From: Arsukibacterium sp. UBA5043
Lineage (GTDB): Bacteria > Pseudomonadota > Gammaproteobacteria > Enterobacterales > Alteromonadaceae
Length of the DNA stretch: 64,000 nucleotides
Reading direction: 5' to 3'
NCBI GenBank assembly: GCA_002415085.1
Contig: DIBV01000004.1
Location: forward strand, 265,879-329,878
Shown: in pieces, positions 1 to 64,000 of the stretch
Layout of the letters: each line of letters starts with the position of its first letter
Position numbering within the stretch: the stretch's first letter is position 1
The notes under the pieces: generated by a model
The model's database searches: none
What the model was told of the DNA's origin: nothing
The model's input: the letters and a program-made list of their open reading frames with translations, nothing else
Made by a program: the position numbers and the translations under genes

Positions 1-512
1 ATCTCCTCGCCACCCACATGGATATGAGGGTTAAAGTGAGTATGTGGTGCCCAGCGTACTAGTGCAGTACTGACGCCATCATGCTCATGCAGTGGCAGTA
101 CTGACAAACCGGATACCAGGCCCGGTCGCCACTGCTGCGCATGAGTATCGATAACCAGTTGCTGCTGATCGTCGGCGGAAAACTGCCATAATTTAACCAG
201 CAAACTACAACCATTACGGGAAAAAGGTTGGTGCGATGTGCCGGGTGGGTTTCTCAGGTAGGTACCGGCAGGATAATCGCCGTGTTCATCGCTGAACACG
301 CCCTCCAGCACCAGTATTTCTTCACCGCCGTCATGAGTATGGCTGCTGTAGCCGCTGCCCGCAGCGTAACGCACGATGCTGGTAGCCCGGGCGACTTCGC
401 CGCCGGCTCTGTCGAGCATCATCCGGCTGACCCCGGCTAAGGGTGATGCCACGAACTGATATTGCTCAGGAAAGATTACGGCGCGTTTACTGAAGTCACT
501 GTGCAGCTGCAT
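1..512 (-). CDS. ChrR-like double-cupin protein, cut by the left window edge
   Basis: The minus-strand reading frame starts at an ATG at 512 and is open to base 1, so the C-terminus is missing. The first cupin fold shows the metal-binding pattern HTHDGGEE near residues 58-65, followed by EGVFSDEHGDYPAGTY and a downstream PPGTSH that supplies another histidine. A second cupin begins later, with HTHFNPHIHVGGEE at the window edge. This arrangement is typical of the ChrR cupin-like family, which resembles the C-terminal domain of the anti-sigma factor ChrR. No N-terminal zinc-binding anti-sigma domain precedes it, so it is a stand-alone cupin of unknown substrate and probably not an anti-sigma factor. 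It lies 13 bp downstream of the VOC gene on the same strand and may be cotranscribed with it. Confidence 0.75.
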   Translation of the reverse strand, partial: MQLHSDFSKRAVIFPEQYQFVASPLAGVSRMMLDRAGGEVARATSIVRYAAGSGYSSHTHDGGEEILVLEGVFSDEHGDYPAGTYLRNPPGTSHQPFSRNGCSLLVKLWQFSADDQQQLVIDTHAQQWRPGLVSGLSVLPLHEHDGVSTALVRWAPHTHFNPHIHVGGEE

Positions 513-525
513 TGTCAGCTAACCT

Positions 526-897
526 TTAACCAAAGTGACAAAAACATAATTTGTTGCCATCTGGATCTTTTACGTACGCGCCGTAAAACTTGCCGGCAAT
601 ACGCTGGCCGGGTGCACCGTCGCAACTTGCTCCCAGTGCGATGGATTTTTGATACAAGGTATCGACCAGCTCTTTGCTGCCTGGTTGAAATGACACCATA
701 TTACCGTTGCCAGGATTGGCAGACTGCTTATCAAACGGCTCACATACCGCCACCATCGGTTGCGCCATACTTTTACCGAAAAAGGCAATACGCCCCATGT
801 CCATCAGGTTTTTACCGCCAAGGTCTTTTAGTAATTCGCCATAAAATGCTTTGGCAGCAGTCAAATTATTTACCCCTAAGGTAACATAGCTAATCAT
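526..897 (-). CDS. VOC family (glyoxalase/bleomycin-resistance-like) protein
   Basis: This 123-residue protein has the compact length of a one-module-pair VOC protein. It opens with MISYVTLGVNNL followed by AKAFYGELL, the usual first beta-alpha unit. It ends with YVKDPDGNKLCF, the usual last strand with the metal-ligand region (DPDGN). VOC proteins bind a divalent metal and act on small molecules as glyoxalases, dioxygenases or resistance proteins; nothing here identifies the substrate. The start is supported by an AGGAGA ribosome site just upstream. It precedes the cupin gene on the same strand with 13 bp between them, which suggests a two-gene unit. Confidence 0.85.
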   Translation of the reverse strand: MISYVTLGVNNLTAAKAFYGELLKDLGGKNLMDMGRIAFFGKSMAQPMVAVCEPFDKQSANPGNGNMVSFQPGSKELVDTLYQKSIALGASCDGAPGQRIAGKFYGAYVKDPDGNKLCFCHFG

Positions 898-985
898 TGG
901 TGCTCTCCTGGTTTAATAAGGCCATCATTAGTAGTGCAGTATACGCAATGGCCACAGAATTGGAGCAGCCAATTCGCTGCTTTTT

Positions 986-1022
986 ATTAGTTAAAAATAA
1001 CGGGCAATTATTTTTAACTAAT
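986..1022. repeat. 15-bp perfect inverted repeat in the 898-1160 intergenic region
   Basis: ATTAGTTAAAAATAA at 986-1000 is repeated exactly inverted at 1008-1022 around a 7-base spacer. It lies between the divergent VOC gene and the PAS gene. The arms are AT-rich and no T-run follows on either side, so an operator or cruciform is as likely as a terminator. The function is unknown. Confidence 0.6.
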
Positions 1023-1160
1023 TTTCCTATAATTACCCCATTTAACACGGATGCAGATGGCGGAATAGTTCTATTACTTCTACATTTGTGTTTATTGTGA
1101 ATAAGCCACTAATTAAAAGGTTGGTTTCTGCTGCTTATCAAGATTAGGAAAAGTTAGGGT

Positions 1161-2731
1161 ATGGATGCGTTTGAGCTAAGTCAGTTACAGGATGCTATAG
1201 TGCAATCGGCCGTTGATGCGATTATTGTGATTGATCAACAAGGGCTTATCTGCTTTTTTTCGCCCTCCGCCGAAAAGCTATTTGGCTATGATGCTGCCCA
1301 GTGTATTGGCCAGAATGTCAGTATGTTGATGACCCGGCAGCATGCCGCACAGCACGATAGTTATGTTCACAATTATAATACAAGCGGCAAGGCCAAAATT
1401 ATCGGTATTGGCCGGGATGTGCAGGCACAACGCAAAGATGGCACGGTGTTTCCGATGCATTTGTCGGTTGGCGAGTCGATAACCGGCCAGGGACGTATTT
1501 TTGTTGGCGTATGTCATGATTTATCTGAGTTTAAAGCGGTACTGGAGCGGCTTATCTCTGCCGAGCAACGTTATCGCGATATTGTCCAAAACCAGAAAGA
1601 GTTTATTTGCCGTCTAAGCAAGAATTCACGGCTGACGTTTGTCAATAATGCCTTTAGCAGGCAATGCCAGAGAAAGCGCTGGCATGCAGGCCCGGCGCAG
1701 ATGACTTTATCGTGTTACTACCATTAAATGATCGCAAAGATTTACTGCCTTTTGTCCATAAACTGATAGAGAAATGCACTGAACCATACTGGTTAGCTCA
1801 GGAAAAAATTTCCCCGTCAGTTTGCGTTGGCATCAGCATGTGCCCTGATGATTCCTCTCAGTTCGGCGCTCTGATCCAGCATGCTGAAGCGGCCATGTTT
1901 GAAGCAAAGCAACAAGGTGTGCCATTTCGGGTATATCATCAGGATATGCATAGTGCGTTAACCCAACGGTTGGAAATAGAGCAGGGCTTAAGGCGAGCGC
2001 TGGAACACAATTTGCTGAATGTGGTATTGCAGCCTAAGTACAATTTGCTTGAAGGAAAAACCATCGGCTACGAAGCCTTAGTGCGTTGGCATGACGCCAA
2101 CCTGGGCACTGTGGCGCCGGATATATTTGTGGCAGTGGCAGAAGCGGTAAATCTGGGAAAACAACTTGATCGTTGGGTTATAGATACCGTGTTACAGCAG
2201 CTAAGTTTATGGCAAAAAGCAGGTTTGCAACCGCCACCCGTTGCCGTGAATATTACCAGCAAGCACTTTTCAGACCCGGAGCTATTCAATCACATCATGA
2301 CAAAGCTGCAGGAGTTGCGGCTGGTACCTTCGAGCTTACAATTAGAAATTACGGAAGGGGTGGCGATGGACAAGTCGCCGACCACGTTGATAAATCTGAA
2401 TGCCTTTCGCAGCGCCGGGATTAAGATAGCAATTGATGATTTTGGCACAGGCTACTCATCTTTATCATATCTGACGTCGTTACCAATTGATTTTATTAAG
2501 ATTGACAAGGCCTTTGTGCAGGCGCTGGAAAGTGATCATAATCTTAGCCTGGTTAAAGCAATGCTGGCCATGGCCAAAGCTATTACCGTTCAGGTTATTG
2601 CTGAAGGGATAGAAACCCACGCCCAGCAGCAACTGCTGGCGTCGCTGGGGTGCGATTTTGGCCAGGGATACCTGTATGCTAAACCCACCTCATTAGCAGA
2701 TATTGAACAGCAGCTTATATCAGTTAATTAG
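1161..2731 (+). pseudogene. PAS-(PAS)-(GGDEF)-EAL signalling protein with internal deletion and frame change
   Basis: Two frames together form one damaged c-di-GMP signalling gene. Frame one (1161-1727) carries a PAS domain (roughly residues 8-120) and the first strand of a second PAS domain, then loses homology near 1672-1686. Frame two resumes from about 1680 at CRPGADDFIVLL, the degenerate GGDEF half-site of a diguanylate-cyclase domain. It then runs through a full EAL domain with YEALVRW, the E of ITEGVAMD, DDFGTGYSSL, IKIDKAFV, VIAEGIET and GQGYLYAKP, ending at 2731. The rest of the second PAS domain and the first part of GGDEF are missing, so this is a deletion with a frame change and not a single-base error. 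All EAL catalytic motifs remain, so a phosphodiesterase fragment could still be made from an internal start such as the ATG at 1664. Confidence 0.75.
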
Positions 2732-3603
2732 TCTGCTTGTTTCACTACCAGTACATCGCAGGGTGTATGCCGGCTTAAGTAGTGCGCGGTATCACCAAAC
2801 AATACCGAGCTGAAATGATGAGTGTGGCTGTTGCCAATAATAGCTAACTGACACTGATAATTTTGTACGGCTTTTGGAATTTCATCATCCGGCAGACCTT
2901 CACTCAGGTGCACCGCTTCTGTGGTTAACTGATACTTTGCCAGATAAGGCGACAGTTTAGCCGAGTGTTGTTGCTGGATATCGGGCAATGGAGCAAAGCC
3001 ATGGTTGCTATCGTAGGGCAGGCTGATGCTGTAATCATCAGCCTGATAACAATTTAGTACGTGCAAATGCTGGCTGTGCTGTTGCACGATTTGCTCGCCA
3101 ATGGTCAAAATACTGTTGTTCAGATTATGTTGCTGGCTACTGCTGTTATCCAGATCAAGGCAGGCCAGAATGCTCAGCTCTGTATTGGCACAGGCCTGCT
3201 TAACCAACCATACGGGCAGGGTGCAGTCGCTGATAAAGTAATGTTCTAAGTCAGGTACTAACCAGGATAGTAAGCTACGTTTGGGCTGCAAACGCTTAAT
3301 AATTAAGCTTATATCGCTATCTGCCAGCAGCTGTTCAATACGTTTTCTGGCAGGTTGCTGCCAGCAGATTTCGATCGCAGGGCACTTGGCAAGTGACTTA
3401 TCCCGGGAAAGCTGCTGCAGTTTTTGCTGATATTGCGCTGCTTGCTCATTAATGTTGGCAAGCGACCGGCTTTGATACATTGAACAAAAAAAAGTGACTT
3501 TACTTTGATATTGTTGTGCCAGATTTAGGGCTCTGTTAAGTACCATTAGGTCGTCGGGCTGGTTTTGCAAAATTACCAGTAAATGTTGAAATACCTGTTT
3601 CAT
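2728..3603 (-). CDS. uspE: Tandem universal stress protein, UspE-like
   Basis: The protein carries two Usp domains in tandem, as in UspE of enterobacteria. The N-terminal MKQVFQHLLVILQNQPDD matches the usual UspE opening and is the reason for choosing the ATG at 3603 over one 54 bp upstream. The C-terminal domain ends with LAIIGNSHTHHF and GDTAHYLSRHTPCDVLVVKQ, the typical last Usp segment, although the G-x2-G-x9-G nucleotide-binding pattern is imperfect. UspE proteins are cytoplasmic and linked to stress survival, motility and aggregation. Its 3' end overlaps the convergent EAL-gene end by 4 bases. The symbol is by similarity only. Confidence 0.75.
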   Translation of the reverse strand: MKQVFQHLLVILQNQPDDLMVLNRALNLAQQYQSKVTFFCSMYQSRSLANINEQAAQYQQKLQQLSRDKSLAKCPAIEICWQQPARKRIEQLLADSDISLIIKRLQPKRSLLSWLVPDLEHYFISDCTLPVWLVKQACANTELSILACLDLDNSSSQQHNLNNSILTIGEQIVQQHSQHLHVLNCYQADDYSISLPYDSNHGFAPLPDIQQQHSAKLSPYLAKYQLTTEAVHLSEGLPDDEIPKAVQNYQCQLAIIGNSHTHHFSSVLFGDTAHYLSRHTPCDVLVVKQAD

Positions 3604-3748
3604 AAAGTTATCCGGTTTATCTGTACGTTTATGCCACGATGGCAACTCGTCAGCCATACCGCTTAACTGGGCTGTTAACTAAGTAAGCGGATTACGTGCG
3701 ATAAAAAGACAACAAAATTAAAAAAAGTTTAAAACGCCGGTTTACCCT

Positions 3749-4306
3749 CTAAATGGCCTGGTGAATAAAGGCTTTAGCCAATTTGCTGCTACGTTCAATG
3801 GTTTTGCCCGACACCCCGTACAGCTCGCCAATTTGGGTCGGACTGAGCCCGGCAAAAAACTGCAGGTCCAGAATTTCAGCTTTTTGCTGATCAAATTCTG
3901 CCAGCGCCTGCATGGCATTGTGTAAGCCAATAATATTGTTGGTGTCATCCATGGTCAGCGCTTGGCCGTCTAGGGTGACTTGCAACTGGCCATCGCCCCG
4001 TTTGGCAGCATTACGAGCCCGGGCGTGGTCTACTAAAATTCGACGCATGATACTGCCCGCCAGTCGGAAAAAGTGCAGCCGGTCCTGATAAGCAACATCA
4101 GCCTGCATCAGACTGATAAAGGCTTCGTTCACCAGCGCGGTCGGTTGTAAGGTGTGGCCAGGTCGCTCCTGGCGCATATAGTGTGCTGCCAATTGATGTA
4201 ATTTCTGCTGCACCAGCTGACTTAGTTCTTTCTCCGCCTGCAGATCACCATGCCGCCACTGACTGAGCAGTACGGTGATATTGGTGTGTTCCTCAACGAT
4301 AGACAT
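3749..4306 (-). CDS. ECF-type sigma factor (Sig-70 X6 / ECF family)
   Basis: This 185-residue protein has a sigma-70 region 2 core (PTALVNEAFISLM, FFRLAGSIMRRILVDHAR) and a region 4 helix-turn-helix (LSPTQIGELYGVSGKTIERSSKLAKAFI). The PTALVNEA and MRRILVDHARAR motifs belong to the ECF subfamily that usually sits beside Ser/Thr kinases. No zinc-binding anti-sigma factor lies next to it. Instead it diverges, with an 83-bp gap, from a Ser/Thr protein kinase with TPRs. In related pairs the kinase is thought to control the sigma factor by phosphorylation; here that is inferred from position. The target promoters cannot be read from this window. Confidence 0.88.
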   Translation of the reverse strand: MSIVEEHTNITVLLSQWRHGDLQAEKELSQLVQQKLHQLAAHYMRQERPGHTLQPTALVNEAFISLMQADVAYQDRLHFFRLAGSIMRRILVDHARARNAAKRGDGQLQVTLDGQALTMDDTNNIIGLHNAMQALAEFDQQKAEILDLQFFAGLSPTQIGELYGVSGKTIERSSKLAKAFIHQAI

Positions 4307-4389
4307 AGGCTTATTTTCAACTAGGCTATTAGGTATCTACCAGTATAGACCGGCTTTCACGGTTTCAGGAAAGGTTGGAGCAAAACGAC

Positions 4390-6867
4390 ATGGATAAGTT
4401 GTTATGGCAAAAGGTTGAACCATTATTCTATCAGGCAGCGGTATTGCCCCTGGCCCAGCGTGAACACTTTATTGATCAGGCCTGCAACGGTGACAATGAA
4501 CTTTGCCAGGCCCTGAGGCTGCTGCTGGCAAACGAGGGACATACCGGTCAGTTACAAAACATGCTGGCCTCAGAGGCCGCGTCCCTGCTGGCTGACCAGC
4601 AAGATTTAAGTGGTGAAGTGCTGGGACCCTACAAGCTGTTACGACAACTTGGCCGTGGTGGCATGGGTACAGTGTACCTGGCTGAGCGCGCCGACAAGCA
4701 ATTTGAAAAACAGGTCGCCATTAAACTGATTAGCACCACGCTGATAAACCCGCTGTTGCTGCATGCTTTCAGAACGGAGCGCCAGATATTGGCAGATTTG
4801 GAGCACGAGGCCATCTCTCGGTTGCTCGATGGTGGCACAACTGCAGATGGCATGCCTTATCTGGTAATGGAATATGTGAAAGGCGAGCCTATTGATCAGT
4901 ATTGCGCTGAGCGCAAGTTATCGCTGACAGCACTGTTGCAGCTGTTTGTTAAAGTGGCGGCGGCTGTGGCCTTTGCGCATCAGAAAATGGTGGTGCATTG
5001 TGATATTAAACCGTCCAATATTCTAATTAACCAGCGTGGTGAGCCAAAGCTACTGGACTTTGGTATCGCCCGCTTACTGAACCGTGCCACCGGCACTGAA
5101 ACAGCAAAGGACACTAAACAACTTGGTTTAACCTTAAACTACGCCAGCCCCGAACAAAAGCAAGCCAAAGCCCTTTCTGCGCTGAGCGATGTTTATGCCT
5201 TAGGCCTGGTATTGCAGCTGTTAGTAGCGAACAGCACCCGCAGCGACGTGCGTTGGATTATCCAGCGTGCGTTGCAACCAGAGCCCGCCCGGCGTTACCA
5301 GTCAGTCAGTGCACTGGCTGACGATATAAAACGCTTTTTGGGTAAACATCCGATACAGGCCCGGCCTAACAGCTGGTGGTATCGCAGCCAGATGTTTGTC
5401 CGACGTAATACGGCCAGCAGTACCCTGGCAGCGGTAATTCTGTGCGGTATTACTGCGTTTAGTGCGGCCTTCTGGCAGCAGGCGCAGCAGGTTAAACAAG
5501 AACGGGACATTGCGAGGCTGCAACGGGATAAAGCGCTGGCGATTACTGACTTTGTGACCGACATGCTTGGCAAAGTTGATCCCAGCGAAGCGCAGGGTAC
5601 AGAACCAAAAGTGCGGGATGTATTGGATGAAGCCAGTAGTCAGTTGGCAACGCAAACCGATCATGCGCTGAGCGGACAACCTGAGGTCGCTGCGGCTATA
5701 CATCGGATCATTGGCCGCACCTATCATTCTCTTGGGCTGTTACCAGCAGCCCAGCACCATCTGGAGCAGGCCAGTCAGCTTGCATTGCAGCATAACTTTG
5801 CGGACACCGAACTGTACTGGCAAATTCTGACCAATCTGTCATACCTTTATCAGGACCAGTTTAACAATGACAAAGTGCTAGCGTTGCGTTATCAGGCTTT
5901 ACAGCTGGCAGAGCAGTTGTATGGCCGGGACCATAAAATAACCCTGGGCTCTATTGGTAATCTGGCCGCGGCCTATATGGAGGGCGGCGAGCTGGACAAG
6001 GCAGAGCAGATGTGGCTGCGGCTATATCAGGATCGGGTCAGGGTGCTGGGTGAAGAGCATCAGGATATTATTAATTCACTGGCCAACCTTGGGGTGATCA
6101 ATCACTGGCTGGGCCGGTATCAGCAGGCAGAGTACTACTACAAAAGCTGTTTTGAGATGGCAAAGCGTCAGTTAGGCCAACGGCACCCGACCACCTTAAC
6201 CTGCATGAGTACGCTGGGCTCGGTTTATGAAAGTTCCGGCCAGTACGCCAGGGCCGAACCGATAATCACTGAACATATTGAACTGGCAACTGAGGTGTTA
6301 GGTGCTTTGCATCCTGCGACGCTGCGCTCGAAACATAATCTGGCCGATAGCTACCGTGGTTTAGATCGTTTTATAGAATCTGAAGCACTTTTTCGTCAGG
6401 TGCTGGCTGAGCGCAGTAAAGTACTGGGAAATGACAATATTGAAACATTGCAAAGTCAGATGAAACTGGCCCGAGTACTTCGGCTGCAACAACACTTTAA
6501 CGAAGCCGAACAACTCGTGCTTGATGCTTATAACAAACAACAAAAGCAATTGGGTGTAGCACACCCCACCACGCTTATCACTGCGCAGATCCTGGCTGAT
6601 ACCTATTTAGCGCAGCAAGATTCGGCAGCGGCGCTGCAATTATATCAGCAGATTGTTGCACTGCGAGCTGACGAAAGCCTTGATCATCCTGATGTTATCG
6701 ATACCTGGGCCGGTATGGCCAGAGCATATTTGTTGCAGGGTAAACTACAGCAGGCTGGTGAAGCGCTGCAACGTGCTGATAGCATCGCGACACGGCATCC
6801 GGAGAAAACAAGCGCTAATTTGCAGCAGGCGACGCTGGCGTTGCAGCAGTATGATGCCGCGCGTTAG
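4390..6867 (+). CDS. Membrane Ser/Thr protein kinase with C-terminal tetratricopeptide repeats
   Basis: The N-terminal half is a Hanks-type kinase: glycine loop LGRGGMGTVYLAE (about residues 88-100), VAIKLI lysine, catalytic HCDIKPSNIL (about 203) and DFG (about 223). A transmembrane helix follows near residues 341-360 (STLAAVILCGITAFSAAFW). After it come many TPR units (repeated LG..HP.T..... blocks) of the NB-ARC/kinesin-light-chain type to the C-terminus, so the TPRs should lie in the periplasm. The catalytic loop has C in place of the usual R (HCD rather than HRD), as in RD-minus kinases. The ATG at 4390 is preferred because GGAG lies nine bases upstream; a TTG at 4375 is the alternative. 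It diverges from the ECF sigma gene and probably works with it. Confidence 0.9.
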   Translation: MDKLLWQKVEPLFYQAAVLPLAQREHFIDQACNGDNELCQALRLLLANEGHTGQLQNMLASEAASLLADQQDLSGEVLGPYKLLRQLGRGGMGTVYLAERADKQFEKQVAIKLISTTLINPLLLHAFRTERQILADLEHEAISRLLDGGTTADGMPYLVMEYVKGEPIDQYCAERKLSLTALLQLFVKVAAAVAFAHQKMVVHCDIKPSNILINQRGEPKLLDFGIARLLNRATGTETAKDTKQLGLTLNYASPEQKQAKALSALSDVYALGLVLQLLVANSTRSDVRWIIQRALQPEPARRYQSVSALADDIKRFLGKHPIQARPNSWWYRSQMFVRRNTASSTLAAVILCGITAFSAAFWQQAQQVKQERDIARLQRDKALAITDFVTDMLGKVDPSEAQGTEPKVRDVLDEASSQLATQTDHALSGQPEVAAAIHRIIGRTYHSLGLLPAAQHHLEQASQLALQHNFADTELYWQILTNLSYLYQDQFNNDKVLALRYQALQLAEQLYGRDHKITLGSIGNLAAAYMEGGELDKAEQMWLRLYQDRVRVLGEEHQDIINSLANLGVINHWLGRYQQAEYYYKSCFEMAKRQLGQRHPTTLTCMSTLGSVYESSGQYARAEPIITEHIELATEVLGALHPATLRSKHNLADSYRGLDRFIESEALFRQVLAERSKVLGNDNIETLQSQMKLARVLRLQQHFNEAEQLVLDAYNKQQKQLGVAHPTTLITAQILADTYLAQQDSAAALQLYQQIVALRADESLDHPDVIDTWAGMARAYLLQGKLQQAGEALQRADSIATRHPEKTSANLQQATLALQQYDAAR

Positions 6868-6926
6868 CATCAACGTTATCTTAAAATGTCGCTATTAAGT
6901 TTTTGTCAGAGTCACTAACATATAAA

Positions 6927-8324
6927 TCAGTCGTTTTGCGGTGCTTGCGGCAACAGGATCAACACGTCAAGGCCAAGCTGGCTGTTAGCACTGAACGAAA
7001 TACTGCCGCTGTGCAGCTCAATAATATGTTTAACAATAGATAACCCCAGGCCAGCCCCCTCAATTTGCTGATGCTGCTGATGCCGGTAAAACCGGTTGCC
7101 AAGCCGGCTGGTCTCTGCAGTGGTATTGCCGCTGTTTTTAATGTTAATCATAATTTGTTGCTGGTTGTTGCGACTGGTCTGAACTTTCACGGTACCATCA
7201 GTTGGCGAATACTTAGCGGCGTTATCCAGCACATTGCGCATTACACTTTGCAATAGCGTGTCGTCACCATATATCTGACAACTATCATCAAGCTCTAGTT
7301 GCCAGTTTACTTTATCCAGCAATTTCATCGGCAGTTGCGACAGACTGTGATGCAGCAGTGAGCTCACTGGTATTGCTGTGCAGTCGGGCTGTTGCAGATG
7401 ATCGAGCCTGGCAATCGACAGCAACTGATTAATCAGATGCGACATGCGTTTGCTGCCTTCTGTAATGGCATTTACTGCTTCAGTTACTTCAGCCGGATCA
7501 CTGGCACTGCTCAGATTTTGCGCATGCAGTTGTAAAATACTCAGCGGCGTGCGTAATTCATGCGAGGCGTCAGCAATAAAGCGTTTTTCCTGCTGTAAGT
7601 AGCGACGGATCCGTTGCAGTAACCTGTTTATCGCGCTCTGGATGGGTTGCAGTTCCAACGGCAGCGCAAGTTGTATTTCATGCAGTTGTTCCGGGGTTTT
7701 GTCAGCGACCTGCTGTTGCAGCAGTTGCAGCGGTCGTAGTACCAGTCTAATCACCAGATAAATTAACAGGCTAAGAGGCAGCATCATAAACAGAATAGGC
7801 CTGACCTGGGCCTGGGCAATATGCGCGCCGAGTTCTTCGCGGATATCTTCGCGCTGAGCAGTGAATATCCACAAATCCTGCTCGGGCACAAAATAGCTAA
7901 AGGTCACCCACAGGGTGTTATGCTCGGTGATTTCGTGGTAGCCGGCCTGCCGTTGCGGGGTCGGAAATTGCAACGCATTTTCCGATAGCATAATCAGTTT
8001 ATCGCCCTGCTGGGCCTGAAAAGCAATTTTGCCCTCATACTTATGGCCATCGAGCAACCTCTCCTGCTGGGCGCTTAATGTTTCACCCATTTCAGTAATA
8101 TGTGGCACCGCGATAACCAGCGGTTCAGTATTGGTTTGTGGAATAGGGTTGCTGCTTAGCAACAGACTGATTAACTTAGCACTACGGGCCAGTTCGGCAT
8201 CGTAAATTTCATCCAGTTCGTGCAATGCATCGTGGTAGGCGATCCAGGCATTTAAGCTCAGGGTGCCAAGCATCAGTAAATTAATACCCAACAGCAGATA
8301 AAATTTAATACTGTTAAACGCCAT
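6927..8324 (-). CDS. Sensor histidine kinase, PmrB/QseC type
   Basis: The kinase has an N-terminal membrane helix (residues 7-27), a periplasmic sensor of about 145 residues, a second helix (177-195), HAMP, the phospho-acceptor FIADASHELRTPLS (His255), an N-box (NVLDNAAKYS) and a G-box (GAGLGLSIVKHI). The sensor starts with the DEIYDAELARSAKL segment typical of the 2CSK_N domain of QseC/PmrB relatives. It contains two ExxE motifs (ELDE at 36-39, EITE at 131-134); in PmrB such motifs bind ferric iron, but here that is only a suggestion. The gene overlaps the 3' end of the response regulator by 11 bases, so the two are cotranscribed with the regulator first. Confidence 0.92.
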   Translation of the reverse strand: MAFNSIKFYLLLGINLLMLGTLSLNAWIAYHDALHELDEIYDAELARSAKLISLLLSSNPIPQTNTEPLVIAVPHITEMGETLSAQQERLLDGHKYEGKIAFQAQQGDKLIMLSENALQFPTPQRQAGYHEITEHNTLWVTFSYFVPEQDLWIFTAQREDIREELGAHIAQAQVRPILFMMLPLSLLIYLVIRLVLRPLQLLQQQVADKTPEQLHEIQLALPLELQPIQSAINRLLQRIRRYLQQEKRFIADASHELRTPLSILQLHAQNLSSASDPAEVTEAVNAITEGSKRMSHLINQLLSIARLDHLQQPDCTAIPVSSLLHHSLSQLPMKLLDKVNWQLELDDSCQIYGDDTLLQSVMRNVLDNAAKYSPTDGTVKVQTSRNNQQQIMINIKNSGNTTAETSRLGNRFYRHQQHQQIEGAGLGLSIVKHIIELHSGSISFSANSQLGLDVLILLPQAPQND

Positions 8325-8982
8325 ACTGGCTTACCAGCATATAGCCAACGCCACGCACTGTTTTAATCACATCGGCTGAGAGCTTTTTACGTAAATTGTG
8401 AATATGGACCTCGATAGCATTACTTTCATTATCGCCATCCCAACCGTAGCTGAGTTCTTCCAGTTGCTGGCGCGATAAAATCCGGTCGGGTTTTAGCATA
8501 AATTCTTTTAGCAGCATAAATTCGCGTCGGGTCAGCGTGACATCACGCTGCTGAAACTGGCATTGGTGGTTCTGCAAATTCAGGCTGATGCCGGCCAGGT
8601 GCAGCCTGTCGTCCGTGCGCTGTTGCTGCCGACGGCATAATACTCTGATCCGTGCTTCAAGTTCTAACACATCAATGGGTTTTACCAGATAGTCATCGGC
8701 ACCACTGTTTAATGCTGCAAGCTTGGTTTCCAGCTGGCTTTGGGCGGTCAGCACCAAAATGGGTATGGTAATTGCCGCCTGGCGTAACTGAGCAATGATC
8801 TCCAGCGCAAAGCCATCAGGCAGCCCTAAATCGAGGATTATCAGCGCAAAATTATTGTCCTTTGCTGCCAGCATCGCCTGTTTACCTGTAGTACAGTGTT
8901 CAGGCTGATATCCCATGCGTTTCAGTCGGGTAATCATACCCTGGGCCAGCAACTCATCATCTTCTACCAGTAAAATGCGCAT
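8314..8982 (-). CDS. OmpR-family response regulator, PmrA/QseB type
   Basis: The receiver domain contains MRILLVEDDELL (acidic pocket), LIILDLGLPDG (phospho-acceptor Asp51) and the conserved lysine in YLVKPID. The C-terminal winged helix ends with SNAIEVHIHNLRKKL and IKTVRGVGYML, as in PmrA, QseB and relatives. The ATG at 8982 gives the canonical MRILLVEDDE start and has GGAAAA upstream; a TTG at 9003 is less likely. Its gene is followed by the partner kinase. A perfect CTTAAG-N5-CTTAAG box lies 48 bp upstream of this start, and another lies before the TlpA-ApbE operon. An 11-bp direct-repeat spacing is what OmpR-family dimers recognise, so autoregulation is likely. Confidence 0.93.
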   Translation of the reverse strand: MRILLVEDDELLAQGMITRLKRMGYQPEHCTTGKQAMLAAKDNNFALIILDLGLPDGFALEIIAQLRQAAITIPILVLTAQSQLETKLAALNSGADDYLVKPIDVLELEARIRVLCRRQQQRTDDRLHLAGISLNLQNHQCQFQQRDVTLTRREFMLLKEFMLKPDRILSRQQLEELSYGWDGDNESNAIEVHIHNLRKKLSADVIKTVRGVGYMLVSQYGV

Positions 8983-9029
8983 GTCAGTTTTCCGTTTGAA
9001 CAATGCTTAGTAAAGTTTATTTTAATCAG

Positions 9030-9046
9030 CTTAAGCTTTTCTTAAG
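9030..9046. promoter_or_regulatory. PmrA-like box CTTAAG-N5-CTTAAG between the response regulator and VIT gene
   Basis: CTTAAG at 9030-9035 and 9041-9046 form a perfect direct repeat with 11-bp periodicity, the pattern bound by PmrA/QseB-type regulators. It sits between the divergent response-regulator gene (start 8982) and the VIT-family gene (start 9115). It could therefore serve autoregulation, transporter control, or both. Binding itself is inferred. Confidence 0.75.
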
Positions 9047-9114
9047 ACCACAACTACATTTATAAAACAACAACACACAGCTTCATATGACACATAGAAG
9101 CAAAAGGAATGCAG

Positions 9115-9804
9115 ATGATCCACAAACAAAAGCACCGCTCGCATCGCGTTGGCTGGCTCCGCGCAGCGGTGCTGGGCGCAAATGATGGCATTGTATCGAC
9201 TGCTAGTCTGATTATTGGCGTGGCTGCCGCCAGTACCACGCATGCCAGTGTCATGCTGGCGGGTGTTGCCGGCCTGGTTGCCGGGGCAATGTCGATGGCA
9301 GCAGGTGAGTATGTATCTGTGAGCTCGCAGGCGGATACTGAACAGGCGGATCTTGAGCTGGAAAAAATATCATTGGCCCAGAACCCACTGAGTGAACAAA
9401 ATGAGCTGGCTGAAATTTACCAGAAAAGAGGCATAGCGCCGGATCTGGCACATAAAGTTGCCGGGCAACTCATGGCGCACGATGCGTTGAGCGCGCATGC
9501 CCGCGACGAAATTGGCATTTCAGCTACAGGCACTGCCCGGCCTGTTCAGGCTGCACTCTCCTCTGCTGCTACCTTTACCATAGGCGCTGCTCTGCCACTG
9601 CTGGTTGCCTGGGTGATGTCCGGGCCCTATCTGATTTACGCCGTTGCCTTATTCTCGCTATGTTTTCTGGCGGGCCTGGGTGCACTTGCCGCGCACGCAG
9701 GCGGTGCTCCCCGCGCGCGAGGTGCAGCAAGGGTTACCTTTTGGGGCGCGCTGGCAATGGCACTGACCGCGCTGGTTGGCAGTATTTTTGGGGTGGCGGT
9801 CTGA
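9115..9804 (+). CDS. VIT1/CCC1-family membrane transporter (Fe/Mn type)
   Basis: The first helices contain LRAAVLGANDGIVSTASLIIGVAAA and GLVAGAMSMAAGEYVSVSSQ, the signature of the VIT1/CCC1 family (old DUF125). A cytoplasmic acidic segment follows (EQADLELEKISL...EIYQKRG) and three more membrane helices close the protein. Relatives move iron or manganese out of the cytoplasm, into vacuoles in eukaryotes. The ATG at 9115 has AAGGA six bases upstream; the ATG at 9109 directly abuts that site and is less likely. The gene is divergent from the two-component regulator with a CTTAAG-N5-CTTAAG box between them, so metal-dependent control by that system is plausible. Confidence 0.88.
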   Translation: MIHKQKHRSHRVGWLRAAVLGANDGIVSTASLIIGVAAASTTHASVMLAGVAGLVAGAMSMAAGEYVSVSSQADTEQADLELEKISLAQNPLSEQNELAEIYQKRGIAPDLAHKVAGQLMAHDALSAHARDEIGISATGTARPVQAALSSAATFTIGAALPLLVAWVMSGPYLIYAVALFSLCFLAGLGALAAHAGGAPRARGAARVTFWGALAMALTALVGSIFGVAV

Positions 9805-9949
9805 CTCTGTATTTCCCTGCTTTCCAGTTAGCCGCAACCGCAGACAACTCCATTAACATTAGCATTCCAAGTAGCGGTTGCCCCTCTCTATCTTTTTCTA
9901 CCCCTCGTCTTTTTTCTATTCCTTGCTGAATTTCATAGTTGTAGCGTCG

Positions 9950-9966
9950 CTTAAGGTTTGCTTAAG
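9950..9966. promoter_or_regulatory. Second PmrA-like box CTTAAG-N5-CTTAAG upstream of the TlpA operon
   Basis: CTTAAG at 9950-9955 and again at 9961-9966 reproduce the spacing of the box at 9030-9046 with a different 5-base spacer (GTTTG). The second half also belongs to a 16-bp perfect palindrome, GTTTGCTTAAGCAAAC, at 9956-9971. It lies 41 bp before the tlpA-like start at 10007. The rest of 9805-10006 shows no gene. Confidence 0.72.
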
Positions 9967-10006
9967 CAAACACCGTTAGCGTGAATGCAGACGTTTCGGA
10001 GGTGCT

Positions 10007-10489
10007 ATGCAGTATTGGAAAATAAGTGGCTTGCTAATCGGGTTTTTGCTCAGTTGCCTGACAGTTAGCAGCGTTTCGGCGACAGAGCTCAGCGATTTGC
10101 CGGGCAGCCCGGTTAGTACTATGCAGCAGTTGAACGGCAAAGTAGTGCTGGTCGACTTCTGGGCGTCGTGGTGTGCACCTTGTCGCAAGTCATTTCCCTG
10201 GTTGAACACGATGCACCAGCAATACGCAGAGGACGGTTTGCTTGTGCTGGCGGTAAATGAAGATAGCGATCGTGCACAGGCCAGCCGGTTTTTGCAGCAA
10301 GTGCCAGCGCAGTTTGCGGTGCTGTATGACAGCAACGGCACTGTAGCAGAGAAATTTCAGTTACCCGGCATGCCCAGTAGCTTTTTGATTGATAAAAAAG
10401 GCCAGGTCCGTTACCGCCATATTGGTTTTAAACAGGCGGATATTGCTGACTATGAAGCCAAGATCCGCCAATTACTGGCAGAGGAGTAG
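10007..10489 (+). CDS. Exported TlpA-like thioredoxin-fold protein
   Basis: An N-terminal signal peptide (LLIGFLLSCLTVSSVSA, cleavage about residue 25) precedes a thioredoxin fold with DFWASWCAPCRKSFP, so the redox-active CxxC is CAPC. The cis-proline loop is seen as LPGMPSSFLID. Proteins of this type act in the periplasm as thiol reductants for cytochrome or metalloprotein maturation. GGAGG stands just before the ATG. It is the first gene of a four-gene operon with DUF4266, DUF3570 and ApbE genes; the next start is six bases after this stop. Its client could be the cysteine-rich tail of the DUF4266 lipoprotein, which is an inference from position. Confidence 0.88.
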   Translation: MQYWKISGLLIGFLLSCLTVSSVSATELSDLPGSPVSTMQQLNGKVVLVDFWASWCAPCRKSFPWLNTMHQQYAEDGLLVLAVNEDSDRAQASRFLQQVPAQFAVLYDSNGTVAEKFQLPGMPSSFLIDKKGQVRYRHIGFKQADIADYEAKIRQLLAEE

Positions 10490-10494
10490 CTCGA

Positions 10495-10725
10495 ATGAAA
10501 CTGAAAAAAATATTAGGTGCTGGCCTGACACTCTTGCTGCTTAGCCAGCTGACTGCATGCAGTACTTTGGGTGTTAAACCGTGGCAGCGTGACACGCTGG
10601 CTAAAGAAGAAATGGCTCTAAACAGTGCACCATTAGACAACCGGTTGGATGACCATATTTATTTTAGTAAAGAAGGCAGCAGCGGTGGCCGCAGCTTTGC
10701 CGGTGGAGGTTGCGGATGCAATTAA
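10495..10725 (+). CDS. DUF4266 small lipoprotein with Gly/Cys-rich C-terminus
   Basis: The 76-residue product has a lipoprotein signal ending in SQLTACST, so the mature protein should be lipidated at a cysteine near residue 20. The body has VKPWQRDTLAKEEMAL, the recognisable core of DUF4266. It ends in SGGRSFAGGGCGCN, a conserved tail with two cysteines. No known catalytic motif is present. Its last codons overlap the start of the DUF3570 gene, and the codons for the glycines before CGCN double as that gene's GGAGG ribosome site. The two proteins are probably made together; a function is not established. Confidence 0.85.
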   Translation: MKLKKILGAGLTLLLLSQLTACSTLGVKPWQRDTLAKEEMALNSAPLDNRLDDHIYFSKEGSSGGRSFAGGGCGCN

Positions 10726-12005
10726 AACAACTGGCAAATATCAGCATGGCGCTGGCAGCGGCCAGCTGTGCTGCACTGGGTCAACAAGCCGAAGCAGGCA
10801 CCCTACTGGATGACTGGCAGTTTAACAGTGCCATTTTGTTGTACAACGAGACAGATCGGGTAAGCGCCGGCGAAGCTATTCTGACCGCACGCGGCGATTT
10901 TGGTGATGATAAATATCTTAATCTGGGGCTGGTGGTGGACGCACTGACTGGCGCATCGGCTACTGGTGCTGTGGCGCAACCTTACGTGCAAAGTTTTACC
11001 CGGCCATCAGGTCGTGGCAGCTATGATGTCGCACCGGGTGTCACACCACTGGATGACACCTTTCATGACACCCGGGTGCAGCTGGACGCCAGTTGGGAGC
11101 AGCCGTTAGCAACAAATTGGCGGGCTAGCGGCGGTGGTCACTTATCAAAAGAGTATGATTATTTATCAATGGGACTCAATGGTTCCCTGGCGCGGGATTT
11201 TAACCAAAAAAACACCACCGTATCTTTGGGGCTAGGCTACAGCCACGACACCATTTCACCTGAAGGTGGTATTGCCACCGCCTTTGCGCCGATGCTGTTG
11301 CGCAGCGACTATGCCGATGACAGCAGTTATCAGGCGGCGTTTGACGCTACCCGCGATCGCGCCGATGATACCAAAGATACACTTGATGTTTTGTTAGGAC
11401 TGACCCAGGTAATCAACCGCAACTGGTTAATGCAGCTTAACTATTCACTTAGCATGGCTGATGGCTATATGACCGACCCCTTTAAGCTGGTTAGCGTAGT
11501 AAACGCCAATGGCGAAGTACAACAAAACCTGTATGAAAACCGGCCGGACCAACGCACCAAGCACAGCGTTTACTGGCAGAACAAACTGCATCTTGGTGGC
11601 AGTTATCTTGATGCATCATACCGCTATATGTGGGATGACTGGGAACTGACATCACATACTGCGGATTTGAAATGGCGGTTGCCAATGACAGACCGATGGT
11701 ATGTTGAACCACAGTTCCGATACTATCAGCAAAGTGCGGCAGAGTTTTATCAGCCGTTTATATTGCAGGCTGAACCGTTGCCGCAATATGTCAGTGCCGA
11801 TTACCGGATTGGTAAAATGAATACCTATACCGTGGGGGCTAAATTTGGCACTAAGTTGGCGCAAGGCAACGAGCTATCATTTCGGATAGCGCTATACCAG
11901 CAGAACCCACAAAATGATAGGGTGGCTGCACCGGGTGTACTGGCGAATGTTGAACTGTACGAAAAAGTGACCGCGGTGATGGCTCAGGTAAGCTATTCTT
12001 TTTAG
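10716..12005 (+). CDS. DUF3570 predicted outer-membrane beta-barrel protein
   Basis: The protein begins with a signal-like segment (ISMALAAASCAALGQQAEAG). It continues as alternating aromatic/polar strands with many GYSHDT, YRYMWDDW, PQFRYYQQ-type segments and a final strand ending AQVSYSF, a C-terminal phenylalanine typical of outer-membrane barrels. This pattern and its place after DUF4266 identify DUF3570. The ATG at 10716 is six bases after GGAGG; a TTG at 10710 has no spacing and is rejected. It overlaps the upstream gene by 10 bases. The role is unknown; operon context suggests an envelope redox or metal function. Confidence 0.85.
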   Translation: MQLKQLANISMALAAASCAALGQQAEAGTLLDDWQFNSAILLYNETDRVSAGEAILTARGDFGDDKYLNLGLVVDALTGASATGAVAQPYVQSFTRPSGRGSYDVAPGVTPLDDTFHDTRVQLDASWEQPLATNWRASGGGHLSKEYDYLSMGLNGSLARDFNQKNTTVSLGLGYSHDTISPEGGIATAFAPMLLRSDYADDSSYQAAFDATRDRADDTKDTLDVLLGLTQVINRNWLMQLNYSLSMADGYMTDPFKLVSVVNANGEVQQNLYENRPDQRTKHSVYWQNKLHLGGSYLDASYRYMWDDWELTSHTADLKWRLPMTDRWYVEPQFRYYQQSAAEFYQPFILQAEPLPQYVSADYRIGKMNTYTVGAKFGTKLAQGNELSFRIALYQQNPQNDRVAAPGVLANVELYEKVTAVMAQVSYSF

Positions 12006-12028
12006 GTTACAATTGGCAAGGAGGGCCA

Positions 12029-12928
12029 ATGGTCGCTATTGCTGTTAATGCCGGGAAAAATTGTACGGTCGGCCAGTTCCGTGCCATGGCCAGCCCCTGC
12101 GAAATATTGCTGGAGGCACCGGACATGAGCTTATGCCGGCAGTTAACGCAGCTCGCCGCCGCTGAAACTGAACGCATTGAACAAAAATACAGCCGCTATC
12201 GTCGCAGCAGTTTACTAAGCCAGCTAAACCGCAATGCCGGCAGCTGGCAAACACTGGATCCTGAAACCTCGCAGCTGCTGGCGTTTGCTGACAGCTGCTA
12301 TCAATTGAGTGATGGCTTATTTGATATTAGCAGCGGTATTTTACGCCGGATCTGGACATTTGATGGCTCAGACAAGCTGGCCAGCCAATCGAAAATTGAT
12401 GCCTTGCTGCCCCATGTTGGCTGGGACAAAGTTCTGCGCGACACTAACCGTATTATGCTGCCCTCTGCTATGGAGCTGGATCTGGGCGGCATTGCCAAGG
12501 AATATGCGGTAGATAAAGTATTGCAGTTGCTTAGTCAGCAATTTGCTGCAGATGATCTGCCAAGTCTGGTGGTTAACTTTGGCGGTGACATGCGCTGCAG
12601 CCGGCCAAGAGAGGACGGCACGTTATGGCGTATAGGTATTGAAAACCCCACATTGGCCGATCAGGCAATTTCGGCCGTTGGTCTGAGTAAAGGGGCACTT
12701 GCCAGCAGTGGAGACAGCCGACGCTTTTTACTGAAAGATGGCACGCGTTATAGCCATATTCTTCACCCAAAAACCGGCTGGCCTATTACTGATGCGCCAC
12801 GTTCCGTCACCGTCGCTGCACCAAATTGTCTGCTGGCAGGCATGTTGGCGACGACTGCCTTGTTGCACGGCAGTCACGCTGAAGCCTTTTTACAGGCGCA
12901 GCACTGCCAATACTGGTTAGTAATGTAA
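12029..12928 (+). CDS. ApbE-family FAD:protein FMN transferase, possibly atypical
   Basis: ApbE hallmarks are present: FRAMASPCEI near the start, DLGGIAKEYAVDKV, VVNFGGDMR, ASSGDSRRF and YSHILHPKTGWPI. ApbE enzymes attach FMN covalently to Thr/Ser of exported redox proteins. Two points are odd. First, no signal peptide is visible although most ApbE proteins are exported. Second, the C-terminal segment reads CLLAGMLATTALLHG where ApbE proteins usually have LADALAT, so the magnesium-binding Asp is Gly. AAGGAGG lies just before the ATG and the gene closes the tlpA-DUF4266-DUF3570 operon. No flavinylation target motif of the D-G-x-T type was recognised in its neighbours. Confidence 0.87.
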   Translation: MVAIAVNAGKNCTVGQFRAMASPCEILLEAPDMSLCRQLTQLAAAETERIEQKYSRYRRSSLLSQLNRNAGSWQTLDPETSQLLAFADSCYQLSDGLFDISSGILRRIWTFDGSDKLASQSKIDALLPHVGWDKVLRDTNRIMLPSAMELDLGGIAKEYAVDKVLQLLSQQFAADDLPSLVVNFGGDMRCSRPREDGTLWRIGIENPTLADQAISAVGLSKGALASSGDSRRFLLKDGTRYSHILHPKTGWPITDAPRSVTVAAPNCLLAGMLATTALLHGSHAEAFLQAQHCQYWLVM

Positions 12929-12935
12929 CTGAACA

Positions 12936-13751
12936 TTAGAGCTGGTGCAGCGACATAAACTGGTCTGCCGGTAGCTGATCAAATTGTTGCATCAGTTCAC
13001 TGAAAATTTTGCTACCACTTAATTTATCTAACGAGGCTATGACCTCTGCCAATGTGTTGTCCTGCAGGCGGCAACATTGCTGATAGCGGGCGATAAGCGC
13101 GGTCAATTGGCCTTTACCCTGTTGCTGCAGCTGACGGTCAGCCACCACAAAAAACTGTGCCCCGCCCCAGTAACCGGCAGGAAAACGACGCTGGCCCAGC
13201 AACATTGCAGCGCGCTTTGCCATACTTGTGGGTTGCTGATAGTGCTGGCGCTGTGGTGAAAACTTAGTACGGATAGCCTCAACAGCACTCTCGATAAGCC
13301 CGGCTTGCTGCATGATCTGATACTGCATAAAGCTGGCAAAACCTTCGGCAAACCAGGCATTAGAGCGCCCCAGATATGGCAACGCCAGATGGGCTATTTC
13401 ATGATATGCGGTCCAGTCTTGCTTAAACTGTTGCAAGCTGAACGCCGGTTCTACATAAAAGTGGATTTGCTGGCTGTTGTCTCGCCAGGTATTGGCCCAG
13501 GGCACAGGTTCGTTCGCCGGGCGCCGGTAAATATAGAGTTGCATGGTAAAAGGATAAGGGCCCAATACTGCCAGAGTGCTGGCGGCACTTTGTTCTAGCC
13601 AGCTGATGAGTTTGGCTTGTTCAACCGCGGTAAAGCCCTGTTGCCAATGCAGCTCAAAAGCTGTTTCTTGCGCGATACTATTATTACTAGCAGCACTACA
13701 ACTGCCGCTGTAACTTAACAGCAGCAGTAGCAACGGCAGCCACTTAGCCAT
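12936..13751 (-). CDS. Exported gluzincin-type (HExxH...E) peptidase-like protein
   Basis: Starting at the ATG at 13751, the product has a signal sequence (WLPLLLLLLSYSGSCSA). Near its middle it has YHEIAHLALPYL followed 18 residues later by WFAEGFASFMQY, giving the HExxH plus glutamate zinc site of gluzincin peptidases. The substrate and exact family are not identified. The first eight bases overlap the end of the RND permease gene (ATGGCTAA shared), so it is translated from the same message and probably coupled. The stop converges closely on the apbE stop (7 bp). An upstream in-frame start at 13820 would add a long segment inside the RND gene and hide the signal peptide, so it is rejected. 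Confidence 0.75.
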   Translation of the reverse strand: MAKWLPLLLLLLSYSGSCSAASNNSIAQETAFELHWQQGFTAVEQAKLISWLEQSAASTLAVLGPYPFTMQLYIYRRPANEPVPWANTWRDNSQQIHFYVEPAFSLQQFKQDWTAYHEIAHLALPYLGRSNAWFAEGFASFMQYQIMQQAGLIESAVEAIRTKFSPQRQHYQQPTSMAKRAAMLLGQRRFPAGYWGGAQFFVVADRQLQQQGKGQLTALIARYQQCCRLQDNTLAEVIASLDKLSGSKIFSELMQQFDQLPADQFMSLHQL

Positions 13752-16700
13752 AAGTAGGCTGCTTGTTATCAGCTTTAGCACCAGCGTTGCCTTGATTTTT
13801 AGAGCGGTGCAGCCTTTCACCCAATACTAGCATGCAGGGTGTTAAAAACAGAGTAAGCAAGGTGGCAAAGGTTAAACCGCCTGCAATGGCGCTGGATAAC
13901 TGGGTCCACCATTGGGTCGATGGCGCGCCAAAGCCAAGGCTTGGCTCCAGCAGATTGACGTTTACGGCCAGTACCATAGGCATTAAACCCAGCACCGTAG
14001 TAATAGATGTCAGTAACACCGGGCGTAAGCGCAGGCAGCCGGTTTCCAGTGCGGCTTCAGTTGCAGACATGCCGCTGTCGCGCAGTTGGTTAAAGGTGTC
14101 TATCAGTACGATGTTATTATTTACCACAATACCCGCCAGGCCAATAATTCCCATACCTACCATTACGATACCAAAGCTCTGGCCGTTCACCAGCAGGCCC
14201 AGTAATACCCCGGCGGTCGAAAATACGATGGCCGACAACACCAGTAGGCTCTGGTACCAGCTGTTAAATTGCACCAGTAAAATCATCAGCATTAAAAAGA
14301 TAGCTGTGGCAAAGGCGCCCATTAGAAAGGTCATGGCTTCTTGCTGATCAGCACTTTCACCGGCGGTTTTCACAATTACGTTGTCGGGCAGTTTCATGTC
14401 ACTGGCCAGTAAGGCCTGTAAGCGCTCACTAACCTGAGCACCCGGCGTCAAATCGCTTTTTATGGTAACCGCCCGGTTACCGTCAATTCGCTTAATAACA
14501 CTGGTTTTAGGCGCGGCTACCCGTTCAACAAAGTTGCTCAGCGGGACCTGGCCGCGCGGCGTCTGAATAGTCAGCCGGCCCAATTGATCCAAGGAGCGCC
14601 ACTGCTGAGGAAACCTAACCCGGATATCCACTTCGTCGCTGGCATATTCGGGCCGGAACTTGGCCAGCAATAAGCCATTACTGACCATTTGCACCGCGTT
14701 GCCTACCGTTAGCACATCGGCACCAAAGCGCGCTGCTGCTGCCCGATCGACTTCAATTCGCCATTCAATTCCAGGCAGGCTGCGGTCATCCTCAATATCG
14801 ACAAACCCTTCCATTTGCTGCATCTGGCTGACAATGGTGCTTACCGCCTGCTCGGTGGCTGCTGCCTCGCTGCTGCTTACCTGCAGCTCTATCGGCTTAC
14901 CGGCAGCAGGGCCTTCCTGTTGCTGGCGAAACTCCAGAATAACACCCGGGATATCGTCGGTAAGCATACGCATATCAGCCAGAATTGCCGCGGCTTTACG
15001 TCGCTCAAACCAGTCAATAAACTGAAACTGCAAAGTACCAACCACATCCGGTGCCAGCTCGCCGCTACTGCTGGCCAGCGAGCGGGCATACAGCGCTTTA
15101 ACTTCCGCTAACCCCAGCAGCCGCTGCTCGACCTGTTTAAGCAAGGCGTCTTTTTCATAAATGGACATATCACCCCGGGCGCGTACCCATACCTGAGCAG
15201 ACTCGGGTTCAACATCCGGAAAAAATTCCATACCATGGTTAAACTGACTGTAGGCTACAAAAATAAGGGCCATGGCGCCGAGCAAGCCGGCCAGAGTAAG
15301 CCCCGGATGGCGCAGCAGGCGACTGAGTAAGCTGCGATAGGCTTTGCCTGGCCTGCTGGCTTCGATTTGATGCGGTGCTGGCCTGGCCCGGCTGATGCCG
15401 CCCATGACCGGCAGGAAAATCAGTGCCATAAACAAGGATGCCAGCAAGCACAGGATCACGGTAGCCGGTAAATACTTCATAAACTGGCCGACGACGCCGG
15501 GCCAGAACAACAGCGGCATAAACACCACGATAGTGGTAGCAGTAGATGCAATAATCGGCCATGCCATGCGCCCGGCAGCATTGGCCCAGGCTTGTTTTGG
15601 TGTCTGGCCTTCACCCAGGTTACGATCGGCCAGTTCACTGACCACCACAGCACCGTCGACCAGCATGCCGGCAACCAGAATCAGGGCGAACAGCACGATA
15701 ATATTCATGGTAAAGCCCAGCGCAAAGATCATCAGAATACCCGCAAAAAAAGCCCCGGGAATGGTGATGCCGACCAGCAATGCCGAGCGGATACCCATGG
15801 TTGCGACAATCAGAATCAGTACCAGCACCACCGCAGTTAACACGTTGTTCAGCAGATCTGACAGCATGTTTTTCACTTCTTTGGACTGATCCATAATATA
15901 GTTAATCTGCATACCGTCCGGAAACTGGCTGCTGGCTTGTGTTATTAGCGCTTTGGTTTGCTCAATGGTGGAAATGATATTGGCACCGCTGCGTTTTTTT
16001 ATTTCCAGCACCACGGCCGGCTGGCCATTAATGCGGGCAAAACCCAGTGGGTCTTTAAAGCTGCGGCTAATGGTGGCGACATCGCCAAAAGTAATAACCG
16101 TATCACCATCGACTTTAATGGGCATAGACAACACGTCATCTAAATTCTCAATAACCCCCGGTACTTTCATGGCAAAGCGGCCGGCACCGGTATCTAAACT
16201 GCCGGCAGCAACCAGCCGGTTGTTATTGGAGACCAGGCTAAATAGCTGCTGGTAATCCAGGCCATAACCTTCCAGTACCTGGGGGTCGACTACAATTTCC
16301 AGCATATCTTCGCGGTCGCCGCCAATGTCTACTTCCAGAACTTCTGGTATTGCCTCAATGTTTTCCTGCAATTCGCGGGCAATGTATACCAGCTGGCTTT
16401 CCGAAACGGGGCCAGATAAACCTACCGACAGCACCGGAAACAGCGCGACATTAATTTCGTTTACCGTGGGTTCGTCTGCTTCACTGGGCAGTTTGGCGCG
16501 GGCGGCATCAACTTTGACCCGCACATCTGCCAGCGCCTGATCGGCATCGAAACCGGCATCAAATTCCAGCATCACTGAGGCATGGCCTTCACTGGAAGTT
16601 GAGGTCATTTTTTTGATGCCTTCAAGCGATCGTAGTTCGTGCTCCATTGGCCGCACCAATAAGCGCTCACCATCTTCGGGGCTAATGCCATCAAGTGACA

Positions 16701-16848
16701 TAGATACGTACATCATCGGGATGGCGACATCGGGGTTCGCTTCTTTGGGTATGGTCTGGTAGGCGGTAATGCCGGCAATAAACAAAAACAGCAGAAGCAT
16801 TAAACTGGCGCGGCTGCGGCTGATCGCGGCCTGTATAATGGCATTCAT
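13744..16848 (-). CDS. RND-family efflux pump permease (HAE-type)
   Basis: The 1034-residue length, the N-terminal membrane helix, IPKEANPDVAIP at the first periplasmic loop, and two banks of membrane helices are typical of AcrB/HAE1-like RND permeases. The fourth helix contains FALILVAGMLVDGAVVVSELADRN, including the proton-relay acidic residues. The last bank has GIIGLAGIVVNNNIVLIDTFNQLRDSG. Such pumps move hydrophobic compounds from membrane or periplasm to the exterior with an adaptor and an outer-membrane channel. The adaptor gene precedes it with a 4-base overlap; no outer-membrane factor gene is in this operon, so a TolC encoded elsewhere is likely used. The substrate is unknown. Confidence 0.93.
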   Translation of the reverse strand: MNAIIQAAISRSRASLMLLLFLFIAGITAYQTIPKEANPDVAIPMMYVSMSLDGISPEDGERLLVRPMEHELRSLEGIKKMTSTSSEGHASVMLEFDAGFDADQALADVRVKVDAARAKLPSEADEPTVNEINVALFPVLSVGLSGPVSESQLVYIARELQENIEAIPEVLEVDIGGDREDMLEIVVDPQVLEGYGLDYQQLFSLVSNNNRLVAAGSLDTGAGRFAMKVPGVIENLDDVLSMPIKVDGDTVITFGDVATISRSFKDPLGFARINGQPAVVLEIKKRSGANIISTIEQTKALITQASSQFPDGMQINYIMDQSKEVKNMLSDLLNNVLTAVVLVLILIVATMGIRSALLVGITIPGAFFAGILMIFALGFTMNIIVLFALILVAGMLVDGAVVVSELADRNLGEGQTPKQAWANAAGRMAWPIIASTATTIVVFMPLLFWPGVVGQFMKYLPATVILCLLASLFMALIFLPVMGGISRARPAPHQIEASRPGKAYRSLLSRLLRHPGLTLAGLLGAMALIFVAYSQFNHGMEFFPDVEPESAQVWVRARGDMSIYEKDALLKQVEQRLLGLAEVKALYARSLASSSGELAPDVVGTLQFQFIDWFERRKAAAILADMRMLTDDIPGVILEFRQQQEGPAAGKPIELQVSSSEAAATEQAVSTIVSQMQQMEGFVDIEDDRSLPGIEWRIEVDRAAAARFGADVLTVGNAVQMVSNGLLLAKFRPEYASDEVDIRVRFPQQWRSLDQLGRLTIQTPRGQVPLSNFVERVAAPKTSVIKRIDGNRAVTIKSDLTPGAQVSERLQALLASDMKLPDNVIVKTAGESADQQEAMTFLMGAFATAIFLMLMILLVQFNSWYQSLLVLSAIVFSTAGVLLGLLVNGQSFGIVMVGMGIIGLAGIVVNNNIVLIDTFNQLRDSGMSATEAALETGCLRLRPVLLTSITTVLGLMPMVLAVNVNLLEPSLGFGAPSTQWWTQLSSAIAGGLTFATLLTLFLTPCMLVLGERLHRSKNQGNAGAKADNKQPTYG

Positions 16849-17921
16849 GGTTTGGCCCCTGCGACCTGCACCTTATCGCCCGGTTTCACAAAGCCGGCGC
16901 CCTGGGTAATTATATGTGCCCGCTCAGGTAAGCCACTGACCCGGGCACCTTCATTGTCAGCGCTGAGAATATTTACCGGGTAAAATTCAACCTGTTGCTG
17001 ATCATTTACCAGGGAAACACCCAACTGCCCATCACTGTTGAGGCTAAGCAGCGCAGGTGAGATTAAATGCGCCTGAACCGGCGGCAACAGCACTTCTACC
17101 GTGGCACTGCCGCCGGCAATCCGCAACCGTTGCGGGTTGGCAACAGTAACTTCAATATAAAAACTGCGGGTGGCGGTATCGGCAGCAAAACTGATAAAAC
17201 TCAGTTCGCCGCTAAGGAGTCTGCCATCCAGTAACCGCAGGTTAACCTGCTGGCCTTGTTGTAACGCTTTAACATGCTGTTGGGGGATCTGAGCGGTAAC
17301 TTTAAGCTTATCAATTTGCACCAATTGCAATAACTCCGTGCCTACCTGCACCACATCACCTACTTCAACATAACGGCGGTCGATAACCCCGGCAAACGGA
17401 GCAACCGGTTCAATTTGCTGTAACGCCAGCCGGGTGCGCTCAAGCTCTGCTTCGGCTTGTGCCAACTCGCTTTTTAAGCGGGTAAGTTCGGTTTCTGAAA
17501 CAAATTGTGACTTACCCAGCGCCTGAGCACTGGCCAGCTCGTTTTGTCGCAAGGTCAGATTGGCTTTCGCTTGCTCTAATAGTGCGCTACGTCCTTCATC
17601 AGACAGCTGCAGTAACTTGTCACCCTGCACAACCCGGTCTCCCTGACTGACCAGCAATTGTGTAACTGTACCGGCTTGCTGAGATTTAATACTGACCGTG
17701 CGCCAAGGTAAAACCTGGCCCTGCGCTACCCGGGTAAGCTGATAAGGTTCTGCTTCAGACCAGCGGGCTTCAACCAAAGCAAGGGTTTGTTCCGGTACCT
17801 GTTGTTCGCCAGGGGGCTCAGTCTTAGCGGCGTAGTTATCGCCACTGAGCAACCAGAGCAGCAAAGCCAACGCTAAAATAACGGCAATAATAACAGGAGA
17901 GGCAGCGAGCTTTTTAAACAT
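16845..17921 (-). CDS. RND efflux periplasmic adaptor (membrane fusion protein)
   Basis: An N-terminal anchor helix (VIIAVILALALLLWLLSG) is followed by VSIKSQQAGTVTQLLVSQGDRVVQGDKLLQL, the biotinyl-lipoyl half-motif. An alpha-hairpin (LLEQAKANLTLRQNELASAQ... AQAEAELERTR) and the matching half-motif IEPVAPFAGVIDRRYVEVGD come next, then beta-barrel domains. This is the HlyD/AcrA-type adaptor linking the inner-membrane permease to an outer-membrane channel. The ATG at 17921 has AAGGA six bases upstream and is preferred to a TTG at 17927. Its stop overlaps the permease start by ATGA. The 200-bp gap before the divergent old-yellow-enzyme gene holds the promoters; no regulator gene is adjacent. Confidence 0.92.
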   Translation of the reverse strand: MFKKLAASPVIIAVILALALLLWLLSGDNYAAKTEPPGEQQVPEQTLALVEARWSEAEPYQLTRVAQGQVLPWRTVSIKSQQAGTVTQLLVSQGDRVVQGDKLLQLSDEGRSALLEQAKANLTLRQNELASAQALGKSQFVSETELTRLKSELAQAEAELERTRLALQQIEPVAPFAGVIDRRYVEVGDVVQVGTELLQLVQIDKLKVTAQIPQQHVKALQQGQQVNLRLLDGRLLSGELSFISFAADTATRSFYIEVTVANPQRLRIAGGSATVEVLLPPVQAHLISPALLSLNSDGQLGVSLVNDQQQVEFYPVNILSADNEGARVSGLPERAHIITQGAGFVKPGDKVQVAGAKP

Positions 17922-18128
17922 GAACAATCCTTGGCAGTAACGGTAAATGAGCAGCGAAGCAGCAGGATTAAAATATACCTACATGGATGAATGTCAGCAA
18001 GTTAAGAACTGTAACCAAATATGGCCACCGGCCTTCTGCATCGGGTTATTCATCGCGATAACCCTTGTTTTTGGGTAAACCAGACCAATTAAGTTCAGAC
18101 TGATTAACACTAACAAACAGGATATCGC

Positions 18129-19199
18129 ATGGCTAATTTATTCGAGCCGATAAAAATGGGCGATTTACTACTGCCAAACCGGATTATTATGGCGCCGTTA
18201 ACCCGCTGCCGGGCCAATGTCGGCAGGGTGCCTAATGATTTGATGGTTGAATATTATCGCCAGCGTGCCTCTGCCGGGCTTATTATAACGGAAGCAACCT
18301 CAGTTAGCCCCATGGGTGTTGGCTATCCGGCTACGCCGGGCATTTGGTCGGATGAACAAGTTGCAGGTTGGCAAAAAATCACAACTGCGGTGCATCAGGC
18401 TGGCGGGCGCATTATGCTGCAGCTGTGGCATGTTGGCCGAATATCCGATCCGCATTACTTAGATGGTGCATTACCGGTAGCGCCCAGTGCTATTGCCGCG
18501 CAAGGCCATGTCAGTTTATTGCGACCGAAACAAGCTTATGTTACGCCCCGGGCACTGGCAACAGAAGAGATTGCTGGGATTGTTGATGCCTATAGACTCG
18601 GCGCGCAGAACGCTAAAAAAGCGGGCTTTGATGGCGTGGAGATCCATGGTGCCAACGGCTATTTGCTTGATCAATTTTTGCAAGATGGCAGTAATCAGCG
18701 CACTGACCAATATGGCGGTAGTATTGAAAACCGGGCCAGACTGATGCTGGAAGTGACCGATGCGGTTGTGTCGGTTTGGGGCGCTGGCCGGGTAGGCATG
18801 CATTTGGCGCCTCGTGCTGATGCGCATAGCATGGGAGACTCACATCGCGGTGATACTTTTGGCTATGTGGCACAGCAGCTGGGCAAAAGAAACATTGCCT
18901 TTATCTGTGCCCGTGAAGCACAAGCCGATGACAGCTTAGGCCCGAAATTGAAACAGTTGTTTGGTGGTGTCTATATCGCCAACGAAAAGTTTAATAAAGA
19001 CAGTGCTAACGTGATCATTGGGCGCGGCGACGCCGATGCCGTAGCTTTTGGTGTGCCTTTTATCGCAAATCCTGATTTGGTTGCGCGTTTTAATAAAGAT
19101 GCTGAACTGAATGCTGCAAGACCAGAGCTATTTTATACTGGTGGTGCTGAGGGCTATACCGACTATCCGGCGCTTGAGGCATTATCGCCGTCACTTTAG
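18129..19199 (+). CDS. nemA: Alkene reductase of the old yellow enzyme family, NemA-like
   Basis: The protein starts MANLFEPIKMGDLLLPNRIIMAPLTRCRA, the usual FMN-binding first strand of OYE enzymes. It contains QLWHVGRISDP and GFDGVEIHGANGYLLDQFLQDGSN, with the active-site His-Gly-Ala-Asn motif, plus TDQYGGSIENRARLMLEV. Length (356) fits N-ethylmaleimide reductases. These FMN enzymes reduce activated double bonds, nitro compounds and quinones with NADPH in the cytoplasm. The C-terminal segment keeps the phosphate-binding pattern IGRGDADAVAFGVPFIANPDLV. It diverges from the RND efflux operon, which would fit a shared response to electrophiles, but no common operator was recognised. Identity as nemA is by similarity. 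Confidence 0.9.
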   Translation: MANLFEPIKMGDLLLPNRIIMAPLTRCRANVGRVPNDLMVEYYRQRASAGLIITEATSVSPMGVGYPATPGIWSDEQVAGWQKITTAVHQAGGRIMLQLWHVGRISDPHYLDGALPVAPSAIAAQGHVSLLRPKQAYVTPRALATEEIAGIVDAYRLGAQNAKKAGFDGVEIHGANGYLLDQFLQDGSNQRTDQYGGSIENRARLMLEVTDAVVSVWGAGRVGMHLAPRADAHSMGDSHRGDTFGYVAQQLGKRNIAFICAREAQADDSLGPKLKQLFGGVYIANEKFNKDSANVIIGRGDADAVAFGVPFIANPDLVARFNKDAELNAARPELFYTGGAEGYTDYPALEALSPSL

Positions 19200-19232
19200 A
19201 TTTTTACCGGGATAATGTGCCTGAAACAAGAA

Positions 19233-19258
19233 GCCTCCTCATAAACCACTGAGGAGGC
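19233..19258. terminator. Bidirectional hairpin between convergent nemA-like and DUF3592 genes
   Basis: GCCTCCTCA (19233-19241) pairs with TGAGGAGGC (19250-19258) around an 8-base loop. The flanks are A/T-rich on both sides but lack a long uninterrupted T-run, so termination efficiency is uncertain. Confidence 0.7.
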
Positions 19259-19267
19259 GTTAAATAT

Positions 19268-20380
19268 TTAGCTGGCAGTTTCAGTTGACCAGGAGGTGAC
19301 GACTGTTGGATCTATCAGTCTCGCGATCATACTTGGCAACGCAAAGTAGATGATCAAACAGCCAAGGGCAAAAAGTACGATATCCAGGTTTTTGCCGGAA
19401 AACTGGTAAAGTATGGCGGCTGCAATAACCAAGGTGCCAATAATTACACCTATGGCCCCGGCCAGTGCCGATTGTACGCGGGTTTTTGGTGTAATCCGGT
19501 GCGCCAGCGCGCCGGGCAGCAAGTTGCTAATGCGTGCCAGTGCATGCTCTTTCGCTGCGACTGAGAGAAACTGCACCCGTATATCGTGTTCAGTCTCGCC
19601 ATCCAGCCATTCCAGGCTTATCTCATCTTTATAATGTTTACTTTCAAGTAAGGTGACTTTTGTCAGCGGAATCAACGTTTCTTCTGCTTTAACGGCAGAG
19701 ACAATCTCTGAAAAAGCCGTATTTGATTGATACAGCGCCTGTACTTTATCGACTTTTTTCTTATCAAACTTTGCCACCCGCAAAGTATTGTTGTCTATTT
19801 CTGCAAGGCAATTGTCTTCAATATCTAACCAGCTGTTGTCGGTATAAAATCCGGTTGGAAGGGTGCCTTTAGGTTCCCGTATATAAAAGAAGGCGACAAA
19901 TTTAAACAGGAACAGCATGGCAGGGATCACAAAAAGCGCAGCTGAAATAAGACGCCAGGTAAAACTACTGCTTCTGGCTTTTGTTTTTAAATCTTTTTCA
20001 ATTGAATTGTGTTCAGGGTTGCCTGGGGAATACCAGATCTCTATCTGCTCAATACCCTGAAGTGATTCATAGTCATAAGCGGATAGCAGCAGTGTTTTCT
20101 GATAACTTTCACCATTTACGGTGAATTGATACTGCAGGCTATAGATATTTTTGTAGTCCTGCTCATCGGTTTTACCTGCCTTAATCTGATTGTGCTGCAA
20201 ACTTAGCACGGTGGCCTGAGCAACCTGATGTGACGCAATCAGCCTGGCGGCTTTTTCCGAACTGAGTCCTTTTAACCATGCCACGGCGCATAGCGCTACC
20301 ATAGTCAGGATGATAATCGTAAGTCGAAGTTTTGTTTTTCGTTGTTGGGCGACACTTTTGTAACTTGTTGGTTTTTCCAT
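19268..20380 (-). CDS. DUF3592 membrane protein
   Basis: A transmembrane helix at about residues 19-37 is followed by an extracytoplasmic segment with ATVLSLQHNQ and VNGESYQKTLLLS. EIWYSPGNPEHNSI comes next and is the signature of DUF3592. A second helix lies near residues 137-160 and two more near the C-terminus (ALAGAIGVIIGTLVIAAAILYQF; IVLFALGCLIIYFALPSMIA). No catalytic motif is visible and the function is unknown. It converges on the nemA-like gene across a hairpin. The 164-bp region before the next gene carries no other feature I can support. Confidence 0.75.
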   Translation of the reverse strand: MEKPTSYKSVAQQRKTKLRLTIIILTMVALCAVAWLKGLSSEKAARLIASHQVAQATVLSLQHNQIKAGKTDEQDYKNIYSLQYQFTVNGESYQKTLLLSAYDYESLQGIEQIEIWYSPGNPEHNSIEKDLKTKARSSSFTWRLISAALFVIPAMLFLFKFVAFFYIREPKGTLPTGFYTDNSWLDIEDNCLAEIDNNTLRVAKFDKKKVDKVQALYQSNTAFSEIVSAVKAEETLIPLTKVTLLESKHYKDEISLEWLDGETEHDIRVQFLSVAAKEHALARISNLLPGALAHRITPKTRVQSALAGAIGVIIGTLVIAAAILYQFSGKNLDIVLFALGCLIIYFALPSMIARLIDPTVVTSWSTETAS

Positions 20381-20544
20381 TTATTGTCTTCTTATTATTT
20401 TGATTGAAGTGCGGATACTATTATCTCGCCAAATATATTTACCTCAGCAGGCCAATTAAATCCATTTTTATTAACACAAGCAGCATTGTGGTTCGCGAAG
20501 CATTAGCTATATTTAGCTGATAGCTAATGCAGGGAGCTAAACGC

Positions 20545-21339
20545 GTGATTACTGGCGTTTCCAGTATATTGAAAACAAAACGGGTAATTAAACTACACTG
20601 CCTGTTTTTGCTGGGCTGCCTGTTGTTTATGTTTTTTCAGCTGCATGCTCAGGTGTTGCGAGTAGCCATACCTGACGAAGATTATCCGCCTTACTACTAT
20701 GTGCTGGATAACAGTCTGACCGGTTTTTCAGTTGAAACATTGCACGACATTGCCTCGGATCTTGCCATTCAGCTGGAGTTTCAGCGCCTGCCCTGGAGCA
20801 GGGTCGTCAACCATGTTGAAACAGGCAAAGCCGATCTGATCCCGGTATTTTACAAAACGCCGCTCAGAATGCAGCAGTTTGAATATAGCCACGAAAGCTA
20901 TCTGGTTGATCCTATAGTGCTGCTGTGCGCCAATCCGTGCCCCTTTAAATTCGACGGTACCTTAGCCAGTGTGGGCGAAGAACCGGTAGCAACGGTGCGG
21001 CAGTTCTCCTATGGCAGTTTGCTGGACGAAATGGAGTTTGCCAGGGCTGATCTGGTGGAGTCTGATAATATGTTGTTTAAGATGTTACTGGCTAAACGGG
21101 TAAAGCTGATAATGGCATCGGCTAATACTATCCGTCACTCTGCGTTGTTGCAGCAGGCTGGGGATAAAGTTGTCATGTTGCAGCCAGCACTGGATTCTGT
21201 TGAAGTGTTTTTTGCTTTTGGCAAAGAACATGGCATATCGGCTGCGCAGCGCGAACAATTTAATCAGGCGCTGGCGAAATTTAAGCGCGGTGAGCGATAT
21301 CAGCAGTTGCTGAAAAAATATCAGCTGCAGCCGCGCTAG
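20545..21339 (+). CDS. Periplasmic solute-binding-like protein (SBP_bac_3 family)
   Basis: A hydrophobic signal segment (LHCLFLLGCLLFMFFQLHAQ) precedes VLRVAIPDEDYPPYYYV. Further on come LTGFSVETLHDIASDL and WSRVVNHVETGKADLIPVFYKTPLR, the first lobe of family-3 amino-acid-type binding proteins. No transporter genes accompany it, so it may be an orphan sensor or binding protein like those common in Alteromonadales. The GTG at 20545 has GGGAG eight bases upstream and is preferred; an ATG at 20527 in the same frame is possible and adds six residues. The ligand is not identifiable. Two cysteines (LLCANPCPFKF) could form a disulfide. Confidence 0.75.
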   Translation: MITGVSSILKTKRVIKLHCLFLLGCLLFMFFQLHAQVLRVAIPDEDYPPYYYVLDNSLTGFSVETLHDIASDLAIQLEFQRLPWSRVVNHVETGKADLIPVFYKTPLRMQQFEYSHESYLVDPIVLLCANPCPFKFDGTLASVGEEPVATVRQFSYGSLLDEMEFARADLVESDNMLFKMLLAKRVKLIMASANTIRHSALLQQAGDKVVMLQPALDSVEVFFAFGKEHGISAAQREQFNQALAKFKRGERYQQLLKKYQLQPR

Positions 21340-21357
21340 TAAGTCCGCCAGATAGCA

Positions 21358-21870
21358 TCAGGCCTGATAAGCCCCACCGTCTTTTGCGGTAAAGCATTTT
21401 TCACTCTGACAACCTCTGCTAACCTGTTTACCGGTTAACATGCTGAACCACGGCTCGTCAGACTGTTTAGCCTGCAGCTGAATATCATCAATACCGGCAC
21501 AGTCGTTTTCACCATTACAGCCATGGCGGTTCAGTACCAGCTCGACGTGGCGGCCGTCATTGACCAGTACCAGTGACTCAGGCGCTTCCCGGTGACCACT
21601 TAGCGCGACAAACTGCGCCGGGTTTTGCAGGCCACTTTTGCTGCCATCGGCAAAAAATGCCAGCAAATGCTGGAAATACACCATGTAGCAGATAACATCT
21701 TTATGCGAGCCCTCGGCCAGCGGAAAAGTTTTATCCAGAAAGCCTTTTGAGTAATCCCTGATTTGCTTCACATGACGCTCGTTCAGCTGATTAATAACGC
21801 TAAGCTCGGTCGCCATCCAGGCAGTTTGGTTTGGCGTGTTTTGGCTGTGGGTTGGGGCCAGTGTAGTCAT
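21358..21870 (-). CDS. Small protein resembling an internal domain of malate synthase G
   Basis: The segment GFLDKTFPLAEGSHKDVICY, then LLAFFADGSKSGLQNPAQF, LVLVNDGRHVELVLNRHG and CAGIDDIQLQA follows, block by block, the region of malate synthase G that precedes its catalytic barrel (AFLDE.VPLAEGSH, LADPAQFVGY, LLRNHGLHIEIQIDR, DAAGVKDVLLEA). The rest of the enzyme, including catalytic residues, is absent, and the protein ends with a short cysteine-containing tail (SRGCQSEKCFTAKDGG). It is therefore a free-standing domain of about 170 residues and unlikely to be an enzyme. The ATG at 21870 is chosen because GAGGATAA precedes it. It is divergent from a DUF3612 regulator. The homology is recognised by eye and should be treated as probable. 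Confidence 0.55.
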   Translation of the reverse strand: MTTLAPTHSQNTPNQTAWMATELSVINQLNERHVKQIRDYSKGFLDKTFPLAEGSHKDVICYMVYFQHLLAFFADGSKSGLQNPAQFVALSGHREAPESLVLVNDGRHVELVLNRHGCNGENDCAGIDDIQLQAKQSDEPWFSMLTGKQVSRGCQSEKCFTAKDGGAYQA

Positions 21871-21919
21871 GTTGTTATCCTCGTTTTTGTCGGGTATTGG
21901 TAATCTCATAAAGCAGGCT

Positions 21920-22004
21920 TGGAATCCTGTTGGCGCAGCCACAGAGTGTCTGAGCGGATGCGCCAGCAGGAGCGAGTTGCTGTGGCGAGCACGGCAGGAA
22001 TTGC
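21920..22004 (+). repeat. Dispersed palindromic repeat, copy A
   Basis: The core reads GCCACAGAGTGTCTGAGC, a variable loop, then GAGTTGCTGTGGCGAGC. Outer arms TCCTG and CAGGA enclose it. The same architecture occurs at 25971-26053 and 28990-29066 with different but still complementary outer arms. It lies between the malate-synthase-G-like gene and the DUF3612 regulator. Confidence 0.85.
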
Positions 22005-22133
22005 AAGCCGTGCTCTGTGCAACTTCATTATTTTCCTGTTCCTAATGAGCTTGTTGCTATCGGTTAAAAACTAGTCTAGGCTAAAAATCAGCATAATTTC
22101 ACAATAAAAATTTTACAGTGTGAATTTTACAAA

Positions 22134-23639
22134 ATGAAAATAAACAAAAGCCTGCTTAGAAAGTCCCATTTCTTAGGAACCAAAATAAGAAACCTGAGAA
22201 AACGCAATAACTTAACCATGGAAGACTTGTCCACCCGCTGTATCCGGGTTAACCCGGATCAGGCGCCGTCGGTGTCGTATTTGTCGATGATAGAGCGCGG
22301 CAAGCGTACGCCGGGTATTGAAATGCTGGAGGTCATCGCCGAGGTATTTCAAAAGGATATCGACTGGTTTTTAGATGGTGAAGATGAAGGGCAGGATTTA
22401 ACCCCGCAAAAAGGCAGTCGCGGCGGTATTAGCGGCATGGCGCTGGAGCCGGGTTTTTTATTTTCTAATGATATTTTGCAAATTGCTATTCCGGAAATGC
22501 TGTCACAAACCGGCACCAGCGGTAAGCAGTTTGCGCAACTGCTGATTAGGGCGCATCAGGAACATAATCAGAACCACTTTCCGGAGTTAGAAAGGGCTGC
22601 TGAAGAAGTTGGTCAGAAACGAATGCCACTGAGTGTTGATGAATTGATGGTAATTGTGCAGCAGTTAGGATTAAATATCAGCTGGTTTACCGCGCCGCCA
22701 AAAGAGCTGTTGGATGAGCTGGGTGTGTTGTCGAAGAATGTTTCAACCTCTTTTTTTACCCCGCCCGCCACCTTGCATTTAAACCGCTTGCTGCAGCAAT
22801 TTCCCACCCGCTTAAAGTACGAGCTGGCAGTACATATTGGCCATGCCGTACTGCACAATAAAGATGGCGTAAAAAGCAGCATGACCGTGGGTGGCACCCA
22901 CGATGACGAGATGTCACAATCGACAGATGTTCAACCGCAGGATATTCTGCATGCCTGGCGCGATTTTGAATCAAGCTTTTTTGCCGGTGCCCTGCTATGC
23001 CCCAAGTTACCCTTTCGCCAGTTACTGGACCGCCAAGGGTATGAGATAAGCAGCCATCAGCAGGCGGGTGTATCTGCCTCTGTGGCCATGCGACGGATGA
23101 CGGCGGTGTCACCTTATGCTCATTGGCATTATTTTGATGCGTATACCCCGGGCAAACTAAAGGCGGTGTATCGAGGCAATGGCATACCTTTGCCCTGGGG
23201 CAATATGCGTCAGGTAGAAGACCCTTGTCAGCATTGGGCCGTGTTTCGGATGTTTGATGTTGACGGCGTAGCCAGTAGTGCGCAGCTGTCGTTGCTTGAT
23301 GTGAATGGCACACCACGGATTTACTGCTGCGAATCGACCAAAGTTAATGATTTGGCAGGCAACAATCATGTGCTGTGCGCTGGCATCGATCTTAATCCTG
23401 CTTTGCTGGCACAAGGGGTTGATGCCGATGCCATGGCCAGCGAATTAAAGCAGTTATGCATTAATAGCGTTGGTGGTGCCAGAGTGCCGAAAGCTATTCA
23501 GACTTCATTAACCAGCGTCGCCAATATTCTGAATATTAATTGGGTTGCCCGCAGCCTGCAAAAACCGGCTCAGCTAATTTGCGCCAGGGGTAACAGCTGT
23601 CCTCGCAGTCCACAGTGTTACAATTGCACCAATAACTAA
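22134..23639 (+). CDS. XRE-family DUF3612 transcriptional regulator
   Basis: Residues 10-80 form a Cro/CI-type helix-turn-helix (LGTKIRNLRKRNNLTMEDLS... SVSYLSMIERGKRTPGIEMLEVIAEVFQ). The large remainder matches the DUF3612 region. The C-terminus carries clustered cysteines (CARGNSCPRSPQCYNC), similar in placement to the C-terminal cysteine motif of RamB/ScfR regulators that respond to acyl-CoA and control glyoxylate or methylcitrate genes. A role in acetate or glyoxylate metabolism is thus suggested, also by the divergent malate-synthase-G-like gene, but is inferred. An inverted TTCACA-N15-TGTGAA pair at 22098-22124, just before the start, could be an autoregulatory operator. No clear ribosome site precedes the ATG. 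Confidence 0.82.
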   Translation: MKINKSLLRKSHFLGTKIRNLRKRNNLTMEDLSTRCIRVNPDQAPSVSYLSMIERGKRTPGIEMLEVIAEVFQKDIDWFLDGEDEGQDLTPQKGSRGGISGMALEPGFLFSNDILQIAIPEMLSQTGTSGKQFAQLLIRAHQEHNQNHFPELERAAEEVGQKRMPLSVDELMVIVQQLGLNISWFTAPPKELLDELGVLSKNVSTSFFTPPATLHLNRLLQQFPTRLKYELAVHIGHAVLHNKDGVKSSMTVGGTHDDEMSQSTDVQPQDILHAWRDFESSFFAGALLCPKLPFRQLLDRQGYEISSHQQAGVSASVAMRRMTAVSPYAHWHYFDAYTPGKLKAVYRGNGIPLPWGNMRQVEDPCQHWAVFRMFDVDGVASSAQLSLLDVNGTPRIYCCESTKVNDLAGNNHVLCAGIDLNPALLAQGVDADAMASELKQLCINSVGGARVPKAIQTSLTSVANILNINWVARSLQKPAQLICARGNSCPRSPQCYNCTNN

Positions 23640-23811
23640 TTTATGGCCAAACCACAGCAAGCCAGACGACAATATATATTCTGTTACAACTTGCTTTGGG
23701 CAGATATTTGGCTTTGTTCTGCAGCAGCGCTAAGATAGCAGCGATAATGTAGCCCGACCCGTATTTTAATAGCGCTTAGTATAAGCAGTTCGTTATTTCA
23801 GGAACATATTA

Positions 23812-25881
23812 ATGAAAAAAATCAGTATTATTGCTGCCAGTGTTGCGCTGGCTTTAGGTTTAAGTGCCTGCAGCGAACCAGCAACAGATAAAGTCCCTCA
23901 GCAAGCAGCAGCACAAGTGAAAACACCAACGGTATCCGGTGTTGATAGCCAGTACTTCGATCCGGCAACGAAATTCAGTGAAGATTTCTTTTTAGCGGTA
24001 AACGGCAAATGGCTGGCAGAAACCGATATTCCGGCTGATAAAGCGTCTTATGGCTCGTTTCATATTTTGAACGATAACTCGCAACAAGCTGTAAAAGCCA
24101 TTATTGATGAAGTGTCGGCACGCAGTGATTTAAAAGCGGGTTCGGATGAACAAAAACTGGGCAGCTTTTACAACAGCTTTATGGACGAGGCAACAATTGA
24201 GAAGCTGGGGCTAAGTCCGCTGCAGGGGCAATTAGATGCCATTAGCTCGGTGGAAAATAAAGAACAATTGCCGGCGTTATTTGCCCGTCTGCAACGCGAT
24301 GGCATTGCTATCCCCTTTGGCTGGTTTATCAATAACGATGCAAAAAATTCAACTGAATACGCGGTGTATATTAGCCAGGGCGGCTTAGGCCTGCCAGATC
24401 GTGATTATTATTTTAATGATGACGAAAAGTCAGTAAAACTGATTGCTGATTATAAAGCCTATTTAACCGATATGTTCAGCATGGCCGGCAACGCTGATGC
24501 TGCCGCTGCTGCAGAGCGGGTGTTTGCTTTGGAAAAAGCGCTGGCCGAGCACCACTGGACCAGGCTGGATAACCGCAATGCCGATAAAACCTACAACAAG
24601 ATGGCAACCTCAGCGCTGAACAATAGCATGGGTAGCTTTGACTGGGCGGCTTTTGCCAGTGACGTTAAACTTGCAGACGTAACCGAGATTATCGTTCGTC
24701 AGCCAAGCTACTTCGAAGGTTTTGCCAACGTATTTGCAGCAACAGACTTACAAAGCTGGCAGGATTATTTAAGCCTGAAAACCATTCATGGCTATGCCGA
24801 TAAACTGAGCAGCAACTTTGCCGATCGTCGTTTTGCTTTCTATGGCACCACCTTAAGTGGTACCGAGCAACAACAACCACGCTGGAAGCGAGGGGTAGAT
24901 GCGGCAGACGAGGTATTAGGCGAGCTGACGGGTAAGTTGTATGTTGAGCGCCATTTTACCCCAGAAGCCAAAGCACGGATGGAAGAGTTGGTGGCTAACA
25001 TTATCAAGGCTTATGAAATCTCGATTAATGAGCTGGAATGGATGACCGAAGAAACTAAAGTAGCAGCCCAGGATAAGCTGAGTAAATTTACCCCGAAAAT
25101 CGGTTATCCGGATAAGTGGAAAGATTATTCGGCTTTAGAAATTAAAGCAGATGATTTAGTTGGCAACTTTATCCGTGCCAGCCACCATGGTTACGACGAA
25201 ATGGTGGCGAAATTAGGCCAGCCAATCGATAAAGGCGAGTGGTTTATGACCCCGCAAACCGTTAATGCGTACTATAACCCGGTAAACAACGAAATTGTGT
25301 TCCCGGCCGCTATTCTGCAACCCCCGTTCTTTAATATGGATGCAGACGATGCGGTAAACTATGGTGGTATTGGTGGGGTTATCGGCCATGAAATTGGCCA
25401 TGGTTTTGATGATCAGGGAGCCAAATACGATGGTGATGGCAACTTACGTAACTGGTGGACAGAGCAGGATAAGGGCCAGTTCCAGGCGCGTGGTGCTAAG
25501 CTAATTGGCCAGTACAATAAGTTTGAACCGCTACCGGGTGTTAATGTAAACGGTGCAGTGGCACTGGGCGAGAACATCGGTGATTTAGGCGGGATGACGG
25601 TAGCACTGAAAGCGTATAAATTATCGCTTGAAGGCAAAGAAGCGCCGGTGATGGACGGTTTTAGCGGTGAACAGCGGTTCTTTATCAGCTGGGCTCAGGT
25701 ATGGCGCACCAAGTTCCGTGAAGAAGCGCTGCGTCGCCAGTTAAGCACCGGGCCACACTCGCCGGCGCATTACCGGGTAATTGGCGTGTTGCCGAACATT
25801 CCTGAGTTTTACACGGCCTTTGATATTAAAGAAGGCGATGCGATGTATATCGCGCCGGAGCAACGCGTAAAGATCTGGTAG
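23812..25881 (+). CDS. M13-family zinc metallopeptidase lipoprotein (PepO/neprilysin-like)
   Basis: A lipoprotein signal ends at LGLSACSEP, giving a lipidated cysteine near residue 20. The body has the M13 pattern: DFFLAVNGKWL near the N-terminus, NAYYNPVNNEIVFPAAILQPPFF, the zinc site GHEIGHGFDDQGAKYDGDG and the third ligand GENIGDLGG. The end has RVIGVLPNIPEFYTAFDIKEGDAMY. At 689 residues it has the usual length. Such enzymes cleave oligopeptides of up to about 40 residues and here would sit in the periplasm or outer membrane. It is transcribed alone and followed by a strong terminator. Confidence 0.93.
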   Translation: MKKISIIAASVALALGLSACSEPATDKVPQQAAAQVKTPTVSGVDSQYFDPATKFSEDFFLAVNGKWLAETDIPADKASYGSFHILNDNSQQAVKAIIDEVSARSDLKAGSDEQKLGSFYNSFMDEATIEKLGLSPLQGQLDAISSVENKEQLPALFARLQRDGIAIPFGWFINNDAKNSTEYAVYISQGGLGLPDRDYYFNDDEKSVKLIADYKAYLTDMFSMAGNADAAAAAERVFALEKALAEHHWTRLDNRNADKTYNKMATSALNNSMGSFDWAAFASDVKLADVTEIIVRQPSYFEGFANVFAATDLQSWQDYLSLKTIHGYADKLSSNFADRRFAFYGTTLSGTEQQQPRWKRGVDAADEVLGELTGKLYVERHFTPEAKARMEELVANIIKAYEISINELEWMTEETKVAAQDKLSKFTPKIGYPDKWKDYSALEIKADDLVGNFIRASHHGYDEMVAKLGQPIDKGEWFMTPQTVNAYYNPVNNEIVFPAAILQPPFFNMDADDAVNYGGIGGVIGHEIGHGFDDQGAKYDGDGNLRNWWTEQDKGQFQARGAKLIGQYNKFEPLPGVNVNGAVALGENIGDLGGMTVALKAYKLSLEGKEAPVMDGFSGEQRFFISWAQVWRTKFREEALRRQLSTGPHSPAHYRVIGVLPNIPEFYTAFDIKEGDAMYIAPEQRVKIW

Positions 25882-25903
25882 TCAAAATCTGCTAGACTAC
25901 ACA

Positions 25904-25932
25904 GGCTGAGCACGCAACTGCTCAGCCTTTTT
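25904..25932 (+). terminator. Rho-independent terminator of the M13 peptidase gene
   Basis: GGCTGAGCA (25904-25912) pairs with TGCTCAGCC (25919-25927) and is followed by TTTTT. It stands 22 bp after the peptidase stop. Confidence 0.9.
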
Positions 25933-25970
25933 AATTTAGTAATCGAGTGCTCGTTTCAGGCTGTCGGTTA

Positions 25971-26053
25971 CAATTCCCGCCCTGGCTCGCCACAGCAACT
26001 CACAAATGCTTGCGCATTTGCTCAGACACTCTGTGGCGCCCAGTTCGGGATTC
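25971..26053 (-). repeat. Dispersed palindromic repeat, copy B (inverted)
   Basis: Read on the minus strand, the core is GCCACAGAGTGTCTGAGC, a perfect hairpin AAATGC-GCAA-GCATTT, then GAGTTGCTGTGGCGAGC. Outer arms are TCCCG and CGGGA, against TCCTG/CAGGA in copy A. It occupies the 396-bp gap between the M13 peptidase terminator and acnB, which holds no gene; the acnB promoter is presumably in 26060-26260. Confidence 0.85.
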
Positions 26054-26277
26054 TAACCTCTGCTGCAAGACTTGATTCGTTGTCAGCGAGGTCTGACCAC
26101 TATAAATAAAAATACAGAACATTAGTTTTTATATTCATGCTGCTTATACCCACTATAAGTGGCGTGGTTAACGGCCCGATGTCAATTTGACCCGAATTTT
26201 CATATAATCGCGCCCATTCATTCTAAGAATGACGCCGCAGTAGCAAGACTGCCGGCAACGACCAAGAGGATCATACT

Positions 26278-28875
26278 GTGCTACAACAATATCGCGAACA
26301 TGTGGCCGAGCGCGCAGCGCAAGGTATCCCGCCAAAGCCGCTCAATGCCGAGCAGGTAGCCGCTTTAGTTGAACTGTTAAAAAATCCGCCAAAAGGCGAA
26401 GAAGACACCTTAGTTGATTTACTGGTCAACCGGGTACCACCTGGCGTCGATGAAGCGGCTTATGTGAAAGCGGGCTTCTTAGCTGCTGTTGCCAAAGGTG
26501 AAACCAGCTGCAGCCTGATCAGTGCTGAGCGCGCGACCGAGCTGCTGGGTACCATGATGGGTGGCTACAACATCGAGCCGTTAATCAGCCTGCTGGACAA
26601 CGAAAAGCTGGCGGCTATTGCGGCTAAAGCGTTGTCGCATACTTTGCTGATTTTCGATGCGTTTCACGATGTCACCGAAAAAGCCGATGCCGGTAATAAA
26701 TATGCCAAGCAGGTAGTACAAAGCTGGGCCGATGCTGAGTGGTTTGAAAATAAGCCGGCCCTGGCTGAAAAAATTACGGTTACTGTTTTTAAAGTATCAG
26801 GCGAAACCAACACTGACGATTTATCACCGGCACCGGATGCCTGGTCACGGCCGGATATTCCGCTGCATGCGTTAGCGATGCTGAAAAATGCCCGTGAAGG
26901 TATTACCCCGGATCAGCCGGGTAGCGTTGGCCCGATTAAGCAGTTAGACGAGCTGAATAAAAAAGGTTTTCCACTTGCCTATGTCGGCGATGTAGTGGGT
27001 ACCGGTTCATCTCGTAAATCAGCCACTAACTCAGTTCTGTGGTTTATGGGTGATGATATTCCATACGTGCCAAACAAGCGCGGTGGTGGTTTTGTATTAG
27101 GCGGTAAAATTGCCCCTATCTTCTTTAACACCATGGAAGATTCAGGTGCCTTACCGATTGAAGTCGATGTAAACAACCTTGAAATGGGCGATGTGATTGA
27201 TATCCTGCCATTTGCAGGCAAAATTGTCCGTCATGGCACTGACGAAGTACTGGCAGAATTCAGCCTGGCCACCGATGTATTAATTGACGAAGTACGTGCC
27301 GGTGGCCGTATTCCGCTGATCATTGGCCGTGGTTTAACTGACCGCGCCCGTGAATTTTTAGGCGAAGGTCCGTCAGAGAAGTTCCGCCGGCCGTTACCAA
27401 AAACCGATTCAGGCAAAGGCTTCACCCTGGCTCAGAAAATGGTCGGTAAGGCGTGCGGTGTAACCGGTATTCGGCCGGGCACTTACTGTGAACCGAAAAT
27501 GACGACCGTGGGCTCGCAAGATACCACCGGCCCGATGACCCGCGACGAGCTAAAAGATTTAGCCTGTTTAGGTTTCTCTGCCGATTTAACCATGCAGTCA
27601 TTCTGCCACACCGCCGCTTATCCGAAGCCGGTCGATGTTGATACCCACCACACCCTGCCAGACTTTATTATGAACCGTGGCGGCGTAGCGCTGCGTCCGG
27701 GCGATGGCATTATCCACAGCTGGTTAAACCGGATGTTGCTGCCTGATACTGTTGGTACCGGTGGCGACTCGCACACTCGTTTCCCGATTGGTATTTCGTT
27801 CCCGGCCGGTTCTGGTTTAGTGGCGTTTGCTGCGGCAACCGGTGTTATGCCGCTGGATATGCCAGAGTCAGTATTAGTGCGCTTTAAAGGTGAAATGCAG
27901 CCGGGTATTACCCTGCGAGACTTAGTGCATGCTATTCCGTACGTTGCTATCCAGAAAGGTTTACTGACGGTTGATAAGAAAGGCAAGAAGAACATTTTCT
28001 CTGGCCGTATTCTGGAAATCGAAGGTTTACCAAATTTAACGGTAGAGCAGGCGTTTGAATTGTCTGATGCCTCTGCGGAACGTTCAGCGGCAGGTTGTAC
28101 GATCAAGCTGTCAGATGCCTCTATTGCCGAGTATCTGGAATCAAACATCGTCATGTTAAAGTGGATGATTTCTGAAGGTTACGGCGATGTGCGCACGATT
28201 GAGCGGCGTATTCAGGCAATGCAGGCCTGGTTAAAAGATCCGCAGCTGATGTCAGCCGATGCTGATGCCGAATACAGTGAAATTATCGAAATTGATCTGG
28301 CCGATATTAAAGAGCCGGTACTGTGTGCGCCAAACGATCCGGATGATGCACGTTTACTGTCTGAAGTGGCTGGCGACAAGATTGACGAAGTGTTTATCGG
28401 TTCCTGTATGACCAACATCGGTCACTTCCGCGCTGCCGGTAAGCTGCTGGATAAATACAAAGGCCAGCTGCCAACCCGCTTGTGGATAGCGCCGCCAACC
28501 AAGATGGACCAGGCGCAGTTAACCGAAGAAGGTTACTACAGCATATTCGGTAAAGTCGGTGCCCGCACTGAAATGCCAGGCTGTTCACTGTGTATGGGTA
28601 ACCAGGCCCGGGTAGCTGAGAACTCAACAGTAGTGTCTACCTCAACCCGTAACTTCCCGAACCGCTTAGGTCAGGGCGCTAACGTCTACTTAGCGTCGGC
28701 AGAACTGGCAGCAGTGGCGTCTATTATCGGTAAACTGCCGACAGTGGCTGAGTATCTGGAATACGCTAAGCAAATCGACGCTACCGCGGCCGATACCTAC
28801 CGTTACCTGAACTTCCACCGCATGGAGCAGTACACCAAAAAAGCAGATAACGTGATTATCCAGCAAGCGGTGTAA
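26278..28875 (+). CDS. acnB: Aconitate hydratase B / 2-methylisocitrate dehydratase
   Basis: The protein aligns along its full length with Acn[18 protein letters not shown] at the start, [60 protein letters not shown], then the 4Fe-4S cysteines in [10 protein letters not shown] and [10 protein letters not shown]. It interconverts citrate and isocitrate in the TCA cycle and often also serves the methylcitrate cycle. The start is a GTG at 26278, supported by AAGAGGA nine bases upstream and by exact fit to the E. coli N-terminus. At 865 residues its length is normal. It is flanked on both sides by copies of the dispersed repeat, in opposite orientation. Confidence 0.97.
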
Positions 28876-28891
28876 TCAGCGCTATTGTGTT

Positions 28892-28917
28892 AAAGGCCTG
28901 CAGCTGCAGGCCTTTTT
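28892..28917 (+). terminator. Rho-independent terminator of acnB
   Basis: A self-complementary AAAGGCCTGCAGCTGCAGG segment continues into CCTTTTTT. The stem is GC-rich and followed by a T-run, 17 bp after the acnB stop. Confidence 0.88.
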
Positions 28918-28989
28918 TATAGGTGCTAATTAACAACGAAAAGTTCGCATGCAATAATTGATGAAATATAACTATAGTGGAGCGGGCCT

Positions 28990-29066
28990 GGATGCTCTGT
29001 TGGGGCGACACAGGGTGTCTGAGCGCCGTAGGCTCGAGTTACTGTGGCGAGCCCGGCAGAGTATGC
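28990..29066 (+). repeat. Dispersed palindromic repeat, copy C
   Basis: The core reads GACACAGGGTGTCTGAGC, a short GCC-GTA-GGC hairpin, then GAGTTACTGTGGCGAGC. The outer arms are GCTCTG and CAGAGT, which pair through one G-T wobble. This is a third arm sequence that still pairs. It lies between the acnB terminator and yacL. Confidence 0.82.
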
Positions 29067-29104
29067 AGGCGCCGCTTGCTGCCAGTTAAACCTGGAATCA
29101 CAAA

Positions 29105-29491
29105 ATGGAATACGATTTTATTTTTGATCGCACAACCCGCCAGTTCAGCATCCGGCTTGCTGGCGAACATGAAGTGTTAGGCCGGTTTTTGCTGGATGAA
29201 TTTGGCCAGCAGGCAGATGCCTGTACGCCACTGTTACAGCAACTGAGCGTATTAACGCCCCGGCAAAGTATGCAGTATCAGGGGCGGGAATTTTTGCTGG
29301 AAGTTGAAAACGGTGAAGTAACCCTAAGCCACAACAGTCTTTTTTACCAGAGTGCTGATGAGCAGACCGGCCAGTTACAAGCCTTGGCAGAAGATGACTT
29401 ACAACTGGACCAGCAAGGGATGAACAGCCAGTGTGGCCTGGAAGATTTTCTGCTATTGCTGCGCCAGTGGCAGCAGTTTCTAAAAGATTAA
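29105..29491 (+). CDS. yacL: YacL family (UPF0231) protein
   Basis: The 128-residue protein matches YacL in length and pattern: MEYDFIFDRTTRQF, GEHEVLGRFLLDEF, YQGREFLLEVENGEV and a C-terminal GLEDFLLLLRQWQQFL. It follows acnB as in E. coli, which supports the identification. It is a small acidic cytoplasmic protein of unknown function. Its stop codon overlaps the stop of the convergent sensor-kinase gene (TTAA shared), leaving no room for a separate terminator. Confidence 0.88.
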   Translation: MEYDFIFDRTTRQFSIRLAGEHEVLGRFLLDEFGQQADACTPLLQQLSVLTPRQSMQYQGREFLLEVENGEVTLSHNSLFYQSADEQTGQLQALAEDDLQLDQQGMNSQCGLEDFLLLLRQWQQFLKD

Positions 29492-32400
29492 TCTGCCGCG
29501 ACTTTTAATGGCAGCAGCAAGGTAAAGCAAGTGCCTTCGCCAGGAGTGCTGTTGACTTTTACGGTGCCGCCGAGCTTCTGAGTAATCAGATTAAATACAA
29601 TATGTAAGCCCAGGCCGGTGCCACCCTGATGGCGGTTAGTAGTAAAGAAGGGATCAAAAATTCGCTCGATATACTCACCGCTGATACCAGCACCATTGTC
29701 AGCAAAGCGTATTTCTATCTGATCTTTTTGCTGGCGGCAGTTAATGGTGATTTCGCCACTGTCACGGTTGGCAAAGCCATGTACTACGGCATTCTGGGTA
29801 AAGTTGGTAATAATCTGGCCAATAGTGCCGGGAAAGCTGTCCATCACAATATTATCAGGGCAGTGCATCTGCAGCGTGATTTTCCTGTTACGCCACATTA
29901 AACTCAGACTATCGAGCAACTCATCCAGATATTTGGCCAGGTTAAACTGTCGTTGATTATCTGCCGTAAGGTCAACCGACACCTGCTTAAAGTTTGCTAC
30001 CAACTGGGCAGCGCGTTGCAGGTTATTATCAAGTAACTGGCCTGCCTGGACTAATTTACTCAGATAGTTATCCAGCTCCTGGCGGCGAATATTACCGCTG
30101 GCCAGTTTTTGCTGTAACAACTGACTTTCTTCGGTAACAACACTATTGGCTGTTAATGCCACCCCTAATGGCGTGTTAACTTCATGTGCCACACCGGCGA
30201 CCAACTGACCTAACGCGGCCATTTTTTCGGTGCGAACCAGCTCTTTCAACGTTGACTCAAGCTGCACCAGAGTTTGCTCGGCTTTGTTTTTGGACTCCTG
30301 CAGAGCACGGCTGCGTTCATTTAATGCGTCGGTACGTTGTTCGACCAGCCAGGCCATTTCTTCCTGTTGTTTGCGCAAATGCTTTAACCGGAACCTGTGC
30401 ACGCCGACCATCAGCGTTAGCACTAATGCAGCCAGTAAAATTCTTGCCAACCAGGTTTCCCACCACAAAGGCTGTACCTTAATGTTCAGGATGGTTTCGT
30501 CGCTCCAGCCAGACTCCGCCAGACCAGCCCGTAACCGGAACTGATAATCACCCGGTGGTAACCGCTCAAAGCTGGCGCTGCGTGCTGCGGCATGCTGGGT
30601 GATCCAATCGGGTGTCACCGGATCAAGCCGGTACTGAAACTGTACCTGAGCCGTTTCAATAAACTCCCGGGTGGAATAGCGCACACTAAAGCTACGATTA
30701 TCACTGGCAGGAATGTTTAACTTTGCATCCGGCATGGTGACTGGCTGACCATTTACTTCAATTTCTAAAATGGCCGGTACGGCAACCGCCCCGGCGGAAT
30801 AGCTTAGCACCTGCTGTGGTTGAAAAAGGGTAAAACCATCCATACCCCCAAAAACGATAGTGCCATCGGCCATAACCGTGCTGGCAGCGTTAATATAGTC
30901 GCTGCGTAGCGTACCATGCTGATAACCAAAATTTCGAAAGCCGCTTGTTAAGGGATTAAATACTGAAATGCCGTACGCAGTGCTTAACCAGATATTGCCA
31001 GCCAGATCGAGTTCTGCCGCTTTCAGCTGGCCACTGGCTAAGCCATCCACTTCTGCATATTGCCTGAAGCGGACGTTAGCTGGATTATCGAACGATGTTG
31101 GCAGCATTAATTCAAATAAACCGGTACCATTGGTTGCCAGCCAGTGACGATGATCAGTGCTTTGCAAATACGCCATCGGGGCTGACGGCAGCGTCAATAC
31201 CATGCCGTCGTCGCCTGATGCAAGGGGATGCTCATAAATCAGGCTACCATCATTAGCATTAAACCATGATAACCCCTGATAAGAGCCCACCAGCATGTAA
31301 TGCTGGCCAACAGGCCTGATAAAGGTAATGGCACGGCTAAACGGATATTGAGCAACAATGTGCTGACTGGCTTCATCCAGTATCACCAGGCCAAATTGAT
31401 CAATTGCCAGCCACAAGTGACTGCCGGAGTCCCAAAGCCGGCGTACCGGGCCAGCTGGCATCTCCGGGGGTAATGATACGTGCCGGTAATTACCGTTGGC
31501 CGTTGTCACGGCAATTATCCCCTGACCATGGCCAAACCATATTTCGTTAGTGCGCTTGAGCGCGCAAAAGAAGGTTAAGCCTTTGCTGCTGGTGTCGGCC
31601 AGATTAAAGCTTGCCGTCGTTAAATCCAGAGTAAATAAACCATCAGCCGTTCCGGTCCAGATTGTACTGTCACTGCTTGCCAGACTTATCGTCGCCGGGT
31701 TCCTGGCGCTGTCCATTAAGGCTAAGTCACGGCTGATACTGACAAACAAATTATTTGCCAGATTAAGACGGGATACCCCGCCGTTCCAGGTACCAACCCA
31801 GATGCTGCCATCGTTATCCTGCAGCAAGGCGGTAACTTTACCATTGCCAACACTGGCCGGATTATTACGTTGGTGCTGGTATGAGACCTGCTGTTGCCAG
31901 CGCCCGTTTTGCTGGGTCAGGCGACTTAAACCATGCTGGGTGCCTACCCAGATATCACCCTGATTGTCCATGATGATGCTGCGGATTTCATTACTGCTTA
32001 AATCATTGTTGTAACTGGTAATCTCAAGTCTACTCCAGCCATCAGCTGTAGATTCCTGCAGCAGCAACCCTTGCCGTTCCAGTCCGACCCACAAGCTGCC
32101 GGTTTTATCATGGTACAACGTCATAACGGAGGCATCAGGAAACGGAAAATTACTGGCTGAACTAAACTGCCCGCTATTGCGGTCAAAGCGCAGCAAGCCG
32201 CGTGGTGTGCCCAGCCATAACTGACCCGCAGTATCGGCCGATACTGCGGTGATATAACGCGTGGTATCACCGTACCAATGAACCTGGCGGGAAGCTTGAT
32301 GCCACATGGCAAGCCCCTGATTAGTGCCAATCCACAGTTGTTGCTGTTTATCCAGATGCAGGGCCAGCACCAGCGGCTCTGTATCTCTGCCGTTTTGTGC

Positions 32401-32790
32401 CAGACGGATGTTTTCACAGGTGCCAGTGACCGGATTAAAGTAGTTTAAGCCATTCAGGGTGCCGACCCAGAGCATACCCTGCTTATCAACCAGTAACGAG
32501 GTAATAAAGTTATCGCTCAGTGACTGACTCAACTGCTGTTCGGGCAGAAAAACTTTGATCGCAAAACCGTCATAGCGATTCAGACCACTTTGAGTGCCTA
32601 TCCAGATATTGCCGCTATGGTCCTGCGCGAGAGAGGTGACAGTGGTTTGCGACAACCCTTGTCCAATATCAATTCTGGCAAAACGTGAGGCTGCCGGAAC
32701 CTCAACAATTGATGTTGCACAAAGCGGCGAGGTTAGCAGAGCCAGCAAAACAGGTAACAATGAACAAGATAGTCTGAAAACCAAGTACAT
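29488..32790 (-). CDS. Two-component-regulator-propeller sensor histidine kinase
   Basis: After a signal sequence (YLVFRLSCSLLPVLLALL) come about a dozen Reg_prop repeats of the form DHSGNIWIGTQSGLNRYDG. These predict two periplasmic beta-propellers. A Y_Y_Y domain follows (FSVRYSTREFIETAQVQFQYRLDP... LPPGDYQFRLRAG), then one membrane helix (LARILLAALVLTLMVGVHRF), a coiled coil, a HisKA-like helix with GVAHEVNTPLG, and an ATPase domain with NFTQNAVVHGF, ADNGAGI and GGTGLGLHIVFNL. There is no receiver or AraC domain, so it is not a full hybrid and its partner regulator is elsewhere. The ATG at 32790 is chosen because it starts the signal peptide directly. The ligand is unknown; relatives often sense polysaccharides or nutrients. 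Confidence 0.9.
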   Translation of the reverse strand: MYLVFRLSCSLLPVLLALLTSPLCATSIVEVPAASRFARIDIGQGLSQTTVTSLAQDHSGNIWIGTQSGLNRYDGFAIKVFLPEQQLSQSLSDNFITSLLVDKQGMLWVGTLNGLNYFNPVTGTCENIRLAQNGRDTEPLVLALHLDKQQQLWIGTNQGLAMWHQASRQVHWYGDTTRYITAVSADTAGQLWLGTPRGLLRFDRNSGQFSSASNFPFPDASVMTLYHDKTGSLWVGLERQGLLLQESTADGWSRLEITSYNNDLSSNEIRSIIMDNQGDIWVGTQHGLSRLTQQNGRWQQQVSYQHQRNNPASVGNGKVTALLQDNDGSIWVGTWNGGVSRLNLANNLFVSISRDLALMDSARNPATISLASSDSTIWTGTADGLFTLDLTTASFNLADTSSKGLTFFCALKRTNEIWFGHGQGIIAVTTANGNYRHVSLPPEMPAGPVRRLWDSGSHLWLAIDQFGLVILDEASQHIVAQYPFSRAITFIRPVGQHYMLVGSYQGLSWFNANDGSLIYEHPLASGDDGMVLTLPSAPMAYLQSTDHRHWLATNGTGLFELMLPTSFDNPANVRFRQYAEVDGLASGQLKAAELDLAGNIWLSTAYGISVFNPLTSGFRNFGYQHGTLRSDYINAASTVMADGTIVFGGMDGFTLFQPQQVLSYSAGAVAVPAILEIEVNGQPVTMPDAKLNIPASDNRSFSVRYSTREFIETAQVQFQYRLDPVTPDWITQHAAARSASFERLPPGDYQFRLRAGLAESGWSDETILNIKVQPLWWETWLARILLAALVLTLMVGVHRFRLKHLRKQQEEMAWLVEQRTDALNERSRALQESKNKAEQTLVQLESTLKELVRTEKMAALGQLVAGVAHEVNTPLGVALTANSVVTEESQLLQQKLASGNIRRQELDNYLSKLVQAGQLLDNNLQRAAQLVANFKQVSVDLTADNQRQFNLAKYLDELLDSLSLMWRNRKITLQMHCPDNIVMDSFPGTIGQIITNFTQNAVVHGFANRDSGEITINCRQQKDQIEIRFADNGAGISGEYIERIFDPFFTTNRHQGGTGLGLHIVFNLITQKLGGTVKVNSTPGEGTCFTLLLPLKVAAD

Positions 32791-32982
32791 AATAAAACCT
32801 TGGGTGCTGAGGCAACGAATATCGTTGTTATCTGATATTAAGCATAGTCGTAATTGTCCCGGCTGCAACAGTCCGCTGGCGGCATTGCTGTTGCACAGCC
32901 AGCGGGAAAGGCTGCACCATCATGGGGCGGATTGCGACTGCTAAAAGTTGGTTAAACAATGTAAGTCCATGTAATTCATTGA

Positions 32983-33393
<411 letters not shown>

Positions 33394-33404
33394 GGAGCCC
33401 TGTC

Positions 33405-34676
33405 ATGCAAGAACAAATTTTTCACCTACAATATGCCATGGACACCTTTTACTTCCTGATTTGCGGAGTATTGGTCATGTGGATGGCCGCAGGCTTCTCT
33501 ATGCTGGAAGCTGGCCTGGTCCGTTCGAAAAACACCACAGAAATTCTGACTAAAAACGTCGCGTTATATTCGATAGCCTGCATTATGTATATGGTGTGCG
33601 GCTACGCCTTGATGTATGGCGGTGAGTTTTTCTTAAGCGGCATCAACGCGGTCGATGTGGATGCTACCCTGACCAGTTTCACTGAGCGTGAAGATGGCTT
33701 TACCGGTGGTGCGGTATATTCAACTGCCTCAGATTTTTTCTTTCAGGTGGTATTTGTGGCAACCGCCATGTCAATTGTCTCTGGTGCAGTAGCCGAGCGC
33801 ATGAAACTGTGGGCCTTTCTGGCTTTCGCTGTGGTAATGACCGGGGTTATTTACCCGATGGAAGGCAGCTGGACCTGGGGTGGTAACGCAGTATTTGGAT
33901 TATATACCCTTGGTGATTTAGGTTTCTCTGATTTTGCCGGCTCTGGCATTGTTCATATGGCAGGTGCGTCTGCGGCGTTAGCTGGGGTGTTGTTGCTGGG
34001 TGCCCGTAAAGGAAAATATGGCAAAGACGGTAAAATTAATGCAATTCCAGGTGCCAATATGCCGCTGGCAACACTGGGTACCTTAGTACTGTGGATGGGC
34101 TGGTTCGGCTTTAACGGTGGCTCAGTGCTTAAACTGGGTGATATCAGCAATGCCAACGCCGTAGCTGTGGTCTTTTTAAATACCAATGCCGCCGCCGCTG
34201 CTGGTGCCGTTGCCGCATTAATACTGTCAGTAGTGTTATTCCGTAAAGCTGACTTAACCATGGCGCTAAACGGGGCGTTAGCGGGTTTAGTCGCAATCAC
34301 GGCTGAGCCTTCAACACCAACGCCACTGCAGGCGACGTTGTTTGGTGCGATTGGTGGGCTGTTGGTTGTAGCATCAATTATTGGTCTGGATAAGCTGAAA
34401 ATCGATGATCCTGTGGGTGCTATTTCGGTACACGGTGTGGTGGGGTTATTAGGCCTGTTACTGGTGCCCGTAACCAACAGTAACAGCAGCTTCAGCGGTC
34501 AGTTGATTGGTGCAGCGACGATATTTGTCTGGGTATTTGCTACCAGTTTCATCGTTTGGTATGTGCTTAAACTGGTGATGGGTATCCGTGTTAGCGAGCA
34601 AGCAGAATATGAGGGCGTGGATGCCTCAGAGTGTGGCATTGAAGCCTATCCTGAGTTTGTCTCGTCGGTAAAGTAA
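33405..34676 (+). CDS. amtB: Ammonium transporter
   Basis: The 423-residue protein is built of about eleven membrane helices. It contains MWMAAGFSMLEAGLVRSKNT, the GGxV-like FTGGAVYSTAS loop, SGIVHMAGASAALAGVLLLGARKGKYG with a central-pore histidine, and DDPVGAISVHGVVGLLGLLL with another histidine of the twin-His pair. These are the ammonium-family signatures. The protein moves ammonium across the inner membrane and is blocked by GlnK under nitrogen excess. The start has AAGGAGCC upstream. Two structured segments follow the stop, the second a terminator. Confidence 0.95.
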   Translation: MQEQIFHLQYAMDTFYFLICGVLVMWMAAGFSMLEAGLVRSKNTTEILTKNVALYSIACIMYMVCGYALMYGGEFFLSGINAVDVDATLTSFTEREDGFTGGAVYSTASDFFFQVVFVATAMSIVSGAVAERMKLWAFLAFAVVMTGVIYPMEGSWTWGGNAVFGLYTLGDLGFSDFAGSGIVHMAGASAALAGVLLLGARKGKYGKDGKINAIPGANMPLATLGTLVLWMGWFGFNGGSVLKLGDISNANAVAVVFLNTNAAAAAGAVAALILSVVLFRKADLTMALNGALAGLVAITAEPSTPTPLQATLFGAIGGLLVVASIIGLDKLKIDDPVGAISVHGVVGLLGLLLVPVTNSNSSFSGQLIGAATIFVWVFATSFIVWYVLKLVMGIRVSEQAEYEGVDASECGIEAYPEFVSSVK

Positions 34677-34714
34677 GCAGCCTGGAAAGAGTCGGTGGGG
34701 CTTTCCGGGAGCGG

Positions 34715-34759
34715 GTTGGCGATGCAATACCAGTAACAACGGGTAGCGCATCGGCCAAC
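34715..34759 (+). other. Strong hairpin in the amtB 3' region
   Basis: GTTGGCGATGC (34715-34725) pairs with GCATCGGCCAAC (34748-34759) with one bulged G, around a 22-base loop. It lies between the amtB stop (34676) and the terminator at 34814. It could be a 3'-UTR structure or part of a small RNA released from the amtB message; there is no reading frame of note here. Confidence 0.55.
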
Positions 34760-34813
34760 TGAACTTATCCACCAAACTACGTCTATCCTTGTCCATTGTC
34801 GAATAGTCTGACG

Positions 34814-34841
34814 CCCCGTGGTAATTGCCTCGGGGTTTTTT
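34814..34841 (+). terminator. Rho-independent terminator of glnK-amtB
   Basis: CCCCGTGG (34814-34821) pairs with CCTCGGGG (34828-34835) apart from one T-T mismatch, followed by TTTTTT. It ends transcription 138-165 bp beyond amtB. Confidence 0.85.
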
Positions 34842-34949
34842 ATATCCTTCGTACTTAACGCTGCCGCTTTGTTGACTTCGCTCACTGCAACGTCAATTAC
34901 TTTGGATATATGATTTGTTGGTGACGTGGTGAAATTTTCTGTGGGCCAG

Positions 34950-34979
34950 AAAAGCGAAAAGGCCGCAAACATCGCGGCC
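34950..34979 (-). terminator. Rho-independent terminator of the CsrB-like RNA
   Basis: GGCCGC at 34974-34979 and 34961-34966 pair on the minus strand around a 7-base loop; TTTTCGCTTTT follows in the direction of transcription. Confidence 0.88.
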
Positions 34980-35317
34980 ACTTTCGGTTCTGTTTCAGCT
35001 TATCCGTGCTGTTACTCATCCTGAGTAAGTCTTCCCTGGCTCCATCCCGGAGTGTCCAACGGCATCGTGCCGGGTCCTGCTGTCCTTAACTATTACTACC
35101 TTGTAATAGTAAACTCATCCTGAGTGGTTCCTGGTTCGTCCCTGTTGTTCTGCGTGTGTGAAGCAAGCAAAACGGCCATCCTGGCGCTGCATCCTGCAAT
35201 ATCGTCCTGATAGTTATGCCCTTTCCTGAGCGTGTCCTTTAATCTTCCTTATGCTATCCTAGCTTTGATTTGCTTCCTGCAAATCTGACTGACTTCCTGT
35301 CAGCTGCCATCCGTTGA
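34953..35317 (-). ncRNA. csrB: CsrB-type CsrA-sequestering regulatory RNA
   Basis: On the minus strand this stretch of about 365 bases holds about 21 GGA trinucleotides, ten within CAGGA and four within exact CAGGATG. Many GGA triplets sit in the loop of a short hairpin: TACTCA-GGA-TGAGTA, GCTA-GGA-TAGC and GCCA-GGA-TGGC are examples, the last two as read on either strand. This density and placement are the defining traits of CsrB/RsmB RNAs, which bind many copies of CsrA/RsmA and release target messages. It ends at a GGCCGC/GCGGCC hairpin (34961-34979) followed on that strand by TTTTCGCTTTT. The length matches E. coli CsrB (about 370 nt). The 5' end is estimated from a -10 element at 35325-35330 and may be off by several bases. 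A GacA/UvrY box was not confirmed. Confidence 0.88.
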
Positions 35318-35324
35318 CGAAGAT

Positions 35325-35330
35325 ATTATG
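35325..35330 (-). promoter_or_regulatory. Candidate -10 element for the CsrB-like RNA
   Basis: CATAAT on the minus strand (one mismatch to TATAAT) lies just before the first GGA motifs. No good -35 hexamer is found 17 bases upstream, which fits an activator-dependent promoter, as expected for csrB genes. The tentative start is near 35317. Confidence 0.45.
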
Positions 35331-35487
35331 CAACGAATCACGGTTGGTGGGGACATGGTTTAAGAAATAAACCGGCTGTAATAATATTGTAAAATAGCCG
35401 ATAGCGATTAAATGTTATTTAAAACATAGGCTTAAATTGGGCGTTCGTTCCGTGCTATGCAGAAAATAGCGTTTAAACTTACCTTTT

Positions 35488-35505
35488 TGTGAGATATATC
35501 TCACA
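35488..35505. promoter_or_regulatory. 18-bp perfect palindrome upstream of the DyP-like gene
   Basis: TGTGAGATATATCTCACA is perfectly self-complementary and lies 85 bp before the start at 35590. It resembles a CRP site (TGTGA...TCACA), but the spacer is 8 bases instead of 6, so the binding protein is uncertain. It is also about 160 bp from the csrB-like promoter. Confidence 0.55.
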
Positions 35506-35589
35506 CGGCGATTAGGTTTTCGTCTTAGCGGCGGGCAAACAGGCAGCAAAACTAAACGTATTAACCTAAAAATTAATTCAGGGAAGGAA

Positions 35590-36549
35590 ATGGCAAGAGA
35601 ACAACTAGGCATATGCGCAGAGGCTAATTTACATGCCAGCTATTTGCTGTTCAATGCGATAGAGGGGCATGAAGCCATCTTGCGACAAAAGCTGGCCCAG
35701 GTAGCGTTGTTGCTGGCCCGGTTAGCAGAGCATTTTTCAGAAGCGCAGTTGACCGGTGTGGTTGCTATTGGTGCAGACTATTGGGATAGCCTCTATCCGG
35801 GAGCCCGGCCTCTTGGCCTGCAACCCTTTCCGCTGCTGGCCAGTGACAATCTGGCCCAAACTGAAGTATGGGCTGATTTGTTTATTCAGATCCGGTCTGA
35901 CAGACTGGACGTCAACTATATTGCCTGCCAGCAGATATGTCAGATATTAAAAAACCATGTTGATTTACTTGAACAATTACAGGGTTTTCGTTATCTGGAT
36001 GGTCGGGATTTGACGGGCTTTATCGATACCCCTCATAACCCCAAAGGCAGCCGCAAGCGCCAACTTGCTCTGGTCGACGCGACAAAGCAACCGGTATTTG
36101 CTGCAGGCAGTTATCTGCATTTGCAGCGTTGGCATTATGACATGGCGCGTTGGCAACAATTGGATATCCTCCAGCAGGAAGAAATCATGGGGATCAGTAA
36201 AATCGAGGGTTCGATATTACCGGCTGCCCGCTTGCAACATAGCAGCCATACTTTAACCAGTCGGATGGGAAATGTAGAAAGTACGCCATTGCTGGTAATG
36301 CAAAATATGCCGTTTGCGCAGCATAATAGCCAGGGGTTGATCAGCTTAAGCTATGCTGGTGAAGCAGATAGTTTCAGGCAGCAATTAAGCTATCAACTGG
36401 GTTACAGGCATGACAACAGCGATATGCTGCAACCATTAAATAATCAGTATGATTTGTTATTCGATTTCTGTCACACCGACCTTTGTGCCGCTTTCTTTGC
36501 GCCATCATTAAGTTTTCTGGAAATGGCTTGCCTGCCAGCCAGCGGCTAA
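35590..36549 (+). CDS. DyP-type peroxidase family protein with altered active site
   Basis: The protein follows E. coli YfeX block by block: GICAEANLHASYLLFN, DLFIQIRSDRLDVNYIA, GFRYLDGRDLTGFIDTPHNPKG, the QRWHYDMARW segment, QQEEIMGISK and FFAPSLSFLEMA. The heme-ligand histidine is kept in HSSHTLTSR. Two key positions differ from typical DyP proteins. The GxxDG motif reads GFIDT. The position of the distal arginine (VRQSLPYG in YfeX) is Met (VMQNMPFA). Heme binding is therefore likely, while normal peroxidase chemistry is doubtful. It is cytoplasmic, with no signal peptide. A GGAAGG ribosome site precedes the ATG. It is transcribed away from the csrB-like RNA. Confidence 0.85.
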   Translation: MAREQLGICAEANLHASYLLFNAIEGHEAILRQKLAQVALLLARLAEHFSEAQLTGVVAIGADYWDSLYPGARPLGLQPFPLLASDNLAQTEVWADLFIQIRSDRLDVNYIACQQICQILKNHVDLLEQLQGFRYLDGRDLTGFIDTPHNPKGSRKRQLALVDATKQPVFAAGSYLHLQRWHYDMARWQQLDILQQEEIMGISKIEGSILPAARLQHSSHTLTSRMGNVESTPLLVMQNMPFAQHNSQGLISLSYAGEADSFRQQLSYQLGYRHDNSDMLQPLNNQYDLLFDFCHTDLCAAFFAPSLSFLEMACLPASG

Positions 36550-36567
36550 TTATCGGGTGACACCCGG

Positions 36568-37035
36568 CTATACTTTCTCAAACAGTTCAGTGACTTTACC
36601 CAAAGTAAAATTAATATTTTTAACGCTTATCGGAGCAATAAAAATGGTGTCATCACCGGCGATGGTACCAAGAACTCCTTCTGCTTTACCTACTGAATCA
36701 AGCAACCTTGCAATTAGTTGTGCCGCACCCGGGCTGGTACGGATAATAATCATTACATCGTTATGTTCAATATCCAGTACCAGCTGACGCAGCGGGCTTT
36801 TGGTTGTAGGTACACCCAGCTCCGGAGGCAAACTATATACCATTTCCTGGCGGGCGTTGCGGGTGCGTACTGCACCATATTTACTAAGCATTCTTGATAC
36901 TTTTGATTGGCTGACATTATCGAAGCCGTCATTCTTAAGGGCATCGACGATTTCACTTTGTGAGCCAAAACTTTCCGTTTTCAGTATTGCTTTGAATGCC
37001 TGAATTAGGGCTTCCTGCTTAGAGTGTTTTGTCAT
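36568..37035 (-). CDS. argR: Arginine repressor
   Basis: The N-terminal winged helix has [37 protein letters not shown]. The C-terminal arginine-binding oligomerisation domain has [18 protein letters not shown] and [17 protein letters not shown] with the GTIAGDDT motif. At 155 residues it has full length. ArgR hexamers bind L-arginine and repress arginine synthesis genes. It is divergent from mdh, the arrangement found in many gammaproteobacteria. Its 3' end converges on the DyP-like gene with a small CGGGT-GAC-ACCCG hairpin between them (36554-36566). No convincing ARG box was found in the argR-mdh gap. Confidence 0.95.
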
Positions 37036-37233
37036 GATTGCTTTTTCTTATGGTTAAATGCTGGCTAATAGTAACAAATTCGGCCAATCAGTACAGTTTG
37101 TCAGGCAAACAAGACGAAATTTCGCTAAAATGGCAGGGCGTGCCCTAGACTTTAGGCTTAAGCCGTTTGTAATTGTCGCGCCATTTCAGTATTGTTGGCG
37201 CGTTTCATCTTACCCTGACATATGGAGAAAATC

Positions 37234-38172
37234 ATGAAAGTTGCCGTATTAGGTGCTGCCGGCGGTATTGGCCAGGCATTGTCGTTATTATTGAAATTAG
37301 ATTTACCAGCGGGTACCGATCTTGCCTTATACGACCTGGCGCCGGTCACGCCTGGCGTAGCTGTTGATTTAAGCCATATCCCGACTGCGGTAACCGTAAA
37401 AGGTTATGGCAAAGAGAATTTAAATGACGCGCTTGCCGGTGCGGACATCGTGATGATCCCTGCGGGTATGCCTCGTAAGCCAGGCATGGATCGTTCTGAC
37501 TTATTTAATATCAATGCCGGTGTGGTTAAAACCCTGGCCGAGGCTATTGTTCAGCAATGTCCTAAGGCACTGGTAGGCATTATTACCAACCCGGTTAATA
37601 CCACTGTGGCAATTGCCGCTGATGTCTTTAAAAAAGCGGGCACTTACGATCCACGTCGTTTATTCGGTGTGACTACGTTAGATGTTATCCGGGCTGAGAC
37701 GTTTATCGGTGAGTTAAAAGGTAAAAATCCACAGGAAGTCGCGGTACCGGTTATCGGTGGTCACAGTGGAACCACCATTTTACCTCTGTTATCTCAGGTT
37801 AAAGGCGTTAGCTTTAGTGATGAAGAAGTGGCGTCGTTAACGCATCGAATTCAAAATGCAGGCACTGAAGTGGTTGAAGCTAAAGCCGGTGGCGGCTCTG
37901 CTACCCTATCTATGGGCCAGGCTGCGGCTAGGTTCTGTATATCCCTGATCAAAGGTTTGCAGGGTGAGTCGGTAACGGAGTATGCCTATGTTGAAGGTGA
38001 CGGTGAGCATGCACGTTTTTTTGCACAACCATTAGTGCTGGGTAAAAACGGCGTAGAAAAATTACTGCCTATTGGTCAGCTTAGCAGCTACGAGCAAAAA
38101 GCCATGAACGATATGTTGGGCACTTTAAAAGCCGATATTACGCTAGGCGAAGAGTTTGTAAAAAATAACTAA
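37234..38172 (+). CDS. mdh: Malate dehydrogenase
   Basis: The protein begins [21 protein letters not shown] with the NAD-binding GxxGxxG loop. It contains [17 protein letters not shown] with the mobile-loop arginines, the [15 protein letters not shown] segment, and the catalytic histidine in [19 protein letters not shown]. It converts malate and oxaloacetate with NAD in the TCA cycle. At 312 residues it equals E. coli Mdh. The ATG at 37234 follows GGAGAA at the right spacing; an ATG at 37222 is less likely. A terminator follows. Confidence 0.97.
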
Positions 38173-38206
38173 GCGCTAATGACGGTTTATTTTAGTTAGC
38201 AAAAAA

Positions 38207-38225
38207 GGCGCCTCGGGCGCCTTTT
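38207..38225 (+). terminator. Rho-independent terminator of mdh
   Basis: GGCGCC (38207-38212), loop TCG, GGCGCC (38216-38221), then TTTT. An A-run precedes the stem, so it may also serve the convergent ispB gene. Confidence 0.9.
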
Positions 38226-38250
38226 CTATTCACAATTATTTGCTGCAACG

Positions 38251-39222
38251 CTAGTGGCTACGTGATACTGCCATCTCGGCAAGCGCTAATAAGGCGTGCT
38301 TGTAATCTGATTCAGGAATGTTGTCGAGCGCCCTGCGTGCTTTTTCGGCTTCCTGCTCGGCGATCCTGCGGGTATAGCCAAAAGCATTGGTTTGCTGCAT
38401 GGCCTGCAGGATTTCCGGCAGGTTGGCCATGCCATTGCCGTCGGTGATGGCGCTGCGAATAAGCGCCTGCTGCACCGGATTACCATGTTTAAGCGCATGA
38501 ATCAGCGGCAGGGTAGGCTTACCCTCGGCCAGATCGTCACCAATGTTTTTACCGAGCTCAGCTGCATCAGCCTGATAATCCAGGACGTCATCGATCAATT
38601 GAAACGCGGTGCCTAAATGCATGCCGTATTGCTTCATGCTGTTCACCACCGCTTCAGGTTGCTCAGCAATAATAGCGGCTAACTGAGTGGCGGCCTCAAA
38701 CAACTTGGCGGTTTTGCAGTAAATGACCTGCATATAGTTTTGCTCGCTGGTATCAGGATCATTCACATTCATCAGCTGTAATACTTCGCCTTCCGCGATA
38801 ACGTTGGTTGCGTCAGCCAGAATTTGCATAATGCGCATGTCGTCAAGTGAGACCATCATCTGAAATGAACGACTGTACAAGAAATCGCCTACCAGCACAC
38901 TGGCCTGATTGCCAAAGACTGCATTGGCTGTTTGCTTGCCGCGGCGCAGGGTTGATTCATCTACGACGTCATCATGCAGCAAAGTAGAGGTATGAATAAA
39001 TTCAATAATCGCGGCAACGCTAAGGTGTTTATTGCCCTGATAACCCAGAGCCTTTGCGGCCAATACAGCTAATAGTGGCCGCAAACGCTTGCCGCCGCTA
39101 TTGACTATATAGATACCCAACTGATTAATCAGCGCTACGTCTGAAGTCAACTGAGAAAAAATATGCTGGTTTACTGCGGCCATATCAGCGTCGCTGAGTT
39201 GGCGTATGTCGTCAAGCGTCAT
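38251..39222 (-). CDS. ispB: Octaprenyl diphosphate synthase
   Basis: Both aspartate-rich motifs of trans-prenyl synthases are present: LLHDDVVDES and LIDDVLDYQAD. GGKRLRPLLAVLAAKALGY near the N-terminus is the IPP-binding lysine-arginine region. The enzyme extends farnesyl diphosphate with isopentenyl units to make the ubiquinone side chain. The ATG at 39222 gives 323 residues, the E. coli IspB length; the longer reading frame upstream runs into the ispB-rplU promoter region and is rejected. It diverges from rplU as in E. coli. Confidence 0.95.
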   Translation of the reverse strand: MTLDDIRQLSDADMAAVNQHIFSQLTSDVALINQLGIYIVNSGGKRLRPLLAVLAAKALGYQGNKHLSVAAIIEFIHTSTLLHDDVVDESTLRRGKQTANAVFGNQASVLVGDFLYSRSFQMMVSLDDMRIMQILADATNVIAEGEVLQLMNVNDPDTSEQNYMQVIYCKTAKLFEAATQLAAIIAEQPEAVVNSMKQYGMHLGTAFQLIDDVLDYQADAAELGKNIGDDLAEGKPTLPLIHALKHGNPVQQALIRSAITDGNGMANLPEILQAMQQTNAFGYTRRIAEQEAEKARRALDNIPESDYKHALLALAEMAVSRSH

Positions 39223-39459
39223 GAAAAAACAACTGCTAAACCCCAAGAATGGCGGCAATTCTACACTATAGTGGCCGTCGGCAGAAAGGGAATATCGATC
39301 CTTTTCACACATGTTTGCTTGCGCCGCGATCTTTTTAATAATTGTGCTTGCGGCTATGTTTGAAATTGCGTACAATTCGCGCCCTGTGATTTGAATTAAA
39401 CACGCCCCTGATGCCTTAATATAGAGCATAGCGTAGGCGTGGCTTGTACGGAGTTAACT

Positions 39460-39768
39460 ATGTACGCGGTTTTCCAAAGTGGTGGCAAACAACACCGTGT
39501 GACGGAAGGTCAAACGCTTCGTCTAGAAAAACTAGACTTAGAAACCGGCGCAACGATTGAATTTACCCCGCTGATGATCGCCAATGGCGAAGACATCAGC
39601 ATCGGTGCCCCTTTAGTAGAAGGTGGCAAGGTAGTAGCGGAAGTGGTCAATCATGGCCGCGGCGATAAGCTTAAAATCGTTAAATTCCGCCGTCGTAAAC
39701 ATTCACGTAAACAGATGGGTCACCGTCAGTGGTTTACTGAAGTTAAAATTACCAGCATCAGCGCGTAA
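39460..39768 (+). CDS. rplU: 50S ribosomal protein L21
   Basis: [25 protein letters not shown] is the conserved start, and [24 protein letters not shown] the rRNA-binding C-terminus. Length 102 is normal. The ATG at 39460 has CGGAG upstream; an in-frame start at 39439 adds residues not found in L21. It is cotranscribed with rpmA (15 bp apart). Confidence 0.98.
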
Positions 39769-39783
39769 CAGGAGTATCGACAC

Positions 39784-40041
39784 ATGGCAAGTAAAAAAGG
39801 TGTAGGTAGCACTCGTAACGGTCGCGATTCAGAATCTAAACGTCTTGGTGTCAAGCGTTTTGGTGGTGAATCAGTTTTAGCTGGTAGCATCATTGTGCGT
39901 CAACGTGGTACTCGTTTCCACGCTGGTAGCAATGTAGGCATCGGTAAAGACCATACTTTATTCGCTTTAACTGAAGGTAAAGTGAAGTTTGAAGTAAAAG
40001 GCGAGCACAACCGTAAATTCGTTAGCATCGTTAGCGAATAA
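39784..40041 (+). CDS. rpmA: 50S ribosomal protein L27
   Basis: [28 protein letters not shown] is the invariant L27 N-terminus, which reaches the peptidyl-transferase centre. [25 protein letters not shown] completes the pattern in a normal 85 residues. It is the second gene of rplU-rpmA and is followed by a strong terminator that separates it from obgE. Confidence 0.98.
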
Positions 40042-40054
40042 GTAAACTATATTG

Positions 40055-40084
40055 AAAAAACCCCGCCTGGTGCGGGGTTTTTTT
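40055..40084 (+). terminator. Rho-independent terminator of rplU-rpmA
   Basis: AAAAAACCCCGC (40055-40066), loop CTGGT, GCGGGG (40072-40077), then seven T. The stem is GC-rich with an A-run/T-run extension. Confidence 0.93.
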
Positions 40085-40155
40085 ATAAATTTTCTCCCCT
40101 CACAATCACATGGGTTATACTTAGCAGCTACGGCATGCGCCTATGTTTTTTATAG

Positions 40156-41334
<1,179 letters not shown>

Positions 41335-41342
41335 GGTAACTC

Positions 41343-41831
41343 ATGAAAATCGCGATGATAGCCGCCATGGCTAATAACAGGGTTATTGGTAAAGATAATC
41401 AGATGCCATGGCATTTACCGGCAGATTTGCAGCATTTTAAAGCTGTTACCCTGGGCAAGCCCGTTATTATGGGGCGTAAAACATTTGAATCTATTGGCCG
41501 GCCATTACCAGGCCGGCGTAATTTGGTGGTCAGCAGAACAATACCGGATGATACTAAAGGTGTTGAATGGTTTAGTAGCGTCGAACAGGCGCTTGCAGCA
41601 GCTTCAGATAATAACGAAGTCATGGTGATTGGCGGTGGTGAAATCTACCGGCAATGTCTGCCACTTGCTGACACCCTATATTTGACTGAAATTGAGTTAA
41701 TGGTTGATGGTGATGCTTATTTTCCAGATTATCAGCGAGCCGCAGACTGGCAGCTGGTCGCCGAGCAACAGCATCAGGCCGATGGAGTTAATCCTTATTC
41801 ATACCGTTTTATCACTTTACAGCGCAATTAG
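41343..41831 (+). CDS. folA: Dihydrofolate reductase
   Basis: MKIAMIAAMANNRVIGKDNQMPWHLPADLQHFK has the active-site Asp/Trp region, followed by GKPVIMGRKTFESIGRPLPGR and VMVIGGGEIYRQCLPLAD with the NADPH glycine loop. Length is 162. It reduces dihydrofolate with NADPH for one-carbon metabolism and is the trimethoprim target. GAGG precedes the ATG, and it is probably cotranscribed with obgE. Confidence 0.96.
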   Translation: MKIAMIAAMANNRVIGKDNQMPWHLPADLQHFKAVTLGKPVIMGRKTFESIGRPLPGRRNLVVSRTIPDDTKGVEWFSSVEQALAAASDNNEVMVIGGGEIYRQCLPLADTLYLTEIELMVDGDAYFPDYQRAADWQLVAEQQHQADGVNPYSYRFITLQRN

Positions 41832-41905
41832 TAGTCGCCAGGCATTTGCACCGATTGTAACATGTTGCTAAGATGCGGGTTGACGATCCAGCTGAGGAGT
41901 AGTAA

Positions 41906-42286
41906 ATGAGATTGGTGCCCACCTTATTATGCACAGCCGTATTAAGTGCCGCTGTTGTTATGTCGCCGGTAGCTGTCGCAGATCAGCAGTTAGCGGCTTC
42001 AATGTGCGATTATGTTGCGGCTAACGATAGAAACCGTTTACGTAAAGTACTCAGTGACTACCGTCTACGGTTACGCAATATTTATGATGGTGTTGTCTGC
42101 AACGGTGAGCCGTTAATCCGCCATGCTTTTAAAAGTAATGCGCCTGATGTCGGTGAATTTATTGTCAGACAATTACCTGGTTCACAGGTTGCTGAATCCG
42201 GTGATATTGCCTGGGCTGAAAGTAATGGTTTTGCAGACTCACCCTTACTGGCAGCATTAAAAGACCGTGCAGGTACAGGTGATTAA
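41906..42286 (+). CDS. Exported DUF3718 protein
   Basis: A signal peptide (LLCTAVLSAAVVMSPVAVA) is followed by about 100 residues with LAASMCDYVAANDRNRLRKVLSDYRLRLRNIYDGVVCNGEPLIR-type blocks and two conserved cysteines. I recognise this as the DUF3718 family of Alteromonadales and Shewanella. The function is unknown; the cysteines probably form a disulfide in the periplasm. GAGGAG stands before the ATG and a bidirectional terminator follows. Confidence 0.82.
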   Translation: MRLVPTLLCTAVLSAAVVMSPVAVADQQLAASMCDYVAANDRNRLRKVLSDYRLRLRNIYDGVVCNGEPLIRHAFKSNAPDVGEFIVRQLPGSQVAESGDIAWAESNGFADSPLLAALKDRAGTGD

Positions 42287-42302
42287 CGTTTTAAATTAGA
42301 AC

Positions 42303-42334
42303 AAAAAAAATCCGCTTATTAAGCGGATTTTTTA
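42303..42334. terminator. Bidirectional terminator between DUF3718 and chemoreceptor genes
   Basis: AAAAAAAATCCGCTT, loop ATT, AAGCGGATTTTTTATT. The A-run on one side and T-run on the other serve both convergent genes. Confidence 0.92.
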
Positions 42335-42350
42335 TTATCGCTACAATCAC

Positions 42351-44363
42351 TTATACCCTGAATTGCGCCACTGACTGACGCAGCTCTTCGGCAAGTCGCG
42401 CCACTTCATGGCTGGAGTCCGATGTCTGCTCTGCGCCAGAGGCAGTCTCTTCGGCAATAGCAACAATTGACTCTAACAACTGACTAATTTCATTTGATAC
42501 CTGATTCTGCTCTTTTGCCGCACCAGAAATTTGCTCACTCATATCGTGGGCTAAGTGCACTGCATGGGTAATGGAATCAAGTGCAGATGTTGCCACTTCA
42601 GTTTGGGTTACGCAATTCTCAGCTTGTTTTTTACCTTTATTCATAGCTTCAACCGCGGCTTGAGCACCACTTTGCAGCACTTGAATCATCGCCTGAATTT
42701 CCTGGGTAGAAGCTTGTGTTTTACTGGCCAACGACCGTACTTCATCAGCAACAACCGCAAAACCACGCCCTTGCTCTCCGGCACGGGCTGCTTCAATAGC
42801 CGCATTCAGTGCCAGTAAGTTTGTTTGTTCCGCTATGCCACGGATAACATCAAGAATACTGCCAATGGAAGCACTGTCTTTGTGTAGCTTATTAATCACG
42901 ACTGACGCTTGCTCAACCTCTTTTGACAGTTGGATAATGGTGCTCTTATTGTCCAGCGAAATGCCTTTCACCCGTTCTGCTTCTTTGTCGGCATTCTTAA
43001 TTTCCGCCAGCGCATCATTGGAGCTTTGTAATACGCCTTGCGAGGTGCTGCTCATTTCGGTAGTGGCGGTTGCAGCCTGAGTAACCTGAGATTTCTGCTC
43101 GCGAATTGCTTGCGTCGTCTGTACCGTAATGGCAGAGGTTTGTTCTGAGGCTGCTGCAAGTTGAGTAGAGCGGGAGATAATGCCCTGGATTAACTGCTGC
43201 AAATTGCTAACCACGGTATTGACGTTGCGTGAGAGCTCACCAAATTCGTCTTTTGCTGAAGCATCAAGTGTTTTAGTTAAGTCACCGGAAGCTACAACAC
43301 CCAGCATATTATTTACTTCAGCCAACGGTTTGACAATGCGTCTGACCGTAACAGTTGCAATAAATACCGACAGAATAATTGAAATAATAACCACTATGAA
43401 AATCCAGGTGATCGCATTGTCAACGCCTGATGAGGCGTTTTGTTCAATTTCCTGGGCAGCACTTCTGGTCAGATTAAGCAGAGTATCCAATCGTTGCATA
43501 CCAGTTTGAGTATACTGATTTGCAGTTGCCAACTGAGCCTCGGCATCAGCTGTACCTGCAAGTAGCTGTACTTTTAAGGCAGGAATACCGTCAGGCCCTT
43601 CCAGAAAGCCAGAAATTTGCTGCACTTTTTCAGCAATGTCCGCGGTCATTGATACTGCACTACCTGCTTGTTGCTGAATTATCGCAACTTGTTCCCGAAG
43701 CTCCTGTAAGCGAAACGCAATCTCATTGGTAACCGTGGCAACCGTGGTATCGGTCTCAGTCCGGTTTAAATCGATCACGTTGTTAATAAGGGTGTTGATG
43801 CCGGTTTCTATCTGAGTAGCAGCCTCGTAAGCACGTGGGAATCTGCGCTGAACATCACGGACGTCAGTGAAATCGAGAATAAGTGATGCCATATCATCAG
43901 CGCTAAACTCCAGATCATTTAATTTACCGGCAATAGTGCTACGCAACCGGATATTGTTGTCTAAGCGGCGTTGCAGATTTGTGCTGGCTTCAATAAAGTT
44001 ACGATAGGTCTCACTGACCTGCTCAGCGCCAGCCCGGAGTTCTGGATGTTGTTCAATAGCCTGACGCAAGGCATCGGCTGCTCTGTCATATATAACCTTT
44101 TCCTGAGCAAAGCGTTGATTAACGGCCGCGGTCTTTTCCAGGCTATCTGCGTAAAAGCCTTGTAAACTTGCCCGGCTCATCGTAACGAATTCAGTTTTCA
44201 TCGTTGCACTATTTTCCAGTGCGGGAATGGAAACCTCATTAACTTCAGTGGTGGCGTTACTAATATTGTTTAAACTGATATAGGCGGTCACACCAATAAA
44301 CAGCAGTAACAGGGAAATGATGGCAAAACCACCCATCACCCGCAACGCTACGGTTAACTTCAT
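42351..44363 (-). CDS. Methyl-accepting chemotaxis protein
   Basis: The receptor has an N-terminal helix (residues about 8-30), a large four-helix-type periplasmic sensor of about 290 residues, a second helix ([21 protein letters not shown]), HAMP ([22 protein letters not shown]) and a long signalling coil. The CheA-contact tip reads [38 protein letters not shown]. The ATG at 44363 follows GGGAG; the upstream GTG-type start is less likely. The ligand is not identifiable. Chemoreceptors report to CheA and flagellar motors, so the organism is probably motile, though no che genes are in this window. Confidence 0.93.
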
Positions 44364-44464
44364 AATAACTCCCACTTTAAGTGTTTTATTTTAAGCACCT
44401 TAGCTTAAGATTTCTTGCTTAACAAGACTGAAACGCCAGTTTTGATGTCCCGGGTAAAACGGGA

Positions 44465-45268
44465 TTAATTGTTCGCTGCAACACTGTATCGCTGTTGACG
44501 TTCTATACAATAGGCTGTCAGGGTATTGCCCCAGACGCAGCCAGTATCCAGAGCATGAATATCCTGCACCGGACTATACCCATTTAATGCCGCCCAATGT
44601 CCGAAAAAAAGTTCAGGATGGGGTTTACTGCGCCAGAATTCATACCACGGCACTAATTCACTTTGTTTCAGTGGGCTACCTTTTTCCTGAAAGCGCAGTG
44701 CGCCATCAGGCTGGCAAAAGCGCATTCTGGTACACGCATTAATGGTAAAGCGCCATTGCTGTTGCTCAGTTTTGGCCTGTTGCCACATGTTAGGTGTATC
44801 GCCGTACATAATAGCAAATATTTGTTCTGGCTGATGTGTTAATTGATAGCTCACTGCTGCCGCCGCGATCTCTGCATCATCTACTGTCCACTCGGGCGCG
44901 AGTCCGGCATGGACCATCAATTGCTTTTTATCGCTGCTTTGATGGATCAATGGCAGGTGTAACAGCCAGTCCACAAGTTCTTCCAGATTTGGTGCTTGTT
45001 GCAGTTGCTGCAACTTATCCACCGCTTTAAGGCTACTGAACCCAAAGTAGCTGGCCAGGAAATGTAAGTCGTGATTTCCCAGCACACATTTAGCGGCCTT
45101 GCCCAGCGCTTTGATAAAATTTAAGGTTGCCAGGGAGTCAGGGCCCCGGGCAATCAGATCGCCACAGAACCATATCTGATCATCAGCAGGATTAAATTCT
45201 ACATGCAACAGCAAACGTTGCAGTGCATCATAGCATCCCTGTACATCGCCGATAACGTAGGTTGCCAT
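44465..45268 (-). CDS. apaH: Symmetrical bis(5'-nucleosyl)-tetraphosphatase
   Basis: The metallophosphatase motifs are GDVQGCYDAL, GDLIARGPDSL and GNHDLHFL, with VHAGLAPEW farther on. The enzyme hydrolyses Ap4A to two ADP and has the usual length (267). Its ATG overlaps the apaG stop in TGATG, so the two are coupled. It is the last gene of lptD-surA-pdxA-rsmA-apaG-apaH. Confidence 0.96.
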   Translation of the reverse strand: MATYVIGDVQGCYDALQRLLLHVEFNPADDQIWFCGDLIARGPDSLATLNFIKALGKAAKCVLGNHDLHFLASYFGFSSLKAVDKLQQLQQAPNLEELVDWLLHLPLIHQSSDKKQLMVHAGLAPEWTVDDAEIAAAAVSYQLTHQPEQIFAIMYGDTPNMWQQAKTEQQQWRFTINACTRMRFCQPDGALRFQEKGSPLKQSELVPWYEFWRSKPHPELFFGHWAALNGYSPVQDIHALDTGCVWGNTLTAYCIERQQRYSVAANN

Positions 45269-45645
45269 CAGTTTAGGATATTGGGCATGGCCAGCCTGAA
45301 CACCGGTATAGCGGCGTTAAATCGTTGTTCTGAGCGGCTAATCATTTCGTAATGGCCCTGCATGGTCCCTACCGGGGTTTCCAGCACCGCGCCACTGGTA
45401 TAACTGTAACTTGAGCCAGGTACCAGTTCAGGTTGTTCACCTACCACACCGTCTCCGTAAACTTCAGCCTGTTTGCCATTGGCGTCGGTAATCAGCCAGT
45501 AGCGTTTCAGTAAGGTCACTGTTTCATTGCTACAGTTTTCGATAGTAATAGTATAAGCAAACACAAAGCGGTTTTCCGTCGGATCAGATTGTGCACCCAA
45601 ATAAAAATTGTCGACCTTAATCAGAATATCAAACTGCTCACTCAT
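45268..45645 (-). CDS. apaG: ApaG protein (FN3-like domain)
   Basis: [22 protein letters not shown] opens a single-domain protein with [66 protein letters not shown], all standard ApaG blocks. The start at 45645 overlaps the rsmA stop by eight bases; an ATG one codon earlier (45648) is also possible. A longer frame reading back into rsmA is rejected. ApaG is a small beta-sandwich protein of unclear biochemical role, linked to Co2+ tolerance and Ap4A metabolism in enterobacteria. Confidence 0.93.
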
Positions 45646-46453
45646 CATTACCTTCCTGCTCTGCCAACCATTGCGCCACCTTAATGAAACCACTGACGGG
45701 TAACTGTTCCGGTCTGATAGTAGGATCGATACCCAGAGCACTTATCTGCTCGGCCGTTGCGAAATTGCTAAAGCCATTGCGTAAGGTTTTACGGCGCTGA
45801 TTAAACGCTTCCAAACATACCCTGTTTAGCACGGCAGGATCAACTTTTGCTCTGTCGGCCAACGGGTAGGGTATTAACCTGACCACCGCAGAATCTACTT
45901 TAGGTGCAGGTATAAATGCTCCTGGTCCCACTTCAACCACCGGTATTGCCTGGCAATAATACTGTGTCATAACACTAAGCCGACCGAAGGTTTTACTACC
46001 GTGGCTGGCCGTCATGCGCTGCACAACTTCTTTTTGCAGCATAAAATGCATGTTGTTGATATGGTCAGCGAATTCAAATAAATGAAACAGCAGTGGGGTA
46101 GAAATATTATAGGGAAGGTTGCCAAAAATTTTCAGTTTCTGTCCAGGTGCCAGTAATGCAGCGAAATCGAATTTCATCGCGTCTGCCTGATGTACCGTCA
46201 ATTTGTCTGCCAGCGTTGGATGCTGCTGTAAACGTTCGGCTAAATCACGATCCAGTTCTACGACAATAAGCTTACCGGCGGCTTCAGCAACTGGTTCGGT
46301 AAGTGCGCCCAGTCCGGGACCAATTTCTACCAGCACATCAGTCGATTTTGGTGAAATCGCTTTAACAATTCTGCCGATAACATAAGGGTCGTGTAAAAAG
46401 TTCTGGCCAAAACGCTTACGAGCGCGATGGCCCTGATGAACATTGTCTGTCAT
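45638..46453 (-). CDS. rsmA: 16S rRNA dimethyladenosine transferase
   Basis: The start [17 protein letters not shown], the SAM motif [26 protein letters not shown] and the catalytic [15 protein letters not shown] identify RsmA/KsgA. It dimethylates two adjacent adenines in helix 45 of 16S rRNA late in 30S assembly. Length is 271. It starts three bases after the pdxA stop and overlaps apaG. Confidence 0.97.
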
Positions 46454-46456
46454 ATG

Positions 46457-47440
46457 TTAGTTCGCTTGTTGTGCCAAAGAAATGGCCTGATTTACCGCAT
46501 GAAATAAGCTGCCTGGGTCTGCCTTGCCGCTGCCGGCAAGATCCAGGGCAGTTCCGTGATCTACTGAGGTACGGATCAGCGGTAATCCGAGGCTAATATT
46601 AACCGAACGGCCAAAGCCTTTATATTTAAGTACCGGTAATCCCTGATCATGGTACATCGCCAGCACAGCGTCTGCATCATCCAGATATTTGGGCTGAAAC
46701 AGTGTGTCAGCAGGCAGTGGCCCTACTAAGTCAATACCCTCTGCCCGCAACTCGTCCAGCGTTGGGCTGATAATATCCAGCTCTTCCCGTCCCAGATGGC
46801 CATCTTCGCCAGCATGGGGGTTAAGCCCACATACGTAAATTCGTGGCTGGTTAATTGCAAATTTGTGCCGTAAATCATGGTGCAGGATGGTAATGACTTT
46901 GAGCAGTCGATCCCGGGTAATGGCTTTGGCGACATAAGCCAGAGGAATATGGGTCGTTGCCAGCGCGACCCGTAACCCTTCAGTGGCGAGCATCATGACC
47001 ACATAGGGTGTATTTGACTGATGCGCAAAAAATTCGGTATGGCCACTGAACGGAATACCGGCTCTGTTTATAATTCCTTTGTGCACGGGGCCGGTGACAA
47101 CGGCCGCAAATTCAGTACTTATCGCATTCTCACCAGCAAATTGCAGTGTATTTACCACGTACTGGCCATTGGCAACATTCAGTACGCCAGCCTCAACAGG
47201 CTCGGTCAGGGCAAAATCAGCAACGGTTAGTGTGCCGGCTGCCTGGGCCCTGGCGGGGATCTTGCTGTCATAGGGTAGCAATGTCAGATCAATACCTAAC
47301 CGTGCAGCCCGGGTAGCGAGTAATTCTGCGTTGCCGCACACAACCAGTTCTACCGGCCAACTCTGGCGGGAAAGCGCTACGACCAGATCCGGCCCGATGC
47401 CCGCTGGCTCGCCGGGCGTAACGGCAATACGCAGCGTCAT
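46457..47440 (-). CDS. pdxA: 4-hydroxythreonine-4-phosphate dehydrogenase
   Basis: [21 protein letters not shown] is the conserved start; [40 protein letters not shown] and [27 protein letters not shown] carry substrate and metal ligands. The enzyme acts in pyridoxal phosphate synthesis. Length is 327. It abuts surA directly (stop and start adjacent) in the standard operon. Confidence 0.97.
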
Positions 47441-48730
47441 CTAACTCTCCGGTAACACGTCAATGAAGGCTTCGTCGCGTATTTCTTTTAGAAAATTTGC
47501 TGATTCTTCATTAAAACGACGGTTGTAAATCATCCGGTAAACCTGTTCACGTTTTTTATCAGCCGTCGCATCCACAACACGCTTGTCCAGTACCTGCGCG
47601 ATATGCCAGCCGTGCTCTGTTCGGAATGGCTCACTAATCTCATTAGTTTCCAAACGCAATAAGGTGTCACGAAATGCCGGTACAAATACCTGAGGTTCAC
47701 TCCAGCCCAAATCACCACCGTCCATCTTTGAACCCGGATCTTCAGAATGCTGCTTGGCCAATTCAGCAAAATCGGCTTCGCCGGCGCGAAGTTTGCTAAC
47801 AAACTGATTCAGGGTATTGCGAGCGCGTTCTTCACTAAGAATAATGGATGGTTTAATTAAAATGTGGCGGGATTTGATTTCCTGAATTTCAGCAACGTTT
47901 TCGCCACGGATATCAAAGATAGTTATAATATGAAAACCCGCTCCAGAGCGCATCGGACCGATTAAGTCACCTTTTTTCTTATCGCGAATGCTCTCTGAAA
48001 ACAGGGTTGGCATTTCATTTATGTTCATGAAACCAAGTTCGCCACCTTCCAGAGCTTTTCCGCCGGAAGAAGAGGCGATGGCAATGCGTTTGAAATCACT
48101 ACCGCTTTGCAACAACTCCATCACTTTATCTGCGCGCTCTTTGGCAGCACTTATATCATCGGGCGATGCCTGGTTGGGAACGGCGATAAGGATATGCCCC
48201 AGATTGTATTCCTCACTGACAGCACCCTGTTCTTCCATTAACTTCAGCAGACTGTCAACTTCCTGCGGGCTGATATAAATGCGGCGCTGCACGCTACCAC
48301 GGACCACTTCGCTGGTAATAATTTCTTCTCTGAGCTTTTCTCTAAACCGCGCATAATTGCCTTCTTCAGCTTCAACCTGGCGGCGAAATGCTTCGATGCT
48401 GAGATTTTCACCCTGCGCGATGTTACGAATAGTATCGTCAAGCTGAGCATCACTGATTTGCAAGCCCATCCGTTCAGCAAGCTGCAACTGCAGACTGGTT
48501 AATATCAGTCGCTCCAGTGCCTGGGTACGCAATGCCTGATCAGAAGGAAGGGTTTGTCCCTGAGCTTCTGCGTTACGTTTAACCCGGTTTACCACGTCAT
48601 CAATATCACTTTGTAAAACAACACTATTATCAACAATAGCGGCAACCCGATCGATCTCTTTTTCGGCTGCCATACTGGAAAAACTCAACCAGCCGATAAA
48701 AGCCAGGCAGATAACTTGCTGTAACTTCAT
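47441..48730 (-). CDS. surA: Periplasmic chaperone / peptidyl-prolyl isomerase SurA
   Basis: A signal peptide (VICLAFIGWLSFSSMAAEK) is followed by the SurA N domain (DRVAAIVDNSVVLQSDID). Two parvulin modules come next: the first around YNLGHILIAVPNQ, the second around KSRHILIKPSIILSEERA with DPGSKMDGGDLGWSEPQVFVPAF. SurA escorts outer-membrane proteins, notably LptD, through the periplasm; the gene follows lptD by 11 bp. Length is 429, as in E. coli. Confidence 0.97.
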   Translation of the reverse strand: MKLQQVICLAFIGWLSFSSMAAEKEIDRVAAIVDNSVVLQSDIDDVVNRVKRNAEAQGQTLPSDQALRTQALERLILTSLQLQLAERMGLQISDAQLDDTIRNIAQGENLSIEAFRRQVEAEEGNYARFREKLREEIITSEVVRGSVQRRIYISPQEVDSLLKLMEEQGAVSEEYNLGHILIAVPNQASPDDISAAKERADKVMELLQSGSDFKRIAIASSSGGKALEGGELGFMNINEMPTLFSESIRDKKKGDLIGPMRSGAGFHIITIFDIRGENVAEIQEIKSRHILIKPSIILSEERARNTLNQFVSKLRAGEADFAELAKQHSEDPGSKMDGGDLGWSEPQVFVPAFRDTLLRLETNEISEPFRTEHGWHIAQVLDKRVVDATADKKREQVYRMIYNRRFNEESANFLKEIRDEAFIDVLPES

Positions 48731-48741
48731 AAATTCCTACA

Positions 48742-51000
48742 CTAATTAGTTAGTAAATACGGCCGACGGTATCCAAAAATGCCATTTGACAACATGTCTG
48801 ATACGCCAAAACCTGCTTTATCACCGAAGCCTTTTAACACAAATTGCAAACTAAGGCTGCTATCCAGTTCGCCAAACTGCAGTGCATTATCAATACTGGT
48901 ATCGAGATTTGCCACAATGTGACGTCGAGCTACCAGCCGAACTGCCCAACAGCAGGATTCGTATTGCACACCAAAATTGGCATCTATCATACGATGGTTT
49001 GTGACATCACGATAGTAACTGGCAATAAGCTGCCAATCTTTTGCCAATGGAACCGTGCCCAGTACACCCACTTGCTGAATCTCTAACCCTGAGACCGCCC
49101 GGCTGTATCGATGGTTCAATTGCAGTAAGGTATTCTCACTGCCCCGGTAGTCAAGACTGGCGTTACTTTTGATAATTCGCTGACCATCAATATCATATTG
49201 GGTGGCAGCACTTAAATACCATTTCCGGTACCAATGCCAAATCATTTCCGCGGCCAGCACCGAGTCAGTTGCAGTTTGGTTTTCAGTCAGATTATCAGTC
49301 GCCTCGACCGGGTCTTCCAGAAAGAAGATTTGGCCCAGACTAAATCGAAATAACTCGTTATCAATATTGTCGTAAAAACGGGTAGTCCAGCCAACAGTTA
49401 GTTGATTAGCCTCGTTTATTCTGTCTATGCCAGAGAAGCGGTTTTCCCGGAATAGGCCATGATAATCATCTTGTAACCGGGTGGTGTCATACAAACCAAT
49501 ATTACTCTGCTGCCGGTACGGTATATATAAATATTGAATTTGTGGTTCGAAAGTCTGCAGTGCCGGTTCGCCGAACCAGTCATATTCCCGTTCCAGATTT
49601 AACCGGCTGTACAGTCGTATTTTTGGCAGAGCCCGTTGCACTGACGAGTCAATATCTACCGTATTATTATGACTCTGCTGCTGGTAATAGGTGTAAAGCA
49701 TACTTGCTTCAGCAGTAAATTCGAGCGCCGGAGTGACAAAGGGTAAACGTAGTTTGGGCTCAACGTGTAAACGGTTTGCGGCATTAATTAGTGCATTATC
49801 ATTTTCAAAATGAGCATAACTGGCCTGCCATACCAGCTCAAGCGGATTGAATATCTGCCAGGGCTTGGCTGAACTTAGCTGCAATTCAGGTAGCATTTTA
49901 TACGCGTCCGCAAAGTTACCCAGAATTTCAAAACCCTGCAGTCTGAGCTGGCTATTGATATTCTCACCATAGTGAGCAATGGTTGCTTCGCGATAAAGTT
50001 GGGTATCACTCTGGTTGGCGTAATCCGAACCTAATTCAGTAATGTACGCATCATCACTGACATCAGTAAAGTCAATATAACCACGCCAGCTACTGCTGAA
50101 ATCAGAGCGATGTGTTAAATGGCTTAGATAACGACTACCGAAATCATCTGGTTTTTCATTATCGGAACTCAGGTATTCAAGTTGCATGATTCCCTGATGG
50201 TCAGATGTCAGATAGCGAAATTCTGATTTTATCTGGGTGCCGCGTTTGCTCATATAACGCGGTGTCAGGGTCAGGTCGTAGTTCTCAGCTAAATTAATAT
50301 AGTACGGAAGCTCAACATCAAGCCCCAATAATTGAGAACTACCTATCTTGGGCAATAACAAACCGGTCTTGCGTTGCTCGTTTACAGGGAACGTCATGTA
50401 GGGCAGATAGAATACCGGAACGTCTTTGATTTTAAAAACCGCATTGCTGGCAGAACCCCAGCCTTCACCTTCATTAATTTTAATATCGCTGGCATGTAAA
50501 GCCCAGCTATTATCTTCAGTAGGGCAAGTGGTAAATAACGCCTGATCCAAGCGGATTTGCTCCGGACTGGCTTGCAGGCTTTGGGCGTAACCACGCCCGG
50601 CCTGTGCTATAAACTGGTAATGTGCGTCAGTTATAATAGCTTTGTTTTCAGCGGTATTGGCAAGAAAGGAGCTGGCAGATACTTTTAAGCTGGTATCAAA
50701 ATATTCAATCCCACCCTCCGCAAAAATTTGTTGCTCTTTGCGACTGAAACGGGCACCTGGCGCGGTAAGTAAGGTATCACGATGGATAATCTGCACATTA
50801 CCACTGAACAGGGCGGTTTGATTGCCACTCAGATCTGCGTCATCTGAGCTGATCCGCACCGTATTGTCATCCGGGTTCAGATTAACCAGCACAACAGGTG
50901 GGGTTAGTGGTTGGTAACACATTGGGATAACAGGTTCACTTGCCTGCAGCTGGCTACAGAGCAAGCCTGTGATTGTTATCCCGGTAAACCATAGTTTCAT
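48742..51000 (-). CDS. lptD: LPS-assembly protein LptD
   Basis: A signal peptide ends near LLCSQLQASEP. An OstA/LptA-like jellyroll follows (ALFSGNVQIIHRDTLLTAPGARF), then a large beta-barrel. Cysteines needed for the two LptD disulfides appear present: one near the mature N-terminus (PMCYQPL), one in FTTCPTED, and an adjacent pair in ESCCWAVRL. LptD with LptE inserts LPS in the outer leaflet. It is the first gene of its operon and diverges from djlA. Length 752 is in the family range. Confidence 0.96.
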   Translation of the reverse strand: MKLWFTGITITGLLCSQLQASEPVIPMCYQPLTPPVVLVNLNPDDNTVRISSDDADLSGNQTALFSGNVQIIHRDTLLTAPGARFSRKEQQIFAEGGIEYFDTSLKVSASSFLANTAENKAIITDAHYQFIAQAGRGYAQSLQASPEQIRLDQALFTTCPTEDNSWALHASDIKINEGEGWGSASNAVFKIKDVPVFYLPYMTFPVNEQRKTGLLLPKIGSSQLLGLDVELPYYINLAENYDLTLTPRYMSKRGTQIKSEFRYLTSDHQGIMQLEYLSSDNEKPDDFGSRYLSHLTHRSDFSSSWRGYIDFTDVSDDAYITELGSDYANQSDTQLYREATIAHYGENINSQLRLQGFEILGNFADAYKMLPELQLSSAKPWQIFNPLELVWQASYAHFENDNALINAANRLHVEPKLRLPFVTPALEFTAEASMLYTYYQQQSHNNTVDIDSSVQRALPKIRLYSRLNLEREYDWFGEPALQTFEPQIQYLYIPYRQQSNIGLYDTTRLQDDYHGLFRENRFSGIDRINEANQLTVGWTTRFYDNIDNELFRFSLGQIFFLEDPVEATDNLTENQTATDSVLAAEMIWHWYRKWYLSAATQYDIDGQRIIKSNASLDYRGSENTLLQLNHRYSRAVSGLEIQQVGVLGTVPLAKDWQLIASYYRDVTNHRMIDANFGVQYESCCWAVRLVARRHIVANLDTSIDNALQFGELDSSLSLQFVLKGFGDKAGFGVSDMLSNGIFGYRRPYLLTN

Positions 51001-51174
51001 CCAGTCTTCTCTGCCCCAGATTTATCATTTTTTTGGTAAGATTAGCCCGCTATGATAAATCAATTTTAGATTTCCTGCTAATCCGATATAGTGCGTTTTG
51101 ACGATAGTCACTGACTTCATTAGAGTAACGAAGCGCAGCAGATACCACGTAGTCCAGTTTAGGAGGAAAATACT

Positions 51175-51957
51175 TTGTGGGGTAAAATTCTTGGAGCCTT
51201 ATTTGGACTGGCACTGCTGAGGCTGCCCGGCTTGTTTATTGGTCTGATTCTGGGGCATTGGTTCGACCTGAAAATGGGCGCCAACCTGGCAAGGTTTCGC
51301 GGGATATTTCACGAACCCGGCGATCAACAAGGTTTGTTCATGTATACCACGTTTGCCACCATGGGTCATATCGCCAAAGCAACGGGCGTGGTGACGGCTG
51401 CTCATATTCAGCAGGCCAGACATTTTATGCAGCAACTTGGCCTGAACGAGGCGCAGCAACAAGAGGCGCAGGCTGCGTTTCGCGATGGTAAAGCCAGCAA
51501 CTTCCCGTTGATGGCTCAGCTGCAAACGTTTTATCAGCATTATGGCCGCCAGAATGATGTGATAAGGTATTTTATTGAAATACAGCTGGGCATTGCTAAT
51601 GCCAGCGGCGAGATGAGTCAGCAACAGCAGGTATTACTACAGCAGGTTGCAACACAACTGGCAATATCCCGCATCGAGTTGGAACAAATGGTGGCTGCTT
51701 ATCGGGCTCAGCAGCGATTTAACCAACGAAATACGCAACGCCCGGCAGCAAATGCCGTGCAGGATGCCTATAAAGTGCTAGGCGTAAGTAGTGATTGCAA
51801 TGATAAAGAGTTAAAACGGGCATACCGGAAATTAATGGCCCAGCATCATCCTGATAAACTTATGGCAAAAGGGGTTCCTTTGGCTATGTTGGATGTTGCA
51901 AAACGGCGGACTCAGGAAATTCAGGCCGCGTATGAATTACTGAAGAATCGGCAATAG
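51175..51957 (+). CDS. djlA: Membrane-anchored J-domain co-chaperone DjlA
   Basis: WGKILGALFGLALLRLPGLFIGLILGHWFD is the N-terminal membrane anchor. A TerB-like domain follows (TTFATMGHIAKATGVVTAAHI), and a C-terminal J domain carries the HPD triad in YRKLMAQHHPDKLMAKG. The start is a TTG at 51175, supported by a perfect AGGAGG eight bases upstream. DjlA stimulates DnaK at the inner membrane. It is divergent from lptD as in E. coli. Confidence 0.95.
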   Translation: MWGKILGALFGLALLRLPGLFIGLILGHWFDLKMGANLARFRGIFHEPGDQQGLFMYTTFATMGHIAKATGVVTAAHIQQARHFMQQLGLNEAQQQEAQAAFRDGKASNFPLMAQLQTFYQHYGRQNDVIRYFIEIQLGIANASGEMSQQQQVLLQQVATQLAISRIELEQMVAAYRAQQRFNQRNTQRPAANAVQDAYKVLGVSSDCNDKELKRAYRKLMAQHHPDKLMAKGVPLAMLDVAKRRTQEIQAAYELLKNRQ

Positions 51958-51967
51958 CCAGAAAGAC

Positions 51968-52753
51968 TTATAGCCCTAAGCTGTGCAACCAACCCGTTAT
52001 TTCTTTTAAAACCCAGGCATGAATATCTTCATCATAAAAAGTACCAGATAACTGACGCTGGCGGTAATTCGTTTTAAGATTACGCTGCACCAATTGTTGT
52101 CTCAGCTTTAGGTTAGCAGTGACGAATCGGTTGTCGCGTTGATGACTTATATCCAGAGTGGGGATTGATTGCTGTGCAATGTAGCCCGCTAATTCGCGAT
52201 TTAACGTCACGTCCGCCAGATAGACTCCGAGCATAATATATGCCGCAGGTGATTCAAGCTGATCTGTATTGTACAGTCGGTTTAATAAGGCGGCATTGCT
52301 GCCTTTTCCGATAACAATGATATTGCCACCCTGTAACTGAGCCTCGCCCATGGCAGCACGCATTCGCTCTGCAAGCAATTGCTGGTATGTGGTCGAATCT
52401 GGTTCAAGGCTGAATTCAGCAGGAGGAGGAGGCATAATCGCCAGCGTGTGCCAGCCGTAATCATTAAGCCGTTGACGCAAAGTATCAAGATAATCTGGGC
52501 TGACCGGACGTTCAGCCCAATCAGGTACCAAAATGGCAGTACCCTTATTATAGCTGGTAAGAGCCTGACGTTGCAGTGCCATGAAACTGCCAGATTCACT
52601 GGTTAATTCGGTTAATTCGCTGGCAAGGATCTGGCGTTGCAGATCCTTTTGCCAAAGTTGTTGGATCGAAGGGGCTTCCTGCGCCGCTACCGTTATCTGG
52701 AAAACAGTAGCGATTAAAAGCCAGGTTAGGCCCTGACAAAGCGTTTTATTCAC
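51968..52753 (-). CDS. Exported DUF3530 alpha/beta-hydrolase-like protein
   Basis: A signal peptide (LTWLLIATVFQITVAAQ) precedes a fold with AILVPDWAERPVSPDYLDTLRQRLNDYGWHTLAIMPP and IIVIGKGSNAALLNRLY, in the position of a nucleophile elbow. The elbow serine is embedded in GKGSNA and not in GxSxG, so hydrolase activity is uncertain. The overall pattern is DUF3530, common in Alteromonadales and Pseudomonas. It converges on djlA with a 10-bp gap and lies 22 bp downstream of a small exported protein on the same strand. Confidence 0.78.
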   Translation of the reverse strand: MNKTLCQGLTWLLIATVFQITVAAQEAPSIQQLWQKDLQRQILASELTELTSESGSFMALQRQALTSYNKGTAILVPDWAERPVSPDYLDTLRQRLNDYGWHTLAIMPPPPAEFSLEPDSTTYQQLLAERMRAAMGEAQLQGGNIIVIGKGSNAALLNRLYNTDQLESPAAYIMLGVYLADVTLNRELAGYIAQQSIPTLDISHQRDNRFVTANLKLRQQLVQRNLKTNYRQRQLSGTFYDEDIHAWVLKEITGWLHSLGL

Positions 52754-52775
52754 ATATGACCTGTTAACTCAGCTG

Positions 52776-53141
52776 TTATTGGCTGTTATCGGCCAAGCCA
52801 GTGATAACGTTAGCTGCATCGTTACCGTCTATGTATTCTGGGAACGTATATAAAACTTTACCATCATGACTAACCTTAACATAGCTCTCGCCCTGCTCAA
52901 GCAGCTGAACTGCTATCGAGGATTGCATGATAAAGCAAAAGGTTGTCGGCTTAAATTCGGCAAGCGCTTTTGCCATTTCTTTAAGTTGTTCATTTACGGC
53001 CAGTCGCTGAGTTTCATTTTCATCGGTACAGACATGGGCAGATTGCTGCAAAGATACAGATTGCTCAGCTTGCACATTAAAAGTAATACAGGCTAATACT
53101 GTGGCAAGAGCACAGTAACGACCAATAGCTTGTACAGACAT
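52776..53141 (-). CDS. Small exported protein of unknown function
   Basis: The 121-residue product has a signal peptide (LATVLACITFNVQAEQS) and a mature part with two cysteines (HVCTDENET and TTFCFIMQSS), probably a disulfide. I do not recognise the family. A GGAGTTCC sequence before the ATG is a weak ribosome site. It is on the same strand as the DUF3530 gene and separated from upstream ompA by a terminator, so it has its own promoter in 53142-53200. Confidence 0.65.
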   Translation of the reverse strand: MSVQAIGRYCALATVLACITFNVQAEQSVSLQQSAHVCTDENETQRLAVNEQLKEMAKALAEFKPTTFCFIMQSSIAVQLLEQGESYVKVSHDGKVLYTFPEYIDGNDAANVITGLADNSQ

Positions 53142-53203
53142 AGGGAGTTCCTCAAACGGCTTATAGAGGGCTAAACCTAGCAGGAAGTTATGCGGTCGGC
53201 AAT

Positions 53204-53231
53204 AAAAAAAACCGCCATGACTGGCGGTTTT
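53204..53231 (-). terminator. Rho-independent terminator of ompA
   Basis: On the minus strand ACCGCCA, loop GTCA, TGGCGGT is followed by TTTTTTTATT. It stands just after the ompA stop. Confidence 0.92.
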
Positions 53232-53248
53232 TGTTAAGCGTAAGAAAA

Positions 53249-54331
53249 TTAACGTAATACAGGTTCTTTAACTTTCGCTGTTACTTTTGCTTCAATTCGT
53301 TGGTTTGCCGCATTTGCTGCAGGGGTACTGTCATCAATACGTGGCTGAGTTTCACCGTAACCAACAGAGGTAATACGTGAAGATTGTACACCTTCGCTAG
53401 TCAGAATGTCGGCTACTGATTTTGCACGACGCTTAGATAACAACATGTTATATGCATCGTTACCCGGTTTAGACGCATGACCTTCAATAACCACTTCTGA
53501 TTCAGGGAAGCGTTTCATGAATGCCGCTAACTGGATGATTTCTGAACGTTGGTCTGCAGAAACAGCAGCAGAGTCAAATCCAAATTTCACTTCAACGTCA
53601 ACATCACCGACCCGCTGCATGGTTTCTTTGAACACAGTACAACCCTGTGGATCAACTTGATGATTGGCAGCTGTGTTAGGGCAGCGATCATTACTATCCA
53701 TTACGCCGTCTTTATCGCTGTCAGCTGGCTTAGCCGGTTGTACCGGGGCAGGTGCCGGAGCAGGAGCAGGTGCAGGCGTTGGTGCAGGTGCCGCTTCAGC
53801 ACCAAAAATCCAGCTGGCACCCAGTTTAATACCGGCGTCATACCATGAGCCGTTATTAATACCCTCGTATCGATTCGCTTCGGCGAACAGGGCAACATCA
53901 TTACGGACAAAGTAACGGTAACCGACACCCAGGTTCAGTGCATCTGAGCTTAGGTTGCCTTCGAAGTGTTTCCAGCCGCCAACGATATATAAGTTAGAGT
54001 TTGTCAGATGATACATGGCATCAACGCCAAAACGATCATTACCAATACTGCCACCGGTTAATGAATCTAAACGTTGTCTTGCGTATTCTAAACGCACTCC
54101 CCAGTTCTGATTAACCCGGTAACCTAGTTCTGCACCGATACCAGGACCGTGTTCAACATTATCCCATTCGGCTGAAAGTGATTTATTTTCATGTGACCAA
54201 TAGTATTCACCAAATAAAGAACCGAATACTTTGCGTTCTAAATCAGCCGCTGAAGGTGATTGTGCCAAAGCCTGAGTGCTTATAAACGGCAGGGCAGCCA
54301 ACACAGCAAGGGCAGTCATTTTAAGTTTCAT
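53249..54331 (-). CDS. ompA: OmpA-family outer-membrane protein
   Basis: A signal peptide (ALAVLAALPFISTQALAQ) precedes an eight-stranded OmpA-type barrel (LFGEYYWSHENKSLSAEW... GVRLEYARQRLDSL... LGASWIFG). An Ala-Pro linker (residues about 180-200) and a thrombospondin-3-like calcium segment (DSDKDGVMDSNDRCPNT) follow. The OmpA C-terminal peptidoglycan-binding domain has VKFGFDSAAVS and VVIEGHASKPGNDAYNMLLSKRRAKSV. The canonical TDxxG-type motif reads HASKPGND here. It anchors the outer membrane to the cell wall. It is monocistronic. Confidence 0.92.
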   Translation of the reverse strand: MKLKMTALAVLAALPFISTQALAQSPSAADLERKVFGSLFGEYYWSHENKSLSAEWDNVEHGPGIGAELGYRVNQNWGVRLEYARQRLDSLTGGSIGNDRFGVDAMYHLTNSNLYIVGGWKHFEGNLSSDALNLGVGYRYFVRNDVALFAEANRYEGINNGSWYDAGIKLGASWIFGAEAAPAPTPAPAPAPAPAPVQPAKPADSDKDGVMDSNDRCPNTAANHQVDPQGCTVFKETMQRVGDVDVEVKFGFDSAAVSADQRSEIIQLAAFMKRFPESEVVIEGHASKPGNDAYNMLLSKRRAKSVADILTSEGVQSSRITSVGYGETQPRIDDSTPAANAANQRIEAKVTAKVKEPVLR

Positions 54332-54546
54332 CCATTTCTCCTTAGATTTAATCCAGCATTCAATAGCAAGCTTTATTCGTGCTAACTATTAACTTGCCAT
54401 CTATATTACAAGTCGTTTTGTATTAAAATTTGTTCTTTAATTGTTCTTTATTAAAAATAGTACAGCAATTTGTTATTTAGCAACCCAATATGCTGAGTAT
54501 CATAAGCCAGTTAACTGAATATGGGGTTAATAATTGTAAAAAGAAG

Positions 54547-55203
54547 TCAAAAAGAACAATTTACTGCAAAAATAAGTGTTTTCCCATTTGCCGGATGCTG
54601 CAGCGATAATGTTTGCGCATGTAACTGCAGACGTTCTGCTGCGGCAAAGGCTTTCGGGTCTGCGTAAAACTTGTCACCGAGTATAGCATGCCCGATCATT
54701 TGCATATGGACTCGTAGCTGATGGGAACGGCCAGTTACCGGTGTTAGCTGCACCCGGCTGACATTAGCAGAGCGTTCCAGCACCTGATAATGTGTGACAG
54801 AGGCTTTACCCCGCTGATAACACACCATCTGCTTAGGACGATTTGGCCAGTCACAAATTAATGGTAAACAAATAGTTCCCTGATCTGCTGCCACCCGGCC
54901 AGTAACTCTGGCGATATAGTTTTTTTCGGTTTGTCGTAACTGAAATTGGCGGTTGAGTTGGCGCTGGGCATCGGCATTTAATGCTAACACCATGACCCCG
55001 GAGGTTGCCATATCCAACCGATGTACAATTCGCGCCGTTGGCAGTACTAGCTTGACTCGATATTCCAGACAGTCCCAATGTTCCTGGGCTTTACCCCGGA
55101 CTGATAGCAAGCCACTGGGTTTGTTGACGACCAGAATATCATCATCCTGATAAATGATATCCAGATAGGGGGTCAGTGGCGGCTGATAATGAAACGGATT
55201 CAT
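54547..55203 (-). CDS. rluA: Dual-specificity 23S rRNA / tRNA pseudouridine synthase
   Basis: IIYQDDDILVVNKPSGLLSVRG and RIVHRLDMATSGVMVLALNADAQ contain the catalytic Asp of the HRLD motif; LTPVTGRSHQLRVHMQMIGHAILGDKFY completes the RluA family pattern. At 218 residues with no S4 domain it matches RluA, which modifies U746 of 23S rRNA and U32 of tRNA-Phe. It starts two bases after the rapA stop, as in E. coli rapA-rluA. Confidence 0.95.
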   Translation of the reverse strand: MNPFHYQPPLTPYLDIIYQDDDILVVNKPSGLLSVRGKAQEHWDCLEYRVKLVLPTARIVHRLDMATSGVMVLALNADAQRQLNRQFQLRQTEKNYIARVTGRVAADQGTICLPLICDWPNRPKQMVCYQRGKASVTHYQVLERSANVSRVQLTPVTGRSHQLRVHMQMIGHAILGDKFYADPKAFAAAERLQLHAQTLSLQHPANGKTLIFAVNCSF

Positions 55204-55204
55204 G

Positions 55205-58114
55205 TTAATCGTGACTCACCACGATAAGTCTGATTGCATCAAGTTTCAGACGTGCCTTACTAATATAATCGGTCAGTTGATGTTGTTTATCAGTCAGGAT
55301 GTCAATTTCTTGCTGACGAATCAGTGGGTTAATTTGCTGTAAGGCTTTTAATCGTTGCTGATCTGCCTGCAAGGCTTGCTGCATTTTTTGCAATGCGTTC
55401 TGGCATACCTTGGCTAATTGCTCTGTTGCGGCAGTTTCACTGGTAGCAATCAAAGGATGGATTAAGCTCTGCAGGGCATTGACAAGTTTGCTTGCGGTCT
55501 GCCGGCCAACCGGTTTTAACTGGCGGTTAAAGTTATCAAAGGGAACCTTAGCCGCCAGATCATTGCCGGTTTTATCCAGGAGCAAGCGGATTGGCGTACC
55601 AGGCAAATAACGGCCTAATTGCAGATAAGTAGGGGCGCTGGCCTCAACAATGTAAATGAGCTCGATAAAATAGCTGCCAACAGGCAGGGCTTTATTGGGC
55701 AGCAATGCCACTGCTGTATTGCCCATATTGTCATTTAACAACAAATCGAGGGTACCGGTCACCATGGGGTGATCCCAGGTTAAGAACTGAATATCCTCTT
55801 GCGCCAGCGCGGTATCCCGGTCGAATGTGACCGTAACGCCGTCATCTTCAAGGCCAGGATAGGCGCAACGTAAATGTTCAGCCGGTGTTAAAATAATACT
55901 GGTATCAGAGCGATCTTCCTGATTAACACCTACCAAATCCCAGGCCTGAAACATCAGCATCGGCAGCTGCACATCAGCGTCAGTTTGGGCAATGTCTGCT
56001 GCCAGTTGCCGGGCAGGCTCACCACCGGCTGAATTCAGCTCTAGCAGCTTGTCCCGTCCCTGTTCGAGTTGTTGTTGTAAGCGTTGGTGCTGCTGCTGGC
56101 TTTGCGCCAGTAGTTGCGCCACCTCAGAGGCATCGGTTTGAGACGCTGCCAGCAACGCCAGTAACGCCGGGCCATCCTGTTCATAAACCGAGCGACCTGT
56201 CTGGCAGGTATGCTCAAACGCGTTGAGGCTTTGCTGATACCAATCTAATAATATCTGCTGGGCACTATGTTTAAAATACGGAATATGTATCTGAATATCA
56301 TGCTGCTGGCCTATTCTGTCTAACCGGCCAATTCGCTGTTCGAGTAAATCAGGATTCAGTGGTAAATCAAACAATACCAAATGATGCGCAAACTGAAAAT
56401 TGCGTCCTTCGCTACCTATTTCAGAGCACACCAGCACCTGAGCACTGTAATCCTCCTGAGCAAAATAAGCTGCCGCTTTGTCGCGCTCAACAATCGACAT
56501 ACCTTCGTGAAATACTGCGGCGCGGATCCCTTCTTTCTGGCGCAAGGCTCCCTCTACTGCCAGCGCTGTTTCAGCAGCAGCGCAGATAACCAGAAATTTT
56601 GCCGGCTTGTGTTGTTTTAATAACGTTGTTAAATAATCAATACGAGGGTCAAATTGCCACCATTGACTGCTGCTCCCCTCAAATTCCTGATATACCCGCT
56701 CTGGAAATAAATTGGCTGTCGCGAGTTTAGCAAGTGTGCTTTGCTGGTTCAGACTTTGAAATACTTTAAGGGCATTTCGATACTGTTCAGGCAAATCCAG
56801 TGCTACTGGCTTGGCTACCCGGTCCGGGAAACCTTTAATACTGGCGCGGCTATTTCGAAATAAGATCCGGCCGGTACCATGGCGGTCCAACAGCTTGCTC
56901 AGCAAAACTTGTCTGGCGTGTTTTGCGTTATCAGATGCCACAGGTTCGCTGAGCAACGTGAGCTCGTTGCTGATATCTGTTTCCTTTATCAGCAGTTGCA
57001 GGTCGCTTTTCAGTTCGTTGTTAAGTGGGGCAGTGCTTAGCAAATGGCCAGCTGTAGTGGCAATATGCTGGTATTGGGCTTGCTCTGCAATAAATGCCTG
57101 ATAGTCGTAAAAGCGATCAGGGTCCAGCAGGCGTAAACGGGCAAAATGACCTTGCTGACCCAATTGATCTGGCGTGGCAGTTAACAAAATAACGCCGGCA
57201 GTATCCTGAGCCAGGCTTTCGATGGCACGATATTCTTTACTGACATGTTCTGCAGTCCACGCCAGATGATGGGCTTCATCAACTACCAATAAGTCCCAGT
57301 CACTGCTTTGAGCCTGTTCCAGCCATTGTTTGTTGCTACTGATGAATTCCAGACTGCATAGTACCAGCTGTGCGGTATCAAAGGGGTTACTAACATCCAG
57401 CTGTGACTGCTGACACCGTTCTTCATCAAATACTGAAAAATGCAGATTAAACCGGCGTAACATTTCCACCAGCCACTGGTATTGCAGGGATTCGGGTACG
57501 ACGACAAATACCCGGGTGGCCAGTCCGGACAACAGTTGCTGATGAATAATCAGTCCTGCTTCGATTGTTTTACCAAGGCCAACTTCATCAGCGAGCAAGA
57601 CTCTCGGCGCATGGCGTCCGGCAACTTCTCTGGCGATATGAAGTTGATGTGGGATCAGGCTCATTCGACCGCCTTGCAAACCACGCAATGGGCTTTGCTG
57701 TAACCGGCTTTGATGCTGCCACGCCAGATAACGTAGAGTAAAGTGATCAAAACGATCAATCTGGCCGGCGAAAAGACGGTCTTGTGGCCTGTTAAAGCTG
57801 ATAAAGTGGTCGAGAAAGGTTTCTTTTAGATCGGTTTTTTCGCCGTTGTCGATACGGTTGCCACTGTAAATCAGGGTATTGTGTGCTTCACTTACTGACG
57901 TGACAATTAAACTGAAACCTTCCGCACTTTTTATTTCATCGCCAATGTTAAAAATCACCCGGGTAAGAGGGGCCTCAGTCTGAGCATATTGCCGGGTTTC
58001 ACCGGTAGCCGGGAACAAAACCGTCAGCATCCGACCCTCGATACCCACCAGAGTTCCTAAACCAAGGTCAGACTCAGTATCGCTGATCCAGCGTTGTCCC
58101 AAAGCAAAATTCAT
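55205..58114 (-). CDS. rapA: RNA polymerase-associated Swi2/Snf2-type ATPase RapA
   Basis: At 969 residues the protein equals E. coli RapA (HepA). It starts NFALGQRWISDTESDLGLGTLVGIEGR and has Walker A in LADEVGLGKTIEAGLIIHQ, the DEAH box in VVDEAHHL, LLTATPDQLGQQGHFARL, and the second RecA lobe with EIGSEGRNFQFAHHLVLFDLP and EQRIGRLDRIGQ. It recycles stalled RNA polymerase. It forms an operon with rluA and diverges from the phoH-like gene. Confidence 0.97.
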   Translation of the reverse strand: MNFALGQRWISDTESDLGLGTLVGIEGRMLTVLFPATGETRQYAQTEAPLTRVIFNIGDEIKSAEGFSLIVTSVSEAHNTLIYSGNRIDNGEKTDLKETFLDHFISFNRPQDRLFAGQIDRFDHFTLRYLAWQHQSRLQQSPLRGLQGGRMSLIPHQLHIAREVAGRHAPRVLLADEVGLGKTIEAGLIIHQQLLSGLATRVFVVVPESLQYQWLVEMLRRFNLHFSVFDEERCQQSQLDVSNPFDTAQLVLCSLEFISSNKQWLEQAQSSDWDLLVVDEAHHLAWTAEHVSKEYRAIESLAQDTAGVILLTATPDQLGQQGHFARLRLLDPDRFYDYQAFIAEQAQYQHIATTAGHLLSTAPLNNELKSDLQLLIKETDISNELTLLSEPVASDNAKHARQVLLSKLLDRHGTGRILFRNSRASIKGFPDRVAKPVALDLPEQYRNALKVFQSLNQQSTLAKLATANLFPERVYQEFEGSSSQWWQFDPRIDYLTTLLKQHKPAKFLVICAAAETALAVEGALRQKEGIRAAVFHEGMSIVERDKAAAYFAQEDYSAQVLVCSEIGSEGRNFQFAHHLVLFDLPLNPDLLEQRIGRLDRIGQQHDIQIHIPYFKHSAQQILLDWYQQSLNAFEHTCQTGRSVYEQDGPALLALLAASQTDASEVAQLLAQSQQQHQRLQQQLEQGRDKLLELNSAGGEPARQLAADIAQTDADVQLPMLMFQAWDLVGVNQEDRSDTSIILTPAEHLRCAYPGLEDDGVTVTFDRDTALAQEDIQFLTWDHPMVTGTLDLLLNDNMGNTAVALLPNKALPVGSYFIELIYIVEASAPTYLQLGRYLPGTPIRLLLDKTGNDLAAKVPFDNFNRQLKPVGRQTASKLVNALQSLIHPLIATSETAATEQLAKVCQNALQKMQQALQADQQRLKALQQINPLIRQQEIDILTDKQHQLTDYISKARLKLDAIRLIVVSHD

Positions 58115-58377
58115 ATCAAAGCACCATCATAAAATCGGGGCGCCATGGTACTAGTAAATGAATAAAACTGCATCTGCCATCCGCTTATATTTTAGCTTTA
58201 ATCACTGTCATTTGGGTGTCACGAAAATATCGCAAAATATTTTCACCGCAAATTAGCGATTTAATTCAAGAATTGGCCGCCAACTGGCGCCGTTGCACTA
58301 TGCTTAGTTTAGCTACATAAAGTTGACAACAACAATATTGCGTAAAGTTAACTTGGTTTTGTTTGAAGGAGCTGCGT

Positions 58378-59694
58378 ATGGCGCGAAAAAAAAGCAAAGA
58401 AAAGAAAATCTATGTATTAGACACCAATATTCTGCTGCATGAACCCTTCGCCTTTCTCAATTTCGAAGAACACGACGTGGTCATCCCGATGACCGTGCTG
58501 GAAGAACTTGATCACATTAAAGATCGCAATAAAGACGTTAGCAGAGACGCCCGGATCGCGATCCGGGCGTTAGAAGACGTGCTGCGTGACGCTTCACCAG
58601 AGCAAATGCTGCAAGGTGTGGCCTTACCCCGTCAAAATGAGCAGTTAGGAGGTGGCCATTTATTTATCATTAATGATCATCATATTAAAGACGAAATACC
58701 CGGTTTACCCGGTGGTGAAAATGACCACTTAATTATTAATACTGCTTTGTATCTGCAACGCGAAAAAGGTCCGGTCATAGTTATTCTGGTGACCAAGGAT
58801 ATTAATATGCGCCTGAAAGCAAAAGGTGCTGGCTTAAAACAGGTTGAAGACTATCGAACAGACCAGTTAATTGATGATGTTCGCTTTTTATACAAAGGTT
58901 ATTTTAAATTCAGTGGTGAGTTCTGGAGTCAGGTTGGCGAATGTCGCAGTGAAAACGAGGGCCGGGATACAGTACATTATGTCAGTCGTAAACTATTGCC
59001 CAATGCTTATCTCAATGAATATCTGATAGATGAAGCAGAAACCTTTGCCGGTCGGGTGCTGGCGATCACCGAGCATGAAATTAAAATTCTGGACTTCGGC
59101 TATGAGCGATTGATGCATCGGCATGCCTGGGGGATTCATCCTAAAAATATCTATCAAGCGATGGCATTGCAGGCGTTGTTGGATACCGACATGGATTTGG
59201 TGATTCTGACCGGCCCGGCCGGCTGCGGCAAAACGCTGATTGCGCTGGCCGCTGCTTTGGAGCTGGTGATTGAAAAAGGCCAGTACGAAAAGGTTATTGT
59301 TACCCGTAACACTCCTGAAATTGCTGAATCAATTGGTTTTTTACCAGGTACTGAGGAAGAAAAAATGGCGCCCTGGCTTGCGGCTATTACAGACTCACTT
59401 GAAGTACTGCATAAAACTGATGAGCACCCGCATGCCAGTGTCAGTTACATTATGGACAAAGCCAACATTCAGTTTAAATCGGTCAACTTTATGCGTGGCA
59501 GAAGTATTCAGAATGCGATAGTAATCCTGTACCCCAGTATTTGTTTGGCTGATAAGTTGTTACTTCCTCGTCTTTACTGGGCTAGAAGGGTGGTAACAAG
59601 AATTTTGGTGAATAATCGCAACTTTACCAAACATTCTGCAAATGCTGATTCTTTTTTGTTACATTCAGATGTTGTTTTGGGGGAGGTTGCATAA
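58378..59694 (+). pseudogene. Host PIN-PhoH family ATPase gene, 3' end lost to element insertion
   Basis: The N-terminal PIN domain is intact (KIYVLDTNILLHEPFAF, MTVLEELDHIKDRN, VTKDINMRLKAKGAG) and the PhoH ATPase begins normally with Walker A GPAGCGKTLIA and GFLPGTEEEKMAPWL. After MRGRSIQNAIVIL (to about 59529) homology stops. The Walker B aspartate, QN motif and final helices are replaced by about 55 unrelated residues ending at 59694. The ATG at 58378 follows AAGGAG. The protein can be made but its ATPase is broken. The break is the left end of the integrated element; the missing 3' part should lie beyond the right window edge. Another complete PhoH-type gene begins in the TAATG overlap. 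Confidence 0.85.
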
Positions 59695-61070
59695 TGATCG
59701 CACGTAAAAACATTCCACGTGTTTTAGATACATCAGCATTAGTCCACGATCCAAAGTCCCTTTTATCATATGAGGACGACATCTACATCTGCCTCACTGT
59801 CCTGGAAGAATTGGACAATCTTAAAGAGCGCAGGGATAGGTCTATTAGTGCCGATGCCCGCGTCTGTATCCGGATGCTTGAAGATCTTGTCAGTGGCCAC
59901 GATGCTGAGCAACTAGAAATTGGGATCCCGCTTCCAACTAGTGAAACAGGAAAACGTGGAAAATTGTTCATTGGCATCGATACCAACATTGAGCTTGAGC
60001 AATCGCTGCGGCATGGTATAGGCAGCGAGGCCGACAACAGAATCATAAATTATGCCTACCAGTTGCAAAAGAGACTTGAGCAGCCAGTGTCGATAGTGAC
60101 TCGCGACATTAACATGCGTTTGAAAGCGAGAACTGTTGGCGTTGGTGCGGAAGATGTATCCGTTGATAACTCCATCGCTGACATTGATCTTTTATATGGT
60201 GGTGTTCAAGTATTTGAATCCGACCTGTTCGAAAAACTGGAAAGTGATGACGACTTTAAATTATCCGGTGATGTATACAGGATGGATCGAAGTCTGTTTA
60301 ACGACGAAGTTCAATCAAATATGTATTGGTATGACGAAGCAGGGCATATTGGTCTTGTAACTGAAGTGAGTGCAGAGCATGTTTACACGACATTGCTTCC
60401 ACGCAAACACAAAAAGATTTGGGGTGTTTTACCAAAGAATTCAAGACAGGCAATAGCTCTGCACCAGCTAACCGACCCTCAATACGACCTTAACATACTG
60501 CTTGGCCCAGCTGGGTCTGGTAAGACTTTTCTCGCAGTTGCAGCGGCCCTGCATCAAGTGTTGGAAGAGAAAAAGTACAAGAAGATTGTTGTTGTTCGTA
60601 GCAGAGATTTCATGGACGAGGATCCCGGTTTTTTGCCAGGGGATTTGAAAGAGAAATCAATGCCACTTCTTGCAGGTATCACAGATGCGCTGATATCAAT
60701 GCATAGTGACGATAGCAATGAACATAACACTTTTACAACAATTGAACACATCATCGAAAAAGCCAATATTGAATTCACCTCAATGGCCTATTTTCGGGGA
60801 CGCTCGCTGGATGATGCATTTTTGATAATTGACGAGGCCCAAAATATGACTCGTGCACAAATGAAAGGGATGCTGTCAAGGGGCGGCAGAAATTGCCGGA
60901 CAGTTGTACTTGGGAACCTTGCTCAGATTGATGACAAGTTTGTAACGGCCGCCTCGAGCGGCGCAAGTGCAGCTGTGAATGTTTATCGACATTATGAACA
61001 TGGAACAGTACTGATTTTTGACGAGGTGGAGCGTAGCTCGCTCGCAGAATTTACGGAGAAAAATTTTTAG
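59694..61070 (+). CDS. Element-borne complete PIN-PhoH family ATPase
   Basis: The 458-residue protein has the same domain order as the broken host gene but is strongly diverged: PIN domain (RVLDTSALVHDPKSLLS, LTVLEELDNLKER, VTRDINMRLKART), then the PhoH ATPase with Walker A LLGPAGSGKTFLAVA, Walker B DAFLIIDEAQNMT and sensor GNLAQIDDKFVTAAS. Its end, ERSSLAEFTEKNF, is the normal PhoH C-terminus. GGGGGAGG lies before the ATG, which overlaps the upstream stop (TAATG), so translation is coupled to the truncated host gene. Related PhoH2 proteins are RNA helicase-ribonucleases. Here it may replace the lost host function or serve the element; this is inferred. Confidence 0.88.
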   Translation: MIARKNIPRVLDTSALVHDPKSLLSYEDDIYICLTVLEELDNLKERRDRSISADARVCIRMLEDLVSGHDAEQLEIGIPLPTSETGKRGKLFIGIDTNIELEQSLRHGIGSEADNRIINYAYQLQKRLEQPVSIVTRDINMRLKARTVGVGAEDVSVDNSIADIDLLYGGVQVFESDLFEKLESDDDFKLSGDVYRMDRSLFNDEVQSNMYWYDEAGHIGLVTEVSAEHVYTTLLPRKHKKIWGVLPKNSRQAIALHQLTDPQYDLNILLGPAGSGKTFLAVAAALHQVLEEKKYKKIVVVRSRDFMDEDPGFLPGDLKEKSMPLLAGITDALISMHSDDSNEHNTFTTIEHIIEKANIEFTSMAYFRGRSLDDAFLIIDEAQNMTRAQMKGMLSRGGRNCRTVVLGNLAQIDDKFVTAASSGASAAVNVYRHYEHGTVLIFDEVERSSLAEFTEKNF

Positions 61071-61149
61071 TCGGACTACAGTGACAAGCAGTAGAAAAGC
61101 GCAAAAGAGAAAGTTAAAAACAACATTGCAAATATCGGAAAATATACTA

Positions 61150-61179
61150 CCTTTACCGTTATATATATAACGGTAAAGG
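61150..61179. repeat. 30-bp perfect palindrome overlapping a ribosome site
   Basis: Bases 61150-61179 are exactly self-complementary; the half-site is CCTTTACCGTTATAT. It ends eight bases before the GTG at 61187 and its right arm includes the AAAGG of that gene's ribosome site. It could be an operator for a dimeric regulator or a hairpin hiding the ribosome site. Confidence 0.85.
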
Positions 61180-61186
61180 GGTTTAT

Positions 61187-61570
61187 GTGGCTAAACAAAC
61201 TTCTACAAAAATCAATGTCTCTGATCTGGAGTTTGTTATTGAGTATCTAATCTTGCTTGCGCAGTCTAAACGTGCGCTTCAATTAAATATTCCGCTCTAT
61301 AAGAGCGTAAACAGGTTGAAGTTATATAAAGCCGCTATATGTGTCGAAACAGCGCTACTAGAAAAACGTGACGAGGACTTCATCGATGCAATTGATAGAG
61401 TATGTATTGATGTTGAAGGGATAGTTGTCAACGCAATACCGCCGGAAGAAATCCAAAGACTAAAAACGGCAATAAGGCAAAAGCGTTATAAAAATAACGA
61501 TTTCAATCGCCTTTTAAGCGAGTATCAGAGCACACTTTCATTCGTTGATGGTAGGTTAGATAGCCATTAA
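61187..61570 (+). CDS. Unknown element protein, 127 residues
   Basis: The product is helix-rich and soluble: VSDLEFVIEYLILLAQSKRALQL, LYKAAICVETALLEKRDEDF, PPEEIQRLKTAIRQKRYKN. I do not recognise a family and no catalytic motif is visible. The start is a GTG at 61187 after AAAGGGG, which lies partly in the right arm of the 30-bp palindrome. It has low GC content like the rest of the element. No membrane segment or signal peptide is seen. The 200 bp after it hold no feature I can support. Confidence 0.6.
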   Translation: MAKQTSTKINVSDLEFVIEYLILLAQSKRALQLNIPLYKSVNRLKLYKAAICVETALLEKRDEDFIDAIDRVCIDVEGIVVNAIPPEEIQRLKTAIRQKRYKNNDFNRLLSEYQSTLSFVDGRLDSH

Positions 61571-61773
61571 TCAGTGCCGCTCAGTCACGCAGAGAAATTT
61601 TTGGTGATTTTATATAACAACAAAACCAAGCAAACTAAATATTGAAACGACTCAAATTTAATGAAGAAACAAGCGTTAGCAAATTGAGTTACCAGTGCTC
61701 AGTCGGCAGCAATCACTTTTTTCAACTTAATTAAGAACGCTTTGTTTCAATTAGTTATATTTTCAGTTTCAAG

Positions 61774-62070
61774 TTAACGACGCTTCTTGGACAAATAGTA
61801 TTTTAATGACGCATCTGAGATTATATTCGTCACTTTCCCTTGCAGCATTTGTCCATATTCAAAATCACGCCCAGCTTTGTTACCTAATCGCCTTTTCCAC
61901 CATTTAATTTCACTTAGCATTCTGGCTGCTTTTTCTCTAAGAACGTGTGCGTTGTGAGAATCAGCAGTAAGTGAACATTGTGGAGGCTCAATATTTTGTT
62001 TTTGGCAATAGTCTAAAGCCGCTTTGAGCCCTTCTCTATGTATTAATTCAGCGCAAAACTTAGCATGCAT
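61774..62070 (-). CDS. Small protein with phage replication-endonuclease (gpA)-like segment
   Basis: The 98-residue product contains LREKAARMLSEIKWWKRRLGNKAGRDFEYGQMLQGKV, then ISDASLKYYL. This resembles the N-terminal R-x4-WWxRxLRR...ALGLV...YxSD segment of P2-type gpA replication endonucleases. Everything after that segment, including the rolling-circle catalytic tyrosines, is absent, so it is either a gene remnant or a free-standing domain. The match was recognised by eye and is tentative. It reads against the neighbouring element genes and starts at an ATG without a clear ribosome site. Confidence 0.45.
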   Translation of the reverse strand: MHAKFCAELIHREGLKAALDYCQKQNIEPPQCSLTADSHNAHVLREKAARMLSEIKWWKRRLGNKAGRDFEYGQMLQGKVTNIISDASLKYYLSKKRR

Positions 62071-62499
62071 TTCGGCTTGCCGGCACTAGAGGTGAGTAGT
62101 GCTCGGGCCTGACAATCTAACGTCCACCACGGCTAAATCAGTCTATTATAAGTTAATTACAAAATTTCAATAACAACATAACCAATTTAAAAGCAGTTAC
62201 TTTCTTTATTCTTTATTAAAATCACGGTGAAAAGCCATCCTACCATCTCCACAAGATCGCCTGTATCCGCTGCATTCTTTAATCAGTCAATGTTCTGGAA
62301 AGTGAGGAAAACTGCCCAGTGTTACTCACGCATTCTAACGCCTAGTAAAGGTACACATAAAATAAAATGTCGACTATATTTGACATTGGTATATTTAAGT
62401 CTACATTTAAGTGGGCTAACTAAAAATGGTTAAGTAAGCGCTGAAGAAGGGATTTCTATGTCCGCCAGGGATGGTCAGAGTTTCATACAGGAGAATTCT
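62071..62499. other. 429-bp gap within the element, no gene supported
   Basis: The region is AT-rich. A 68-codon plus-strand frame at 62227-62433 lacks a ribosome site and any recognisable motif, and is not called. Promoters for the flanking divergent genes are probably here. No repeat longer than a few bases was seen. Confidence 0.5.
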
Positions 62500-62796
62500 A
62501 TGATGAGCATCTCGGCGAATACGTTTTTACAGTCAATGTACGAGCATAAATCACAACAGAGGCGTTTACATAACGTGCGAGATTATTTGCTAGCGTCACT
62601 TCAGATCAATCCTCACAGCCATAACCTTATAGTTGCCATCGGAAATGGCAATGAGAAGAGTAATGCTGACGCCCTTCTGAACTGGCTTTCGGGGACGTCA
62701 CATCACAATTCTTTTCTGGCGGATTTGCCAGCGAAAGAAGTGAAAAGTCTGTTGCTACACCATCTGCAGCGGACTTTGGATTGTTGGCCTGACTGA
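62500..62796 (+). CDS. Unknown element protein, about 98 residues
   Basis: The protein reads MMSISANTFLQSMYEHKSQQ, then HNLIVAIGNGNEKSNADALLNWLSG and LPAKEVKSLLLHHLQRTL. I do not recognise it. The ATG at 62500 follows AGGAGA six bases upstream; an ATG at 62458 after AAGGG would add 14 residues and is possible. It converges on the small repressor gene with a 15-bp gap. Its position beside the repressor and integrase suggests an element-specific accessory role, which cannot be specified. Confidence 0.6.
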   Translation: MMSISANTFLQSMYEHKSQQRRLHNVRDYLLASLQINPHSHNLIVAIGNGNEKSNADALLNWLSGTSHHNSFLADLPAKEVKSLLLHHLQRTLDCWPD

Positions 62797-62811
62797 GGCT
62801 GTCTGTGGGCT

Positions 62812-63036
62812 TTACTTGTCGGGAACGTGCTCGATAAGGTGTTCGACCGGAACCTCGAAAAATTTACAGAGGCGATCAATGGTATCTAGCGTCACATTAC
62901 AGCCAGGGGTATTAATCATTTTTGATAGGGTCGCTCGGTGTATCCCCGTTGCCTCGGAAATCTCGTTAATCGTAACGCGTTGCCCATCATCAAATGATTT
63001 TTTTTCGACTAACGCCATTAAATGGTACCTGAACAT
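62812..63036 (-). CDS. Cro/CI-type helix-turn-helix regulator
   Basis: The 74-residue protein is a single XRE domain: FRYHLMALVEKKSF, then TINEISEATGIHRATLSKMINTPG for helices 2-3, and LDTIDRLCKFFEVPVEHLIEHVPD at the end. The EHVPD ending and length match the small repressors often encoded beside mobile-element integrases. GGAGG precedes the ATG. It diverges from the recombinase gene with a 78-bp gap and probably controls that promoter. Confidence 0.88.
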   Translation of the reverse strand: MFRYHLMALVEKKSFDDGQRVTINEISEATGIHRATLSKMINTPGCNVTLDTIDRLCKFFEVPVEHLIEHVPDK

Positions 63037-63114
63037 CTGTCCTCCGGGGGTTGCCTGTTTTTAATCATAACCGGTTTTTCACCAAAAGCGCATCGTTCTT
63101 AATGGAGGTATTAA

Positions 63115-64000
63115 ATGAAGCCTATTGTCCGTGATACAGAAGGTAATTTGGTATTACGTCTAAAAATCATGGGGTGCCACTTATCTGAGCAAACAAAATT
63201 TTTAGATACACCGAAACACAGGACGTATTTGCAGACTACCTTAAAAAAAATACATCAAGAAGTGAAATCGGGTGTTTTTGACTATGCAAAATACTTTCCT
63301 TACAGTAAAAATGTATTTTATATCAATGCATTAAAATCAAAATTTCTGTCGCCAGGTTGGCGAGGACTACCTACTTTCAGGCATTTCCTAATGAATGAGT
63401 TTCAAGGTAGTTCAGATGAACTAGGGCAGATTTTAATGATTTGCATTATGGGATGTTTGGGGGAGCAACGGGTTGATGAAATTCTGGGTTACAACATCCT
63501 CAAACTGAAAGAAATGCTCAAGACTATAAAGGGAATTACAAAACCAAATTACATTGCAGCGATGGAGTTTGTTTTCAGGGTCTTAGATCAAGCTTCGCTA
63601 GTCTATGTATTTCCCAGGCCATTCAAACTAGTGCTAACAGACGACGGTGGACAATTTGCCAAACCATTATGTCACAGAGACATATTGCAAATAGTCGATA
63701 ACGTGCCATCAAAATATCGCGAGGTTTTTTTATTGCAATATTATACGGGGCTATCTTCAAAAGAGCTGTTAGAGCTTGAATGGAAACACTATAGCATAAA
63801 GGATACAACGTTTTTTTTGTCTGGGCGGGAGGTATATATCGACCCCTACGCTAGACGTCTTCTCTTTCAACTGCGAAAAAAATCGGGTAGTAGCCGCTAT
63901 GTATTTGGCGCACCTTTTGGCAAAAAGTTGAAAATAAACCATTGCTGGCTCAGCAAAGAATGTTGGCCAAAGGCTTGTGTCACCGGCAATGTAAAACTGA
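63115..64000 (+). CDS. Tyrosine-recombinase integrase with Arm domain, cut by the right window edge
   Basis: The frame is open from the ATG at 63115 (GGAGG six bases upstream) to the last base, at least 295 codons. Residues 1-65 form an Arm DNA-binding (DUF3596-like) domain: TKFLDTPKHRTYLQTTLKKI and SGVFDYAKYFPYS. A core-binding helix region follows, then the catalytic start VPSKYREVFLLQYYTGLSSKELLELEW. In active relatives that segment reads TGLRxSEL, so catalytic Arg I appears to be Ser214 here. The remaining HxxR and Tyr motifs lie outside the window. The protein is probably the integrase that inserted the element in phoH, unless the Arg change has disabled it. Confidence 0.82.
   Translation, partial: MKPIVRDTEGNLVLRLKIMGCHLSEQTKFLDTPKHRTYLQTTLKKIHQEVKSGVFDYAKYFPYSKNVFYINALKSKFLSPGWRGLPTFRHFLMNEFQGSSDELGQILMICIMGCLGEQRVDEILGYNILKLKEMLKTIKGITKPNYIAAMEFVFRVLDQASLVYVFPRPFKLVLTDDGGQFAKPLCHRDILQIVDNVPSKYREVFLLQYYTGLSSKELLELEWKHYSIKDTTFFLSGREVYIDPYARRLLFQLRKKSGSSRYVFGAPFGKKLKINHCWLSKECWPKACVTGNVKL

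Follow-up and report, generated by a model that had tools for sequence, protein, structure and literature searches.

The question raised by this locus was whether a mobile element that interrupted a conserved ATPase gene also supplied the replacement for it. The phoH2 product is a predicted RNA-processing ATPase. The window, i.e., the whole stretch of 64,000 nucleotides that was analyzed, belongs to contig C4 of Arsukibacterium sp. UBA5043, and its right edge (base 64000) is the end of that contig. The host phoH frame occupied 58378-59694 on the + strand, and according to the reading frames its PhoH-homologous codons stopped at 59529, where the initial annotation had placed the loss of homology at the codons for Walker B. 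In the remaining 5′ part (58378..59529, +), which spans residues 1-384, the PIN domain was whole and the ATPase reached as far as the Walker B strand. This part matched the Pfam families PIN_4 and PhoH in a profile search, and residues 1-384 were 90% identical to the intact orthologue from the same genus. The intA-distal junction (attR) contained the 6-bp core ATCCTG (59524..59529, +), which encodes Ile-Leu of Walker B, followed by the element end TACCCCAGTAT (motif C′; 59530..59540, +), and the order at this left junction was ...GTA-ATCCTG-TACCCCAGTAT....

The missing host 3′ end and the direct repeat, which had been expected beyond the right edge, were both found on contig C6 of the same genome. 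A search of the genome with the PhoH model located the 3′ remnant at C6:9221-9460, where it complemented the left half. The core was repeated at C6:9215-9220, and the right junction had the order ...ATACCGGGGTA-ATCCTG-GATGAATGT.... The element ends TACCCCAGTAT and ATACCGGGGTA were imperfect inverted copies of each other, and the ATCCTG direct repeat sat within the matching inverted ends TACCCC...GGGGTA. The uninterrupted relative used for comparison, G254 from the same genus, had a single intact phoH2 with no tandem pair, and the synteny of rapA, phoH2 and the right flank was kept. The same genes flank the intact phoH2 of G254, which also suggests that C4 and C6 were neighbours.

The element measured 13.7 kb or more, of which 4,471 bp lay in the window and 9,214 bp on C6, with the middle unassembled. 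Inside the right junction on C6, proteins of 484, 1043, 697 and 155 aa were encoded in this order. The 484-aa protein was a tyrosine recombinase with a PF00589 match below the cut-off, and the 697-aa protein had a recombinase C-terminus with PF00589 above the cut-off; the profile search gave no family match for the 1043-aa and 155-aa proteins. This arrangement agreed in order and size with intA, tfp, intB and srap beside attL, the SE gene order described in the consulted sections of PMC10214605, and the names tfp and srap were given to the C6 genes by position. The same four-gene order was present in L072, L093 and L242. Moreover, the imperfect inverted repeats with a 6-bp spacer that mark SEs were found in the window. 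Gene order and ends thus make an SE-like tyrosine-recombinase element the most likely assignment. The name "SE-like" reflects the gene order together with remote homology of IntA and IntB to the SE-like module of V. alfacsensis plas2 (hhalign probabilities of 99.3 and 98.5, respectively); Tfp had no detectable homology in the piece compared, which was the first of two Tfp pieces (probability 1.8). Homologues of the IntA/Tfp/IntB trio were also present on betaproteobacterial plasmids.

The C6 part also encoded proteins with sub-threshold glutaredoxin and CopM matches, and a gene end on it looked like a heavy-metal RND pump. An inverted repeat 80 bp past the element phoH (61150..61179, +) was terminator-like on both strands in a simple scan, which found three such sites in the region against 2.6 expected. 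Further cargo extended to the contig end (61187..64000) as small ORFs with no family match and a 74-aa ORF at 62812-63036 (−). An Arm-DNA-bind_2 ORF at 63115-63999, open at the contig end, is perhaps the integrase of a nested element. A complete example on a single contig was provided by G371, in which a whole SE-type element of approximately 18.6 kb lay between the Walker B halves and contained IntA, Tfp, a split IntB, a small gene at the srap position and a coupled mobile phoH; the genes splitting IntB resemble those of an insertion sequence. At the intA end of three elements, GGGGT occurred twice with a distance of 25 bp (L005:9170-9214, L072 and L074), and the two motifs are possibly paired recombinase sites. 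Furthermore, a second copy of the last host phoH2 codons downstream of the remnant (L072:17090-17173, G160) was a sign of further rearrangement.

The first gene of the element (59694..61070, +) encoded a PIN-PhoH ATPase of 458 aa, which belonged to a mobile clade. It was complete and diverged, as had been claimed, with PIN (PF13638) and PhoH ATPase (PF02562) domains, the composition of the PhoH2 family, and 40% identity to the host PhoH over 384 aa. The NCBIfam PhoH2 model matched it at 164.8 bits, far under the 680-bit cut-off of that model. The active motifs, namely GPAGSGKT, IIDE and the PIN acidic residues, were invariant in six mobile copies. The element PhoH was matched in 280 of 295 genomes of the order; six of the 295, its own included, had identities of at least 70%, and the rest were at 43% or lower among the matches listed. 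A scan of the genome collection yielded at least 37 complete loci at 66-100% identity and one partial locus (L116, 86%), after which identity fell to 33%. The clade was present in at least 45 genomes of related and mostly marine bacteria, counted as the 37 loci, the window genome, G041 and G165, and G356, G416, G371, G440 and G447. L101, a short contig binned as Flavobacteriaceae, is probably contamination. A plasmid origin was rejected, since all 620 plasmid matches were below 60% identity and the 15 listed were below 40%.

In a tree of 40 mobile and four host proteins, the mobile clade stood apart with full support, and some well-supported mobile groups mixed host families, while many inner forks were weak. 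In three genomes (G041, G061 and G165), the clade member was a stand-alone gene with no Tfp match, and Ferrimonas (L110) had a 66% relative alongside an intact phoH2. Stand-alone mobile-type phoH genes with conserved synteny and no element were observed in one genus (L040:6958-8340, L041:6934-8316 and L042:8068-9450), and these copies can be read as a source gene or a domesticated copy. The mobile phoH was horizontally transferred and under purifying selection. The genes of the window and of Arsukibacterium UBA3155 were identical over 458 codons (dS = 0), and the dS of the host fragments was 0.94. Pseudoalteromonas and a Glaciecola MAG had an identical mobile gene beside host fragments with 56% identity, and Colwellia polaris and Cognaticolwellia aestuarii had one common mobile gene at a host dS of 1.95. 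Omega ranged from 0.019 to 0.084 in 11 of 18 hand-picked mobile pairs; three of the remaining pairs had no differences and four were saturated.

The association of mobile copies with broken host genes was explored across genomes. The initial annotation had called for other genomes with a second PIN-PhoH gene after a truncated one, and an N-terminal phoH2 fragment, 276 residues or longer, was indeed found at most 3 kb upstream of the mobile gene in 24 of the 37 loci listed. The fragment was about 7 kb away in L096 and L099, and a short, often weak, phoH2 piece was found in L095, L098, L100, L101 and L107. The upstream neighbour in L102 was a broken mobile copy, and L094 had only the locus (rapA) and a mini-ORF. 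L088 was at a contig edge in a genome with a phoH2 3′ remnant, L109 and L110 were stand-alone, and L112 had rapA downstream. A host phoH2 3′ remnant was present in 25 of the 34 genomes examined (the 37 minus L081, L089 and L109, already covered as G160, G263 and G061). SE-type IntA was detected at E <1e-100 in nine of the 34 and weakly in two more, and in eight of those nine it lay no more than about 200 bp from the remnant. The cut sites clustered at Walker A, near residue 322, at Walker B and at about 411-433; early cuts (about residue 60 or before) were confined to loci with short leftovers. Mismatched left and right cuts (G160, G263, G296, G305, G317, G328, G416 and G440) suggest that two insertions occurred and that the middle was subsequently lost.

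Among 147 genomes of the family, phoH2 was broken in 16, gave no match in six, was represented by the mobile copy only in G447 and was intact in 124, the last number being obtained by subtraction, with an open frame of at least 462 aa in the genomes listed. A complete mobile copy was present in 15/16 genomes with broken phoH2 vs. 0/124 with intact phoH2 (Fisher p = 3e-19, G447 excluded), where the mobile protein itself was searched in 15 of the 147 genomes and match counts from the phoH2 search were used elsewhere. The tandem pair looked for in element-free relatives was thus absent from the intact-phoH2 genomes of the family. The exception was G398, in which phoH2 was interrupted at Walker B on a contig edge; its mobile phoH pieces carried stops. 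Three of the six genomes with no phoH2 match at E 1e-22 were at least 99% complete, and G370 had small PIN-like pieces. Host phoH2 seems dispensable in some genomes, which weakens the case for a need of rescue.

An IntA model built from the IntA of phoH2 insertions, including G000, G160 and G263, scored below 1e-200 in these three of the 295 order genomes, whose high scores follow from the way the model was built; no fourth genome approached them. Four further genomes had a distant SE-like IntA and no mobile PhoH; three of these integrases lie next to apparent type I restriction genes, and the fourth lies in an apparent comM. In L205, L207 and L208 (G044, G282 and G266), the adjoining genes were apparent type I restriction hsdM/hsdS, perhaps an insertion hot spot. 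In G141 (L206/L245/L247, G141:C13), a different SE-like element cut an apparent comM near the Walker A codons, and no second comM N-terminus was found in the three stretches searched. Target replacement as a general rule for SE-like elements was rejected on this absence from the stretches searched.

The junction 6-mers may record earlier positions of the elements. According to PMC10214605, the attR 6-mer of SEs comes from the donor site and the attL 6-mer from the host. The two differed in five of nine SE Walker B insertions with both sides known (L086, L087, L092, L111 and L113) and agreed in the window, L083, L097 and L242. The attR 6-mer encoded Ile-Leu in eight of the nine, with L092 (GTGTGG) as the exception. 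A donor origin of the attR 6-mers would also apply to the phoH2 elements, and if the SE rule holds, the previous residence was mostly the Walker B codons of another phoH2, since the attR 6-mers encode Ile-Leu.

The elements at Walker A had NAAAAC 6-mers and 8-bp ends AGGTATTA where readable, and their left and right 6-mers differed in three of five readable pairs (seven right ends fetched). A single element type at all sites was rejected, since six of the seven Walker A right ends (L195 in G304, L196 and L198-L201) carried another recombination module, which encoded proteins of approximately 1090 aa, 789 aa (integrase-like), 240 aa and 147 aa and a RecD2-like helicase. The first protein had 1585 aa in L198, and no module was seen in L197. 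The module was not alignable with Tfp, and with IntB it aligned only around the recombinase box and with no significance. Its one NCBIfam match was sub-threshold (VPA1267 family, 21.7 vs. the 90-bit cut-off), and identity with the gamma-mobile-trio, for which this match speaks, is not claimed. On one contig (L102 and L116), a mobile phoH had itself been interrupted at Walker A, with a further complete copy behind it. Later stages were also encountered. The 10 kb of G447 that were read showed no element; a leader ORF of 118 aa, in which two stretches resembled PhoH2, had a stop overlapping the mobile ATG. The host part was reduced to a 51-codon mini-ORF in L094 and to 23 matching residues in L098, and TAATG was kept in both. 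These three loci, with a short host leftover and no element seen, may be decayed insertions, and they look like finished gene replacement.

The connection between the broken gene and the element gene was evaluated at the stop and start codons. In the window, the host frame continued into the element as a 54-codon open tail (59530..59694, +), the TAA of which (59692-59694) overlapped the ATG of the element gene (59694-59696). The claimed TAATG overlap was therefore located at 59692..59696 (+), where it is a candidate for translational coupling, and the likely ribosome-binding site GGGGGAGG (59679..59686, +; by eye) lay inside the tail just upstream of the ATG. A simple scan of 58100-61200, which is weak evidence, found no promoter-like site on the + strand. 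In the SE-type loci (12 together with L242 and L243), the host frame ran 54-70 codons into the element, and the host stop overlapped the mobile phoH ATG in 12 of the 14 insertions; L092 was two bases off, and L093 was not coupled in this way. In 12 SE-type tails, each of the two remaining frames contained 2-8 stops. The Walker A element of L108 was also coupled; most other Walker A loci were uncoupled, with stops that lay 62-293 bases before the mobile ATG.

The overlap could be a by-product of a conserved recombinase-binding sequence in the element end rather than selected coupled translation, a reading that was considered unlikely but deserving of more weight than the other alternatives. TTACCCC-like repeats near the end were common to some tails (by eye). 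Insertion was in phase 0 in the SE-type cases read, and phase alone proves little because only two or three sites are involved and the frame was not independently sampled. Conversely, the nine tails compared were only 43-79% alike in DNA, mostly below 60%, yet all were open over 54-75 codons, with a chance of openness of 0.35-5.6% for each simulated tail, and eight of the nine ended at the start codon or no more than two bases from it, the other being L093. Moreover, the shortened leader of G447 and the mini-ORF of L094 still ended on the ATG.

The element PhoH may instead serve the element in replication, transposition or RNA processing, with phoH2 merely a convenient conserved target; the mobile PhoH travels with the element and is carried by two different recombinase systems, which speaks for this reading. 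This reading was nevertheless judged improbable, because the four other SE-like IntA genomes of the 295-genome sample had no mobile PhoH, the copies in G447, L094 and L098 persisted with their overlap where the element was no longer seen, and a mobile copy never accompanied an intact phoH2 in the 124 family genomes, although the Ferrimonas relative does so. A further reading, in which the pair arose as chance cargo or from an old tandem duplication that an insertion then split, was regarded as very improbable. Stand-alone copies in one genus and in Ferrimonas speak for it, but the single phoH2 of intact relatives, the grouping of mobile copies together across families and apart from host genes, and DNA-identical copies in hosts with diverged phoH2 speak against it, and tandem duplication was rejected on these grounds.

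The preferred explanation, which was held with good confidence, is that an SE-like element in the Walker B codons replaces the broken phoH2 through a leader read by the host. A site-specific tyrosine-recombinase element would enter the Walker B codons of host phoH2, since it homes to conserved codons of ATPase motifs, and its leading gene, on the side opposite the recombinase genes, would be a complete but diverged PhoH2. The insertion would break the host gene, and the host promoter, start codon and ribosomes would read the truncated frame through the conserved open tail. The stop of the tail would overlap the start of the element phoH and make the mobile gene the second gene of the broken phoH2 unit, and the substitute made in place of the lost protein could lower the cost of insertion. 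The junctions, gene content, cross-genome linkage, transfer, purifying selection and conserved overlap were observed, and a shared transcript, actual coupling and functional replacement are inferred. Linkage and mutual exclusivity, together with purifying selection and conservation of the overlap, favoured the proposal that the element destroys the host ATPase and supplies a substitute, and functional rescue was inferred. Against the explanation stand the apparent dispensability of phoH2 in some genomes, the decayed mobile pieces of G398, the Ferrimonas relative and the stand-alone genes of G041, G061 and G165. On a wider scale, and with the balance tilted slightly in its favour, phoH2 of marine Gammaproteobacteria may be a contested locus, with at least two recombinase systems homing repeatedly to its ATPase-motif codons and sharing a common replacement allele. 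SE-type elements would express this allele from the start codon and ribosomes of the broken gene by way of an evolved in-frame leader, and re-invasion of the replacement (L102/L116) and its survival as the resident gene after decay would lead to permanent displacement of a housekeeping gene.

These observations would turn scattered cases (recA, bcp and yolD-like genes) into a recurrent and testable strategy, in which a conserved gene is broken and its replacement supplied. Such elements may borrow the translation of the victim gene, their 6-bp fingerprints suggest that they resided at the same motif before, and with so many insertions it becomes possible to examine how gene displacement begins and ends. 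Furthermore, phoH2, like recA, can mislead as a phylogenetic marker.

The initial annotation knew of no described system in which phoH is an insertion target with an element-borne homologue. The principle itself, however, is in print, in the portions consulted, for SE-6283/bcp, the recA elements and Tn552-II. The phoH2 gene as a target of such elements was not found in the literature searched, which covered some subscription journals but neither preprints nor supplements and in which the one entry listed concerned cyanophage genomes, and phoH was absent from the main texts of PMC10214605, PMC9345347 and PMC5385486. What appears new is phoH2 as the target, a clade dedicated to it, and an in-frame leader and overlap that are conserved, as well as one replacement gene common to two recombinase systems and takeovers that are repeated and nested. 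The GInt islands, in the sections available, resemble the phoH2 element in their four recombination genes and tyrosine recombinases, but those sections describe no copy of a target gene and probably no complete target inactivation, and one island has an outward promoter (PMC5385486). Tn552-II, with Tn554-type tnpABC, has the target-gene-like tgl on board, for which rescue was suggested; it differs in being staphylococcal, with a 7-bp site and a YolD-like gene among its targets, according to the part of PMC12486829 consulted. SE-6283 (Tn6283) and its relatives in bcp share with the phoH2 element the four-gene recombination module, the 6-bp footprint, the donor-derived attR 6-mer, and the hit on a conserved gene of which a complete homologue is carried (PMC9345347, PMC5991714 and PMC10214605, as far as these texts were available); phoH2 is the target here, and those portions of the SE-6283 descriptions contain no in-frame coupling with the interrupted gene. 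In the recA mobile elements of Vibrio cholerae S24 and V. parahaemolyticus 090-96, an island interrupts a housekeeping gene and brings along a complete but divergent version of it, and the S24 recA copy sits at the end opposite the integrase, as here (PMC4405046 and PMC4334540, in the parts consulted). The same portions give the S24 copy its own LexA-type promoter and a target and genes other than those of the phoH2 element.
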